DNA of 64,000 bases from positions 496,001-560,000 of the forward strand of contig NZ_JABMLK010000002.1 in assembly GCF_013394855.1 (NCBI RefSeq), written 5' to 3'. This document shows positions 1 through 64,000 of the stretch, one piece after another. The notes under the pieces are model-generated. The model was not told the DNA's origin. It did not search any database and saw only the letters and a list, made by a program, of their open reading frames with translations. The translations under genes were made by a program, and so were the position numbers. Numbering within the stretch: the first letter of the stretch is position 1; every line of letters starts with the position of its first letter. Source of the stretch: Limnobaculum xujianqingii. GTDB taxonomy: Bacteria; Pseudomonadota; Gammaproteobacteria; Enterobacterales; Enterobacteriaceae.

Positions 1-1336
1 CAAAGCACATCGGTAGCCAGCGGAGATAGGCACTCAGCGGCGCGACCTCATCATTTTCCTGAATAGGCACTAAAGAGGCATTGAGTAAAACATTGTTCAG
101 CTCTCTAACTTGTTTTTGCAGTAACTGAGTATTTTCAGCGGTTAAATAAAACGCTAATGCGCTGCGATACATCTTGTGGCCATCTTTGAGATAGGTTTTT
201 ACTTCCTGACAGTCCGATTTTGTGTAGATCGAATCAGTATTTTCACCAATAGCTCGGTCAGCCAGCTTATTCAGATGCTCTTCAAGCTGGTCCTGTGGAT
301 AGATGACGATAGTCATGCTCATAATTGTGGATTCAGGCATTAAATCGAATAAGGCATTAATCCCATCACCTTTGCGGTTCTCTCCTGTGATATGCCCGAC
401 TCTCGGCGCTTTGCGTAAGCGATCTACCACCACAACCCGGTGAGGTCGAGCATCAAAATACCAGTTACCCTCTTTACTGTTTGACGCTGGTTCAGTAAAC
501 AGCAGCGACTCGGCAAAATCGGTCAGAACTGGCAGATTCTGAGCGTCCTGTTCGGCATACCCGGCGAGCTGATAAAACTGTTGCCGATCTTCAATAAACG
601 CTGGGGCAGGATTAAACCAACGCAGCAGCCAGTCATGAACCTGCGCTGCCGACTGGCGGTGCAGTTTGAGGCCTGCGCCTTTGAGTGCGCCGATGATGCG
701 TTCACAAATATTGTTGAGTGCGTCTTCCGGTGTCTGCCCTAGCAGGGTGGGATCGTTGTTAGGAATATAGCGATAGATAACCATCCGGTTTCGGCGCAAT
801 TGCCCCCGCCACGGGGTTTTTGTCACTACATCGTCAAAGAACAATCCGTTAGGTTTTGATATGTTATGCAGGTGCCGGTCCATCTGATTCAGCCATTCCT
901 CAGTAAACGCGCTGCCTTTGGCCTCGGGGACTACATAATTACGCAGTGTCTGCATATAAGAGGAGAAGTCACTTTCATTTTGACAGTAGAACTGAACAAT
1001 CCATGGATGGTTGTCTGTCTCTTCGAAACTGTCTTGCAGGGCATGGGTAATGATATCCCTGACTTCTTCCAATCGTGACTCTGCCCGACCTTCGGTGCCG
1101 ATGGGCGTTATCTCATAAACTGCACCAACGCTGTGGCCATCATCAAGCAAGAGCGTTTCACTGTGACTTTGATACTCAACCCACGGCAACAAATCGACAA
1201 AAGATTGCCCTTTGGCATAGAGAAAATTCACATCAGCCTGCGTTGTTTTACCACTGCGTACCGGTCGTTTTTGGCCTGTTTCAGCAGGTTGAGTTTCGGC
1301 ATCTTTCTTTATTGAGGCATGAAATAATGATTTCAT
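1..1336 (-). CDS. ICE conjugative transfer ATPase, VirB4/TraC-like (PFL_4709 type), N-terminal part
   Basis: The gene starts at an ATG (1336-1334) behind GGAGAG and runs open for about 445 codons off the left edge, so the stop lies outside the window. The protein begins MKSLFHASIKKDAE and continues without membrane segments. Size, sequence style and position after the lipoprotein gene match the ICE transfer ATPase family TIGR03744 (PFL_4709), the VirB4/TraC motor that powers T4SS assembly at the inner membrane. Only the N-terminal part is visible; the Walker A and B motifs expected further along cannot be checked. The start overlaps the stop of the preceding gene (TAATG), which implies translational coupling. 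The family assignment is from memory of these ICE modules. Confidence 0.78.
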   Translation of the reverse strand, partial: MKSLFHASIKKDAETQPAETGQKRPVRSGKTTQADVNFLYAKGQSFVDLLPWVEYQSHSETLLLDDGHSVGAVYEITPIGTEGRAESRLEEVRDIITHALQDSFEETDNHPWIVQFYCQNESDFSSYMQTLRNYVVPEAKGSAFTEEWLNQMDRHLHNISKPNGLFFDDVVTKTPWRGQLRRNRMVIYRYIPNNDPTLLGQTPEDALNNICERIIGALKGAGLKLHRQSAAQVHDWLLRWFNPAPAFIEDRQQFYQLAGYAEQDAQNLPVLTDFAESLLFTEPASNSKEGNWYFDARPHRVVVVDRLRKAPRVGHITGENRKGDGINALFDLMPESTIMSMTIVIYPQDQLEEHLNKLADRAIGENTDSIYTKSDCQEVKTYLKDGHKMYRSALAFYLTAENTQLLQKQVRELNNVLLNASLVPIQENDEVAPLSAYLRWLPMCF

Positions 1337-1727
1337 TACAACTCTCCTGTTCGTTCGCCTGGTAGAGCGTACTCAACGCGGCTATGTAGCGAAAAAACGG
1401 TGGAATAGCCGGGCACTGGCGTCGTTCCCTTACCGGTTAAATGAGGGAAGACATACATGACCAAATCAGGGTTCGGCAGGCGTGGAAAAAGTTGGTTAAC
1501 TTCATTTTCCGCCGTACGAGTATACTCCCGCTGGGCAGCGGTCATTGTATCCGGTGATGTTAGCGGTCGTCGTAGCTGAGTGCGCATATCGAGTAAGGTT
1601 TGAGAACCACCGGCTTGCTGATGCCACAGATCCAGCATACTTTTGCCATTTGTCGGCAGGATATCTTCTTGAGAGGTACTGCAACCCACCAAGGTGATGG
1701 TGAGTATGAGTAAAAGTGTTTTTTCAT
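1336..1727 (-). pseudogene. ICE conjugative transfer lipoprotein (VirB7-like), frameshifted in its signal peptide
   Basis: The open frame 1336-1692 begins with VGCSTSQEDILP and lacks a usual start codon with a ribosome site. An ATG with a good AGGTGAG site lies upstream at 1727-1725, but it is in another frame. If the A6 tract at 1719-1724 had seven A residues, the product would begin MKKTLLLILTITLVGCSTSQ, a textbook lipoprotein signal with the lipobox LVGC. The gene therefore looks like the ICE lipoprotein of the TIGR03751 type carrying a one-base deletion in a homopolymer. The remaining 118 residues look intact and the stop overlaps the ATPase start. A sequencing error or slippage-driven on/off state would look the same. 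A TTG start at 1692 would give a protein with no signal peptide. Confidence 0.7.
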
Positions 1728-1735
1728 GTACTCAC

Positions 1736-3148
1736 CTAATCCAGTTCTGCGTTGATATTAGTGGCATCGTCATATTTAACTTTGCGGCCCTGTTGCTCAT
1801 AATCAATGGGGATCTGCTTGCTGATATGTATCGCGATAGGATGGCCCGGAGGGACATACACAGCATCAAACATTTGGCCGTAACGTTGCTTAAACCAATC
1901 ACTGGTCTCTTTTAAGCCGCCCCCGAGCATCTGACCAAGAACATACTGGCCGCTGCTGCCAGTGACGGCAGTTGTTACAGAGCTGCCATCGACGACGGTG
2001 GTCGTATTACCATTGGCAAAGGCATCGGCGGCAGCGGCTGAACCTGACAGCAAGAATTGGCTGCCGATATATTCAGCTGCGTTGGATTTTCTCGTACCCG
2101 GTACGCAGGGTAATCCCTGTGGATCGGATATCCAGCCAATCACACTGCTTTGCTGGCTATCACCACTATTCTGCGCTTTGTCTGAGGCTGGAGGGACGGT
2201 ACGCACTGTTCCGTCACGGAATACGAAGGTGATTGAATGAACATTGCCCCTGACGCATGAAAGCGTCCAGTCGCCGGAGGCTGAACCTGACATAACGGCT
2301 CCTTCAACGTCGGGCAGTTCAATCCCGTTAGCAGTCAGGTTATCTCGACCTATCAACACCTTAAATGGATACGGGTCGGTTACCGTGCCGTTAATTGGCA
2401 CTCGGCCAAGTAGGGCGGTCATAGCGACGGAACCCATCAACGTTGAATTTTCAGGGAGTGTGTAGACAGGCTTCGCATCTTCAATATCCCGCTCGCCTTT
2501 GAGTGCTGCACGAAATTCCTTTTGATCTTGACCTAATTCAGAGTCATCAAGAGATTTAAAACGGGTAGGGAAGCTGAAACCCGGAGATGATTTTTGGGCA
2601 TCATCATTAATGGCATCCTGAGGCTCAATCCAACGAATGTTATTGCCCGATTGGTCGGGTAGATCGCTTGACTCTAAACCCAGACCGATAGGTAAATCCC
2701 CCGATAGATGGTTACTACTGGTCAGCTTTTCTAAACGTGATTGAAACTCATCAACCAGTGAGTTTTGTTGAGAACGCATTTCACCCCGCAGCGTATCCCG
2801 CTCAGAATTAAGTGCGGACGCTATTCGAGTATCAACGCTCTGCTCTCGTTCTCTAAGAAGCTGGTTTTCTTTTAGTAGCGTGGAATTGTTGGTTTTAATC
2901 TCTTGGAGTTCACGCCTATATTGTTTCATTTGACCCACTAACGTCGCCACCGTATCGGCAGCGGTATCACCGTCAATACCGAGTGCTTGCAGCTCCTCAT
3001 CGGTTAAGTCAGCCACCGCAATTGACACTATCTTTTGATTATCCGAATCTGGTGACGGCGCATTACAGGATTTAAGTCCGATAAATATGGCCCCTAAAAC
3101 AGCAATAGGTAGGATCAGCTTGAGCATATTATTGGGTTTCAGCTTCAT
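1736..3148 (-). CDS. ICE T4SS protein, TraB/VirB10-like (PFL_4705 type)
   Basis: This 470-residue protein has one N-terminal membrane segment (about residues 8-26), a charged coiled coil (about 70-145, rich in Q, E, R and L) and a long C-terminal periplasmic domain. That layout is typical of the TraB/VirB10 scaffold linking inner and outer membranes in a conjugation channel, and the protein resembles TIGR03752 of ICEs. The start overlaps the end of the preceding VirB9-like gene by 4 bp (ATGA). A stretch rich in Ala, Ser and Gly (about residues 365-400) lies in the C-terminal domain. The VirB10 role is inferred from family and architecture. Confidence 0.8.
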   Translation of the reverse strand: MKLKPNNMLKLILPIAVLGAIFIGLKSCNAPSPDSDNQKIVSIAVADLTDEELQALGIDGDTAADTVATLVGQMKQYRRELQEIKTNNSTLLKENQLLREREQSVDTRIASALNSERDTLRGEMRSQQNSLVDEFQSRLEKLTSSNHLSGDLPIGLGLESSDLPDQSGNNIRWIEPQDAINDDAQKSSPGFSFPTRFKSLDDSELGQDQKEFRAALKGERDIEDAKPVYTLPENSTLMGSVAMTALLGRVPINGTVTDPYPFKVLIGRDNLTANGIELPDVEGAVMSGSASGDWTLSCVRGNVHSITFVFRDGTVRTVPPASDKAQNSGDSQQSSVIGWISDPQGLPCVPGTRKSNAAEYIGSQFLLSGSAAAADAFANGNTTTVVDGSSVTTAVTGSSGQYVLGQMLGGGLKETSDWFKQRYGQMFDAVYVPPGHPIAIHISKQIPIDYEQQGRKVKYDDATNINAELD

Positions 3149-3990
3149 GGCTTTGCTCCCAATTTGTTACTGGTTTCAGGGACTGGCTCTGGTAGAACCG
3201 CTTGTTCTGCCCCATGGTTGCGAGTCACTAAATACACCACCGTTGTGTCTTCAGGCGTTCCGATTGCCCCTAACCAAGCGTGCTGGAATGTGGCAGCATA
3301 AAAATGGCCTTGGAGCGCCCTGGGGTCGAGAGCAATTCGTTGGCGACTGGTATTTTTTAGCTTAATTGCAGTAACAACATAATTGCCGCTACGCCAGGCA
3401 TTGAGTGGGGTTGCGATGATAGGTTCACTGGGCAAGAGCGTTGAAATAGTAGCAGGGAGTCTGACGGATACTTGCTGAATTCCTGGTAATGCCTCGATGG
3501 TGCGCAAAGGGGCATACAGACTTTGCGCTGCATAGCGCGTCAGGGCAACCGGCTGTGGAATAGAAAGCGTGTAGGGCTGCTCTGGTTGAGCCTCCGATGC
3601 TGTGTTTTGAGTTCCCCGCCCCCCATCTTGCTGATTGCTGAAAACACTATCACCGTAAACTAACTTAACTGGTTCAAGCACCGTTTTACCGACTTTAGCA
3701 CTGATATCGAGCAGTATTAACTCACCATTTTCTACGTTCCGCAGCTGTAAACGGCTGGGGGGAAATGGCTCGTTGGCCAGTAGATACACTGTACCACCGG
3801 CGCTCTGTAGCCGAATTTTACCGTCAAGGCTGGCTGGATAGCCGATTCGAACGTTTCTATCAACGAAAATGATCCGCTCTTGATCCACGTTTAAACTAAT
3901 TTGCAGAGGAATGCGTTCCCATTTCATCAATTCAACCGCTTGGGCACCGGCACTGATTAAAACCGATAGGAAAATGAGGATATGTTTCAT
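3145..3990 (-). CDS. ICE T4SS protein, TraK/VirB9-like (PFL_4704 type)
   Basis: The 281-residue protein starts with a cleavable signal peptide (MKHILIFLSVLISAGAQA) and is otherwise beta-rich and soluble, as expected for a periplasmic or outer-membrane core subunit. It matches the style and position of TIGR03749 (PFL_4704), the TraK/VirB9-like partner of the TraB-like scaffold encoded next. It overlaps both neighbours by 4 bp, placing it in one tightly coupled operon. A low-complexity linker around residues 113-135 (GGRGTQNTASEAQPEQP) separates two putative domains. No frameshift is visible. Confidence 0.78.
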   Translation of the reverse strand: MKHILIFLSVLISAGAQAVELMKWERIPLQISLNVDQERIIFVDRNVRIGYPASLDGKIRLQSAGGTVYLLANEPFPPSRLQLRNVENGELILLDISAKVGKTVLEPVKLVYGDSVFSNQQDGGRGTQNTASEAQPEQPYTLSIPQPVALTRYAAQSLYAPLRTIEALPGIQQVSVRLPATISTLLPSEPIIATPLNAWRSGNYVVTAIKLKNTSRQRIALDPRALQGHFYAATFQHAWLGAIGTPEDTTVVYLVTRNHGAEQAVLPEPVPETSNKLGAKP

Positions 3991-4628
3991 TTATCCGCTC
4001 CTGAAGCTGGGGCAGCTTCTAATCGCTGTGGGTTAGCGGAGTAACAGTCGATGGCTAATCCCCATGGATTATTTTCTGCATCCACGTCATAGCGTACAAC
4101 TTTGATGGGATAACGAACGAGAGCCCGTTTAACCGGCTCAGAACGGTAATATTCATCGACCGTCAAATCGAGCGTAACTAACCAGTTGTCCCGGTCGATA
4201 ACTTCGACACGTTTGTTATTGAAACCTCTGCCCGGGATCTCATAAGTCCCTCGGACACGATCTCTTAGCTCACCGGCGTCACGCCGATAACGATAATCTT
4301 GTTCTAATTGAGAGTGGCAAGCGGGTGTCAGGTAAGCATTTAACGATTGCAGGTTACGGGCGTAGTCAACGTCGCCATTGGTTGGCCAGCGGTTGAGCTG
4401 CTGAAAAATATAAAACGTAAAGGCGTAGACACTACCGGGAGGGACTTCCCACCAGGCTCTGGTGCTCCCGGCTCGTAAGTCTGGAGGATTATGAATGGTT
4501 AAATCTCGTGGTGCGGTTTGCCATCCGTACCACAATCCCATGGCGATGATCAGAATAATAACCAGACCTAAACGCAGCGAGTTGATATGAGAATCTCGGG
4601 CGGCCAGTGCGTGTTTAAATTTGCTCAT
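3987..4628 (-). CDS. ICE T4SS protein, TraE/VirB8-like (PFL_4703 type)
   Basis: The 213-residue protein has a short cytoplasmic N-terminus, one membrane segment (about residues 20-36, LGLVIILIIAMGLWYGW) and a periplasmic domain. This is the VirB8/TraE layout, and in ICEs of this class it corresponds to TIGR03746 (PFL_4703). Such proteins nucleate the inner-membrane platform of the conjugative T4SS. It begins 3 bp after the TraL/VirB3-like gene and overlaps the VirB9-like gene by 4 bp. No defect is visible. Confidence 0.8.
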   Translation of the reverse strand: MSKFKHALAARDSHINSLRLGLVIILIIAMGLWYGWQTAPRDLTIHNPPDLRAGSTRAWWEVPPGSVYAFTFYIFQQLNRWPTNGDVDYARNLQSLNAYLTPACHSQLEQDYRYRRDAGELRDRVRGTYEIPGRGFNNKRVEVIDRDNWLVTLDLTVDEYYRSEPVKRALVRYPIKVVRYDVDAENNPWGLAIDCYSANPQRLEAAPASGADK

Positions 4629-4631
4629 GGC

Positions 4632-4979
4632 TTAACTCCGTTTTATTGACCAAATGGCGCCGAATTGAATTAATCGCGTATCACCAAACCCACGTCGGGC
4701 GAACCATGCAGCAATTGCCAGATAGAGCCAGGTATCTGGCCTGCCGCGTTTAAGGCGTGCAAAGTATTTACCGCCCCATAAAATAGCTAAGGCCGCAAAT
4801 AGCAGGGCGCAGGTGGGTATGAGGGGCCAGAGTTGCAGAGCTATAGCGGGAATAACGCCGAAAAATAACCCGCTAAAGAACCCAAGCAAGAAGGCGATAA
4901 AAAGCTCGCTGGTGGTGAGACCCCGAAATACGGACGGTTCTCTGTTGAGTCGGTCGGGTAAAAAGTCGATTGAGGCCAT
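4632..4979 (-). CDS. ICE T4SS protein, TraL/VirB3-like (DUF3487 type)
   Basis: This 115-residue protein has a soluble N-terminus with the phrase FLPDRLNREPSVFRGLTTSE, two adjacent membrane segments (about residues 28-68) and a basic tail. Small two-helix proteins at this position, between the pilin-like gene and the VirB8-like gene, are the ICE family TIGR03750/DUF3487, analogous to TraL/VirB3. It lies 1 bp from the upstream gene. It probably sits in the inner membrane next to the VirB4-like ATPase. The function is inferred from family and order. Confidence 0.75.
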   Translation of the reverse strand: MASIDFLPDRLNREPSVFRGLTTSELFIAFLLGFFSGLFFGVIPAIALQLWPLIPTCALLFAALAILWGGKYFARLKRGRPDTWLYLAIAAWFARRGFGDTRLIQFGAIWSIKRS

Positions 4980-4980
4980 A

Positions 4981-5343
4981 TCAAAGTATCTCAGAGGCTT
5001 TGGTCAGCAACCAAATAATGACAACCAGCAGAACAGCACCTACACCGGCGATAGCCCCAAGGTCTTTCCACTGCTTTTTACCCGTTTGGACTTCTGCGTA
5101 GGTTGCGATACAGCTATTAGCAACTGAGAGAAATCCGACGGCACAGATCCCCAACGCCAAGAGAATGACAATATCGTAACCGTAGTTTTTTATGGTATCG
5201 ACGATCCCTTTGCCTTTACCTCTAGAGGGATCTTCCATGGTGGGTAAGTCGGCTCGGGCCATGACGGGAGTTAAAAAAATGATGACGCTAACGATAGCGC
5301 GTTGATATATCTGAACGATAAATTGTATAAAAGATATACGCAT
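4981..5343 (-). CDS. ICE small integral membrane protein, pilin-like (TIGR03745/DUF2976 type)
   Basis: The 120-residue protein has a signal or membrane segment (about residues 9-30), the motif LPTMEDPSRGKGKGIVD, and two further hydrophobic helices (about 56-75 and 93-112). This arrangement is that of the ICE family TIGR03745/DUF2976, a small inner-membrane protein often considered the VirB2/TraA-like pilin candidate. It sits in the usual order between the DUF3262-type and VirB3-like genes. The start at 5343 gives MRISFIQFIVQIYQRAIVS, a plausible long leader. The pilin role is inferred. Confidence 0.72.
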   Translation of the reverse strand: MRISFIQFIVQIYQRAIVSVIIFLTPVMARADLPTMEDPSRGKGKGIVDTIKNYGYDIVILLALGICAVGFLSVANSCIATYAEVQTGKKQWKDLGAIAGVGAVLLVVIIWLLTKASEIL

Positions 5344-5356
5344 GCCATGTTCTCCA

Positions 5357-5593
5357 TTAGCTTAAGGCGAGCCATAAGCAAAATAAAATAAGTAATACTG
5401 TGCGCCCGGTGATACTGCCGAGCTGTTTCCAGCTAACCTGTCCCGAACTTATCCCTCTAAAGGCGGTAATCAGCACCCAGGCGGCAAACAAAAACAACGA
5501 GGCAGAGAAAAGCGCGAGTAGCATCAGGTTCATCGATTCAGGTTTGGCGTTACTGCCAGCTTGAAATGCCGCAGATAAGTCAGCGCTGTTCAT
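5357..5593 (-). CDS. ICE small membrane protein, TIGR03758/DUF3262 type
   Basis: This 78-residue protein has two hydrophobic helices (about residues 23-45 and 61-77) and the short loop GISSGQVSWKQLGSITGR. It matches by length, topology and position the ICE family TIGR03758/DUF3262, a small inner-membrane subunit of the transfer apparatus. Its start overlaps the stop of the preceding RAQPRD gene by 4 bp. No specific biochemical role is known to me. Confidence 0.72.
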   Translation of the reverse strand: MNSADLSAAFQAGSNAKPESMNLMLLALFSASLFLFAAWVLITAFRGISSGQVSWKQLGSITGRTVLLILFCLWLALS

Positions 5594-5898
5594 CGAACGG
5601 TTTCTCGTCGGTATTCACCCACCAAGGGAATAGGTACTCGGGGTTGAGCTCGTGAAGGCGATAGATATTGTTCAATGCCGGAACGCATTAGTTGGATATC
5701 ATGATGGATCTGCGGGTAATCAAAGAAAAAACGTTGCTCAGTTACATTGGATTGCGCCGTCTGGTGGGCTCTTTTCAGCGTTGATTCAATTTGAGCTAAT
5801 TGTTTTAAAGTAAGAGCGAGTTCTTCATTCTCACTGGCATGGAGTGGCAGATTAAATGATGCGCTAATCAATAGCACTAACCATTTAGAACAGCGCAT
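5590..5898 (-). CDS. RAQPRD-family ICE protein
   Basis: The 102-residue product has a signal peptide (about residues 1-21), a helical body and the sequence SPSRAQPRVPIPL near its C-terminus, a variant of the RAQPRD motif that names this ICE protein family (PF09686). It is the first visible gene of the transfer run on the minus strand and has a very strong ribosome site (AGGAGG, 6 bp before the ATG). A 9-bp perfect hairpin lies just upstream at 5910-5936. In related elements genes for a TIGR03747 membrane protein and a coupling ATPase precede this gene; none is present here. Confidence 0.8.
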   Translation of the reverse strand: MRCSKWLVLLISASFNLPLHASENEELALTLKQLAQIESTLKRAHQTAQSNVTEQRFFFDYPQIHHDIQLMRSGIEQYLSPSRAQPRVPIPLVGEYRRETVR

Positions 5899-5909
5899 AG
5901 AAGGAGCCT

Positions 5910-5936
5910 CCTGTTGACGATAAGTGAGTCAACAGG
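5910..5936. terminator. Perfect hairpin between cargo genes and T4SS run
   Basis: CCTGTTGAC (5910-5918) pairs with GTCAACAGG (5928-5936) across a 9-base loop. It lies between the helical partner gene and the first T4SS gene, directly before the strong ribosome site of the latter. It lacks a clear T run, so it may be a leader hairpin of the T4SS transcript rather than a true terminator. Confidence 0.45.
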
Positions 5937-5993
5937 ATGGCGTTAAGATAAGACTATTTCAGTGGGAAATTGAGTTTTGGTTTAGAAGAGTTT

Positions 5994-6584
5994 CTATTTT
6001 ATGTTTAAAAGTTCATCACGAGCTTTAGGTTCTAATAGTCCACATGAAATTAATTCTTCAATATCTTTAGGCCTACTTTGTAATGATTTCAATTGAGCTT
6101 TAAGATATACCTCATTCCATCTCAATTGCTCAATGTCAATTTCATTTTCAGCTAAAGGTGGAATATCAAATACAATATCGCGAATTGAATAAGCTTTAAC
6201 TGGAGCCATTGAAAATGGTTGTTTAGGCTCAAAGGGGGAAAGTTTATTTCTAAGATCAATCAGTTTTGGTAAATTATTAGCTGAGTCAACCATATTTTGT
6301 GGGTTTTTTTCTCCATTCAATTCTCTAGCTTGAATTTGAATTCTTGATTTTATAGCTGTAGTACTGGGTAAAATATAATCTCTCAATAGAAAGTAATATT
6401 CAAGCTGTCTTAACATTGCATTTTTACCCAATAAATATGAGTTTTTCATACTGTCTTGCCAAAAAGATTTATCTAAACCTTGATTCTGCGTAGGACACGC
6501 ATGTTTCAATGTTCTTATAACATCTTCTTCAAACATATTAATGCTAGTTAGTGTTATTAATGTTTGCCTGTAATCTTCATGCAT
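5994..6584 (-). CDS. Unknown helical partner of the Mrr-like nuclease (ICE cargo)
   Basis: I do not recognise this 196-residue protein. It is soluble, lacks signal and membrane segments, and looks almost wholly helical (for example MFEEDVIRTLKHA, and DIEELISCGLLEPKARDELL near the end). Its start codon overlaps the stop of the Mrr-like nuclease gene by one base (TAATG), so the two are probably translated together and may form a functional pair. The region is visibly AT-richer than the T4SS genes beside it, a sign of separate acquisition. A role as regulator, antitoxin-like partner or sensor of the nuclease is possible but not shown. No related family comes to mind. Confidence 0.6.
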   Translation of the reverse strand: MHEDYRQTLITLTSINMFEEDVIRTLKHACPTQNQGLDKSFWQDSMKNSYLLGKNAMLRQLEYYFLLRDYILPSTTAIKSRIQIQARELNGEKNPQNMVDSANNLPKLIDLRNKLSPFEPKQPFSMAPVKAYSIRDIVFDIPPLAENEIDIEQLRWNEVYLKAQLKSLQSRPKDIEELISCGLLEPKARDELLNIK

Positions 6585-7396
6585 TATTTTTTTATGGCAT
6601 CAATTTCTTCTAAACTAACTGAGCTAAGAAATACAGATGAGTCTTCAATATGTTTATCAAAATTGGCCAAAGCTGACTCGATAGGGGTAATACAGCTTTC
6701 TTTAAATTCTTGGCTAAATATGAAATTGCTTTTGTTAAGTTCTAAATAACAGCTAGAATATGAATCACCTAATTCATTCGTTAAATCTAAAGCCTGATTA
6801 AGCGAGGTTAGTGATAAGTTTTTTTGTTGTAGCTTGTCATTTTTGTACTCAGAATACTGTTTTACTCCAATATAACCAACGAGTAAGAGAATGAAAATAA
6901 AGAATGAGCGTAAACACCACTGAGTGATGGTGAGACGTTGAAACCAATGCCCATAAAAACTTTTTTGAATGTCAGGATACAAACCTATGTGATCGCATAT
7001 TGTATTCCATCCCCACAGAGATATTTCACATTTACCTTGTTCTAGACGTTCTTGGGTTAACTTTACTACATATTCTTGGATTTTTCGGTCATCGGGTGCA
7101 GTGGTTAAGATAATTAAATGATCAATTTTTCGAGGAAATTTAGAGATATCTTTGATAATTTGATCAATTTCTTTAATCGAAAAGTTTTGTCCAAAACCAT
7201 CACCTTTGCCTTTACACTGTAATGCAATGAATTTGTTATTTTTTGTAAGAGTATATAAGTCAACACCATTCTGAAATTGGCCATTACGGCCCCAACGTTG
7301 AAATTGCTTACCATATATTTTACTGAGTAATGCTCTACAGAGTCGTTCAAAATGTTGCCAATCTCTTGAAGGGGAATAGCTTGCTGAATGGGGCAT
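6584..7396 (-). CDS. Membrane-anchored Mrr-like PD-(D/E)xK nuclease (ICE cargo, putative defence)
   Basis: This 270-residue protein starts with a restriction-endonuclease-like domain. Glu17 in HFERLCRALL, Asp46 in QNGVDLY and Gln60-Cys-Lys62 in FIALQCKGKG form the E...D...QxK pattern of the Mrr branch of the PD-(D/E)xK superfamily. A membrane helix follows (about residues 163-179, SFFIFILLLVGYIGV), and then about 90 residues without known motifs, probably on the far side of the membrane. A cytoplasmic nuclease tethered to the inner membrane would suit a phage-defence or plasmid-exclusion role. The downstream gene is translationally coupled. The IS630 copy begins only 8 bp upstream of the ATG, so native promoter and ribosome site appear lost. 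Function is inferred from fold motifs and context. Confidence 0.65.
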   Translation of the reverse strand: MPHSASYSPSRDWQHFERLCRALLSKIYGKQFQRWGRNGQFQNGVDLYTLTKNNKFIALQCKGKGDGFGQNFSIKEIDQIIKDISKFPRKIDHLIILTTAPDDRKIQEYVVKLTQERLEQGKCEISLWGWNTICDHIGLYPDIQKSFYGHWFQRLTITQWCLRSFFIFILLLVGYIGVKQYSEYKNDKLQQKNLSLTSLNQALDLTNELGDSYSSCYLELNKSNFIFSQEFKESCITPIESALANFDKHIEDSSVFLSSVSLEEIDAIKK

Positions 7397-7405
7397 ATCG
7401 TACTA

Positions 7406-8556
7406 AATAACTGCGCCTAATAGTAGATCACCGAATGGAACTCAATCCGGTTTGAGCGATCTGATCAATCGCCAAAAAGAACATATCGCCAACCGGACTG
7501 AGTTATGCCGATCATAGCACCGATACCCAGAAATGAACGACGTCAGATGGAAAAAATTGTCCATAAAACAACAGACAAAAACCATTCCAGACGTCTCATG
7601 GCCATGCTGATGTTACATCGTGGTGAATCACTCAGTTATGTCGCTAAAAACCTGTGTGCAGCACGTTCCTCCGTCGGTCGCTGGATTCACTGGTTCACAC
7701 TATTTGGCATCGAAGGCCTGAAAAGTCTTCCGCCCGGACGCCCAAAAAAGTGGCCTGTTGAGGCGATGATGCGCATGCTCAATTTACTTGTTGAGCGCTC
7801 TGCACAGGACTTCGGATATCTGCGGTCACGGTGGAGTACTGAGATGCTAACGATTGAAATTAATAAACTATTTAATTCAACTTTGCATCCAGGAACGATC
7901 CGTCGCTGGCTACCTGAAGGTGGGATTGTCTGGCGCAGGGCAGCTCCGACATTACATATTCGCGATCCCCTCAAAGATGAAAAACTGGCAGCGATTAATG
8001 AAGCATTAGAAAAAAACTGCGCTGACCATCCCGTCTTTTACGAGGATGAGGTGGATATCGATTTGAATCCCAAAATAGGCGCTGACTGGCAGAAAAAAGG
8101 ACAGCAAAAACGAATCCCTACGCCGGGAAAAAATGAAAAGCATTACCTTGCCGGAGTACTTCATGCGGGAACGGGCAGAGTGGACTACGTCAGCGGGACA
8201 AGTAAGAACTCAGGTCTATTTATCAATATGTTACGAAAGTTGAAAAGTACATATCGCAGTGCAAAAACAATTACGCTAATCGTTGATAATTACATCATTC
8301 ACAAGAGCAAAAAAACGTTGAAATGGTTGGAGGATAATCCGAAATTTACTGTTATTTATCAGCCAATTTACTCTCCGTGGGTAAACAAAATAGAACTCTT
8401 ATGGTTGGCCTTGCACGAGACCATCACGCGCAATCATCACTGCAGAACAATGTGGCAATTATTGAATAATGTCAGACAATTTATGAAAGCCGCTTCACCT
8501 TTCCCGGGCAACAAACATGGGCTAACGAAAGTGGAGCGGTATTAGGCGCAGTTATT
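7406..8556 (+). mobile_element. IS630 copy 1
   Basis: The element is 1151 bp between TA dinucleotides at 7404-7405 and 8557-8558. Its termini are perfect inverted repeats (AATAACTGCGCCTAATA at the left, its reverse complement at the right). The flanks read C-TA and TA-G, so the target was CTAG, the known preference of IS630. The single gene encodes an IS630-type DDE transposase. The second copy at 44629-45779 has the same termini and encodes an identical protein; I saw no base difference. The left end lies beside the Mrr-like nuclease start and the right end supplies the integrase stop codon. Confidence 0.95.
7505..8545 (+). CDS. IS630 family transposase (copy 1)
   Basis: This 346-residue transposase begins MPIIAPIPRNERRQMEKIVH, very like the Shigella sonnei IS630 protein as I recall it. 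An N-terminal helix-turn-helix region (about residues 24-75, with LCAARSSVGRWIHWF) is followed by the DDE catalytic core. Likely acidic residues are in VFYEDEVDIDLNP (about 178-190), in TLIVDNYIIH (about 258-267) and in SPWVNKIELLWLALHE (about 289-304). The gene fills the element and appears intact. It is identical in protein sequence to copy 2, pointing to recent transposition. Confidence 0.95.
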   Translation: MPIIAPIPRNERRQMEKIVHKTTDKNHSRRLMAMLMLHRGESLSYVAKNLCAARSSVGRWIHWFTLFGIEGLKSLPPGRPKKWPVEAMMRMLNLLVERSAQDFGYLRSRWSTEMLTIEINKLFNSTLHPGTIRRWLPEGGIVWRRAAPTLHIRDPLKDEKLAAINEALEKNCADHPVFYEDEVDIDLNPKIGADWQKKGQQKRIPTPGKNEKHYLAGVLHAGTGRVDYVSGTSKNSGLFINMLRKLKSTYRSAKTITLIVDNYIIHKSKKTLKWLEDNPKFTVIYQPIYSPWVNKIELLWLALHETITRNHHCRTMWQLLNNVRQFMKAASPFPGNKHGLTKVERY

Positions 8557-9757
8557 TAGCTTCTTGAACTTTATTTCCCCACCATGCCATGAGTTCTTTA
8601 CGTTGCTCAAGGTAGGTTGAACGATTATAAGAACGACGAACATCATTCTGATCCACATGGGCTAACGCTGCTTCAATAACGTCTGGATTCCATTCAGCTT
8701 CATTCATTGCAGTACTAGCTATTGAGCGTAAACCGTGTGCAACAAGCCTTCCACCCCATCCGATTCGTTTTAATGCCGCATTAGCCGTTTGGCTATTCAT
8801 CGGTTTTCCTGGGTGAATTCTGCTTGGAAATACGTATGAGTATGCTCCACTAATTGGTTTCATTCGTTCCAGTATCTTTATTGCCTGAGGAGATAAAGGC
8901 ACGGAATGGGCCCGGCGCAGTCCTGTTCTGCCTTTCATATTCTCCGCCGGGATATGCCAAATAGCTTGTTCAAGATCGATATTTTCCCATCGAGCGTTGA
9001 CCGCCTCATTGGGTCTGATTAACGTTAGCATTTGCCATTCAATTAAATATCTTGTCGTCAATGACAGGTTAGATAACCTAATTGAGGACATCAGTTCTGG
9101 TAATAATTCAGGCCTAATAGTTGGGAGGTTTTTTTTGAGCGGCTTTTGAAATGCTTTAGCAATACCGGAGGCAGGATTAGCATCTAACAAACCAACATTC
9201 ATCGCATATATCATTATTTCATTAATGCGCTGTATTATCCGACGCAGTGTTTCAAGCGCACCTCTCTCTTTTACCGGCTGTAATATGTCAATGAGCTTTC
9301 GGGCTGAAATTTCGCTGATGGGGATATTTTGGATCGCGGGTATAACGTCATTTTCTAAAGAGCGCCACACATCTAACGCATAATCTTCAGTGACCGTTTC
9401 TTTCTTTAACTCAAACCATTCCTTAGCTACATTGAGGAAGATACTTGCCTCTAATACTTTTTGTTCCTCTTTATCCGCCGTTTCTTTAACTTTAGGATCG
9501 ATACCACTCGCCAGCATCGATAAATAAGTTGCTCGTAGCTCTCTTGCCTGGGCTATTGAAATAGAGGGGTAAGACCCTAAACTAATTCGGTTCCTTGCGT
9601 TGCTGTAAGGGCGCTTATAACGAAAGTGCCAGTATTTATTGCCGGTAGGTGATACGACCAAGCTAAGACCATTACCATCTGAAAGAGAAAACTCTTTAGT
9701 TGCGGGTTTAGCTTTACTCACTTCTGCATGGGTTAAAGGACGAGTAATGATAGCCAT
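8552..9757 (-). CDS. P4-type tyrosine integrase of the ICE, C-terminus altered by IS630
   Basis: The 401-residue protein resembles P4/CP4-57 integrases, which insert at ssrA or tRNA genes. It has the N-terminal DUF4102-type arm-binding domain (RYKRPYSNARNRISLGSYPS), a core-binding region and a catalytic domain with Arg in LIRPNEAVNARW, His-x-x-Arg in VAHGLRSIAS, His in EAALAHVDQ and the nucleophile Tyr in RRSYNRSTY. Its gene begins about 300 bp from the ssrA 3' end and is transcribed away from it, as expected for an integrase at its attachment site. The stop codon (TAA, 8554-8552) lies inside the IS630 right end, so the last few native codons were replaced. The catalytic residues are all upstream of that. 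Confidence 0.9.
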   Translation of the reverse strand: MAIITRPLTHAEVSKAKPATKEFSLSDGNGLSLVVSPTGNKYWHFRYKRPYSNARNRISLGSYPSISIAQARELRATYLSMLASGIDPKVKETADKEEQKVLEASIFLNVAKEWFELKKETVTEDYALDVWRSLENDVIPAIQNIPISEISARKLIDILQPVKERGALETLRRIIQRINEIMIYAMNVGLLDANPASGIAKAFQKPLKKNLPTIRPELLPELMSSIRLSNLSLTTRYLIEWQMLTLIRPNEAVNARWENIDLEQAIWHIPAENMKGRTGLRRAHSVPLSPQAIKILERMKPISGAYSYVFPSRIHPGKPMNSQTANAALKRIGWGGRLVAHGLRSIASTAMNEAEWNPDVIEAALAHVDQNDVRRSYNRSTYLEQRKELMAWWGNKVQEAK

Positions 9758-10053
9758 GGCTAGCTCCTAACGTTGACAGTGAGAGGGAGTGGGTTAGTAC
9801 TCAGTAGTGCCTGAGGACGCTGAGGCAAACCGTCGTAATCATCTGTGGCGTAAGTAATTTCAGCTATACGAAACTGAATTTGGGCCCAAGAAAATTGATG
9901 TGTCAGATGTTGGGCCGATATCTGGGCCGATTTTTTGTAGAATGGTGTGGATGCATATGGACTAATATGGACATAAAAAAACCGTATCCTCTTGAAGAAG
10001 ATACGGTTTCCTGTACTTTTAAGGACTTGTCTGGACGTCCTTGGAAGGTTATG
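9758..10053. other. Integrase-proximal end of the ICE, probable recombination region
   Basis: This gene-free stretch lies between the integrase start and the ssrA 3' end. It holds a direct repeat TGGGCCGAT at 9911-9919 and 9923-9931, with a related TGGGCCCAA at 9881-9889, which may be arm-type integrase or excisionase sites. It also holds the hairpin used as the ssrA terminator. Protein-binding roles are inferred only from position. Confidence 0.45.
9975..10009 (-). terminator. Rho-independent terminator after ssrA
   Basis: Read on the minus strand, AAACCGTATC (10009-10000) and GATACGGTTT (9988-9979) form a stem that runs into a T tract (9980-9975). It lies about 45 bp beyond the tmRNA CCA end, inside ICE-derived sequence, so the element seems to have brought its own terminator for the target gene. 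Confidence 0.75.
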
Positions 10054-10090
10054 TGGTGGAGCTGGCGGGAGTTGAACCCGCGTCCGAAAT
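10054..10090. other. Probable ICE attachment site at the ssrA 3' end
   Basis: The tRNA-like 3' terminus of ssrA is a classical target for P4-type integrases, and such an integrase gene lies directly beside it. The core should be duplicated at the far end of the element, left of this window, so its exact limits cannot be set here. Confidence 0.6.
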
Positions 10091-10418
10091 TTCTACACCG
10101 TCGGTACTACATGCTTAGTCTGGTCTTTACATTCGCCTGACAGCTGCGGACAGACACGCCACTACCAGACTAGCTTGATTAATTTTAATGCTTCAACCCC
10201 AAGCAAGGCATCCACACGATCTCTTTTGGTTTTGACCTCTCTTGATCCCCGTCCTAAGAGCGGAGGCTAGGGAGAGAGGGCTCTGAGCAGGTTATTAAGC
10301 TGCTAGTGCGTAGTTTTCGTCGTTTGCGACTATTTTTTTGCGGTTTATTAACGAGGCCTACCGCACCTCGGCATGCACCTTGGGTTTCGCAAATCCCGTC
10401 GAATCCAGAATCAGCCCC
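10054..10418 (-). ncRNA. ssrA: tmRNA (ssrA)
   Basis: On the minus strand the 5' end reads GGGGCTGATTCTGGATTCGA and the 3' end carries the tRNA-like TTTCGGACGCGGGTTCAACT arm closing at CCA (10056-10054). The 365-nt length matches enterobacterial tmRNA. The resume frame at 10327-10292 encodes ANDENYALAA followed by two stops, the same tag as E. coli. tmRNA with SmpB rescues stalled ribosomes and tags the truncated proteins for proteolysis. smpB, usually adjacent, lies 14 kb away at 24600. The 3' end is the ICE insertion point and has been regenerated intact. Confidence 0.97.
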
Positions 10419-10432
10419 AAGTTGATTAAACG

Positions 10433-10438
10433 ATTATA
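10433..10438 (-). promoter_or_regulatory. ssrA promoter -10 box
   Basis: On the minus strand a perfect TATAAT lies 15 bases upstream of the mature tmRNA 5' end. I see no strong -35 match at the expected spacing. Precursor RNA would start within a few bases of position 10428. Confidence 0.55.
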
Positions 10439-10508
10439 ACAGATTTATCCCTGCACACACCAGCGACTTAACCGTTTGCCGGTTTTATAAGCAGAGTGAT
10501 TAAACGGG

Positions 10509-10545
10509 CGGCCTGACAGAGCATCGAGACACCACCGTCAGGCCG
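10509..10545 (-). terminator. Hairpin downstream of caiF
   Basis: CGGCCTGAC (10509-10517) pairs with GTCAGGCCG (10537-10545) with a 19-base loop. It begins 16 bases after the caiF stop and separates caiF from ssrA. The T run is weak (CCGTTTAAT), so termination may be partial. Confidence 0.5.
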
Positions 10546-10560
10546 GTTAACGTTTGAGGA

Positions 10561-10962
10561 TTACTTGCGCTGCCCTTTAGAGAGCATCCATTGCCATTTT
10601 TGTTCGCGGTTTAGCTCCGGAGGGGGAACGCGCAGCGATGGATCTAAACGTGAAACCGGATCGTTGTCAGCTTCATTATTGACCGCGTTCTTGATGCGGG
10701 TAGTGATCACCTCATCAATATGGCTCACCTGAATCAGGCGCTGACACTGACAACCTCGACCTTCCAGCTGGTTAGGCACGCTTTTGGTTTTGCAGGTTAT
10801 CTCATCAACCGCAGAAAGAATATAAGATACGGTGTTGATGGCTTTACACGGAGTCAGCTCGAAATGCTCGGCTATCTCTGTTGCGCTAATCCAACGACTT
10901 TGCTGCATTACCCAACGGGCGACGGAAAGATATAAAGGTTCTTGAACATACTGTCTGTACAT
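10561..10962 (-). CDS. caiF: CaiF, transcriptional activator of the cai and fix operons
   Basis: The 133-residue protein matches E. coli CaiF (131 residues) along its length: an N-terminal winged-helix region (PLYLSVARWVMQQSRWISAT), the Cys-bearing segment NQLEGRGCQCQRLIQV and the C-terminal ELNREQKWQWMLSKGQRK. CaiF activates the divergent caiT and fixA promoters under anaerobiosis in the presence of carnitine. The ATG at 10962 follows AGGTGAG. In E. coli caiF is beside caiE at the end of caiTABCDE; here it lies on the opposite side, beyond yaaU and aes, while caiE is absent. I see no clear CRP or FNR site upstream. Confidence 0.93.
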   Translation of the reverse strand: MYRQYVQEPLYLSVARWVMQQSRWISATEIAEHFELTPCKAINTVSYILSAVDEITCKTKSVPNQLEGRGCQCQRLIQVSHIDEVITTRIKNAVNNEADNDPVSRLDPSLRVPPPELNREQKWQWMLSKGQRK

Positions 10963-11433
10963 ATTCTCACCTATTTCATCAGGACTACTAACCTATAATA
11001 TTGCCAGCATTTATCTATTTTTTAGTGCAATAAATAGATGTCACGACGATGTATTGATATTTAACTTTTTAATTATCAATCTGTCTGAATATACCTAATC
11101 ATGCTGCAAAGAACTATGTGTTTTTATGCTATTTTTTATAAAAATATCAATAATTTGATAATGTTAATTCATTGTTTCAATAAGGTGTCTCTGGCGTAAT
11201 TTAAAATGGCTATTTGTGACATTTAAATAAGACGGGACTACCTTTTTTGATCGCCATCATTAATTGATAATAGATGATGACTTTCGCTATTTTAGTGCCA
11301 GACGATAAATCAACTTTCGGATTTATTTTATTATTTTGTTTTAAGTTTCATTGGATTACTGTTTTTGTGCGGTGGATCTGAGTTCGGTTTCAGATAACGA
11401 ATAAAATTAATCAATATCTGCCTGGAGGATAAA
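10963..11433. promoter_or_regulatory. Divergent promoter region between caiF and the aes pseudogene
   Basis: This AT-rich 471-bp stretch has no supported gene. It ends with a strong ribosome site for aes (GGAGG, 11424-11428) and contains the AGGTGAG site of caiF at the other end. A half-match to a CRP site (TTGTGACATTTAAA, near 11210) is too weak to call. Confidence 0.4.
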
Positions 11434-12423
11434 ATGAAACCGGAAAATAAAGTGAATGTTCTTGAGTGTATTTCTCAGGAAATGCGTGATGTATTGCAAT
11501 TTCAATTACAAAATGCCAAACCTCTACCCGCTAATTCAGATTATGGAACTATTCGCCAAAGTTATATTGACGAGCGTAAATATTGGAATAGTGAAGGGCC
11601 TGAAATGGCAAAAACGCAATCGGTAAAAATAACCACTAAATATGGTGAAACCGGGACGCGAATATATTATCCACAACACACAACCCGGGCCACCCTGTTT
11701 TATTTACACGGCGGTGGTTTTATTGTGGGTAATCTCGATACTCACGATCGCATCATGCGCCTGTTGGCACATTACACCGGCTGTGCGGTGATCGGGGTCG
11801 ATTATTCACTTTCTCCTGAAGCACGCTTTCCGCAGGCAATTGAAGAGACGGTTGCCGTCTGCCAATTTTTTCATGCTCACGCAGCAGATTATCAGCTAAA
11901 CATGCAGCAGATTATCAGCTAAACATGCAGCAGATCGGCTTTGCGGGGGATTCTGCCGGTGCCATGTTGTCATTTGCTACTGCTCTGTGGTTGAGGGATC
12001 GTAACATTGACTGTGGTCATGTTGCTGGTGTGCTGCTCTACTATGGGCTGTATGGTTTGCGGGACTCCATGACTCGTCGCCTGTACGGTGGCAGTTGGGA
12101 TGGCCTAACTCAAAAAGATTTAGAAGAGTATGAGCAAGCCTATCTGGCTAACGAACAGGATAAGGAATCACCTTATTACTGCATATTTAATAATGATTTA
12201 ACCTGTGATATTCCACCTTGCTTTATCGTTGGGGCGGAATTTGATCCGTTAATCGACGATAGCCGGACGTTATACCAAACCTTGCGTGAACATCAACAGC
12301 CTTGCTGCTACCAGATGTATGCCGGAACCCTGCATGCATTCTTACACTATTCCCGCATGATGAAGAGTGCCGATCAGGCCCTGCGCGATGGGGGCTGATT
12401 ACTTCTGTCGCCATCTGGATTAA
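11434..12423 (+). pseudogene. aes: Acetyl esterase Aes, broken by a 23-bp tandem duplication and a G-tract shift
   Basis: Joined across two frameshifts, the reading gives about 321 residues matching E. coli Aes (319) from MKPENK onward: the oxyanion-hole motif HGGGF, the nucleophile elbow GDSAG, Asp in [10 protein letters not shown] and His in [11 protein letters not shown] 23-bp unit is tandemly repeated at 11881-11903 and 11904-11926 with 9 further matching bases. The extra copy shifts the frame and stops translation at 11922, just before the GDSAG serine. A second shift lies in the G5 run at 12390-12394: with four Gs the frame continues to a TAA at 12421-12423. The esterase would be soluble and cytoplasmic. 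It is normally unlinked to cai genes, so its position inside this region is unusual. Confidence 0.88.
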
Positions 12424-12436
12424 CCCGTCTGCTGAA

Positions 12437-12456
12437 GGTTGCCCGTTTGGGCAACC
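12437..12456. terminator. Hairpin between convergent aes and yaaU
   Basis: GGTTGCCC (12437-12444) and GGGCAACC (12449-12456) form a perfect 8-bp stem with a GTTT loop between the two convergent genes. It can act in both directions. Confidence 0.6.
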
Positions 12457-12481
12457 CATTCAATACATTAGTAAAACTAGC

Positions 12482-13798
12482 TTAGTAAAGTTTCATTTGG
12501 CTGGTCTGCTCCAGCGACATGCCACGAGTTTCCGGTGCCAGTATGACAGACACCAGTAAGCCAAACAGTGATACACCGGCACCAACCAGCATGGTGGCAG
12601 AAATTCCGTACTGCTGCATAAACAGCGGTAATCCATAGATGGAAATCATGGTACCTATGCGGCTGAGGGACATGGCCGCACCAACCGCAGAGGCGCGAAT
12701 GGCGGTAGGGAACAGCTCATTAGGATACAACCACTGTAGAATACCGGGGCCTCCGGAGAAGAAAGCATAAGTAGCAAAGGCAATAATAATAAACAGAATG
12801 CCGGGCTCAGAAACAAAGCCCAACAGCGCCAGGGCGATGGTCATCATGGTAAAACTGCCAATCAACAGCGGCCTGCGGCCAATACTGTTCAGCCAGTACA
12901 TGGCAGGAAGACAGCCGAGCATGAAAAACAGACTGATGACTACATTGCCCAATACTGCATCTTTTCCTTCGCTAAGACCCAACTGGGTGATGATCTGTGG
13001 GCCGAAGGTATAAATGGCAAACATTGGGATCACCTGACAGGTCCAGATAATGGCGACAAACAGCAGCGAAGTGAAATGGCGGCGGGTAAAAATCTGGCGA
13101 TAGCGGGTTTCAGGTTCCTGCTCCTCGTCGAAAACCACATGCTCGCCAAACAGTTTAAACATCAGCTCTTTGCACTCTTCCACCCGGCCTTTACGGATCA
13201 GCCAGCGGGGTGATTCCGGCAGTTCAAATCGACCCAACAGAATGATAATACAAGGAATAGCTGCGCTACCCAGCATCCAGCGCCAGCCGTTTTCCATATC
13301 GTAGAGTAAGTAACCCACCAGATCGGCAGCCGTTGCGCCGATATACCACATGGCGGCAATAAACCCCATGGTAAAGGCTCGTTGTTTGGTACTGGAGAAT
13401 TCCGCAATCATGGAGGTAGCAATGGGGTAGTCAGCCCCAATCACAATGCCAATCAGAAAGCGCATTATTACCAGTTCCAGCGGGGATGATACAAACATCG
13501 TAGCCACTGAAATCAAACCGATGGCCAGAATATCAATTAAAAACATCAGGCGGCGACCAACCAGATCGGCGATATAACCGAACAGGGCAGTGCCAATAAA
13601 CAGGCCAACCAGCGTAGCGGCACCGATTAAACCTATCCAGTTAGCATCCAGTTTCAAAACCGGGGTAAGTTGTTCCAGTGAAATACCGATGATGACCAGA
13701 ACATAGCCATCAAGAAAAGGGCCTCCGCTACCCCACAACATAATTTTGCGGTGTATCGGTGAAAAACTAATGTCATCGAATTTTTTATATTGTTCCAT
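12482..13798 (-). CDS. yaaU: YaaU, MFS transporter of the fix/cai region
   Basis: The 438-residue protein closely follows E. coli YaaU (443): FDDISFSPIHRKIMLWGSGG at the start, the MFS loop DLVGRRLMFLID, ELPESPRWLIRKGR before the central loop, and APETRGMSLEQTS at the end. Twelve hydrophobic helices can be counted. It belongs to the sugar-porter-like branch of the major facilitator superfamily; the substrate is not known. It lies downstream of fixX on the same strand, as in E. coli, separated by a hairpin. The ATG at 13798 is the only sensible start. A link to carnitine metabolism is inferred from context. Confidence 0.92.
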   Translation of the reverse strand: MEQYKKFDDISFSPIHRKIMLWGSGGPFLDGYVLVIIGISLEQLTPVLKLDANWIGLIGAATLVGLFIGTALFGYIADLVGRRLMFLIDILAIGLISVATMFVSSPLELVIMRFLIGIVIGADYPIATSMIAEFSSTKQRAFTMGFIAAMWYIGATAADLVGYLLYDMENGWRWMLGSAAIPCIIILLGRFELPESPRWLIRKGRVEECKELMFKLFGEHVVFDEEQEPETRYRQIFTRRHFTSLLFVAIIWTCQVIPMFAIYTFGPQIITQLGLSEGKDAVLGNVVISLFFMLGCLPAMYWLNSIGRRPLLIGSFTMMTIALALLGFVSEPGILFIIIAFATYAFFSGGPGILQWLYPNELFPTAIRASAVGAAMSLSRIGTMISIYGLPLFMQQYGISATMLVGAGVSLFGLLVSVILAPETRGMSLEQTSQMKLY

Positions 13799-13870
13799 AA
13801 AGTGTCAGGCCACATTTGTTATGCCTTTGGCCGATTCGGGAACCATCAGGCTATTGTTATTATGTGAAGA

Positions 13871-13899
13871 GCGGAAACAGATATTCCATCTATTTCCGC
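13871..13899 (-). terminator. Hairpin between fixX and yaaU
   Basis: GCGGAAA (13871-13877) and TTTCCGC (13893-13899), extended inward by AGAT/ATCT with one mismatch, form a stem just after the fixX stop. There is no strong T run, so it may stabilise the fixABCX transcript and reduce read-through into yaaU. Confidence 0.5.
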
Positions 13900-13906
13900 A
13901 TCGGCC

Positions 13907-14194
13907 TTAACCGTAACGATATTCAACCCCAAAGGTACCGCGCGGGTAGGTCCACTCTTCCAAAACGGAATGGCGACATAGGATGCGACAGGTTCCGCAC
14001 TCCAGGCAGCCGGCATAGTCAAAACGAATAGAGCCATCTTCCAGTTGCTTATACAGCCCGGCAGGGCAGGCAAGGGTCAGGGTACGAAATGCTGCCATAT
14101 CAGGGTGTTCGCGAATAATGATATGTGGATGTCCCTCATCCACATGAAACTTATTCAGCCCCAGTTTCACGTCAATATTGACTGGTTCACTCAT
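13907..14194 (-). CDS. fixX: FixX ferredoxin-like protein
   Basis: This 95-residue protein equals E. coli FixX in length and carries the cysteine cluster CLECGTCRILC together with an earlier Cys in TLACPAGLYK, as in bacterial ferredoxins. FixX passes electrons with FixABC, thought to deliver reducing power to crotonobetaine reduction by CaiA. Its start overlaps the fixC stop by 4 bp (ATGA), which couples translation. The conserved end, TYPRGTFGVEYRYG, is intact. Confidence 0.95.
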   Translation of the reverse strand: MSEPVNIDVKLGLNKFHVDEGHPHIIIREHPDMAAFRTLTLACPAGLYKQLEDGSIRFDYAGCLECGTCRILCRHSVLEEWTYPRGTFGVEYRYG

Positions 14195-15480
14195 AGCGCA
14201 GTTCCTCCTTTAATACCGTCCTTAAACAGATTCAAATAGCCGACCTGTTTAGCATGTCGCATGATTTTTTTGCGTAACGGCTGTGGCGGTTGCCCGTCAA
14301 TGGTGAACAGATCCGCCATGATGTTGGCGGCCATTTGCGGGTATTGGGTAAACATTCGTGGGTTATCCATCATGGCAGGCACTTTGCGGTAGTGACGCAA
14401 ATCTTGCATTACCGACAGGTTTTCCAGATGTTGGGTATAGCTGCTTAACCCCTGAGCGCTGAAGTCGTTTTTGGCTTTGGCATCCAGTACGGCACGGGCT
14501 GCGGCTTCACCTGATGCAATGGCCAAATCCATACCGCGAATAGTAAAGCCAAGGTTGAGGCACATACCTGCGGTATCACCGGCGATCAGAACACCGTCAC
14601 CAATCAGTTTTGGCATCATGTTGATACCGGCTTCCGGCACCACATGAGCGGCATACTCTATGGTTTTTCCCCCGGCGATCAGCGGTCGTACTGCCGGATG
14701 ATGTTTAAAATCTTCCAGCATTTGCGGCACGGATTTGTTGGCCTGTTCAATGTGATGCAAACCATATACCAGCCCCAGAGAGATAGTATTGCGGTTGGTA
14801 TACAGGAAGCCGCCACCCATTTGACCATCGGAAGGCGTACCGGCAAACAGCCAGGCGGCACCCTGATTACTTTCCAGACTAAAGCGCGCTTCCAGCAGAT
14901 CTTGCGGTAGCTCAATCAGTTCTTTGACGCCAACGGCAACGGAAGCGGGAGACACGGGCTTCGCCATACCGATTTGCTCAGCCAGAATAGCGTTAACGCC
15001 TTCGGCGAGAATCACGGTATGGGCTTCCAGCACATCGCCATCTGCCTCAACGCCAATCACTTTACCGTCACGCTGAACCAGCTTATCGACGCGAATACCA
15101 CAAATGAATTGAGCGCCGGCTTCTTCTGCCTGTGCCATTAGCCAGGGATCGAATTGAGCACGCAGTACCGAGTAGGAGTCTTTTAACGGCGTGGCATCAC
15201 CGGAACGATGGTAATCAAGGGTTACGGCGCTGTCATCGGTGAGAAAAGAGATCTTCTCGTGGGTAATACGACGTTCAACAGGAGCCTGTTCGGCAAAGCC
15301 GGGAATAATACGCTCCAGACTGTGGGTATACAGCCGACCGCCGGTAACGTTTTTGGCTCCGGCATAGTTGCCGCGCTCAATAACCAATACGTTAGCACCT
15401 TCACGGGCCAGCACCAGTGCGCAAACGCAACCAGCCAGCCCGGCACCTACGATAATGGTATCAAAGATATCTTCGGACAT
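14191..15480 (-). CDS. fixC: FixC flavoprotein, ETF-quinone oxidoreductase-like
   Basis: The 429-residue protein has an N-terminal FAD-binding Rossmann motif (IVGAGLAGCVCALVLAREGA), an internal FAD motif (GDTAGMCLNLGFTIRGMDLA) and a C-terminal region before FixX. It resembles the ETF:ubiquinone oxidoreductase family and E. coli FixC (428). With FixX it is expected to bridge quinol or NADH oxidation and the FixAB flavoprotein in anaerobic carnitine metabolism. It is separated from fixB by 55 bp that contain a perfect 12-bp hairpin. Confidence 0.95.
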   Translation of the reverse strand: MSEDIFDTIIVGAGLAGCVCALVLAREGANVLVIERGNYAGAKNVTGGRLYTHSLERIIPGFAEQAPVERRITHEKISFLTDDSAVTLDYHRSGDATPLKDSYSVLRAQFDPWLMAQAEEAGAQFICGIRVDKLVQRDGKVIGVEADGDVLEAHTVILAEGVNAILAEQIGMAKPVSPASVAVGVKELIELPQDLLEARFSLESNQGAAWLFAGTPSDGQMGGGFLYTNRNTISLGLVYGLHHIEQANKSVPQMLEDFKHHPAVRPLIAGGKTIEYAAHVVPEAGINMMPKLIGDGVLIAGDTAGMCLNLGFTIRGMDLAIASGEAAARAVLDAKAKNDFSAQGLSSYTQHLENLSVMQDLRHYRKVPAMMDNPRMFTQYPQMAANIMADLFTIDGQPPQPLRKKIMRHAKQVGYLNLFKDGIKGGTAL

Positions 15481-15501
15481 AGTGTCTCCAGGTAGACGAT
15501 A

Positions 15502-15533
15502 AAACGGCGCAGCATTAAATAGCTGCGCCGTTT
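15502..15533 (-). terminator. Strong intercistronic hairpin between fixB and fixC
   Basis: On the minus strand AAACGGCGCAGC (15533-15522) pairs perfectly with GCTGCGCCGTTT (15513-15502) over an 8-base loop and is followed by TTTTATC. It begins 3 bases after the fixB stop, inside an operon that must continue to fixC. It looks like a partial terminator or an RNA-stability element giving more FixAB than FixCX. Confidence 0.65.
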
Positions 15534-15535
15534 CG

Positions 15536-16477
15536 TTAACGTTTTAACGCCTCAGTGAGCGCAGGAACGATCTTCATCAGATCGCCAACCAGACCATAGT
15601 CGGCATACTGGAAAATCGGTGCGTTTTTATCTTTGTTAATTGCCATGATGATTTGAGCACCATTGGCGCCAACCATATGCTGGATTTGACCGGAGATACC
15701 CAGTGCCAGATAGAGCTCGGGCTTGATCATAATGCCGGAAATACCAACATAACGTTCCCGCTCCATCCACTTTTCGTTTTCTGCTACCGGACGCGAACAA
15801 CCCAGTTCGGCACCCATGGCATTGCTGAGGGCTTCTGCAATAGAGATATTTGCCTGATTACCAATACCACGGCCCACGCTGACCACCAGACGTGCTTTGC
15901 CCAGGTCGACGCTGTTACTTTGCTTAGCGTTACGGGATACGCAGGTAATTGGATTTTTCGGCGCAACAAACTCCAGCGGCGTGGCGCTACCGGTGCGGGC
16001 TGAGTCTTCCGTAGCGGCTTCAAACACCCCGCTGTTCAGGGTGGTTACGGCATAAGGTGTAGTAATTTGCTCTTTACCGAATGCCAGCCCGCCATACACC
16101 ATATGGGTTGCTACTAAATGACCATCCTGCAACACCAGTTCGTTGGCGTCATTAACCACACCGGCAGCAAGTCGGGCACCCAGCCGTGCTGACAGCGCTT
16201 TACAGCGGCGAGTGGCGGGTAACAACACCAGAGCACTCGCACCTTGGCTCTTAATGGCTTGTACCAGAGTATCCGCATAGTCTTCGATAATACGATCTGC
16301 AGGAATGGTTCCTAAATCATAAGCGGCATCTGCTCCAAGGCGAAACGCCTGAGCCGACGGCTCGTTGCCTTGCACAATAACGCGGACGTTTTCGCCGAGC
16401 TGACGGGCAGCCCCCATCAGTTCTGGCAAACGGGATGCTGTATCGCTAAATACCCAAACAGTTGAAAATTTGCTCAT
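15536..16477 (-). CDS. fixB: FixB, ETF alpha-like subunit
   Basis: At 313 residues this equals E. coli FixB. It shows the ETF-alpha C-terminal FAD-binding region, with [41 protein letters not shown] and the final [20 protein letters not shown]. With FixA it forms an electron-transfer flavoprotein that supplies CaiA. It lies 12 bp downstream of fixA and has a ribosome site (AGGGGAT) before the ATG at 16477. No defect is visible. Confidence 0.96.
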
Positions 16478-16489
16478 GTCATCCCCTTA

Positions 16490-17263
16490 TTAACCGATTA
16501 CTTTACGCAGGTGTTCTGCAAATTCGGCGATTTGATCTTCGCCATCGCCTTCAATGATCACGCGGGCACGCGCTTTCTGTTGAGGGGCCAGTACGCTGAG
16601 TAATGTAGTGTAAGAACTCACATTGCCCAGACCTAAATCAGCGGATTGCCAGGCCTGAACCGGTTTTTTAGCCGCACCGAGAATCGCCTTCATTGACGGG
16701 ATTTGTGGGGCGTTAATATCGGTAGACACTGCAACAACAGCGGGAAGATTGAGGGTTAAGGTTTCCACTTCATCTTCCAGAGTGCGTTCTACCTGAATTT
16801 GTGTGTCGGAAAGGTTGATGATGCGGCTAACGCCGTTAATGGCACTCACACCTAAGGCTTCACCCAGTAACAAGCCAACTTGCTGGGCATAAAGGTCAGC
16901 AGAGCCATCACCGCACAGAATCAGGTCGAAGCCAGATTTTTGTGCCGCTGCAGCCAGAGTAGCTGCTGTTTGATGGGGGAGGGCATTCTCCAGCCCCGGT
17001 TCAGAGACAACAATCAGCTCATCCGGGCCGCGTGACAGTACATCTTTACGCCCTTTAGGATTTGCCAATGCTTCACCACCGGTGCTCATGGCAACAATAT
17101 GAATATCGCTATTTTGCTGTTTTAGTGCACAGGCAGCTTCAATGGCGTTAAGGTCGAATTGGCTGATTTTTGCATCTGTTTTACTGAGGTTCAGCGTGCC
17201 ATCACCGTTAACGGTAATATCCTGCTCCTCGGGAATGAGTTTATAGCATGCAATTATTTTCAT
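16490..17263 (-). CDS. fixA: FixA, ETF beta-like subunit
   Basis: The product matches E. coli Fix[17 protein letters not shown] at the start, [42 protein letters not shown] and the ETF-beta signature region ending in the adenine-nucleotide-binding loop. I choose the ATG at 17263, which lies 5 bases after GGAG and gives 257 residues (E. coli 256); a GTG one codon upstream is too close to the ribosome site. It is the first gene of the fixABCX run, transcribed divergently from caiT across a 680-bp regulatory region. Confidence 0.95.
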
Positions 17264-17944
17264 CACTTCTCCGATTAGGCAATATAATTTTCAATATTGT
17301 GAAGTATTTCCCAAATTAGAAAGTAAATACAAATTAAGGAAAATATAATATAACGGCATGTTTGAAGCCGTTTAAAAGTTTACGTGGTTATTAACAGTAA
17401 AATAGTTCACCAGATTTAATATGATTAATTAATATTCTATTTATCCATTCCTCAACATCAAATTATCCTGATGGCAATAGAAATACCATGATTCACCGGG
17501 TCAAAATAATACGTAGATCACCAATATTGAAAGTGTCACCTGTTCCTCTAACTCTTTTTTAGTAGTGTCTATTTTTTGTATTTGCATGATTTTAAATAAT
17601 ATTTTTTAGTTTAATACAGGGTGGCTTCTTTGGTGTTCATCCGTGAGGTGCTGAGATCAGGGACATGACTTGATTAAGATCACGGATTATTCAGCGTTCA
17701 AATTTCATTATAAACCTCATGTTAATTAGCTGAGATTTTTGCATTAAGGAATATGTTCTGAAATCTGTTTATATATTTAATGCGTTGCGTTATTGATTTT
17801 TTTGATTCTGAAGTTTAATTAAAAAGATAATTTCATGCCGGGGTGTGTTCATCTATTAAAAGGTGACATGGATAGTTTCTGTTTAGAAACGTAGCTCTCA
17901 ATATTGCCATTGTGAGGAGAATATTTCATGGGGCAGATACAAAA
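17264..17944. promoter_or_regulatory. Divergent fixA-caiT regulatory region
   Basis: This AT-rich region should contain the two divergent promoters and the CaiF and CRP sites known between fixA and caiT in E. coli. I find no canonical CRP palindrome. The best candidate is TGTGA-N6-TCCCA at 17298-17313, near the fixA start. A small hairpin (AACGGC...GCCGTT) lies near 17352-17371. CaiF operators cannot be assigned by eye. Confidence 0.5.
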
Positions 17945-17948
17945 ATGA
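17928..17948 (+). CDS. Possible six-codon leader ORF overlapping the caiT start
   Basis: An ATG at 17928, 9 bases after a GAGGAG ribosome site (17913-17918), opens a frame of six codons (MGQIQK). Its TGA overlaps the caiT ATG as ATGA. The caiT ATG itself has no good ribosome site of its own, so re-initiation after this leader would explain its translation. The peptide may have no role of its own. Translation of caiT directly from the GTG at 17912 is an alternative. Confidence 0.35.
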
Positions 17949-19474
17949 AAACTGAAAATGAAGCAGGTAAAAAGAAAACGGGAATAGAACCCAAAGTCTT
18001 TTTTCCTTCACTGATTATTGTCGCAATCCTTTGTTATCTGACGGTTCGCGATCTGGAGGCGTCAAACGCAGTAATTAATGCGGTATTTAACTACATTACT
18101 TACGAATGGGGATGGGCGTTTGAGTGGTACATGGTAGTGATGTTTGGCGGTTGGTTCTGGCTGATTTTTGGACCCTTTGCCCACCGCACTCTGGGGGATG
18201 AAAAGCCAGAATTTAGCACGCTAAGCTGGATTTTCATGATGTTCGCCTCCTGTACTTCTGCCGCGGTACTGTTCTGGGGTTCCATTGAGATTTATTACTA
18301 CGTTTCCTCACCACCATTTGGGCTGGAACCATTCTCTACTCCGGCTAAAGAGTTAGGGCTGGCTTATAGCCTGTTCCACTGGGGGCCGTTGCCGTGGGCA
18401 ACTTATAGCTTCCTGGCGGTGGCGTTTGGTTACTTCATGTTTGTAAGAAAAATCAATGTGATGCGCCCAAGCGGAACGCTGGTGCCGTTGCTGGGAGAAA
18501 AGCGCTGTAAAGGCTTCATTGGTACGATGGTGGATAACCTCTACTTAGTTGCGCTGATTCTGGCAATGGGAACCAGTCTGGGACTGGCGACACCGCTGGT
18601 CACCGAATGTATTCAGTACCTGTTTGGTATTCCACATACCCTGGAGTTGGATGCATTAATCATTGGCTGCTGGATTATATTTAATGCCGTTTGCGTTGCC
18701 TTTGGCCTGCAAAAAGGGATCAAGATTGCCAGTGACGTGCGCAACTATCTGAGCATTATCATTCTGGCCTGGGTCTTTATCATTGGTGCAACCAGCTTTA
18801 CGGTGAACTATTTCACCGATTCGGTTGGGGTGCTGCTGATGAACGTGGGCCGCATGCTGTTTTATACCGATGCAATTAGCAAAAGTGGGTTCCCGCAGGG
18901 CTGGACGGTATTCTACTGGGCGTGGTGGATCGTTTACGGCATCCAGATGTGTATCTTCCTGGCGCGTATTTCCAAAGGACGTAGCGTTCGTCAGCTTTGT
19001 CTGGGAATGGTCGGCGGCCTGACGGCATCTACCTGGCTGTTATGGACCATTCTGGGCAGTAACACGCTGTCCCTGATCAATAACCAAATCATCGATATTC
19101 CTCAAATTATTGAACAGCACGGTGTGGCGAGGGCCATTATCCAAACCTGGGCTGCATTGCCGTTAAGTACGGTCACCATGTGGGCATTCTTTATTCTCTG
19201 CTTTATCGCCACGGTAACCCTGATTAATGCCTGCTCTTACACGCTGGCCATGTCGACCTGTAAAGAAGCCAACGGCTACGACGAGCCGCCAGTTTGGGTG
19301 CGTGTAGGCTGGTCGGTGCTGGTTGGGGTTATCGGCATCATCCTGTTGGCATTGGGTGGTCTTAAACCAATTCAGACAGCGATTATTGCCGGAGGATGTC
19401 CACTGTTCTTCGTCAACATAATGATAACCATATCTTTCCTCAAAGACGCCAAAGCGACTCATTGGAAATATTGA
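17945..19474 (+). CDS. caiT: CaiT, L-carnitine/gamma-butyrobetaine antiporter
   Basis: The protein matches E. coli CaiT, a BCCT-family trimer that exchanges carnitine for gamma-butyrobetaine without ion coupling. The conserved [15 protein letters not shown], the aromatic transport box region [19 protein letters not shown] and the C-terminal [21 protein letters not shown] are present, with 12 hydrophobic helices. I choose the ATG at 17945 (509 residues; E. coli 504) because it places [13 protein letters not shown] beside the E. coli N-terminus; a GTG at 17912 would add 11 residues. It is the first gene of caiTABCD, 34 bp before caiA. Confidence 0.95.
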
Positions 19475-19508
19475 TCTTTTAACACAGAAAATAGAAGAGG
19501 CCTTACCT

Positions 19509-20651
19509 ATGGATTTTACATTGACCGATGAACAGGAACTGTTTGTTGCCGGTATTCGAGATTTGATGGCGCAGGAAAACTGGGAAGCCTACTTTGCCGA
19601 ATGCGACCGTAACAGTGAATATCCTGAGCGCTTTGTCAGAGAGCTGGCAGAAATGGGACTTGATAGCCTGCTGTTGCCGGAAGAGCACGGCGGTCTGGAT
19701 GCGGGATTTGTCACGCTGGCGGCGGTTTGGGCCGAACTGGGGCGCTTGGGAGCACCTACTTACGTGCTGTATCAGTTGCCGGGCGGTTTTAATACTGTGC
19801 TGCGTGAAGGTACTCAGGAACAAATCGATAAGATTATGGCGTTTCAGGGCACCGGTAAACAAATGTGGAACTCAGCCATTACCGAACCGGGCGCTGGTTC
19901 TGACGTAGGCAGTCTGCAAACTAACTACACCCGCAAGAATGGCAAAGTGTATCTCAACGGTAGCAAATGCTTTATCACCAGTAGTGCCTATACCCCTTAT
20001 ATCGTGGTAATGGCCCGGGATTCCGCTTCGCCAGATAAGCCAATTTACTCCGAGTGGTTTGTGGATATGAGCAAACCGGGCGTTAAAGCCTCCAAGCTGG
20101 AGAAGCTGGGCCTGAGAATGGATAGCTGCTGCGAAATCGTATTCGATAACGTTGAGCTGGAAGAGAAGGATATGTTTGGCCGGGAAGGCAACGGTTTTAA
20201 CCGGGTGAAAGAAGAGTTCGACCATGAACGTTTTATTGTGGCGTTAACCAACTACGGTACCGCTTACTGCGCCTATGAAGATGCGGCTAAGTATGCGAAT
20301 CAACGGGTACAGTTCGGTGAAACCATTGGTCGCTTCCAACTGATTCAGGAAAAGTTCGCCCATATGGCAATCAAACTGAACGCCATGAAAAACATGCTGT
20401 TTGAATCAGCCTGGAAAAGCGATAACGACCTGATGACCTCTGGTGATGCGGCAATGTGTAAATTCTATTGTGCTAATGCCGCTTTTGAAGTGGTGGATTC
20501 TGCCATGCAGGTGCTGGGTGGTATTGGTATCGCCGGGGATCATCGGGTAACGCGCTTCTGGCGTGATCTGCGGGTTGACCGTATTTCCGGTGGTTCTGAT
20601 GAAATGCAGATTCTGACCCTGGGCCGTGCTGAACTGAAAAAGTATCGTTAA
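19509..20651 (+). CDS. caiA: CaiA, crotonobetainyl-CoA reductase
   Basis: This 380-residue acyl-CoA dehydrogenase-family flavoprotein equals E. coli CaiA in length. Motifs include [18 protein letters not shown] (FAD and substrate region), [20 protein letters not shown], and [20 protein letters not shown] near the end. It reduces crotonobetainyl-CoA to gamma-butyrobetainyl-CoA with electrons delivered through FixAB. The ribosome site AGAAGAGG precedes the ATG. An imperfect hairpin (about 20671-20708) lies between caiA and caiB. Confidence 0.96.
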
Positions 20652-20737
20652 TCACTCTCACCAGAGACAGGGATGCTTTAGATGAAGCACTAATCTGAAG
20701 CATTCCTGAACTGGTGCCATACAAAAGGCTAATAATT

Positions 20738-21955
20738 ATGTCTGAACGGTTATCCATGCCCACATTCGGTCCACTTTCCGGTTTACGGGTAGTTTTTTCC
20801 GGAATTGAGATTGCCGGTCCCTTTGCCGGACAAATGTTTGCCGAGTGGGGAGCCGAAGTTATCTGGATCGAAAACGTCACCTATGGCGATACCATTCGTA
20901 TTCAACCTAATTATCCTCAGCTCTCAAGGCGTAACCTGCACGCGTTGTCACTGAATATATTTAAAGATGAAGGGCGGGAAGCTTTTCTCAAGCTTATTGA
21001 AACGACGGATATCTTTATTGAGGCCAGCAAAGGACCGGCTTTTGCCCGTCGTGGTATTACCGATGAAGTGCTGTGGGAACATAACGAAAAGCTGGTGATT
21101 GCTCACCTCTCTGGTTTTGGTCAGTACGGTACGCCGGAATATACCAATCTTGCTGCTTATAACACCATTGCTCAGGCTTTTAGCGGTTATCTGATTCAAA
21201 ATGGTGATAAAGATCAACCGATGCCGGCTTTCCCTTATACGGCGGACTATTTCTCTGGTATGACGGTAACCACAGCAACATTGGCGGCCTTGCATAAGGT
21301 GCGCGAGACCGGCGTTGGTGAAAGTATCGACGTAGCAATGTATGAAGTGATGTTGCGTATGGGCCAGTACTTCATGATGGACTATTTTAACGGCGGCGAA
21401 ATCTGCCCGCGAATGACCAAAGGTAAAGATCCGTATTATACCGGCTGTGGCCTGTATAAATGCCAGGATGGCTACATTGTTATGGAGCTGGTGGGTGTGA
21501 ATCAAATTCAGGAAATGTTCAAGGATATGGGGATTGATGACCTGTGGGGAACGCCTGACATTCCGGAAGATACTCAACTGATTCACCGTATCGAGTGCCC
21601 TAAAGGCCAGTTTGTTGAAGATAAACTGGACGAGTATCTGGCTGAAAGGCCAATTGCTCAGGTGCTGGCTCGCTTTGCTGAACTGAAGATAGCATCGACT
21701 AAAGTGCTTACCATTCCTGAGTTGGAAGGTAATCCACAGTATGTTGCCCGTGAATCTATCACCCACTGGCAAACCATTGATGGCCAGGACTGCAAAGGGC
21801 CAAACGTCATGCCTAAGTTTAAGAACAATCCGGGGCAAATTTGGCGCGGTATGCCAACCCTGGGAATGGACACCGCCGCTATTTTAGCCAACGTTGGCTA
21901 CAGTGAGGCGGAAATCCAGCAGCTGGTAACTAAGGGGCTGGCCAAGGTGGGGTAA
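20738..21955 (+). CDS. caiB: CaiB, L-carnitine CoA-transferase
   Basis: This family III CoA-transferase moves CoA between gamma-butyrobetainyl-CoA and carnitine or crotonobetaine. From the ATG at 20738 it has 405 residues, the E. coli length. The family motif [20 protein letters not shown] is near the N-terminus, and Asp170 in [10 protein letters not shown] corresponds to the catalytic Asp169 of E. coli CaiB. An ATG-less upstream extension to 20714 is possible but would add residues absent from relatives. It lies within caiTABCD. Confidence 0.95.
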
Positions 21956-22036
21956 CCGCTTTAGTTATGCATTGGATAATATTTTTGCCGTCATTTGCAC
22001 CCCGCCAACCGTGCAGCGATATTGGGTAGGTATGGA

Positions 22037-23596
22037 ATGGATATAGTAGGTAGACAAGATTTACGTCAAATGTGGGATGACCTTGCAGAACTGCACGGCG
22101 ATAAAACTGCATTGATTGTAGAGAATCTTCAGGGGCTGGCGCTGGAATATAGCTACCAACAGTTGAATGAGGAGATTAATCGTACCGCTAATCTCTTTCA
22201 TTCACTTGGCGTGGCTAAAGGCGACAAGATAGCGCTACATCTCAATAACTGTGCTGAGTTTTTCTTTTGCTGGTTTGGTTTAGCGAAAATCGGAGCGGTG
22301 ATGGTGCCGGTTAACGCTAATCTGCTAAAAAATGAGAGTGCCTATATTGTTAACCAGTGTGAAGCTTCGATGGTGGTAACCAGCAGGGAATTTTTTGCCA
22401 TGTATCAGGAGATTCAACAGGAGGCGCTGGCGCCCATACAGCAGCTGATGTTGATCAACCCGATGGCAGAAGATAAGTTTTCATCTGATGTACTGGACTT
22501 TCATCGTCTGCAGCAGGTTCAACCCCGCCATTTGATGCATTGGGAAGATCTCGATGTTGAAGATACGGCAGAAATCTTGTTTACCTCCGGTACAACTTCG
22601 CGTCCCAAGGGGGTAGTGATCACTCACTATAACCTGAGGTTTGCTGGTTACTATACCTCCTGGCAGTGTGCATTGCGTAAGGATGATGTCTATCTGACGC
22701 CGATGCCAGCCTTTCATATTGACTGTCAGTGTACGGCGGCGATGGCAGCTTTTTCGGCGGGAGCCACTTTTGTACTGTTGGAAAAATTCAGTGCACGTAC
22801 TTTTTGGGCTCAGGTATGCAAATACCGGGCAACCGTGACCGAATGTATACCACTGATGATCAAAACTCTGATGATGCAACCGCAAATGCCTTGGGAAAAA
22901 CAGCACTGCCTGCGTGAAGTGCTGTTTTATCTCAATATCTCCGATCGGGAAAAAGATGCCTTTGTGCAGCGTTTTGGCGTTCGGTTATTTACCTCTTATG
23001 GAATGACAGAGACCATCGTTGGTGCCATTGGCGATCGCCCCGGAGATAAGCGCCGCTGGCCATCTATTGGTCGTGCCGGATTTGGTTATGAAATACAGAT
23101 CCGCGATCGGGATGGAACCCTGCTGGAGGCTAATGTCACCGGAGAAATTTGTATTAAAGGTATTCCCGGCAAAACCCTGTTTAAAGAGTACTACCGCATG
23201 CCTGAAGAGACAGCCAAAGCACTGAGTGCCGACGGCTGGTTGCGTACCGGTGATTATGGCTATGTAGATAATGAAGGCTTTTTCTATTTCGTTGAACGTA
23301 GCTGCAACATGATCAAACGTAGTGGGGAGAATATTTCCTGCGTTGAGCTGGAGAATATTATTTCCACCCACCCAAAAATCATGGACGTCACGGTAATTGG
23401 CCTGAAAGACTCAATTCGGGATGAGGCGATTAAAGCTTTCGTGGTGCTCAACGAAGGGGAAACCATCACTGAAGAAGAGTTTTTCTCGTTTTGTGAAAGC
23501 CATATGGCCAAATTTAAAGTGCCATCCTTTCTGGAGATCAGGAAGAATTTACCAAGAAGCTGCTCGGGGAAAATTATTAAAAAAGGTCTGCACTGA
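22037..23596 (+). CDS. caiC: CaiC, crotonobetaine/carnitine-CoA ligase
   Basis: The protein is an adenylate-forming acyl-CoA synthetase. The P-loop-like signature [20 protein letters not shown], the A5 motif TSYGMTET, the A7/A8 region [34 protein letters not shown] and the catalytic Lys of [11 protein letters not shown] are all present. I choose the ATG at 22037, with AGG 6 bases upstream, giving 519 residues and the E. coli-like start [18 protein letters not shown]; a start at 21995 would add 14 unconserved residues. It activates carnitine or crotonobetaine with ATP and CoA. Confidence 0.95.
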
Positions 23597-23723
23597 GTTT
23601 GTTGAAGAAATAATAAACAGAGCGTTCATACGACATGATTATTCATGATAATGCCGTATTGGTTTGCTGCGCTCGATTATCAGCTCAGTGAGGTTATTAA
23701 TTGCCAGTCAATGGAGTATTAAT

Positions 23724-24509
23724 ATGAGCGAATCGTTACATGTAAGCCGGAATGGTCACATTCTGGAGATTATATTAGACAGGCCCAAAGCTAACGCTAT
23801 CGATGCGAAAACCAGTTTTGAAATGGGTGACGTATTTATTAAGTTTCGTGACGACCCTGAGCTGCGGGTAGCGATTATTGTTGGTGCTGGTGAGCGTTTC
23901 TTCTCTGCCGGCTGGGATTTAAAAGCCGCAGCGGAAGGGGAAGCCCCGGATGCCGATTTTGGCCCGGGCGGATTTGCCGGGCTGACGGAGCTTTTCAATC
24001 TGGATAAGCCAGTGATTGCGGCAGTAAACGGCTATGCCTTTGGCGGTGGTTTTGAACTGGCGCTGGCGGCAGATATGATCGTTTGTTCTCAAAATGCCAG
24101 TTTTGCAGTACCGGAAACTAAACTGGGTATCGTACCCGACAGCGGCGGTATGCTGCGCTTGCCTAAAATACTCCCTCCAGCCATCGCGAATGAAATGATG
24201 ATGACAGGACGTCAAATGGGTGCTGAGGAAGCGTTGCGTTGGGGAATTGTTAATCGGGTAGTAGAAAGCGGGCAGTTAATGGACACGGCTCGTGAGCTGG
24301 CTCATCAACTGGCGCTCAGTGCTCCGTTAGCGGTGGCGGCAATTAAAGAAATCTATCGCGAAACCGGTGAAATGTCGGTGGAAGAGGGGTATCGTTATAT
24401 CCGTAGCGGCAAGCTGAAAAATTATCCGTCAGTGCTTCATTCAGAAGATGCGCTGGAAGGGCCAAAAGCCTTTGCAGAGAAGCGCGATCCGGTATGGAAA
24501 GGGAAGTAA
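23724..24509 (+). CDS. caiD: CaiD, carnitinyl-CoA dehydratase
   Basis: This enoyl-CoA hydratase/isomerase-family protein has 261 residues from the ATG at 23724, which follows TGGAG; E. coli CaiD has 261. Landmarks are [16 protein letters not shown], the acyl-CoA oxyanion segment [15 protein letters not shown] and [17 protein letters not shown]. It interconverts L-carnitinyl-CoA and crotonobetainyl-CoA. It is the last gene of the operon here, because no caiE follows, and is followed by two hairpins before smpB. An upstream start at 23664 would add 20 unconserved residues. Confidence 0.96.
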
Positions 24510-24532
24510 GTCAGAAGTCAGAAAGTGATTTG

Positions 24533-24567
24533 CCAACAGGATATACATGAAATGCGTATCCTGTTGG
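24533..24567. terminator. Hairpin after caiD
   Basis: CCAACAGGATA (24533-24543) pairs perfectly with TATCCTGTTGG (24557-24567). It lies between convergent caiD and smpB and can serve both. Confidence 0.6.
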
Positions 24568-24591
24568 TGAAAGCTGAATTGACAGAAAATT

Positions 24592-24617
24592 GCCAACCCT
24601 TAGCGGTTGGCGTTTTT
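24592..24617 (+). terminator. Rho-independent terminator of the cai operon
   Basis: GCCAACC (24592-24598) and GGTTGGC (24605-24611) form a stem followed by GTTTTT. The terminator overlaps the last codons and stop of the convergent smpB gene. Confidence 0.65.
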
Positions 24618-25082
24618 CATAATCCGCGCTTTATTTAACTGCCATTCGCGATCTTTAATATCGGTACGCTTATCGTGCAGTTGCTTACCTTTTGCCACAC
24701 CGATTTTGATTTTGCTCCAGGCGTTTTTCCAATACATGGAAAGGGCAACAATGGTGTAACCATCACGATTTGCCAGACCAAACAGCTTATCAAGCTCTCT
24801 TCTGTTTAACAGAAGTTTGCGGGTGCGGGTTGGGTCACAAACAATATGTGATGAGGCAACGTTAAGTGGGATAATAGTGGCGCCAAACAAATAGGCTTCA
24901 CCGTCACGGAATACCACATAGCTGTCGCTGATATTTGCTTTGCCTGCGCGCATGGATTTGACTTCCCAGCCTTGCAGGGCTAAACCCGCCTCGATCTCTT
25001 CTTCAATGAAGTATTCGTGACGTGCTCGTTTGTTCATCGCAATGGTTGCGGAACCGGGTTTGTATGCTTTTTTCTTTGTCAT
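24600..25082 (-). CDS. smpB: SmpB, tmRNA-binding protein
   Basis: The 160-residue protein has the E. coli length and motifs: [50 protein letters not shown] and the basic tail [24 protein letters not shown] end. It binds the tRNA-like part of tmRNA and brings it to stalled ribosomes. In E. coli it immediately precedes ssrA. Here the 14-kb cai/fix region lies between them, with the same relative orientation kept, as if that block had been inserted. Its promoter lies in the 240-bp gap shared with divergent ratA. Confidence 0.97.
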
Positions 25083-25321
25083 AATGTTTTTATTATACTT
25101 AATGCTGATTTGAAAGATATCCCCTAAGCCCTCTGCTCAGGTAATTTTCTTCCATTGCGTTTTATTATATCGGTGTATTAGCCGGATGATTGGTTATGGT
25201 TGACTTTTTTACAGAGAAAAGAGACGGGTAATAAGGTTTTTTGGTCACAATCCGGTTAGATGATATGATTTGCGCCGTTAAAATTTTTCTCGCTTTTAAG
25301 ATCCATTGATTAGGAAATGTT

Positions 25322-25756
25322 ATGCAGCGTATCAAACGTTCGGCACTGGTCAATTATAGCGCCGGGCAAATGTATAAACTGGCTAACGATGTTCTTTCTT
25401 ACCCGAAGTTTTTACCGGGTTGTGTGAGCAGCCGCATACTTGAGCAGACAGAAAATACCATGACGGCATCTATTGATGTCGCGAAAGTGGGAATTCGTAA
25501 AACCTTTACCACCAGTAATCAAATGGTGGAAGACTCCATTATTGATATGAAGCTGGTGGATGGGCCATTTCGCACCTTACAGGGCGGCTGGTTGTTTACG
25601 CCTCTGGGGGATGATGCCTGTCGCATTGAGTTTAATCTTGAGTTTGAATTTAGCAGTAAGCTGATTGAAATTGCTTTTGGTCGAATTTTTCAGGATTTAG
25701 CGCAAAACATGGTGCAGGCTTTCACTCGCAGGGCGAAAGAGGTTTACGGTGTCTGA
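25322..25756 (+). CDS. ratA: RatA, START-domain toxin/ubiquinone-binding protein
   Basis: This 144-residue protein ([20 protein letters not shown]) is the enterobacterial RatA/YfjG of the polyketide cyclase/START family, also named Coq10-like. In E. coli it binds 50S subunits and blocks 70S assembly when overproduced, and relatives bind ubiquinone. The ATG follows AGGAAA. It overlaps rnfH by 8 bp, the usual ratAB arrangement, and is divergent from smpB, as in E. coli. Confidence 0.93.
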
Positions 25757-26033
25757 CATTCATATCGAAGTGGTCTATGCCTTACCTGAGCAGCAATACG
25801 TTAGAAATCTGATGATAGAAGAAGGAAGTAGCGTAGAGCAGGCGATTATTGCCTCCGGTATTCTGGAAATGCGTAAAGAAATCGATCTGAAGGTGAATAA
25901 GGTCGGCATTTTTAGTCGGGGAGCTAAATTAAGCGATCCGGTTCATGATGGCGATCGGGTTGAAATCTATCGTCCATTGACTGCAGACCCTAAAGAGTTG
26001 CGTCGGATGCGGGCGGAACGTTCAAAAAAATAA
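25749..26033 (+). CDS. rnfH: RnfH family protein (RatB)
   Basis: The 94-residue protein has the ubiquitin-like RnfH fold pattern: [40 protein letters not shown] and [19 protein letters not shown]. It resembles E. coli RatB/YfjF (96). No firm role is known outside a link in name to the Rnf complex. It starts inside the 3' end of ratA (8-bp overlap), so the two are translationally coupled. Repeat family A follows in the gap to bamE. Confidence 0.9.
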
Positions 26034-26053
26034 GACGCCATTAGGCATCAATA

Positions 26054-26204
26054 AATATTTCGACCGTAAAAATATGTGATTAAAATTACATTGAGTGCAG
26101 ACAAAACCGCCGTACTCAGCTATGGAGTGCGTCGGGCCTAGGCTGCCTACGGGCACTTCGTTGGCTTACGCCAAGTCGACCCCCACGGCACCCTCTCCCT
26201 CCGA
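26054..26204 (+). repeat. Dispersed palindromic repeat, family A, copy A1
   Basis: The stretch begins near a TCGACCGTAA motif, passes TACTCAGCTATGGAGTGC (26113-26130), and ends with a GC-rich unit from GTCGGGCCT (26131) to CCCTCCGA (26204) that includes TTCGTTGGCTTACGCCAAG. The same unit occurs inverted at 55398-55469, and a diverged copy with the same flank at 55251-55341. It lies between the convergent genes rnfH and bamE. It is much richer in GC than its surroundings. Confidence 0.8.
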
Positions 26205-26320
26205 TTGGATTATGTTTAGTCATAAAATTGAACTATCAGGATTTTTTTATCAGTATAAAAAATAAGACGCCAAATGGCGTCTTATTTATGTCATTCGTTT
26301 TAGTAACTGATTGGTGTTAC

Positions 26321-26668
26321 TTAGTTTTCTTGCTTCATCATTGAAGTATCGTTGGAGATACCGCTTAGTGAACCGCCACCGTCAAACGTTAGGGTTAACG
26401 TTTGTTGTGTCACGTCCTGGTGTCCTGGCTGCTGGCGGAAGACATAAAACCAGGTATCGGAACCAAATGGGTCCTGCAACATCGGTGTGCCTAGAATATA
26501 AGCCACCTGCTGCTTGGTCATGCCTTTTTGCAGTTTGGAGACGTCAGCTGGCGTTAAGAAATTACCCTGATTAATATCCGGACGGTAAACTACTTTCTCT
26601 AAAGTAGAACAACCGGTTACCAGAATTCCAAGAGCCACCACAGCGGCAGTCAGCAATTTGCAGCGCAT
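26321..26668 (-). CDS. bamE: BamE, outer-membrane assembly lipoprotein
   Basis: The start at 26668 gives a 115-residue precursor beginning [20 protein letters not shown], a lipoprotein signal with Cys20 as the acylated residue, just as in E. coli BamE (113). Conserved segments [38 protein letters not shown] and [10 protein letters not shown] follow. BamE belongs to the BAM complex that folds beta-barrel proteins into the outer membrane. A longer start at 26722 would bury the signal and is rejected. AAAGGAAAG is the ribosome site. Confidence 0.95.
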
Positions 26669-26833
26669 AATAGTACTTTCCTTTAGAACATAGGCTGTCG
26701 ATGATAATAGACCTTGCGACATTTGGAAACCTTTACTGGTTGTTTATCGAGGTCATTTAATAAAATTCTATCTGCAAATCTGTTCTTATGCTTCAGATAT
26801 GTGCTGATTCGACCCCAATTATCACAAAAAGTT

Positions 26834-26868
26834 GAGCCGCATTAAAACTTTTGTTGTTAATGCGGCTC
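26834..26868 (-). terminator. Terminator of recN
   Basis: GAGCCGCATTA (26834-26844) and TAATGCGGCTC (26858-26868) form an 11-bp stem. T-rich tracts lie on both sides, so the hairpin can end transcription from recN and block antisense read-through. Confidence 0.7.
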
Positions 26869-26933
26869 TTTTTATCGGTGGTTACTATCACTTAATGGTC
26901 GTTTCACTCTCAGGTTTTACTCTCAGATCGTCA

Positions 26934-28595
26934 TCAGGCAGCCAGAAGTTCTTTGGCGTTTGCCAGAGTGTTACGGGTGATTTCGCTGCCGCCCAGTAAG
27001 CGGGCCAGTTCTTGCAGGCGGGCATTTTTGTCCAGCAGCAACATCTGGGTTTCGGTCTCTTCGCCATCGGTTTGTTTGCTGACATAGAAGTGTTGATGGC
27101 CATTACCGGCAACTTGAGGTAAATGCGTTACGCACATAACCTGAGTGGATTCACCCAACTGACGTAGCAGCTTACCGACGATAGCGGCAGTTGGTCCGCT
27201 GATACCTACATCCACTTCATCAAATATTAGCGCCGGGGTATCCATCTTCCGGGCGGTAATCACCTGAACCGCTAAAGCGATACGTGATAGTTCACCGCCG
27301 GAAGCGACTTTAGACAACCCTTGCAGCGGCTGCCCCGGGTTAGTGCTGACACGGAAATCAACCCGATCGGCACCTTCGGTATTCAGATGCTCAGGCTGCC
27401 ATTCCACACCAATAACCAATTGGCCATGCGGCATTGCCAGTGAGTGCATACTGTCAGTGATCATAGTGGACAGTTCTGCTGCATAGTGAGCGCGTTGAAC
27501 GTGCAGACGTTTAGCCACTTCCAGCGCCTGTTTATGATGCTGGGCAACCGCTTCGGTTAGTGCTTCGTAGTCATCTCCCTGGCGGTTAATTTGCTGCTGT
27601 TCATCTAGCAGTTGCTGGTGGATCTCGGGCAGTTGTTCTGGGGAAATATGGTGTTTACGCGCTAAAGCTAACTGGCGAGACAGGCGCTGCTCCAGTTCAT
27701 ACAGGCGTACCGGGTCCATATCCATTCGTTCGGAATAGTGGCGAAGCTCTTCGCTGGTTTCGCTAACTTGAATAGACGCTTCTTCTAACATGGTCAGTAA
27801 GCCAGCCATTTTTTCATCAATGGAGGAAAGCTCTTGCAGGCTATGTTTTGCGTGGTTCAGCAGGCTGAGTACGTTCTGTTCTTCGTTTTCAGCCAGTACC
27901 TGTAAAGCATCCTGACTTAGCGAGAGCAACTGGCCACTGTTAGCCAGACGTTTGTACTCTTCATCAATCTGTTCATATTCGCCAGCCAGAGGGGCAAATT
28001 CATTCAGCTCTTTTAGTTGATACTGTAATAGCTGCTGGCGGGACTCATGTTCAAGACTCTGCTGTTGAAATTGTGCCAGTTGAGCACAACTCTGATGCCA
28101 GCATTGATACGCCTGTTGCATCTCGGTTGCCAGTTCAGTCTGGTGCATATAAGCATCCAGCAGGTGTTTTTGGTGTTCAGGTTTTAACAGTAGCTGGTGG
28201 GCATGTTGACCATGAATTTGAATCAGTAACTGTCCCAACTCACGCAGTTGGGAAACTGGAACGGCGGTACCGTTAATAAAGCCACGGGAACGACCATCAG
28301 CACTAATTACCCGTCGCAACAGGCACTCTTGCTGATCGTCTAACTGATTATCTTCCAGCCATTGGCGAGCTGCCGGGGTATCTTTCAGGGAGAAGCGGGC
28401 GCAAATATCTGCCCGGTTGGCACCGTTACGTACCATTGCCGCTTCGGAACGGCTACCCAGACATAAGCCTAATGCATCAATAGCAATAGACTTACCGGCA
28501 CCGGTTTCACCGGTAATGGCAGTCATACCTGACTGAAAATCAATTTCCAGCTCGCGAACAATGGCAAAATTACTAATGGTTAACTGTGCCAGCAT
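26934..28595 (-). CDS. recN: RecN, SMC-like DNA repair ATPase
   Basis: At 553 residues this matches E. coli RecN. Walker A ([10 protein letters not shown]), a long coiled coil, the ABC signature [11 protein letters not shown] and Walker B ([13 protein letters not shown]) are in the expected order. RecN holds sister chromatids together during double-strand break repair. Two LexA boxes lie 25-66 bases before the ATG, showing SOS control. It is followed by a terminator and then bamE, as in E. coli. Confidence 0.97.
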
Positions 28596-28619
28596 GATTA
28601 TCTTCCTGTATAACCTAAC

Positions 28620-28661
28620 AACTGTAGTTACATACAGTATAATCTGGTTTTTTATACAGTA
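28620..28661 (-). promoter_or_regulatory. Two LexA (SOS) boxes upstream of recN
   Basis: Box 1 (28620-28639) has CTG at 28622-28624 and CAG at 28635-28637, ten bases apart. Box 2 (28642-28661) has CTG at 28644-28646 and CAG at 28657-28659 with an AT-rich middle. Both fit CTG-N10-CAG with flanking TA. Tandem LexA boxes are known at recN in E. coli. Confidence 0.85.
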
Positions 28662-28680
28662 AAGAGGGATATCTGATTTT

Positions 28681-29562
28681 TCAGAATAATTTTTTTGACC
28701 ATCCCAGTTTTGTGCTTAATGTATTGTAGTAACTGTAGTTTTTAGGATGAATCAGATTCAAATGAGCTTCACTGCGTTTGATGATCACTTCTTCATCTTT
28801 TTGGATTGGCAGTGCTATCTGGCTGTCGCAGCTGATTTCCAGGTCACGGCTATAGTGAGAGAATTTCAGATGAATAACGCTGTTACTGCTGATAACCAGC
28901 GGTCTGGAGGTCAGCGTATGTGGAAACATGGGCACTAACGCAATAGCATCCAGCGTTGGGGTCAAAATAGGGCCGCCAGCGGACAGAGAGTAGGCTGTTG
29001 AACCAGTAGGCGTAGAAATAATTAGTCCATCGGAACGCTGAGAGAAGGCGAAATTATTGTCAATATACACTTCAAACTCAATCATATGGGCCACTTTGCC
29101 CGGATGCAGTACCACTTCATTAATGGCAGTACTGAGGCGCGTTGGCTGACCTGCCCGATGCAATTGGGCTTCCAGCAGAAAACGTTTTTCTGTGATGTAC
29201 TCGCCGGCAAGCACTTCAGAAAGTTGCTGATGCAGATTATCCGGATTGAGATCGGTAAGAAAACCGAGGTTTCCGCGGTTAACACCAATAACTTTGATGT
29301 CATAGCGGGAAAGAACCCGGGCCGCTCCCAGCATATTTCCGTCACCGCCGATAACTACCGCCAGATCGGCCTGCTGCCCAATTTCTGACAGACTGCCGGT
29401 GGTCATATCTTCCAGTTTTAGATCATTTGCTATTTGTTGCTCTACAATAACGGTATAACCGTTGCTCTTTAGCCAGTGGTATAGTGTCTTGTGTGTCGCT
29501 AGTGCTGAAGGATGACGTGGGTGTCCGACTAACCCAATGCAACTGAACTTGTTATTATTCAT
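28681..29562 (-). CDS. nadK: NAD kinase
   Basis: The 293-residue protein carries the NAD-kinase motif [16 protein letters not shown], with the catalytic Asp of GGDGN, then [15 protein letters not shown] and [16 protein letters not shown]. It phosphorylates NAD to NADP using ATP in the cytosol. It is transcribed ahead of recN and divergently from grpE, as in E. coli. The [20 protein letters not shown] start matches relatives. Confidence 0.97.
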
Positions 29563-29615
29563 TTAATTTTTCCTGTCAGATGCGACAATAGCATCCATAC
29601 AATATGAATGACTTC

Positions 29616-29641
29616 CTTGATTCGTCAATTTTCATCCCCAT
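29616..29641 (+). promoter_or_regulatory. Sigma-32 heat-shock promoter of grpE
   Basis: CTTGAT (29616-29621) and CCCCAT (29636-29641) are separated by 14 bases and followed by AATATAAG. This is very close to the RpoH consensus (CTTGAAA, 13-15 bases, CCCCATnT). It lies 46 bases before the grpE ATG. Confidence 0.8.
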
Positions 29642-29687
29642 AATATAAGCGAACAAGTGAGCGTAATGCCAAACTGCGGAGATTTAC

Positions 29688-30269
29688 ATGAGTAGTAAAG
29701 AACAAAACACCCCTAATGAGCAAGTCCTGGATGAGACATTAAACGAGCACCAACAAGTGGAAGGTGCAGAGCAAGCCGCAGAGTTAGACGTAAATACTCA
29801 AGTTTTTGAGCAAATCGCTAATCTGGAAGCTCAACTGGCTCAGGCACAGCAGCAAGAGCGTGAGAATATTTTACGCGTTCGTGCTGAAGTTGAAAACGTT
29901 CGTCGTCGCGCAGAGCAAGATGTGGAAAAAGCACATAAATTTGCTCTGGAAAAATTCTCTATTGAGTTGCTTCCGGTGATTGATAATCTGGAACGCGCGT
30001 TGGCTTCTGCCGATCAAGAGAATCCAGACTTTGCTGCGCTGGTAGAAGGTGTAGACCTGACCCTGAAATCACTACTTAATGCGGTGCGTAAATTTGGTGT
30101 AGAAGTGGTGGAAGAGGTTAATGTTCCTTTCAACCCAGAGTTGCATCAGGCAATGACCATGATGGAATCTGCCGATCATGCACCAAACCATGTAATGATG
30201 GTGATGCAAAAAGGTTATACCTTAAATGGTCGTCTGATTCGTCCTGCTATGGTCGCTGTTTCTAAATAA
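29688..30269 (+). CDS. grpE: GrpE, nucleotide exchange factor of DnaK
   Basis: The 193-residue protein (E. coli 197) has a disordered acidic N-terminus, a long dimerising helix ([20 protein letters not shown]) and the C-terminal beta domain with [11 protein letters not shown] and [18 protein letters not shown]. It releases ADP from DnaK during the chaperone cycle in the cytosol. A sigma-32 promoter lies upstream and a strong terminator follows. It is divergent from nadK. Confidence 0.97.
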
Positions 30270-30321
30270 TAGTCATAAAAATTAATGCTAATAGAGCTTG
30301 ATAATAATTAGCGTTATGATT

Positions 30322-30361
30322 AATGTGAGATAAGAGTCTAATATGCGCCTTATCTCACATT
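30322..30361 (+). terminator. Terminator of grpE
   Basis: AATGTGAGATAAG (30322-30334) and CTTATCTCACATT (30349-30361) form a 13-bp perfect stem, followed by CTTTATATTT. Confidence 0.75.
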
Positions 30362-30498
30362 CTTTATATTTATTATATTATTCATTAAGTTAGTCTCTGT
30401 TTTTTATTTTCCCTTCGGTTTTTCTTCAGATATTTCTTACTAAATACCCATTAATAGCTAGAGCCTATTCTAACGATAGGTAAGACCGCCCGTGATAC

Positions 30499-30539
30499 TT
30501 GATCCGAATCAATTTGATATTTCCCTTACCAGAGATAAT
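30499..30539 (+). promoter_or_regulatory. FNR site and -10 box of the triheme peroxidase gene
   Basis: TTGAT-CCGA-ATCAA (30499-30512) is an exact FNR consensus. A GATAAT -10 box lies at 30534-30539. A transcript starting near 30547 would place the FNR centre at about -41.5, the class II activation position. The E. coli homologue yhjA is known to be FNR-activated. An OxyR site could not be identified by eye. Confidence 0.85.
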
Positions 30540-30612
30540 CCAAGCGATTTTCATCATGAGGTAGGATTTTCTCATGACATTCCAATAAGACAGAGAAGAA
30601 TGTGAGGGAACT

Positions 30613-32007
30613 ATGATAAAGAAGCTAATCGTAGGAGCTTGTGCTTTAGGCATAGTCGGTTATCTGGGGACGGCAACCTATATTTACAATTATGACGCTA
30701 AGCGAAGCGAGCGCTTAATTGCTACCGCAGCACCGAAAGGTGATGCACACGTAAGAGAAATTTTTTATCAGCGCGGTTGCGAATATTGCCATACCGCTAA
30801 TGCCGATATGCCTTTCTATGCATCATTCCCGATTGCCAAGCAATTAATGGAATATGATGTGAAGATGGGCTATGTGCACTTTAACCTGCAGGCCACCATG
30901 GATAGCTTGGTTAATGGTACTGCAGCACCAGAATCAGACTTAGCTAAAATTGAACGTGCTATTCAGGACGAAATCATGCCTCCTGGCCGCTATACCGCGG
31001 TGCACTGGAGTGGTGGTGTAACAGCTGAAGATAAAGCGGCTATTCTGGCTTGGGCACAAGAGCAACGTTCTAAATACTACGTGACTGAAGGCGTAAGCCC
31101 GGCCTTTAAAAACGAAGTTGTTCAACCATTACCAGAACCAATGCCAACCGATCCGAAGAAAGTGGCAATGGGTTCTATCCTTTATCATGACAACCGTTTA
31201 TCCGGCGACAACTCACTTTCATGTGAAACTTGTCATAAGCTGACTGCTGGTGGTGTTGATAATCTGATTACCTCAAAAGGTATTAATGGTTCAATTGGAC
31301 CAATCAACGCACCAACCGTGTTTAACTCGGTATATAACATTGAGCAGTTCTGGGATGGCCGTGCGAAAAACCTGCAAGAGCAGGCGGGTGGACCACCTCT
31401 TAACCCAATTGAAATGGGCTCAGAATCCTGGGATCAAATCATTGGTAAACTGTCTCAGGATCCGGCTCTGACCGCGGCATTTACTGAAGTTTATCCGCAG
31501 GGTTTCACTGCAGATACTATCACCGATGCTATCGCTGAGTTTGAAAAGACTCTGGTAACGCCAAACAGTCCATTTGACCGCTTTATGAAAGGTGATGATA
31601 GTGCGCTGACTGCTCAACAGAAGCATGGCTTCCAGCTGTTTAAAGATAACAAGTGCGGAACTTGTCACGTAGGTAAAAACCTGGGTGGTCAATCGTTTGA
31701 AATGATGGGCCTGAAAGAAGACTACTTTGCTGCTCGTGGTAGCATCACTGAAGTTGACCAGGGGCGCTTTAACTTCACTACCTTTGAGCGTGACCGTAAT
31801 CGCTTTAAAGTACCAACGCTGAGAAATATCGAACAAACCGGACCATACCTGCATGATGGCAGTATGGACACCCTGAAAGGTGCGGTTGAGATGATGCTTA
31901 AGTATCAGTTAGAAGTTAACCTGCCAGAGAAAGATGTAGACGATATTGTTGAATTCCTGAAGTCTACTACCGGTGAATATAAGCTGGATCAACCGACCAA
32001 GCTTTAA
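30613..32007 (+). CDS. yhjA: Triheme cytochrome c peroxidase (YhjA/Ccp, quinol peroxidase)
   Basis: The 464-residue protein starts with an uncleaved membrane anchor (about residues 4-26) and has three CxxCH haem sites: CEYCH near residue 57, CETCH near 203 and CGTCH near 350. The last two belong to the diheme peroxidase domain (MauG/CcpA family) and the first to an extra N-terminal cytochrome domain. This is the layout of E. coli YhjA (465), which reduces periplasmic H2O2 with electrons from quinol and can support peroxide respiration without oxygen. The exact FNR box upstream agrees with anaerobic induction. It is a single-gene unit with its own terminator. Confidence 0.92.
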   Translation: MIKKLIVGACALGIVGYLGTATYIYNYDAKRSERLIATAAPKGDAHVREIFYQRGCEYCHTANADMPFYASFPIAKQLMEYDVKMGYVHFNLQATMDSLVNGTAAPESDLAKIERAIQDEIMPPGRYTAVHWSGGVTAEDKAAILAWAQEQRSKYYVTEGVSPAFKNEVVQPLPEPMPTDPKKVAMGSILYHDNRLSGDNSLSCETCHKLTAGGVDNLITSKGINGSIGPINAPTVFNSVYNIEQFWDGRAKNLQEQAGGPPLNPIEMGSESWDQIIGKLSQDPALTAAFTEVYPQGFTADTITDAIAEFEKTLVTPNSPFDRFMKGDDSALTAQQKHGFQLFKDNKCGTCHVGKNLGGQSFEMMGLKEDYFAARGSITEVDQGRFNFTTFERDRNRFKVPTLRNIEQTGPYLHDGSMDTLKGAVEMMLKYQLEVNLPEKDVDDIVEFLKSTTGEYKLDQPTKL

Positions 32008-32030
32008 TATTGACTGAAGTTACAATGTAT

Positions 32031-32060
32031 AACCGCGCTATTTAGCGCGGTTATTTTTTT
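32031..32060 (+). terminator. Terminator of yhjA
   Basis: AACCGCGCTA (32031-32040) pairs with TAGCGCGGTT (32043-32052) and is followed by ATTTTTTT. It can also serve convergent ung. Confidence 0.9.
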
Positions 32061-32077
32061 GTCAGTCTGACAGGGTA

Positions 32078-32755
32078 TTAAAGGTTGTCTAATTGCCAGC
32101 GGATAGGTGTTAAACCCTGTTGTTCTAACAGCGTATTAGCCTGTGAGAAGTGCTTGCAGCCAAGAAAACCACGATGAGCAGATAAAGGTGAAGGATGAGG
32201 TGCAGCCAGTACGTGATGGCGTTTGCGGTCAATAATACGGCCTTTCTTCTGGGCGTGAGAGCCCCACAGCATAAAGATAATTCCGTCACGATGTTCGTTG
32301 ATGGATGCAATCACCTTATCAGTAAAGGTTTCCCAACCCAGACTGGCATGAGAGTGCGCTTTACCAGCCTCAACGGTGAGTACAGTATTGAGTAACATCA
32401 CCCCTTGTTCTGCCCAACTTTGCAAATAACCATGATTCGGGCGTTGAAAATCGGGAATATCGGTCATAAGTTCTTTATACATATTGACCAGTGACGGCGG
32501 CGGTTGAATGCCCGGCAATACGGAAAATGACAGCCCGTGTGCCTGATTAGGGCCGTGATAAGGGTCCTGACCCAATATTACCACTTTAATGTCAGCCAAC
32601 TCCGTTGAGCTGAACGCATTAAAAACGTCTTTTTGTGGTGGATAGATCACTTTTCCAGCCGCTCTTTCACAAGCGACAAACTTGAGAGTGTCCTGAAAGT
32701 AAGGCTGCTGCTTTTCCTGACCAATAACATCGTGCCATGTCAGTTTGTCGCTCAT
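32078..32755 (-). CDS. ung: Uracil-DNA glycosylase
   Basis: This 225-residue protein has the family-1 UDG motifs: [13 protein letters not shown] with catalytic Asp64, [16 protein letters not shown], and [10 protein letters not shown] with His187, at exactly the E. coli positions. It removes uracil from DNA at the start of base-excision repair. It is divergent from grcA, as in E. coli, with 389 bp of AT-rich promoter DNA between them. The start follows AAAGGAGATC. Confidence 0.97.
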
Positions 32756-32935
32756 AAAGGATCTCCTTTCTTTTGAATGGTATATCGAGCGCTAAGAAAA
32801 AGTTATCGCTGAATAATACAGCAAGGTGGCTACGATTATGATCTTTTAATCGCACTTTTGGACGATGAATTGGCTGCAGTTATAAAAAAAGTTGAAAATT
32901 TACAAAAATAATTAAATGTTAAAAAATGGCAAAAA

Positions 32936-33030
32936 TTGATATAAAACAAAAAGTTGATTAAATGGTAATTTTTTATGAGTTTTCAAAATTGATTTTAATC
33001 AAAGAATTTTGGTGGTATCACTGATATATA
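32936..33030 (+). promoter_or_regulatory. Tandem FNR sites and promoter of grcA
   Basis: An exact FNR site TTGAT-TTTA-ATCAA lies at 32989-33002 and a near match TTGAT-ATAA-AACAA at 32936-32949. Their centres are 53 bp apart. A TATATA -10 box at 33025-33030 predicts a start near 33036, putting the sites at about -40.5 and -93.5, the positions known for E. coli yfiD. The rest of 32756-33144 is AT-rich and should hold the ung promoter. Confidence 0.88.
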
Positions 33031-33144
33031 AGATGAAAAATAATGTTAGTTTTGTGTCACTAATGTTACGACTGAACGAATTCGATATCGTTACCCCTAA
33101 AAATTAGGGGGAACTTAAATTTAAAATACTGATGGAGGCACCAA

Positions 33145-33528
33145 ATGATTACTGGTATCCAAATTACTAAAGCTGATAACTCTGCATTGCTGAACTCTTT
33201 CTGGTTGCTGGATGATGAAACTGCTGAAGCACGTTGTGTTTGTGCAAAAGCTGATTATTCAGAAGATCAGGTTGTACCGGTTAGCCAACTGGGCAAAATC
33301 GAATACCGTGAAGTTCCAATGGAAGTTAAGCCAACTGTACGTGTAGAAGGTGGTCAACACCTGAACGTTAACGTACTGAGCCGTGATACTCTGGAAGACG
33401 CTGTTAAGAATCCAGAAAAATATCCACAGCTGACTATCCGTGTATCTGGTTATGCAGTGCGTTTTAACTCACTGACTCCGGAACAACAACGTGATGTTAT
33501 TACTCGTACTTTCACTGAAAGTTTGTAG
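33145..33528 (+). CDS. grcA: GrcA, autonomous glycyl radical cofactor
   Basis: The 127-residue protein (YfiD) has the glycyl-radical motif RVSGYAVRF with Gly102, like E. coli. It replaces the C-terminal radical domain of pyruvate formate-lyase after oxygen damage. The start follows GGAGG. The tandem FNR promoter and a strong terminator make it a single-gene unit. Repeat copy B1 lies directly after its terminator. Confidence 0.97.
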
Positions 33529-33549
33529 TAGGTAGTTGTTTTTTGGAAG

Positions 33550-33576
33550 GGCCGCTGGGAACAGCGGCCTTTTTTA
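33550..33576 (+). terminator. Terminator of grcA
   Basis: GGCCGCTG (33550-33557) pairs with CAGCGGCC (33562-33569), followed by TTTTTTATT. Confidence 0.92.
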
Positions 33577-33610
33577 TTGTGGTTTTTGAATTGGTTTATT
33601 GGTCGTATGG

Positions 33611-33895
33611 TGTAAGTTTCGCCGCTTTAAGTTCTGTGTTTATCTCGGCAGTGGAGTTTGCGTCGAGCAAAGGGGCGTTGGGGCGAACGCCCCTCTGCAC
33701 TCCCCGCGCCAACGCAGCCGACTGTTGACCGCCGCGTTGCGGCGGCAACCTCAGACAATAAAAAAGCCAACGCACCGACGCAGAGCCGCTCCCGACGTCG
33801 CTGCGCCTCGACCAACATCCATGTTGGTCGTGCTACTTTTTTATTGTCTGAGGCAACATTCGGATGCTTTAACCTGAAGGGCCAAGGGCTAAGGA
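33611..33895 (+). repeat. Structured dispersed repeat, family B, copy B1
   Basis: A 285-bp GC-rich element runs from TGTAAGTTTCGCCGCTTTA to GAAGGGCCAAGGGCTAAGG. It has nested palindromes: an outer 18-bp stem (33749-33766 with 33836-33853, CCTCAGACAATAAAAAAG and its complement), an inner GCAG/CTGC stem, a 10-bp palindrome CGACCAACAT/ATGTTGGTCG (33809-33830) and a CCGCCGC/GCGGCGG hairpin (33730-33746). Copies B2 (44307-44600, inverted) and B3 (60495-60775) are homologous. It sits between convergent grcA and srmB, outside both terminators. Open frames across it are not conserved as proteins. Confidence 0.88.
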
Positions 33896-33900
33896 GCTCA

Positions 33901-33928
33901 AAAAATAACGGCTCCGAAGGGAGCCGTA
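33901..33928 (-). terminator. Terminator of srmB
   Basis: On the minus strand CGGCTCC and GGAGCCG (33910-33916 with 33921-33927) form a stem followed by TTATTTTTT. Confidence 0.88.
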
Positions 33929-33933
33929 TTGCA

Positions 33934-35274
33934 TTATGCTTTATCTGTTGATGTGTCCGGAGATGCAGCATTATTGGCTGACTTACGCCGTTTGCCTACG
34001 TTTTTGCTGTCCCGGTGACGAACTTTTACTTTGACCTTTTCTTTATTCTTCTCTTTTTTCTTTTCTGCCGCTTTTTCCTTAGCTCTCTTCGATTGCTTAC
34101 GGCCGTTGGTTGGTCCCGGAGCTTTGCTGGTTGGACGCAATTCCTCAATCACGCGCATTTTCAGCGGTTCCTGAAGATAACGTTCAATTTTGCCCAGTAG
34201 CAGATGGTCGTGAGATTCCACCAGAGAGATAGCGATACCTTTTTTACCTGCGCGGCCGGTACGACCAATGCGGTGCAGGTAGGTGTCAGCGGTACGCGGT
34301 AAGTCAAAGTTGAATACATGACTGATGTCCAGAATATCCAGACCGCGTGCAGCGACGTCGGTGGCTACCAGTACATTAACCGTGCCATCCTGCAGGCGTT
34401 TAATCGCTTCATTACGTTTTGCCTGCACCATTTCACCTTCAAGGTAGAAACATTGAATCCCGGCATCACGGAGCCAGCTTACCAGCTCATGCAGACGTTC
34501 ACGTTTACGTACGAAGATGATCGCTTTATGCACATCAGGTTGTTTTAGCAAATGGCAAAGCAGGGCGGTTTTATGCTTGATATCATCAGCGCGATAGTAC
34601 CACTGATGAATTTTTTTACGTTCACGGCGGGAAGGATCGGCTTCAATTTCTACCGGATCGTTTAACAGGCGTTCGGCGAAGTCACGAATAGCTTCTCCTT
34701 CCAACGTTGCGGAAAACAGCAACGTTTGTTTACGCCAGCGAGTTTCCGCGGCGATGCGTTCGATGTCTTGAGCAAAACCCAAATCTAACATGCGGTCGGC
34801 TTCATCAAGGATCAGCGTTTCTACCGCACGGCAGTCAAAATTCTCTTCTTTAATATATTGCAGCAGGCGACCGGTAGTAGCGACCACGATATCCTGATTC
34901 TCGCTGAAAACTTCAGCGTGATTCATATAAGCTACACCGCCAGTAATAGTCGCAATATCCAGGTGGGTATGGGCGGCCAATTCACGCGCCTGTTCTGCTA
35001 CCTGCATCGCCAGTTCACGGGTTGGCGTCAGGATCAGAATACGCGGCGGGCCGGACTTTTTGCGCGGATAATCGAGCAGGTGCTGAAGTGCGGGCAGCAG
35101 GAATGCCGCAGTTTTACCGGTTCCCGTTGGTGCGGAACCCAGTACGTCACGTCCATCCATCGCTGCCGGAATAGCTGCGGCCTGAATGGCGGTTGGGCGC
35201 TCATAGCCCTTGTCACTTAATGCATCCAGCAACGGCTGGTCGAGATCGAGTGCGGAAAAGTCTAATACTGTCAT
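33934..35274 (-). CDS. srmB: SrmB, DEAD-box RNA helicase
   Basis: The 446-residue protein (E. coli 444) carries Q-motif TAIQAAAIPAA, Walker A APTGTGKTAAF, PTRELAMQV, DEAD in LDEADRMLDLGF, SAT in LFSATLEG, and HRIGRTGRAGKKG. A basic Lys-rich C-terminal tail (about residues 385-446) is typical of SrmB. It assists early 50S ribosome assembly, more so in the cold. It is divergent from trmN, as in E. coli. Confidence 0.95.
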   Translation of the reverse strand: MTVLDFSALDLDQPLLDALSDKGYERPTAIQAAAIPAAMDGRDVLGSAPTGTGKTAAFLLPALQHLLDYPRKKSGPPRILILTPTRELAMQVAEQARELAAHTHLDIATITGGVAYMNHAEVFSENQDIVVATTGRLLQYIKEENFDCRAVETLILDEADRMLDLGFAQDIERIAAETRWRKQTLLFSATLEGEAIRDFAERLLNDPVEIEADPSRRERKKIHQWYYRADDIKHKTALLCHLLKQPDVHKAIIFVRKRERLHELVSWLRDAGIQCFYLEGEMVQAKRNEAIKRLQDGTVNVLVATDVAARGLDILDISHVFNFDLPRTADTYLHRIGRTGRAGKKGIAISLVESHDHLLLGKIERYLQEPLKMRVIEELRPTSKAPGPTNGRKQSKRAKEKAAEKKKEKNKEKVKVKVRHRDSKNVGKRRKSANNAASPDTSTDKA

Positions 35275-35469
35275 GGTCTACCTCTGCTTGGGGCGCCGAT
35301 TATAGATGTATTGAGCGGGATCTTCATCTGTTATTGTTGACATCAGGCATTTATCTTCGTTTTCGGTTAGAATTCATCTGACATTATTGATGAGTGAAAT
35401 TACTGGCAAAATACAGAATAATTCTCTGTATTGGCTGTAAAAGCGTATGGGTTATTTATGCAGGTTACG

Positions 35470-36216
35470 ATGAAACAGAGTAAGGAGAAACCTTTACTTC
35501 GCCGCGGCGGTTTCACATTTAAACAATTCTTTGTTGGTCACGATCGATGTGGAATGAAGGTTACGACAGATGGCGTTATTTTAGGTGGCTGGACTAACGT
35601 GACTTCATGTCGACGCATTCTGGATATTGGTACCGGAACCGGATTGTTAGCGCTAATGCTGGCGCAACGTAGCGAACAGCAAGTTATGATTGATGCGGTT
35701 GAAATTGATCTTGCCGCTTGCCAGCAGGCGCAAGAGAATGTTCAGGCTTCACCATGGCGTCAGCGTATCAGGGTATTTCATCAGGATATCGCTGATTATG
35801 CTGAAATAGCGGATAGCGGCTATGATTTAATCATCAGTAATCCTCCCTATTTTCCGGAGGGAACGGATTGTCGCGATGAATCCAGAGCCAAAGCCCGTTA
35901 TACCCATATTCTCAGTCATCAGAATTTATTAATGTATGTTGATAAGCTATTGGCTCCACAGGGGCGATTCTCGGTGATGCTACCTTGCGCTTCAGGTGAA
36001 CAACTGGAAAAGCAGGCGTTAGAGATGGGATGGTTTGTTGCTCGCCGTACCTGGGTTTGTGATGTGCCAGATAAAGCACCTTATATTGTGTTGTTGGAAT
36101 TATCCAGGGCACCACTGCTTTGTGATGAACAGAAGTTGATAACGCATCAACCGGGTAGAAAAGATTACACCGAAACGTTTAAACAGTTAGCTAAAGATTT
36201 TTATCTTGCTCTCTGA
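35470..36216 (+). CDS. trmN: TrmN6 (YfiC), tRNA1(Val) adenine37-N6 methyltransferase
   Basis: From the ATG at 35470 the protein has 248 residues (E. coli 245) and starts MKQSKEKPLLRRGGFTFKQF, aligning with YfiC. The SAM-binding loop RILDIGTGTGLLALMLAQR and the N6-adenine methylase motif LIISNPPYFPEG are clear. It methylates A37 of tRNA1(Val). Upstream in-frame starts (ATG 35458, TTG 35431) would add unconserved residues. In E. coli nadB follows in the opposite orientation; it is missing here. Confidence 0.92.
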   Translation: MKQSKEKPLLRRGGFTFKQFFVGHDRCGMKVTTDGVILGGWTNVTSCRRILDIGTGTGLLALMLAQRSEQQVMIDAVEIDLAACQQAQENVQASPWRQRIRVFHQDIADYAEIADSGYDLIISNPPYFPEGTDCRDESRAKARYTHILSHQNLLMYVDKLLAPQGRFSVMLPCASGEQLEKQALEMGWFVARRTWVCDVPDKAPYIVLLELSRAPLLCDEQKLITHQPGRKDYTETFKQLAKDFYLAL

Positions 36217-36544
36217 AAAATATATAAAAATAGCCTGATGAATTATTGCAATCTTTTGTATAGAGTGAGGCTGAAAGTGAAAAATCATGTTAGCCTACAC
36301 CGAATCAGGCCGGAAACAGAAGCGTATTGGCTGAATATCCTGATGTCATGCGCCTGATGGGAGCTCCGGGACGACAAAATAACAGGCAGATTGGTTGAAA
36401 AACCAGCTAACGATATAATTACGCGTGAGATGTTGGGAACTAATCATTCAACAGCGTCTCTAAGAAGTTGCTTGCTCAAATTAGTACAATAATAGGTTTG
36501 GCAGCACGAAACGCATCGAGATAGTTGAGGAGACTTTACCTCGA
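36217..36544 (+). promoter_or_regulatory. Upstream region of rpoE with a sigma-E promoter
   Basis: GGAACTA (36436-36442), 16 bases, and TCTAA (36459-36463) match the sigma-E consensus (GGAACTT-N16-TCTGA), pointing to autoregulation of rpoE as in E. coli. Upstream, 36280-36400 has short open stretches that look like decayed coding DNA, but I cannot assign them. The nadB gene expected here is absent. Confidence 0.75.
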
Positions 36545-37120
36545 ATGAGCGAGCAGTTAACCGACCAGGTGTTGGTTGAACGGGTCCAAAAGGGCGATAA
36601 AAACGCATTTAATATTCTGGTTGTTCGCTACCAGAATAAAGTTGCGGGCCTTGTTTCCCGCTATGTACCACAGGCGGATGTTGCCGATGTGGCACAGGAG
36701 TCCTTTATTAAGGCCTACAGAGCGTTGGAGTCTTTTCGTGGTGACAGCGCTTTTTATACCTGGTTATACCGAATAGCAGTAAATACCGCGAAAAATTATT
36801 TAGTGGCTCAGGGGCGCCGTCCTCCCTCAAGTGATGTGGATGCCGGCGATGCAGAAAACTTCGAAAATGCAGGTGCATTAAAAGAAATTTCGAACCCTGA
36901 GAACTTAATGTTGTCAGAAGAACTGAGACGTATCGTTTTTGGAACTATCGAGTCATTGCCAGAAGACTTAAAGATGGCAATCACGCTACGTGAAATCGAT
37001 GGTTTAAGTTATGAAGAGATTGCAGAAATCATGGATTGTCCGGTTGGAACAGTAAGATCAAGAATATTCCGGGCCCGTGAAGCAATTGATAATAAAGTAC
37101 AACCACTGATACAGCGATAG
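36545..37120 (+). CDS. rpoE: RpoE, sigma-E factor
   Basis: The 191-residue ECF sigma factor equals E. coli RpoE in length. Region 2 (QNKVAGLVSRYVPQADVADVAQESFIKAYRAL) and region 4 (LREIDGLSYEEIAEIMDCPVGTVRSRIFRAREAI) are intact. It directs the envelope-stress response and is held inactive by RseA, encoded 47 bp downstream. The promoter upstream matches its own recognition sequence. Confidence 0.98.
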   Translation: MSEQLTDQVLVERVQKGDKNAFNILVVRYQNKVAGLVSRYVPQADVADVAQESFIKAYRALESFRGDSAFYTWLYRIAVNTAKNYLVAQGRRPPSSDVDAGDAENFENAGALKEISNPENLMLSEELRRIVFGTIESLPEDLKMAITLREIDGLSYEEIAEIMDCPVGTVRSRIFRAREAIDNKVQPLIQR

Positions 37121-37167
37121 TATTTGTATCTGACTTCCAGGATGTTGTAAGAGAAAGGGTATTAGGC

Positions 37168-37800
37168 ATGCAAAAAGAAAAGCTTTCCGCTCTGATGGAT
37201 GGAGAAAGCATTGATAATGAAGTTATCAATGGACTGTCCCAAGATAGAACGCTTCAGCAAAGCTGGCATCGCTACCACCTGATTCGCGATACTCTACGTG
37301 GAGATATCGGCGAAGTGGTTCATTTCGATATAGCAGACAAAGTATCAGCCGCATTGGCGCTGGAACCGGCGTTATCAGGCTTTGATAAGCCGGTCGTATC
37401 ACAGCCTCATCCGGCAACCTGGCAGAAGATGCCGTTCTGGCACAAGGTTCGCCCATGGTTTGCTCAGGTTGGGCAAATTGGTGTTGCAGCCTGTGTGTCT
37501 CTGGCGGTGATTGTTGGCGTTCAACAGTATAACCAACAGGGTACTGACAGTACGCCAGATACACCGGTATTTAATACTATTCCGTTAGGTGGACAGGCAT
37601 CACCGGTCAGTTTTGATGTGGCAACGGAAGGCGCTCAGAATACTAATCAACAGGTTCTGGAGCAGCGTAAACGTATCAACGCCATGCTACAGGACTACGA
37701 ATTACAACGTCGTTTACACGCGGAACAGCTGAAAATCGCACCAAGGGCTGATACCAGTGCAAAAACCAGTAATTCTGCGTCAACAGGATTAACTCAGTAG
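37168..37800 (+). CDS. rseA: RseA, anti-sigma-E factor
   Basis: This 210-residue protein has the cytoplasmic sigma-binding domain (KEKLSALMDGE at the start), one membrane helix (about residues 108-127, IGVAACVSLAVIVGVQQ) and a periplasmic tail that DegS, then RseP, would cleave under stress. It is shorter than E. coli RseA (216) mainly in the linker. It precedes rseB by 3 bp in the rpoE-rseABC operon. Confidence 0.95.
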   Translation: MQKEKLSALMDGESIDNEVINGLSQDRTLQQSWHRYHLIRDTLRGDIGEVVHFDIADKVSAALALEPALSGFDKPVVSQPHPATWQKMPFWHKVRPWFAQVGQIGVAACVSLAVIVGVQQYNQQGTDSTPDTPVFNTIPLGGQASPVSFDVATEGAQNTNQQVLEQRKRINAMLQDYELQRRLHAEQLKIAPRADTSAKTSNSASTGLTQ

Positions 37801-37803
37801 TCG

Positions 37804-38754
37804 ATGAAACCAATCGCGTTTATTGTTTGTAGTTTGCTGGGGGGGCTCCCCCTGGCTGCGGTTTCCGCACCGAATCCAACAGAAGTTTTATTGCAGCAAA
37901 TGACCAGTGCCAGCCAGACTTTAAGCTATGAGTTCTCTTATGTGAACGTTAGCAAAGTTGGTATTGAATCCCTGCAGTACAGACACTCTATACAAAATGG
38001 TAAACCGCTGGTTCAGCTAATTAATATGGATGGACCTCAGCGGGAGGCAATACTGCGTGGTATCGAAGTGAGTTACTTTGAACCCGGTATGGAGCCTTTT
38101 AGCATTCGCGGTGACCATATCGTTGACTCATTACCCTCTCTGGTATTTGCCGATATTGACCGCCTGGAACAATACTATGATTTTGTTCCGGTGGGGCGTT
38201 CACGTATTGCTAATCGTATTTGTGATGTTGTGCGGGTCGTACCGCGCGATGGGTTACGTTATAGCTATGTGGTTTGGTTAGATACTGAAACTAAACTGCC
38301 TCTGCGTACCGACTTACTTGATAGAGATGGTGACACACTGGAGCAGTTTCGCGTAGTGGCCTTTAGTGACGGTGATAGCGTAAAAGCGAAAATGGCTGAT
38401 TTTTCAATGCCAGTTATGCCGCCGCTGTTAGCCGTTCCTCCCGGTGATAAACTGACCATGAGTTGGAGTGTGGGTTGGTTACCTCAAGGTTTTTCCGAAT
38501 CTTCCCGCAGTCGTCATACGGTTTCTGACGCTAAAAGTAGCGTGGTGGAATCCCGACTCTATTCCGATGGCTTATTCAGTTTTTCCCTGAACGTATCACC
38601 AAGTAGTTATCAGGGGCAAACCAGTGAACACTCATTGCGTCAGGGGCGTAGAACTATTCATACTGAAACCCGTAATAATGTAGAAATTACGGTGATTGGT
38701 GAATTACCTCCGGCTACAGCTAAACGTGTTGCTACCAGCGTCGTGGTGAATTAA
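37804..38754 (+). CDS. rseB: RseB, periplasmic regulator of sigma-E
   Basis: The 316-residue precursor starts with a signal peptide (about residues 1-21, ending AVSAPNP). It resembles E. coli RseB (318), a LolA/MucB-fold protein that covers the cleavage site of RseA and senses lipopolysaccharide and lipoprotein disturbances. It follows rseA by 3 bp and is followed by rseC within 10 bp. Confidence 0.95.
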   Translation: MKPIAFIVCSLLGGLPLAAVSAPNPTEVLLQQMTSASQTLSYEFSYVNVSKVGIESLQYRHSIQNGKPLVQLINMDGPQREAILRGIEVSYFEPGMEPFSIRGDHIVDSLPSLVFADIDRLEQYYDFVPVGRSRIANRICDVVRVVPRDGLRYSYVVWLDTETKLPLRTDLLDRDGDTLEQFRVVAFSDGDSVKAKMADFSMPVMPPLLAVPPGDKLTMSWSVGWLPQGFSESSRSRHTVSDAKSSVVESRLYSDGLFSFSLNVSPSSYQGQTSEHSLRQGRRTIHTETRNNVEITVIGELPPATAKRVATSVVVN

Positions 38755-38763
38755 GGCTGATAA

Positions 38764-39219
38764 ATGTTACGTAAGTGGGCGACCGTCATCGACTGGCAAC
38801 AAGGCATTGCGACTTTACGCTGTGAACAACAAGCGGGTTGTAGCAGTTGTCAGTCAAAAGCTTCCTGCGGTACTCGTGTACTGAACAAACTGGGTCCTCA
38901 GGTTATTCACGATCTGCAAATTCCGGTTGAGCAACCTTTATCTCCAGGTCAGCGCGTTGAACTTGGCATTCCTGAGTCCGGCGTGCTGCTATCTGCACTG
39001 TTGGTATATATGGTGCCTCTGTTAGGCATTCTGCTGTGTTCAGGATTGTTTTATTATGGCTTAGGAAGCGATATTGCTGCAATTATCGGGGCTATCGTTG
39101 GCGGTGTTAGTGGTTTTGTTATTGCTCGTTTTTATGCTGCAAAATTTGCTACTAATGCATCAGTTCATCCGATTATATTGCAAATAGGCATTCCATCTGT
39201 AAGTCAGACCGGGAATTAA
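38764..39219 (+). CDS. rseC: RseC, membrane protein of the rpoE operon
   Basis: The 151-residue protein has a Cys-rich N-terminal part (CEQQAGCSSCQSKASCGT) and two membrane helices (about residues 75-95 and 100-122). This matches RseC, an inner-membrane protein with roles reported in SoxR reduction and thiamine synthesis. It is the last gene of rpoE-rseABC. Confidence 0.94.
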   Translation: MLRKWATVIDWQQGIATLRCEQQAGCSSCQSKASCGTRVLNKLGPQVIHDLQIPVEQPLSPGQRVELGIPESGVLLSALLVYMVPLLGILLCSGLFYYGLGSDIAAIIGAIVGGVSGFVIARFYAAKFATNASVHPIILQIGIPSVSQTGN

Positions 39220-39339
39220 ATTTCACAGAATTCCTGCGTTCTTCCCATTTTTATCTATTCTCAATAACACAATAGAAAAATCACCCCGCAGGGCGGAGTG
39301 ATTGATTCAGGAAGACAGGATGATGAAAGCGTATCTGGC

Positions 39340-39600
39340 TTATTTATAAATGATCGCAGTACCGTGGATATTTTCGCTGGTAGATGCAGAGTTAATATAA
39401 TAATGGCTTGCGCCCATTGCATCGGCTTTAGCGGCCAGTTTGCTTTCTAATGCAGATAAAGAGCGTGCATCGCTGGCAGAAACAGTACCAATCTTATCCA
39501 AATTTTCTGTTTGAGTACGAGTCACTTGTTCAGCAGCAAAAGTGCTGAAAGATAAGGTAGTCAGGATAGCGGCAGTAGCAATAAATTTGATGCTTTTCAT
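39340..39600 (-). CDS. Small periplasmic DUF1471 (YhcN/BhsA/McbA) family protein
   Basis: The 86-residue precursor has a signal peptide (about residues 1-22, ending TFAAE) and the DUF1471 pattern: a strand with a Gly (IGTVSAS), a helix (LESKLAAKADAMGASHYYI) and a final strand (GTAIIYK). Enterobacteria carry several paralogues linked to stress and biofilm formation; I cannot tell which one this is. It is a single gene, convergent with rseC. Confidence 0.85.
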   Translation of the reverse strand: MKSIKFIATAAILTTLSFSTFAAEQVTRTQTENLDKIGTVSASDARSLSALESKLAAKADAMGASHYYINSASTSENIHGTAIIYK

Positions 39601-39984
39601 AGTAGGTAACTCCAGTTAATTAAAATGTTGAAAGATTGTTGTCTTTCGGTAACACACATTCTAGATGAGTTACTGTAAATGAATAGCGGAGAGAATTGAT
39701 TTACTTGTTCAGTTTATTTGAATTTCTAAAAAGATGATGTCTAATCCCTGGAGTTTCATTTTTTGCAATTTAACGCGATGACTGATTTTCAGTGATAATT
39801 CGTCGGCAAAAAAACAGTCACAAGCGCAGTTAACTGGTTAGCAGATAGCGTATGTTGCTATGTTTTAGTCATGGTGACGTGTAGAATGTCCGCCAGTTTA
39901 GAGATTAAGTGAATTTTTGCTGTGTGGGGATTTGCAATATATTCCCTGCATCAGTGGGTTTCTGTATCAGCCGGATCTAGGTAA
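39601..39984. other. Intergenic region between the DUF1471 gene and lepA
   Basis: This 384-bp AT-rich gap should hold the divergent promoters of both genes. I see no repeat and no operator that I can support. Confidence 0.4.
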
Positions 39985-41799
39985 ATGACTGATAATAAAA
40001 GTATAGCAAATAAGAATATAAGAAACTTTTCGATCATCGCCCACATTGACCACGGTAAGTCGACGTTGTCCGACCGTATTATTCAAATTTGTGGCGGGTT
40101 GAGCGATCGTGAAATGGCGGCACAGGTTCTGGATTCTATGGATCTGGAGCGGGAGCGTGGCATCACCATTAAAGCGCAAAGTGTGACGCTGGATTATAAG
40201 TCACAGGATGGTAAAACCTATCAGTTGAACTTTATCGATACCCCAGGACACGTTGACTTCTCCTATGAAGTATCACGTTCACTGGCGGCTTGTGAAGGTG
40301 CACTGTTGGTGGTAGATGCCGGACAAGGGGTAGAAGCCCAAACGCTGGCAAACTGCTACACCGCGATTGAAATGGATCTGGAAGTGGTTCCGGTTCTGAA
40401 CAAGATCGATTTACCGGCTGCGGATCCCGATCGTGCAGCTCAGGAAATTGAAGATATTGTTGGAATCGACGCTACCGATGCGGTTCGCTGTTCGGCCAAA
40501 ACCGGTCTGGGCGTACCTGATGTGCTGGAGCGCTTAGTTCGCGATATTCCGCCACCGACAGGTTCAGCTGATGAGCCGTTACAGGCACTGATCATCGATT
40601 CATGGTTTGATAACTATCTTGGCGTTGTGTCGTTAGTACGGATTAAAAATGGCGTACTGCGTAAAAACGATAAGATCAAAGTGATGAGCACCGGCCAAAC
40701 TTACGGGGTAGACCGTTTAGGGATATTTACACCAAAGCGGATCGATACCGAAGCCCTTGGCTGCGGCGAAGTAGGTTGGGTAGTTTGTGCTATTAAAGAT
40801 ATTCTTGGTGCACCGGTAGGGGACACCCTGACCAATGCGCATAAGCCAGCAGAAAAAGCGCTGCCGGGCTTTAAAAAAGTTAAACCTCAGGTATATGCGG
40901 GTCTGTTCCCGATCAGTTCTGATGACTATGAAGCATTTCGTGATGCATTAGGCAAATTAAGTCTGAATGATGCATCTCTGTTTTATGAACCGGAAAACTC
41001 AACGGCACTGGGCTTTGGCTTCCGTTGTGGCTTCCTGGGTCTGTTGCACATGGAAATCATTCAGGAACGTCTGGAACGTGAATACGATCTTGACCTGATT
41101 ACTACCGCACCAACGGTAGTGTACGAAGTGATCACCACCAGTGGTGAGACGGTTTATGTCGACAGCCCGTCTAAACTTCCTCCATTGAACAATATTGAAG
41201 AGCTACGCGAACCTATCGCTGAATGCCATATGTTATTACCACAGGAATTTTTGGGTAATGTTATTACGTTATGTATTGAGAAACGTGGCGTACAAACCAA
41301 TATGGTGTATCACGGCAATCAGGTTGCTCTGAGCTATGACATTCCTATGGCTGAAGTGGTTCTGGATTTCTTCGACCGCCTGAAGTCCACCTCTCGTGGC
41401 TATGCTTCGCTGGATTACGGTTTTAAACGTTTCCAGACTTCTGACATGGTACGGGTAGACGTGTTGATTAACAGCGATAGGGTAGATGCTCTGGCCTTGA
41501 TCACTCACCGGGATAATTCCCAAAACCGTGGCCGTGAGCTGGTGGAGAAAATGCGTGAATTAATTCCGCGCCAGCAGTTTGATATTGCAATTCAGGCGGC
41601 TATCGGTAACCACGTGATTGCCCGTTCTACCGTCAAACAATTGCGTAAAAACGTATTGGCCAAATGTTACGGTGGCGACGTGAGCCGTAAGAAAAAGCTA
41701 TTGCAGAAACAGAAAGATGGTAAGAAACGCATGAAGCAAGTAGGGAACGTTGAAGTTCCTCAGGAAGCGTTCCTGGCTATTCTTCACGTTGGTAAATAA
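39985..41799 (+). CDS. lepA: LepA (EF4), ribosome back-translocase GTPase
   Basis: The 604-residue GTPase (E. coli 599) has G1 [11 protein letters not shown]3 [13 protein letters not shown]4 [10 protein letters not shown] and the unique C-terminal domain ending [19 protein letters not shown]. The start [18 protein letters not shown] adds a few residues before the E. coli start. It precedes lepB by 16 bp, the usual lepA-lepB operon. Confidence 0.97.
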
Positions 41800-41815
41800 G
41801 TAATAAGGAGTTCGC

Positions 41816-42805
41816 ATGGCGAATATGTTTGCCTTAATTTTAGCTGTGGCCACACTGGTGACCGGTATCATCTGGTGTCTGGACCGCTTTAAGTGGGCGC
41901 CTGCGCGACGCATTAAGATCGAAGCTCTCAGGGTTGAGACCGACGGAAAGATTGATGGTAAAGCGCTAGCCAGAGTGGCCAGACAGCCGGGATGGATTGA
42001 AAGCTGTGTTTCTGTGTTTCCCGTATTGGCAGTGGTATTTGTGCTGCGCTCTTTTTTATATGAACCTTTTCAGATTCCGTCTGGTTCAATGATGCCAACG
42101 CTGTTGATCGGTGATTTTATTCTGGTGGAAAAATTCGCTTATGGTGTTAAAGATCCGATTACCCAGACAACACTGATGAAAACCGGTACTCCGCAGCGCG
42201 GTGATATTGCGGTATTCAAATATCCGCTGGATAAGAATATTGATTATATTAAACGTGTAGTAGGGCTACCGGGAGACACTATTCATTTCGACCCGAACTC
42301 GAAAAAGCTAACCATCACTCCCGCTTGCCCAACAGGTAGCGAGTGCAAACCTGCTGCTGAGTTAGAGTATTCTGATTTGGTGAAAAGCAGTTGGTTTATT
42401 GGTTTTGAGCCCTCTGCTGGTGGTGCAAATCAGATGACCACCCGTTTCTTCGATACCAAAACTGAAGCAGGACGCGCTGAAGGTTTACGCGGTGTGTATA
42501 TGGTTGAGCGTAACGAAAAATTGGGTAATGAGTTCCATCAGACATTAATGATTCCTGGCGTAGCGAACAGCGCAGGTGATTATTATCAGCAACCAGGCGC
42601 TCCGGCGAATACCTGGATTGTACCGGAAGGCAAATACTTCATGATGGGTGATAACCGCGACAACAGTGCGGACAGCCGTTTCTGGGGTTTTGTACCGGAA
42701 GAGAACTTTGTTGGTAAAGCAACAGGGATCTGGATGAGCTTTGAGAAACAAGAGGGTGAGTGGCCAACCGGTATTCGTTTTAGCCGTATTGGCGGAATTC
42801 ACTAA
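41816..42805 (+). CDS. lepB: LepB, signal peptidase I
   Basis: This 329-residue protein has two N-terminal membrane helices (about residues 3-21 and 63-80) and a periplasmic catalytic domain. Ser91 in IPSGSMMPTL and Lys146 in YIKRVVGLPGD are the catalytic dyad at the E. coli positions. GDNRDNSADSR is the box E motif. It removes signal peptides from exported proteins at the inner membrane. AAGGAG is the ribosome site. Confidence 0.97.
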   Translation: MANMFALILAVATLVTGIIWCLDRFKWAPARRIKIEALRVETDGKIDGKALARVARQPGWIESCVSVFPVLAVVFVLRSFLYEPFQIPSGSMMPTLLIGDFILVEKFAYGVKDPITQTTLMKTGTPQRGDIAVFKYPLDKNIDYIKRVVGLPGDTIHFDPNSKKLTITPACPTGSECKPAAELEYSDLVKSSWFIGFEPSAGGANQMTTRFFDTKTEAGRAEGLRGVYMVERNEKLGNEFHQTLMIPGVANSAGDYYQQPGAPANTWIVPEGKYFMMGDNRDNSADSRFWGFVPEENFVGKATGIWMSFEKQEGEWPTGIRFSRIGGIH

Positions 42806-42840
42806 TTCGTTCTAAGTTATACTGTCTCAGATGTAAATAG

Positions 42841-42877
42841 TCCGGATTTAGAACCCTTTAGATCCGGATTTTTTATT
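42841..42877 (+). terminator. Terminator-like hairpin after lepB
   Basis: TCCGGAT (42841-42847) pairs with ATCCGGA (42862-42868), followed by TTTTTTATT. It lies between lepB and rnc and suggests that rnc has its own promoter. Confidence 0.75.
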
Positions 42878-42966
42878 ATCTCGCCATAACATAGTAGTGC
42901 TTTAGCTGGATAACCGTTAAGCTAGGCCGTTATTTTTTCTCGTTAGGAACAATTTGTTGGTAATGC

Positions 42967-43647
42967 ATGAACCCCATCATCATTGAGAGGCTACAGCGAA
43001 AGCTGGGTTATACGTTTCAACAGCAATCGCTTTTACAGCAAGCTCTGACACATCGAAGTGCCAGCAGTAAACATAATGAACGTCTGGAGTTTTTGGGCGA
43101 TTCTATCCTGAGTTTTGTTATTGCTGATGCACTATATCAGCGCTTTCCTCGTGTTGATGAAGGCGACATGAGCCGTATGCGTGCGACATTGGTTCGAGGC
43201 AATACGCTGGCTGAAATGGGACGAGAGTTCGATTTAGGCGAATGCTTGCGTCTGGGGCCGGGCGAACTGAAAAGCGGTGGTTTTCGCCGTGAATCTATTT
43301 TAGCTGATACGGTAGAAGCGTTAATCGGTGCAGTTTATCTTGATAGCGATATTCATCGGGTTCAGCAATTAATTCTGGCCTGGTATCAAACCCGCTTAGA
43401 TGAGATCAGCCCGGGTGATAAACAAAAAGATCCTAAAACACGTCTGCAAGAGTTCTTGCAGGGGCGTCATTTACCGCTACCAAGCTATTTAGTGACGCAA
43501 GTGAAGGGCGAAGCCCACGATCAGGAATTTACCATTCACTGCCAGGTGAGCGGTATTGATGATGCAATTATCGGCATTGGTTCCAGTCGTCGTAAGGCAG
43601 AGCAGGCTGCGGCAGAGCAGGCGCTTAAACATTTAGGCTTAGAATAG
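42967..43647 (+). CDS. rnc: Ribonuclease III
   Basis: The 226-residue enzyme equals E. coli Rnc in length. The RNase III signature [20 protein letters not shown] is followed by a C-terminal double-stranded RNA-binding domain ending [19 protein letters not shown]. It processes rRNA and mRNA. In E. coli era overlaps its end; here era is 2.3 kb away behind an unknown gene, repeat B2 and an IS630. The ribosome site is weak. Confidence 0.97.
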
Positions 43648-43729
43648 CCGATACAATGCGCTCATGTTAATAAGGTGAGCGCATTAGTTAAATTTCTTTG
43701 CTGGTGTTTTATCAAAGGATTGATAATCA

Positions 43730-44290
43730 ATGAGCATACTACTCCCATTTGTTTATTTTCTTGCCCCTGTTTGTTTTATCGCCGGTAGTGCAATTCTGGC
43801 GATCGCCATTGTTCGAGCACGAAAAATTATTTCACCTAAAACTCGCTATGTTTTTGAGGTTGCGCCTGAACCGGGAGAAGAGATCGAACTTTCAGAACCG
43901 GGACGTTATGTGATCTCGGTGGTTATACCTCCGCTAAAGTTTATTGTCGGCGTGGCTCATTTTTCCGCTAAATTCTCCATTAAAGAACGCAGTTCTGCAC
44001 AAAGTATCGAATACACTCCCTTTGGCCGTTTTAATCTGTTTACCGTACGGCGTACAGATATGCGTGGCAATAAATCACTTCCTTTAGGATATTTCCAATG
44101 TGACAGACCTGGAAAATATCAGGTCACCTGCACCACGCCGGAAAAAATACGTCCTGAATTTAAATTAGAAGTCGCCCCTTACACCCGCCCAATTGTACTT
44201 GGTGCACTGATTCCCATCATCATTATCGGCAGCGGCTTAACGTTGGTTGGGCTTATTGCCACAGTAGCGGCCAGCCTTGGACGACTGTAG
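43730..44290 (+). CDS. Unknown two-helix membrane protein between rnc and era
   Basis: I do not recognise this 186-residue protein. It has an N-terminal membrane helix (about residues 7-28), a soluble beta-rich middle (about 35-155, with ELSEPGRYVISVVIPPLKF and LGYFQCDRPGKYQVTC) and a C-terminal membrane helix (about 157-180, PIVLGALIPIIIIGSGLTLVG). The two halves of the middle part, each with a PGRY or PGKY turn, suggest an Ig-like or repeat fold facing the periplasm. The ATG follows AAAGGA. It interrupts the rnc-era order usual in enterobacteria. It could be co-transcribed with rnc. Confidence 0.7.
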   Translation: MSILLPFVYFLAPVCFIAGSAILAIAIVRARKIISPKTRYVFEVAPEPGEEIELSEPGRYVISVVIPPLKFIVGVAHFSAKFSIKERSSAQSIEYTPFGRFNLFTVRRTDMRGNKSLPLGYFQCDRPGKYQVTCTTPEKIRPEFKLEVAPYTRPIVLGALIPIIIIGSGLTLVGLIATVAASLGRL

Positions 44291-44306
44291 TTAATAAAAC
44301 AGTAAC

Positions 44307-44600
44307 GAGCCCTTAACCTTAAGTCTTTTGTCCATTAAGTTAAGCATCCGAATGTTGCCTCAGCTAATAAAAAAGTAGCACGACCAACATGGATGTTGGT
44401 CGAGGCGCAGCGACGTAGGGAGCGGCTCTGCGCCGGTGCGTAAGCTTTTTTATTGGCTGAGGTTGCCGCCGCAGAGCGGCGGTCAACAGTCGGCTGCGCG
44501 GGCGTGGGGAGTGCAGAGGGGCATTCGCCTCAATGCCTCTCTGCTCGACGCTTACACAAATGCTAAGATAGTCGCTGTATCTAAAGCGGCGAAATGTTCA
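44307..44600 (-). repeat. Structured dispersed repeat, family B, copy B2
   Basis: This is the reverse-oriented homologue of B1 and B3. The outer stem is CCTCAGCTAATAAAAAAG (44358-44375) with CTTTTTTATTGGCTGAGG (44445-44462), so bases that differ from B1 change on both arms and one pair becomes G.T. It retains the CGACCAACAT palindrome, GCGCAG/CTGCGC and the CCGCCGC/GCGGCGG hairpin. The end nearest era lies 27 bp from the IS630 insertion. Confidence 0.88.
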
Positions 44601-44628
44601 CGATACTGTTCGTAAATAAAACACACTA

Positions 44629-45779
44629 AATAACTGCGCCTAATAGTAGATCACCGAATGGAACTCAATCCGGTTTGAGCGATCTGATCAATCGCCAAAA
44701 AGAACATATCGCCAACCGGACTGAGTTATGCCGATCATAGCACCGATACCCAGAAATGAACGACGTCAGATGGAAAAAATTGTCCATAAAACAACAGACA
44801 AAAACCATTCCAGACGTCTCATGGCCATGCTGATGTTACATCGTGGTGAATCACTCAGTTATGTCGCTAAAAACCTGTGTGCAGCACGTTCCTCCGTCGG
44901 TCGCTGGATTCACTGGTTCACACTATTTGGCATCGAAGGCCTGAAAAGTCTTCCGCCCGGACGCCCAAAAAAGTGGCCTGTTGAGGCGATGATGCGCATG
45001 CTCAATTTACTTGTTGAGCGCTCTGCACAGGACTTCGGATATCTGCGGTCACGGTGGAGTACTGAGATGCTAACGATTGAAATTAATAAACTATTTAATT
45101 CAACTTTGCATCCAGGAACGATCCGTCGCTGGCTACCTGAAGGTGGGATTGTCTGGCGCAGGGCAGCTCCGACATTACATATTCGCGATCCCCTCAAAGA
45201 TGAAAAACTGGCAGCGATTAATGAAGCATTAGAAAAAAACTGCGCTGACCATCCCGTCTTTTACGAGGATGAGGTGGATATCGATTTGAATCCCAAAATA
45301 GGCGCTGACTGGCAGAAAAAAGGACAGCAAAAACGAATCCCTACGCCGGGAAAAAATGAAAAGCATTACCTTGCCGGAGTACTTCATGCGGGAACGGGCA
45401 GAGTGGACTACGTCAGCGGGACAAGTAAGAACTCAGGTCTATTTATCAATATGTTACGAAAGTTGAAAAGTACATATCGCAGTGCAAAAACAATTACGCT
45501 AATCGTTGATAATTACATCATTCACAAGAGCAAAAAAACGTTGAAATGGTTGGAGGATAATCCGAAATTTACTGTTATTTATCAGCCAATTTACTCTCCG
45601 TGGGTAAACAAAATAGAACTCTTATGGTTGGCCTTGCACGAGACCATCACGCGCAATCATCACTGCAGAACAATGTGGCAATTATTGAATAATGTCAGAC
45701 AATTTATGAAAGCCGCTTCACCTTTCCCGGGCAACAAACATGGGCTAACGAAAGTGGAGCGGTATTAGGCGCAGTTATT
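44629..45779 (+). mobile_element. IS630 copy 2
   Basis: The 1151-bp element lies between TA dinucleotides at 44627-44628 and 45780-45781, again within CTAG, with the same perfect terminal inverted repeats as copy 1. It is inserted between repeat B2 and era. Both copies point the same way, 37.2 kb apart. Confidence 0.95.
44728..45768 (+). CDS. IS630 family transposase (copy 2)
   Basis: The 346-residue DDE transposase is identical in sequence to that of copy 1 (helix-turn-helix LCAARSSVGRWIHWF; acidic residues in VFYEDEVDID, TLIVDNYIIH and NKIELLWLALHE). It appears intact and potentially active. It is transcribed toward era, so read-through could contribute to era expression. Confidence 0.95.
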   Translation: MPIIAPIPRNERRQMEKIVHKTTDKNHSRRLMAMLMLHRGESLSYVAKNLCAARSSVGRWIHWFTLFGIEGLKSLPPGRPKKWPVEAMMRMLNLLVERSAQDFGYLRSRWSTEMLTIEINKLFNSTLHPGTIRRWLPEGGIVWRRAAPTLHIRDPLKDEKLAAINEALEKNCADHPVFYEDEVDIDLNPKIGADWQKKGQQKRIPTPGKNEKHYLAGVLHAGTGRVDYVSGTSKNSGLFINMLRKLKSTYRSAKTITLIVDNYIIHKSKKTLKWLEDNPKFTVIYQPIYSPWVNKIELLWLALHETITRNHHCRTMWQLLNNVRQFMKAASPFPGNKHGLTKVERY

Positions 45780-45986
45780 TAGACTAATTATTACTCTTCG
45801 TTCATCCCAGCATCTGATATCAAACCCCCCCAATCAATGCTAATATTACCCACATTCACAACGAAAACCGCTGAGCAAAGATCAACCACGCTCACGTCTG
45901 CTTATTAGCAAATACATTAGAATCAACTCATAAAAATTAATTGATTGATTTTAATGAATAAATAATTCGTTATATTTAGGATTGGA

Positions 45987-46913
45987 ATGACAACAGATAA
46001 ACAATTAACCGATACCGATAAGCAATACTGTGGCTTTATCGCTATCGTGGGTCGCCCTAACGTTGGTAAATCAACATTGCTAAATCAACTGTTGGGTCAG
46101 AAGGTATCAATTACTTCACGTAAAGCGCAGACCACTCGCCATCGTATTATGGGCATTCACACCGAAGGGCCTTATCAGGCTATTTATGTGGATACCCCGG
46201 GATTACATATTGAAGAAAAACGCGCCATCAACCGTCTGATGAACCGGGCTGCCAGCAGCTCAATTGGTGATGTTGAGCTGGTGATCTTTGTGGTGGAAGG
46301 TACCCACTGGACGCCAGATGATGAGATGGTGGTGAATAAGCTGCGTAGCTTAAAATGTCCGGTTATTCTGGCTATCAACAAAGTGGATAACGTTACGGAT
46401 AAAGAAGCGCTGCTGCCGCATATGGCTTTCTTAAGCCAGCAGATGAACTTCATGGATATTGTTCCTATCTCTGCCGAGAAGAACATGAACCTTGATACTA
46501 TTGCCAGTATCGTGCGTAAACTGCTACCGGAAGCAGAGCATCACTTCCCGGAAGATTACATTACCGACCGTTCCCAGCGCTTTATGGCTTCTGAAATTAT
46601 TCGTGAGAAGCTGATGCGTTTTCTGGGCGAAGAACTACCTTATTCAGTCACGGTAGAAATTGAGCGCTTTGTCACTAATGAGCGCGGTGGCTACGATATT
46701 AATGGTCTGATTCTGGTCGAACGTGAAGGCCAGAAAAAGATGGTTATTGGTAATAAAGGCCAAAAAATCAAAACCATCGGTATTGAAGCGCGTCACGATA
46801 TGGAAGAGATGTTTGAAGCCAAAGTTCATCTGGAGCTTTGGGTGAAAGTGAAATCAGGCTGGGCGGATGATGAACGTGCATTACGCAGTCTGGGATATAC
46901 CGACGATCTCTGA
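45987..46913 (+). CDS. era: Era, ribosome-assembly GTPase
   Basis: The 308-residue GTPase (E. coli 301) has [20 protein letters not shown], the switch region [19 protein letters not shown] and the C-terminal KH domain with [13 protein letters not shown]. It is essential for 16S rRNA maturation in E. coli. Normally era is translated by coupling to rnc. Here it must have its own promoter: TATATT at 45971-45976 is a possible -10 box, with AGGATTGGA as the ribosome site. It is followed by recO after 8 bp. Confidence 0.97.
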
Positions 46914-46921
46914 AGGTAAGC

Positions 46922-47668
46922 ATGATTGACGGCTGGCAACGGGCTTTTGTTCTGCACGGACGACCTTACAGTGAAACCAGTTTACTACTGGACCTGTTTA
47001 CAGAAAGTCACGGCAGAATAAAGTTGCTGGCGAAAGGCGCCCGCGGTCGTCGTTCTGCTTTAAAAGGCTGCCTGCAGCCTTTTACGCCTCTTTTAGTGCG
47101 CTGGGGGGGAAAAGGTGGAGTTAAAACGTTACGCGCCGCGGAAGCCGTTTCCCTCTCGTTACCGCTCTCTGGCCTGACACTGTACAGCGGACTTTACGTC
47201 AATGAAGTGCTGGACAGGGTATTGGAAGCCGAAACACCATACTCCTCGTTGTTTTTCGATTATTTAGAATGCATTCAATCCCTTGCTGGCGTTTCTGGCT
47301 CGCCTGAACGTATCTTGCGTCGTTTTGAACTCGCTCTGTTAGGCCATTTGGGATATGGCATTGATTTTCTGCACTGTGCTGGCAGCGGTGAGCCCGTTAC
47401 CGAGCAGATGACTTACCGCTATCGGGCAGAAAAAGGATTTATTGCCAGTCTGGTAGTGGACCATTTCTCTTTTACCGGCCGTGATTTACAGGCTCTGGCT
47501 AACCGGGAGTTTCCTGATGTTGACACCCTTAAAGCCGCCAAGCGTTTTACCCGCATCGCACTAAAACCCTATTTAGGTGGAAAGCCGCTGAAAAGCCGCG
47601 AGCTGTTCCGACAATTTACCATTAAGAAACCTACCTCCGACTCAGTATTACCCGTTGACGACCAGTAA
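46922..47668 (+). CDS. recO: RecO, recombination mediator
   Basis: The 248-residue protein (E. coli 242) has an N-terminal OB-fold ([20 protein letters not shown]) and a helical C-terminal part with [11 protein letters not shown] at the end. It loads RecA with RecR onto SSB-coated DNA. The start lies 8 bp after era, in the usual order. No frameshift is visible. Confidence 0.95.
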
Positions 47669-47878
47669 TAGTTAAAGGTTTACACTCTGTTCATCAGTTA
47701 AAATTTTTGATTTCATTTTCTTTTTTGATTAAATCCGGTAAAAGAATGGAACAGATTTTTTAGTCCATTTCGAACATCGGGGCTATATCACACAGGATTG
47801 TGATTAAAAACGATTGGAAAATGAAAAATATCAGCCACTGACGTCGGAAAGGCATTCATTAACTTTTAAGGTGGAGTC

Positions 47879-48610
47879 ATGTCGGATTTATTGTTAGGCG
47901 TTAATATCGACCATATCGCAACTTTACGTAATGCCCGTGGTACCCAGTATCCCGATCCGGTTCAGGCGGCCTTTATCGCTGAGCAGGCGGGAGCAGATGG
48001 CATTACGATTCACTTGCGGGAAGATCGTCGCCATATTACCGATCGGGATGTTAAGTTACTTAGCCAGACTATTCAGACGCGTATGAATCTGGAAATGGCA
48101 GTAACCGATGAGATGGTGGATATTGCCTGCGAAATAAAACCGGCATTCTGCTGTCTGGTTCCGGAAAAACGTCAGGAAGTGACCACCGAAGGTGGGTTAG
48201 ATGTAGCGGGGCAAATCGATAAAATGACCGTGGCAGTCGGGCGTCTGGTAGAAGCGGGTATTTCTGTCTCCCTGTTTATTGATGCGGACCATCGCCAGAT
48301 TGACGCATCCGTGGCCGTTGGTGCTACTTTTATCGAAATCCATACTGGCCGCTATGCTGATGCAGAAAACGAGCTGGAACGTGAAGCAGAACTGCTGCGC
48401 ATCGCTCAGGCTGCTACTTATGCAGCCAGTAAAGGTTTGCATGTAAATGCCGGACACGGATTGACCTACCATAACGTTCAGGCAATCGCAGCGCTGCCTG
48501 AAATTTATGAACTGAATATTGGACACGCCATTATTGGCCAGGCGGTGATGTCCGGGTTACATGCAGCAGTGGCTGATATGAAGGCATTGATGCTGGCTGC
48601 GAGAAAGTAA
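47879..48610 (+). CDS. pdxJ: PdxJ, pyridoxine 5'-phosphate synthase
   Basis: The 243-residue enzyme has the E. coli length and the motifs [31 protein letters not shown] and [13 protein letters not shown]. It condenses 1-deoxyxylulose 5-phosphate with aminoacetone phosphate in vitamin B6 synthesis. GGTGGAG precedes the ATG. In E. coli acpS follows directly; here only 84 bp separate pdxJ from convergent barA and no acpS is present. Confidence 0.97.
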
Positions 48611-48694
48611 CTCTACTTTTATTCTATTTGAATGACATCGCCCCGCTATAAGCGGGGCGATAGGTACAGAATCACGAGATAGTTGATTTATTCC

Positions 48695-51502
48695 TTACTC
48701 TGTTTTAATAAAATCCACCGCCTCTCTTCTGACGTTTTCAAATTCATCCAACAGCTCCATCCATTCCGGCTCCAAATCTTCCGCTGACGTTCCGTTACGC
48801 AGTTGGCTTTCCAGATACTGGCAGAGTTGTTTCAGGCGCGGTACGCCACTGTAGCTACAACTTCCGTGCAGTTTATGGATGATATTAATGATGTCATCAT
48901 CTTTATTGCCGTCCAATACAGCCTGAACTCGCTCTTCTACTTCAGACAGGAAATCGACCAATATTATTAGCAGGTCACGAGCTAAATCTTCTTTGTTTGC
49001 CGCCTGACGCAGGGCCAGCTCCCAGTCCAGAGATGTTGAGGCTACACTAACCGGTCTGGTTTCCACATGGCTTGCTGGAATGAGTGGTTCTTTAGTCTGA
49101 ATGCTTAATGGAATGCGGCACTGAGCTTTCAGCACATTAAACAACATATCTTCGTTTATTGGCTTAGCCAGATAGTCGTCCATACCCGCATTCATCAGAC
49201 GTTCCCGCTCGCCAATCGCGGCGTGGGCGGTGACAGCAACAATTGGCGTAGTGATATGGTTTGGTAACTTACGAATCAGTTCAGCGGCTTTAATACCGTC
49301 AATTTCCGGCATCTGGATATCCATCAGGATAATATCCAGATCGTGCTTTTTCGCCTGAGCGATGGCTTCTTCACCGCTATGACACAGAATCACGTTAGAA
49401 ACCAGATCTTCCAGCAGTACGCCAATCAGTTTCAGGTTTGCCGGATTATCATCAACAGCCATCACGCTGAGTGGCAGGTGGTGGGTTTTCGTTGATACCT
49501 GTGGTTCAGGCGATGACTGCGCAGCCAGCAGCGCATTAAACAGTCGATTACGGGAAAGCGGTTTAAACAGGCAGGCCTGAGCTCCGGCCTGTTTCAGTGT
49601 TTCCGCGTCCATATGCGGCTGATTTGGAATCGCCAGAATCAGACGCTCAGACAGCGATAGCGCCTGCTTCATTACACCATTGGTGTATTTATCAATATCA
49701 TCGGTAGCAATAGGCACACCGTGCAGAACGATATCGTATTGCTGATGTTTTTCCGGAATCTGATCGAAATTATCATAATGAATAACTTCTACTGGCTCAG
49801 ACTGGAAGATATTTAACGTGGCCTGAGTTGCGGCCGGGTTAGCTTCGACATACAGAATTCGTTGACCTGACAGTTTGGTCAGGTGGCGGCCATCACCCAG
49901 AATAGAGCGATCGCTTAGTTCCAGATTAATGTGGAACCAGAAGGTTGAGCCTTTATGTAACTGGCTGTGGAAGCAGATATCACCACCCATTTCCTTAACC
50001 AGACGCTGAGTAATCACCAAACCTAAACCGGTACCGCCATGACGACGAGAAATACTGGCGTCAGCCTGACGGAAAGCCTGGAACAGCTGCGATTGCTGAC
50101 GTTCAGAAATACCAATGCCGGTGTCATGAACCTGAATCTCAATATCGGCACTATTATCATGCAACATACGCAGTTCAATATTGATATCAATATTGCCCTG
50201 TTCGGTGAATTTGATGGCATTTCCCAGCAAGTTCATGATCACTTGTTGCAAGCGTAATGGATCGCCTACGATATTATCCGGCACATCATTGTTGATGTTC
50301 AGCGTCAGTTCCAGAGATTTCTCATGGGCGCTGTGAGCCAGCAGAATCGCGGTTTCATCTACCGTATCCCGCAGTGAGAATGGAATATGTTCTAACACCA
50401 GTTTACCGGCTTCTAACTTGGAGAAGTCGAGCACATCATTAATGATGTTCAGCAGGTTGTTAGCCGAGCGTTCAATGGTTTGCAGGTAATCAGTTTGCGT
50501 TGGTGTTAGTGATGTTTTGAGTGTTTGACGCGTGAAACCAATCACACCGTTAAGCGGCGTTCGAAGCTCATGGGACATGTTGGCCAGGAACTCAGATTTA
50601 ATTCGGGCCGCTTCCTGAGCACGCTTTTTAGCCAGATCCAACTCTACGTTTTGAATCTCCATCTGTTCCAGCGTTTCCCGCAGGTCAGAGGTTGCCTGAT
50701 CGATATTTTGCTGCATCTCTTCATGATAGGCGGCAAGAGACATGGCCATCGAGTTTATGCCGTTCTTTAGCATATCCAATTCGCCCAGCATATAGCCTTC
50801 GACCCGACTATCAAGCTGGCCGCGGCGAATACGGTCTACGGTGTTAACCATGTTGCGAATCGGGCCAGTCACATCGCGCATCAGACGGTAGGCAAACAGC
50901 ATGGCAATACATAAGCAGAGGCTAAGCAGCAGTGTCGCAACGAAAATTTCTTTATATTGTTGTAACCGAACAGTGCGTAAATCTAATTCAATAGCAATAT
51001 AACCCAGAGTGCTGTGACCGGGTTCCAGGCTGACATCCATATCCGGCAGTTGATTTTCCGAAACAATCGGGGTTCTGAGGGTCAGTGAGTCCCCTTTGGT
51101 GGTAACAGTTAAATCATCCGGAATTGTCGCCCCCTTGGGCAGCTGTAATAAGGTATAATTCTGATGGAAGTTAGAAGTCACTAATAAGTGATTTTGAGTG
51201 TCAAAAACAGCAATAGAACGCACGATATTTGAATGGCGTCGGTGTAACATACTGACCAATTGACGAACGCCTTCGCGGTTGCTGAACGTCATGCCATATT
51301 CACTGGCAATGGCGAGAGGTTCGATGATGCTGGAGCCGGAATCAACCAGTTGATCCTGTAGCTCGTTATAGCGGTGAACCACGAAAAAGGTACTGATCAG
51401 AAGCCCGATTAATAGGGTTGGGGCAAGGATCAGTATCATCATGCGTGCCCGAAGGCTGTATTTGGTCATAAGGTTCCAATATGGGACGACAATATGTGAC
51501 AA
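48695..51502 (-). CDS. barA: BarA, hybrid sensor histidine kinase
   Basis: The 935-residue protein (E. coli 918) has two membrane helices (about residues 19-42 and 184-204) around a periplasmic sensor, a HAMP domain, HisKA ([19 protein letters not shown]), HATPase ([20 protein letters not shown]), a receiver domain with phospho-Asp in [13 protein letters not shown] and a C-terminal HPt domain with His in [13 protein letters not shown]. It phosphorylates UvrY in the BarA-UvrY/Csr carbon-control pathway and responds to short-chain acids. It is divergent from rlmD, as in E. coli. Confidence 0.96.
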
Positions 51503-51570
51503 TTAGCGACTTAGTGACGTACCCGATTGTATAGATAGTAATAAACTACGGAAATCTTTATTCAGATATT

Positions 51571-52887
51571 ATGGCGCAATTTTACTCGCCCGGCCGCCGT
51601 AAGGCGACACCACAAACCATCAATGTTATTCCCCATGAACTTGATACTCAAGGGCAGGGGGTTGCTCGTGATAACGGAAAAACTATTTTTATTTCTGGTG
51701 CGCTTCCTCAGGAGCAGGTTGAAGCGCAGATTTACGAGAATAAACGAAATTATTCTAAAGCCAAAGCGATCCGTATCTTATCGCCGAGCCCGCAGCGAAT
51801 GACACCGCCTTGCTCACATTATGGTATTTGCGGAGGGTGCAATCAGCAACATGTTTCCACAGATTTGCAGCATAGTAGCAAATCTAAAGCGCTCAGCCAG
51901 CTGTTTAAGCGAGAAACTGGGCTGGATCCTACTCAGGGGACGGTAATTTTTGCTCAGGGATATCATTATCGACGCCGTGCTCGTCTGGGGTTGCAATATC
52001 AGGTGAAACAACAGCGTTTGCAAATGGGATTTCGTCAAAAAGCTTCTAACGATTTGGTCGAGATGACCGAATGCCCGATTTTAGTTCCTGAGCTGGAGCA
52101 GTTGCTGGTTCCTTTAAAAGATTGCCTTAGCGCGCTCTCGGTAGTGAAGAAGCTGGGACATGCCGAGTTGGTGATGGCGGATAATGGACCTTTGCTGGTA
52201 CTGCGCCATTTAGCGCCACTCTCAGGCATTGATTGCCAGCGTCTGCTACAGTTTGCTGAACATCATCAAATAGCCATCTATCTGGCGGGAGAAAGTGATT
52301 CACTGACACAATTGGTTGGTGAAGATCCTTACTATCAGGTGGATGGTTTAACCCTTGGCTTTAATCCGCGGGATTTTATTCAGGTTAATGCTGGTGTTAA
52401 TCAGTTAATGGTTGAGCAGGCGCTCACCTGGCTGGAACTACAGCCGACTGACAGAGTTCTGGACCTGTTTTGCGGTATGGGAAACTTTACCCTACCCATA
52501 GCCAAACGCGCTTTACGGGTGACTGGTGTGGAAGGTGTGGAGGCCTTGGTAGCCAGAGGGCAACAGAATGCTCGCATAAATGGCTTATCAAACGTTGAGT
52601 TTTTGCACCACAATTTAGAACAGGACGTTAGTCAACAGCCGTGGGCGAGAGACGGTTTTGATAAAGTATTACTGGATCCGGCCCGGGCGGGTGCAGCAGA
52701 AGCCATGGCACAAATTGTTAGTTTAAACCCTGAACGCATTGTGTATGTGTCCTGCAATCCACCGACGCTGGTGGAAGACAGTAAAGTTCTGTTGTCAGGT
52801 GGATACCAATTAAACCAACTGCGTATGCTGGATATGTTTCCACAAACGGGGCATATTGAGTCAATGGCGTTATTTATTAAAAATTAA
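51571..52887 (+). CDS. rlmD: RlmD, 23S rRNA m5U1939 methyltransferase
   Basis: The 438-residue protein has a TRAM domain at the N-terminus, an iron-sulfur cluster motif (CSHYGICGGCNQQH plus a later Cys in TECPILV), the SAM motif DLFCGMGNFTLPIA and the catalytic-Cys region YVSCNPPTL. It methylates U1939 of 23S rRNA. It precedes relA by 31 bp and is probably co-transcribed with it. Confidence 0.96.
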   Translation: MAQFYSPGRRKATPQTINVIPHELDTQGQGVARDNGKTIFISGALPQEQVEAQIYENKRNYSKAKAIRILSPSPQRMTPPCSHYGICGGCNQQHVSTDLQHSSKSKALSQLFKRETGLDPTQGTVIFAQGYHYRRRARLGLQYQVKQQRLQMGFRQKASNDLVEMTECPILVPELEQLLVPLKDCLSALSVVKKLGHAELVMADNGPLLVLRHLAPLSGIDCQRLLQFAEHHQIAIYLAGESDSLTQLVGEDPYYQVDGLTLGFNPRDFIQVNAGVNQLMVEQALTWLELQPTDRVLDLFCGMGNFTLPIAKRALRVTGVEGVEALVARGQQNARINGLSNVEFLHHNLEQDVSQQPWARDGFDKVLLDPARAGAAEAMAQIVSLNPERIVYVSCNPPTLVEDSKVLLSGGYQLNQLRMLDMFPQTGHIESMALFIKN

Positions 52888-52918
52888 GTATCTTAGTAGT
52901 CAGTAATGAGGAAGCCTT

Positions 52919-55153
52919 ATGGTTGCGGTAAGAAGTGCGCATTTAAATACAGCCGGAGAATTTGAGCTGGATAAATGGATCGGTAGTCTGGGTATTAGTA
53001 GCCCCGAATTATGCGAACGTTTGGCAGCGACCTGGCGGTATTGTGAGCAGCAGGTTCAGGGCAATCCGGATGCTTCCCTTCTGTTATGGCGAGGGTTGGA
53101 GGTAGTAGAAATTCTGGCTACCCTCAGCATGGATAATGAAAGCATGCGTGCTGCGCTGCTGTTTCCATTAGCTGATGCCAAAATTATTGATGAAGAAACA
53201 GTCAAAGAGCAGTTTGGTAGTGAGGTCGCCAATCTGGTACATGGTGTACTGGATATGGATGCCATTCGTCAGCTTAACGCGACGCACAATGGGTCTAATA
53301 CCTCTATCCAGGTGGATAACGTTCGTCGTATGTTATTGGCAATGGTGGAAGATTTTCGCTGCGTGGTTATCAAGCTGGCAGAACGTATTGCCCATCTGCG
53401 TGAAGTTAAAGATGAAGCGGAAGAAGTCCGCGTTCTGGCAGCAAAAGAGTGTTTTAACATTTATGCTCCACTGGCTAACCGTTTAGGTATTGGTCAGTTA
53501 AAGTGGGAAATGGAAGATTTCTGTTTCCGCTATCTGCACCCGGCAGAATACAAACAGATTGCTAATTTATTGCATGAGCGCCGTATCGATCGTGAAGTGT
53601 ATATTGATACTTTTGTGCAAACCCTGCGTGACTCGATGAAGGAGCAAGGTATTCAGGGGGAGATTTACGGCCGACCAAAGCATATTTACAGCATCTGGCG
53701 CAAAATGCAGAAAAAGGCACTGGCCTTTGAAGAACTGTATGATGTGCGAGCCGTGCGCATCGTAGTCGAACGTTTGCAGGATTGCTATGCGGCGCTGGGT
53801 ATTGTGCATACTCATTTCCGTCATCTGCCCAGTGAGTTTGATGACTATGTGGCTAACCCAAAACCTAACGGCTATCAGTCGATCCATACTGTGGTGTTTG
53901 GTCCCAAAGGACATGCGGTAGAGATTCAAATTCGTACCCGTCAGATGCATGAAGATGCGGAGCTGGGGGTTGCAGCCCACTGGAAATATAAAGAGGGCAG
54001 TACGGTTTCAGGCCGTTCCGGTTACGAAGAGCGTATTGCCTGGTTGCGTAAACTGATCGCCTGGCAGGAAGAGATGTCTGACAGCGGCGAAATGCTGGAT
54101 GAAGTCAGAAGTCAGGTATTTGACGATCGGGTATATGTATTTACTCCAAAAGGCGACGTGATTGATTTGCCAACCGGTTCCACACCGTTGGATTTCGCTT
54201 ATCACATTCACAGCGATGTGGGCCACCGCTGTATCGGTGCCAAAATTGGTGGGCGTATCGTTCCTTTCACCTATCAATTACAGATGGGCGATCAGATTGA
54301 AATTATCACCCAAAAACAACCTAACCCAAGTAGGGACTGGCTGAATCCGAATCTGGGGTTTGTTAACAGCAGCAGAGCACGAGCTAAAATTCAGGCATGG
54401 TTTAAGAAGCAGGATCGGGATAAGAATATTCTTGCCGGTCGCCAAATTTTAGATGATGAGCTGGAACGTTTGAGTATCAGCTTTAAAGATGCGGAAAAGC
54501 TGCTGGTACCTCGTTATAACGTGCACTCTTTTGATGAAGTGTTAGCGGGTATTGGCGGTGGTGATATTCGCCTCAACCAGCTGGTGAATTTCCTGCAAAG
54601 CAAATTTAACCAGCCAACGGCGGAAGAGGCAGATCGTGAAGCTCTGCGTCAACTGAATCAAAAAACGGCCAATGCTCAGCAGCGTAATGCGAAGAATAAC
54701 AGCCAGATTGTGGTAGAAGGGGTTGGTAACCTGATGCACCATATCGCCCGTTGCTGCCAGCCAATTCCGGGCGATGATATTGTTGGCTTTATCACTCAGG
54801 GGCGTGGAATCTCGATTCACCGTTCCGATTGCGATCAGTTAAATGAACTGAAGAATCATGCGCCAGAGCGTTTGGTGGAGGCGGTATGGGGTGACTGTTA
54901 CTCCAGTGGTTATTCGCTGGTAGTCAGAGTAGTTGCTAACGACCGCAGCGGTTTGCTGCGAGATATCACGACTATTCTGGCTAACGAAAAAGTAAATGTA
55001 CTGAGCGTGTCCAGCCGCAGCGATGTGAAAAAGCAGATGGCCACCATTGATATGGAGATCGAACTGTATAATTTGCAGGTGTTGGATCGGGTACTGTCGC
55101 GGATTAATCAGTTGCCGGATATTATTGAGGCTAAGAGGTTGGGGGTTAAGTAA
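52919..55153 (+). CDS. relA: RelA, (p)ppGpp synthetase I
   Basis: At 744 residues it equals E. coli RelA. It has a degenerate hydrolase domain, the synthetase domain (GRPKHIYSIWRKMQKKALAF, then ELYDVRAVRI), TGS (VYVFTPKGDVIDLPTGST), the zinc-finger region HHIARCCQPIPGDDIVGF and ACT (VVRVVANDRSGLLRDITTIL). It makes (p)ppGpp on ribosomes with uncharged tRNA. mazEF do not follow; the repeat A2 region lies between relA and mazG. Confidence 0.97.
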   Translation: MVAVRSAHLNTAGEFELDKWIGSLGISSPELCERLAATWRYCEQQVQGNPDASLLLWRGLEVVEILATLSMDNESMRAALLFPLADAKIIDEETVKEQFGSEVANLVHGVLDMDAIRQLNATHNGSNTSIQVDNVRRMLLAMVEDFRCVVIKLAERIAHLREVKDEAEEVRVLAAKECFNIYAPLANRLGIGQLKWEMEDFCFRYLHPAEYKQIANLLHERRIDREVYIDTFVQTLRDSMKEQGIQGEIYGRPKHIYSIWRKMQKKALAFEELYDVRAVRIVVERLQDCYAALGIVHTHFRHLPSEFDDYVANPKPNGYQSIHTVVFGPKGHAVEIQIRTRQMHEDAELGVAAHWKYKEGSTVSGRSGYEERIAWLRKLIAWQEEMSDSGEMLDEVRSQVFDDRVYVFTPKGDVIDLPTGSTPLDFAYHIHSDVGHRCIGAKIGGRIVPFTYQLQMGDQIEIITQKQPNPSRDWLNPNLGFVNSSRARAKIQAWFKKQDRDKNILAGRQILDDELERLSISFKDAEKLLVPRYNVHSFDEVLAGIGGGDIRLNQLVNFLQSKFNQPTAEEADREALRQLNQKTANAQQRNAKNNSQIVVEGVGNLMHHIARCCQPIPGDDIVGFITQGRGISIHRSDCDQLNELKNHAPERLVEAVWGDCYSSGYSLVVRVVANDRSGLLRDITTILANEKVNVLSVSSRSDVKKQMATIDMEIELYNLQVLDRVLSRINQLPDIIEAKRLGVK

Positions 55154-55185
55154 CCTTTTTGTTGAGGTTGTTTGATTGGCTGTTG

Positions 55186-55553
55186 TGGATATTCCGGCCG
55201 TAATTATAAAGTGCTTATATTGCCTTTGTGCTCGGCCGGAAAACAATTTTTACTCAGCTGTGGAGTGCGACGGGCCTGGATTCCCTAGGGGCGCTCCGGC
55301 AGCTAAAGCTGCTACGACCCCAACGGCAATCCCTCCCGTCGTTTAGCTCGATTAGTATCATTATTTTGCTCAGTTTTGTGTTTTAAAATAGCCAATTGTC
55401 GGGAGGGACTCCCGTGGGGGTCGACTTGGCGTAAGCCAACGAAGTGCCCGTAGGGAGGCCAGGCCCGACATACACTGAAGCCAAGTATTGGTGGTCTTCC
55501 GGTCGAGCTCTAAGCCAATATAAGCATATTAGATTTTACGACCGGAATGTCCA
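55186..55553. repeat. Dispersed palindromic repeat, family A, copy A2 (paired inverted units)
   Basis: Two family-A units face each other: A2a (55251-55341) forward and A2b (55398-55469) reversed. Outside them the flanks are also inverted copies: TATTCCGGCCGTAA near 55190 and TTACGACCGGAATG near 55537-55550, with TGCTTATATTG and its complement between. The whole region is thus a long imperfect palindrome of about 370 bp. A1 near bamE resembles the left half. It occupies most of the relA-mazG gap (55154-55657). Confidence 0.8.
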
Positions 55554-55657
55554 TTGATGCTGATTTATTAGGTTTGTTAGCAGTCTCAAAAGATCAATTA
55601 AAGCCCCTTTATACATTTATAATTTTGAATGTATTTTCACTAATCAGAAGATAAATA

Positions 55658-56464
55658 ATGGATCAGATTACTCCGATTCAGCGGTTGCTGAATATTATGA
55701 ACCGGTTACGTGACCCGGAAAATGGATGCCCTTGGGATAAGCAGCAGACGTTTGAGACCATTGCGCCTTATACGCTGGAAGAAACTTATGAAGTGTTGGA
55801 TGCTATCCGACGTTCAGACTTTGGCGATTTGCGTGATGAACTGGGGGATTTGCTGTTTCAGGTGGTGTTTTATGCGCGTATGGCGGATGAGCAAAACCGG
55901 TTTAATTTTGATGATATCTGTAACAGTATCAGCGATAAGCTGGAGCGTCGCCATCCCCATGTTTTTGATACTCAAACTCAACACGATAGTCAGGAAGTGA
56001 TTGCCGGTTGGGAGAAGCGCAAAGGTGAGGAACGGGCTCAGAAAGCGCAGTTTTCCGTGTTGGATGATATTCCGGAAGTGTTGCCTGCATTAATGCGAGC
56101 CCATAAAATTCAGAAGCGCTGCGCTTCAGTGGGATTTGACTGGACAACCTTAGGCCCGGTGTTGGATAAGGTGTACGAAGAGATCGATGAAGTGATGCAT
56201 GAGGCTAAGCAAGTTGTCATCGACCAGTCTAAACTGGAAGAGGAGTTGGGTGATTTATTTTTCGCCACCGTTAACTTGAGTCGTCATCTGGGGCATAAAG
56301 CAGAAAGTGCCCTGCAGGCCGCAAATCGTAAGTTTGAACGTCGTTTCCGTCAGGTAGAACAATTGGTTGCTCAATCAGGAAAATCGATGGAGCAAGCATC
56401 GCTGGATGAAATGGAAGCAGCATGGCAACAGGTAAAAATCCTGGAAAATCAGACAGAAAAATAG
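55658..56464 (+). CDS. mazG: MazG, nucleoside triphosphate pyrophosphohydrolase
   Basis: The 268-residue protein has two tandem MazG domains, each with an EExxE-type metal motif: LEETYEVLDAI with LRDELGDLLFQVVFYARM, and VYEEIDEVMHEAK with LEEELGDLFFATVNLSRH. The CPWDKQQTFETI start is conserved. It hydrolyses NTPs to NMP and pyrophosphate and in E. coli modulates ppGpp and programmed growth arrest. In E. coli it follows mazEF, which is not present here. Confidence 0.96.
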   Translation: MDQITPIQRLLNIMNRLRDPENGCPWDKQQTFETIAPYTLEETYEVLDAIRRSDFGDLRDELGDLLFQVVFYARMADEQNRFNFDDICNSISDKLERRHPHVFDTQTQHDSQEVIAGWEKRKGEERAQKAQFSVLDDIPEVLPALMRAHKIQKRCASVGFDWTTLGPVLDKVYEEIDEVMHEAKQVVIDQSKLEEELGDLFFATVNLSRHLGHKAESALQAANRKFERRFRQVEQLVAQSGKSMEQASLDEMEAAWQQVKILENQTEK

Positions 56465-56536
56465 ATTAATTTTCACTATCTGATTTCAGCGTTTGTTGTG
56501 TGGGAAAGGGTCTGGTATACTACTTTCCCGTCCTAG

Positions 56537-58216
<1,680 letters not shown>

Positions 58217-58363
58217 GCGGTCAGTAATAGTATTAAAAGTATTCAGTAAACCCGGCCTGATTACCGGTGGTAAGCGCAGTATGTTCAGACATCGCGTTTC
58301 TTGATACATCAGGCCAGAGTGTGCGACGCAATGAGGTGTCGCGATCTACAGTTTGTAGTTTAA

Positions 58364-59689
<1,326 letters not shown>

Positions 59690-59714
59690 TTTTTAATCCT
59701 CCTGTAGCTTAGTT

Positions 59715-59756
59715 AAATCCCGTATTGGTTGATATCAATACGGGATTTTTGTTTTT
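59715..59756 (+). terminator. Terminator of eno
   Basis: AAATCCCGTATTG (59715-59727) pairs with CAATACGGGATTT (59736-59748), followed by TTGTTTTT. Confidence 0.92.
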
Positions 59757-59789
59757 AGTTGTACTGTCTGAAAAATTTCCGAGAGAAAA

Positions 59790-60461
59790 ATGTCATATCC
59801 CGTTAATGAGCTATTTCAAACCCTACAGGGTGAGGGTTTCTTCACCGGTGTTCCCGCTATTTTTATTCGTTTACAGGCTTGCCCGGTTGGCTGTAGCTGG
59901 TGTGATACCAAACACACATGGGAAAAGATTGCTAATCGTCAGCAACCAATAGATGACATTCTGGCGAAGACTCAGGAAAGTGACAGTTGGGGAGAAGCTA
60001 ATGCTTCACAACTACTGACTATTTTGCATCAGCCGCAATATACGGCACGCCACATAGTCATTACCGGTGGTGAGCCTTGCCTCTATGATTTACTTCCTCT
60101 GACCAGTTTACTGGAGCAGCATGGTTTTCAGTGTCAGATTGAAACCAGCGGTACTCAACCGGTGACCTGCTCGGCAGATACCTGGGTGACGGTTTCCCCT
60201 AAAGTCGATATGCGCGGTGGATTGAATGTCATATCTCAGGCTTTGATAAGGGCTGATGAAATAAAACACCCGGTGGCCCGTGAACGGGACATTGAACAGT
60301 TAGATGAGCTGTTAGCCATGCTGTCAGATAATAAAAAGCGCGTGATAGCGTTACAGCCGATTAGTCAAAACCCGAGGGCGACCGAGCTTTGCATTAAGAG
60401 CTGTATTGAACGCAACTGGCGGTTGTCGATGCAGACGCATAAATATCTTGGAATAGAATGA
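59790..60461 (+). CDS. queE: QueE, 7-carboxy-7-deazaguanine synthase
   Basis: The 223-residue radical-SAM enzyme has the cluster motif CPVGCSWCDTKHTW (Cx3Cx2C), GGEPCLYDL and an E. coli-like start SYPVNELFQTLQGEGFFTG. It converts 6-carboxytetrahydropterin to 7-carboxy-7-deazaguanine in queuosine synthesis. queD, for the preceding step, lies downstream on the other strand. Confidence 0.96.
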   Translation: MSYPVNELFQTLQGEGFFTGVPAIFIRLQACPVGCSWCDTKHTWEKIANRQQPIDDILAKTQESDSWGEANASQLLTILHQPQYTARHIVITGGEPCLYDLLPLTSLLEQHGFQCQIETSGTQPVTCSADTWVTVSPKVDMRGGLNVISQALIRADEIKHPVARERDIEQLDELLAMLSDNKKRVIALQPISQNPRATELCIKSCIERNWRLSMQTHKYLGIE

Positions 60462-60494
60462 GTTCAGGTTATCTGTTGGACTTATTAGATTTAG

Positions 60495-60775
60495 TGTAAG
60501 TTTCGGCCATAAATAGTGTGGTGAATTTCTGGGCTTTCGTGCCGGGCCGAGCAGGGGCATTATGGCGAATGCCCCTGCACCCCGCGCCTTTCGCACAGGA
60601 ATCCAGGTCGCTTAGGCGACTGCCTTCCTCCTTCGCTCGGCCTTAACGCACCGGCACAGAGCCGCTCCCGGCGTCGCTGTGCCTCGACCAACATCCATGT
60701 TGGTCGTGCTGGCCTCTCTCAGTCGTCAGCTGAATTCAAGTGCTCATTTAGAAGGGCAAAGGACAGGGCTAAAAG
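60495..60775 (+). repeat. Structured dispersed repeat, family B, copy B3
   Basis: This copy, in the same orientation as B1, retains TGTAAGTTTCGGCC at its start, the palindrome CGACCAACAT/ATGTTGGTCG (60685-60706), the AGAGCCGCTCCCGGCGTCGCT core and the GAAGGGCAAAGGACAGGGC end. The stem around the core is GCACAG/CTGTGC (60654-60659 with 60677-60682) where B2 has GCGCAG/CTGCGC, a compensated change. The middle part differs from B1 and B2. It lies between convergent queE and queD. Confidence 0.82.
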
Positions 60776-60786
60776 AATAAAAATAT

Positions 60787-61149
60787 CTATTCCCCTTTAT
60801 ACACACACCCGGCACTACACGTCTCTTTCACTCTAACCCCACTCAACAATGGAAGCTCTGGCTTTAACTGTTGCCAAATCCAGTGGGCTAAAACTTCGCT
60901 GGTAGGGTTCTCCAGTCCGGGGATATCGTTCAGGTAGTAGTGGTCTAAACGGTCCAGTATGGGCTTAAAAGCGGCTTTAATTTCAGAAAAGTCCATTACC
61001 CAGCCGGTAATCGGATTTACTTCACCGGTCACTTCGATTCTGACTGCAAAAGAGTGCCCATGCAGACGGGAGCATTTATGGCCTTCGGGAACATTTGGCA
61101 ACCGATGTGCTGCTTCAAAAGTAAAATCTTTAAATAATGTGGTTACCAT
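60787..61149 (-). CDS. queD: QueD, 6-carboxytetrahydropterin synthase
   Basis: The 120-residue T-fold enzyme has zinc-binding His in FEAAHRLPN and [10 protein letters not shown], with the catalytic Cys in [10 protein letters not shown], then [13 protein letters not shown]. It makes 6-carboxytetrahydropterin from dihydroneopterin triphosphate for queuosine. It is convergent with queE, separated by repeat B3. Confidence 0.95.
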
Positions 61150-63352
<2,203 letters not shown>

Positions 63353-63387
63353 GGTTCTCATTAAGCAAAGTATAAATTAACCATCAA

Positions 63388-63419
63388 AGAGTCTTTCATT
63401 CTGCAGGATGAAAGACTCT
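63388..63419 (+). other. Intercistronic hairpin between tpl and the permease gene
   Basis: AGAGTCTTTCAT (63388-63399) pairs perfectly with ATGAAAGACTCT (63408-63419) over an 8-base loop. No T run follows, so it more likely protects the tpl end of a shared transcript than ends transcription. Confidence 0.55.
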
Positions 63420-63489
63420 AAAAGTCTGGATCAGTCACAGGTCATTAATATGTTTTTCCCACTTAGAATTTTAATTAAAGGAATCAATT

Positions 63490-64000
63490 ATGACGGTCAG
63501 CGTAGAGGCTCAGGGGTCTGCTCAGGTTAAAAAGAAGTCGGTTATTGGTGGAGCTATGATCACCACGGCGACCGTCGTTGGCGCCGGAATGTTCTCTTTA
63601 CCTGTAGCCATGTCCGGGGTTTGGTTTTCCTGGTCAATTGGTATCCTTGCTGTTACCTGTTTTATTATGATAATGGCTGGTTTCATGCTGCTGGAAGCCA
63701 ACCTTAATTATCGTATTGGTGCCAGTTTCGACACATTAACAAAAGATCTATTAGGTCGATTCTGGAATATTGCAACCAACATTACTTTTGCTTTCGTTTT
63801 ATATATTCTTGCCTACGCCTATATTTCAGGAAGTGCTGCGGTTATATCCCAAACCTTAACCCAGTATTTCACGATTGGAATTTCTTCCCGTATTACCGGT
63901 GTGATATTTACCATTGTTGTGGCATTTATTGTCTGGTGGAGTTCAACAGCAGTGGGGCGTATTACTACCATCTTGCTGTTGGGCAAATTTATTGCTTTCT
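63490..64000 (+). CDS. tutB: Aromatic amino acid permease, TutB-like (HAAAP family), partial
   Basis: The gene starts at the ATG at 63490 behind AAAGGAATCA and runs off the right edge after 170 codons. The visible part has the HAAAP-family start KKSVIGGAMITTATVVGAGM, then FSLPVAMSG and several membrane helices. Its position after tpl matches the tpl-tutB pair of Erwinia herbicola and Citrobacter, where TutB imports tyrosine. TnaB and Mtr are close relatives, so the symbol rests mainly on context. Confidence 0.78.
   Translation, partial: MTVSVEAQGSAQVKKKSVIGGAMITTATVVGAGMFSLPVAMSGVWFSWSIGILAVTCFIMIMAGFMLLEANLNYRIGASFDTLTKDLLGRFWNIATNITFAFVLYILAYAYISGSAAVISQTLTQYFTIGISSRITGVIFTIVVAFIVWWSSTAVGRITTILLLGKFIAF

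Follow-up and report, generated by a model that had tools for sequence, protein, structure and literature searches.

The window, by which we mean the whole stretch of 64,000 nucleotides analysed here (positions 496,001 to 560,000 of contig NZ_JABMLK010000002.1), belongs to the 4.76 Mb genome of Limnobaculum xujianqingii and contains three copies of one repeat, B1, B2 and B3 (Table 1). The first-pass annotation had placed these copies, and its positions hold: set in sense orientation, the three align with one another over their full length. The stem arms that it quoted are also correct, with GACAAT/ATTGTC in the outer stem of B1, GCTAAT/ATTGGC (which contains one G.T) in that of B2, and an inner stem that reads GCGCAG/CTGCGC in B2 and GCACAG/CTGTGC in B3. 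Elsewhere in the window, Rfam matches rncO and tmRNA. The open reading frame adjoining B2 is absent among the matches listed to three congeners at this site and, judging from this comparison, may be specific to its own species.

Table 1. Position of the three copies, their parts and other features in the window
Feature	Position	Strand	Basis
B1 full element, class A	33611..33895	sense = minus	sequence, blastn, full-length alignment
B1 core, two GGA hairpins; loop 1 GGA at 33820-33818	33762..33844	-	model R1 match + sequence
B1 hairpin of 3' module	33667..33698	-	sequence
B2 full element, class A	44307..44600	sense = plus	sequence, blastn, full-length alignment
RF01731 TwoAYGGAY match within B2, 46.6 bits (gathering 43)	44340..44482	+	Rfam
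B2 core	44367..44449	+	model R1 match
B2 hairpin 1, hexaloop ATGGAT, GGA at 44391-44393	44382..44401	+	sequence + core alignment
B2 hairpin 2, loop AGGGA, GGA at 44419-44421	44404..44434	+	sequence + core alignment
B2 hairpin of 3' module	44513..44544	+	sequence
B3 full element, class B	60495..60775	sense = minus	sequence, site comparison, full-length alignment
B3 core; loop 1 GGA at 60696-60694	60638..60720	-	model R1 match + sequence
B3 hairpin of 3' module	60551..60578	-	sequence
Open reading frame adjoining B2	44728..45768		
rncO	42887..43021		Rfam
tmRNA	10054..10418		Rfam

Copy number and spread

That the repeat is dispersed was borne out by a genome-wide blastn search with B1, which lists 40 places in its own genome. 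With a covariance model of the core (R1) and a threshold of 75 bits or more for what we call a strong copy, we found 107 copies in four Limnobaculum genomes, 29 in the genome holding the window and 28, 20 and 30 in the others, in addition to weaker matches, some of them copies whose hairpin 2 contains an insert. These four were the ones matched among 60 related genomes searched, the own genome included, and the other 56 gave no match. Across the GTDB family, where no more than 11 candidates were scored in any one genome, R1 matched 73 of 392 genomes and 30 of 154 genera, Limnobaculum counted among them, and we inspected 26 loci from 12 other genera. A second model, R2, matched 19 of 369 genomes of the class Gammaproteobacteria, again including the own genome. 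We inspected 15 of the 18 R2 loci outside the family, one being viewed off centre; five of them (L294, L295, L298, L299 and L301) carry two hairpins with GGA loops, and the others are no more than candidates.

Two of three queries taken from relatives in other genera had no match among plasmids, and the third gave a partial match in Pantoea (77.9% identity over 21% of the query). One IMG/VR contig fitted the pattern, but no such architecture was seen on reading its sequence, and a viral carrier was rejected. At most 4 of the 107 copies keep any one frame open through some 310 nucleotides, in agreement with the earlier view that no protein is conserved; an encoded protein was rejected as the role of the repeat because few copies keep any frame open.

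A two-hairpin core with GGA loops

The core of 83 nucleotides has a simple architecture, in which a short stem (GCAC/GTGC) encloses two hairpins. When 45 copies were aligned without gaps over 83 columns, unconstrained RNAalifold predicted 25 pairs, and double changes occur in 16 of these. For the named structure of 23 pairs, 93.9% of the cells of this alignment are paired, against 81.7% in shuffled alignments and 25 to 47% when the structure is slid, and there are 119 cells with double changes against 34 in the shuffles. A wider alignment, A2, combines 26 loci from 12 other genera with 20 Limnobaculum loci (50 rows, 46 of them distinct, from 13 genera); in it, 94.7% of the cells pair and 265 cells show double changes, compared with 85 in shuffles. 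Covariation was assessed with a home-made script rather than R-scape, namely a phylogeny-aware G-test that applied APC and drew its null alignments from shuffled substitutions. On A2, 12 of 3160 column pairs were significant and all 12 lie within the structure, the other 11 of its 23 pairs being not significant. Since A2 had been fitted to the model, the test was repeated on 94 distinct Limnobaculum cores without gaps, which gave eight significant pairs, seven in the structure and the eighth (47-60) adjoining a structure pair.

The energy of folding is also consistent with a genuine structure. The fold z-score is -7.9 for B2 (0 of 200 shuffles as good) and -2.6 for B3 (2 of 200), B1 having been folded without shuffles. 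The sense strand is the one with the more stable fold in 86 of 101 copies, and on it G.T exceeds A.C by 20 to 8 when pair 50-56 is left aside (p 0.036) and by 61 to 9 when it is counted. Six of the 107 copies, in which the core is not 83 nucleotides long, were dropped from these fold counts as well as from the loop, ortholog and genus covariation counts.

The loops are more constant than the stems. On the sense strand, GGA lies in the loop of hairpin 1 in 95 of 101 copies and in that of hairpin 2 in 99, although the stems of hairpin 1 alone take 35 forms; each loop is reversed in a single copy of the 101. The 46 distinct rows of A2, from 13 genera, show hardly any variation in the GGA columns, whereas most stem columns vary. 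Loop 1 is a hexaloop, A-N-GGA-N in nearly all copies, loop 2 is NNGGA with five bases, and the two triplets are spaced 28 nucleotides apart, start to start. Minimum-energy folding of the 101 copies leaves the GGA position of loop 1 inside a hairpin loop in 96 and that of loop 2 in 69, and there are five copies in which the pairing is kept while the GGA of loop 1 is lost or shifted. Insert variants of hairpin 2 bring a new hairpin, GCCTC-ATGGAT-GAGGC; inserts in hairpin 2 that add further hairpins are found at L007, L029, L051, L052, L055, L078 and L245.

The first-pass annotation had seen in the compensatory changes between copies a sign that the structure itself is selected, and had proposed a covariance test. 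The fold is real and kept, and the significant pairs lie in the structure almost without exception, but change between copies turned out to be weaker evidence than supposed, as it does not represent many independent compensations. Selection is better evidenced by the strand-specific loops, since both carry GGA on one strand and are kept across genera. Taken together, we regard it as highly probable that the repeat is a structured element under selection on one strand.

Change at shared sites and genomic placement

Comparison of flanks, with inverted pairs merged by hand, placed the 107 copies in 42 site groups. Among the 29 copies of the own genome, 22 stand at a site whose ortholog is occupied in one or more of the three congeners, five fall in ambiguous groups, and for two no such site was found; the B1 site is occupied in all four Limnobaculum genomes, with an insert variant in two. 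With at least 22 of 29 sites occupied in other species, recent transposition is unlikely, and the hairpin-based mobility raised in the first-pass annotation found little to back it. One may still think of a non-autonomous mobile element of the MITE or REP kind, whose hairpins a transposase or recombinase would recognise in DNA form, given the dispersed copies with shared ends, the tandem 5'-truncated copies, a preference for convergent gene pairs (see below), two Y1 transposase genes, and some shared sites, the B2 site included, at which the element is of class A or class B depending on the species. The two Y1 genes found, however, have no strong copy within about 10 kb. Moreover, GTAG is inconstant before hairpin 1, and a strand-specific loop triplet would be unexpected in a palindrome read as DNA, so that we consider a mobile element very unlikely.

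Copies truncated at the 5' end but complete at the 3' end stand in tandem behind a full copy at L033, L035, L037 and L039 and at G002:C1:3019249-3019963. A further repeat, class C, of about 233 bp per unit, is arranged in tandem and shares the 3' hairpin module (L007:586-1152, L043:1965-2909); all four genomes have it at several places, in opposite orientation and upstream of class A copies. At the sense 5' end of some class A copies (L002, L004, L005, L006, L035 and L037), a 7-bp unit such as AAGGGCA is repeated in runs, and other copies have different degenerate pyrimidine-rich tails.

At orthologous sites, hairpin 1 changes in blocks. Over 79 orthologous pairs, from which three ambiguous site groups (16 copies) were left out, its cells show 144 double changes that keep the pairing and only 2 single changes that do so, against 24 single and 3 double changes that break it, and 21 of 36 deviant alleles are present at another locus in the same genome. 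At five sites, the B3 site among them, the elements stand in opposite orientation in different species; the clearest case has 96% identity over 279 bp, three others have 80 to 88%, and the fifth pair did not align. B3 is inverted relative to all three congeners, with one flank only as support in one comparison in genome G002. The replacement of whole stem blocks between orthologs looks like gene conversion or template switching, and passages of PMC8794818 describe template switching as a source of such patterns, loop inversion included. Thus, the changes noticed in the first-pass annotation are real, but, because blocks are exchanged between orthologs, they are not many independent compensations. 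The repeat offers a natural case of block-wise compensatory change and a caution against counting covariation in repeats as independent events.

These patterns, together with the single reversed loops and the sites with opposite orientations, could be read as a mere by-product of DNA processes, in which template switching in inverted repeats and gene conversion would keep the arms complementary with no function for the cell. A process free of selection should, however, often reverse the loops, and each is reversed in just one copy; it would also leave unexplained a GGA kept across 13 genera in which the stems are all different. We judge this explanation unlikely.

In terms of simple ORF calls, 59 of the 107 copies lie between convergent genes, 22 are tandem and sense, 16 tandem and antisense, and 10 divergent, whereas among 190 control gaps from these stretches 23 are convergent (Fisher p 6e-15). 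Copies that share a site do not count as independent cases; by site group, before merging, the convergent fraction is 28 of 47, and in the own genome it is 17 of 29. This preference might suggest a local mRNA element like YPAL or REP, serving as a stabiliser of 3' ends or, for part of class A, as a two-way terminator between convergent genes. The outer stem of B1 and B2, formed by an A-run and a T-run, and the very stable fold would suit such a role, and REPs are mostly downstream of genes according to PMC3733652. Nevertheless, a run of at least six T follows the core in just 15 of the 107 copies, which led us to reject a terminator role for all copies, and a terminator-like hairpin already stands between the upstream gene and the element in 26 of 68 usable copies; this count covers copies whose upstream gene is on the same strand, less 15 for which the gap could not be used. 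Given also that neither a stabiliser nor a terminator needs GGA loops, a purely local mRNA element seems quite unlikely.

Regarding transcription, sense copies are not in excess at tandem sites (22 versus 16, p 0.42), and two of the five sites with both orientations sit between tandem genes. Co-transcription with the upstream gene as a rule was set aside, weakened by the 16 tandem antisense and 10 divergent copies and by the terminator-like hairpins. Read-through could transcribe many copies, although hardly all of them.

A possible docking site for CsrA and its known relatives

Our best guess for the partner of the strand-specific loops is CsrA, because the loops follow its known rules, and we propose, in a tentative way that falls somewhat short of probable, that the repeat, as RNA, would offer a CsrA dimer a place to dock. 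The 83-nucleotide core would be the working part, presenting two GGA-loop hairpins on one strand; we infer that a transcribed copy would bind one dimer, one loop per subunit, and that dozens of copies could titrate CsrA or position it on neighbouring transcripts. The sequence of the stems would be free to vary, with copies swapping hairpins or inverting through recombination or template switching, as long as selection maintained the pairing and the loops.

Several features are in line with this proposal. The core has GGA in hairpin loops, the ANGGAN context, and two sites at a distance within 10 to 63 nucleotides, the range that, according to passages of PMC7652899, one CsrA dimer can bridge. 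The same passages describe an ANGGAN hexaloop bound by RsmE and a SELEX consensus, RUACARGGAUGU; loop 1 in nearly all copies has the form of the former and comes close to the latter, and the insert variants bring a new hairpin with an ATGGAT loop. The fold and its covariation, the conservation of the loops, the excess of G.T, the more stable sense strand and the five loci outside the family all point in the same direction. Other features argue against it. In most SELEX hairpins no more than four pairs are contiguous, and high stability may hinder CsrA (PMC7652899), whereas hairpin 1 has about seven pairs. Loop 2 has five bases instead of being a hexaloop and is in a minimum-energy loop less often than loop 1, and five copies retain pairing without a proper GGA in loop 1. 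The terminator-like hairpins, the lack of sense bias at tandem sites and the sites between tandem genes with both orientations also count against it. In none of the open papers searched did we see CsrA linked to dispersed repeats of enterobacteria; PMC4679880 considered CsrA for a different intergenic repeat and judged it unlikely. A CsrA role of the family could be tested by simple binding assays.

Among known systems, the CsrA-binding small RNAs of the CsrB/RsmZ type likewise have GGA in hairpin loops and several sites (PMC7652899), while the repeat has two sites per copy, spread over many loci. With REP or GTAG palindromes, described in PMC3733652 as palindromic, dispersed and mostly downstream of genes, it shares these properties and alternative complementary residues in the stems. 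It is, however, much larger, and GTAG precedes hairpin 1 in only part of the copies, the others having CCAG, GCAG or ATAG; no RAYT gene flanked by strong copies was seen among the two Y1_Tnp genes found.

A second comparison is with YPAL, or RU-2, an intergenic dispersed repeat of 168 bp in Yersinia (PMC2759123), whose strand as printed there folds with AAGGAT and ATGGAT loops. Its sequence had no DNA match in the four Limnobaculum genomes, and 37 of 384 genomes elsewhere match it. Model R2 matches four of eight YPAL loci weakly (E 5.5e-4, 0.018, 0.44 and 0.61). The resemblance is one of loop architecture, and shared descent would be conjectural. Rfam covers YPAL with RF02770 (Ysr224), for which seven of the eight loci score over the cut-off on the opposite strand; at these loci (L282-L289), the modelled Ysr224 strand is opposite to the one with the GGA loops.

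The closest relative is TwoAYGGAY (RF01731), a motif that originates from Weinberg et al. (PMC2864571) and that has been proposed to bind CsrA (PMC4333381). It has the same three-stem core, and both of its AYGGAY loops align with the GGA loops of B2, which is in favour of a CsrA role for the repeat. Identity to a catalogued repeat, which the first-pass annotation had named as counting against its reading, was thus found in part: B2, the only copy reported in the window, exceeds the gathering score, whereas B1 and B3 do not. A search of the whole genome with RF01731 listed 10 matches, five over the cut-off, with B3 at 42.1 bits and B1 and B2 not among them, and none of 14 control genomes matched. 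Where the motif has two AYGGAY loops, loop 1 here reads ANGGAN and loop 2 keeps GGA within the five bases NNGGA. Differences include this loop 2, the long extra 3' module, the dozens of copies and the exchange of blocks. The repeat is therefore not wholly new, and is best described as a multi-copy structured element that is a variant of the TwoAYGGAY kind; since the core model matches 30 of 154 genera and Rfam flags one of the 20 such loci from other genera, most of its relatives seem to be uncatalogued. A broader reading, which we hold to be unlikely as a whole, is that of a distributed CsrA sink across Enterobacterales and patchily in other Gammaproteobacteria, in which each genome would have dozens of twin-GGA RNA elements, scattered in position, that would stay at fixed sites while species diverge, swap hairpins in blocks and become inverted, TwoAYGGAY and, by its loop architecture, YPAL being parts of the same network. 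Through this repeat, the orphan motif TwoAYGGAY of Rfam and, as regards architecture, the classic YPAL repeat of Yersinia are tied to a widespread family of dispersed elements.
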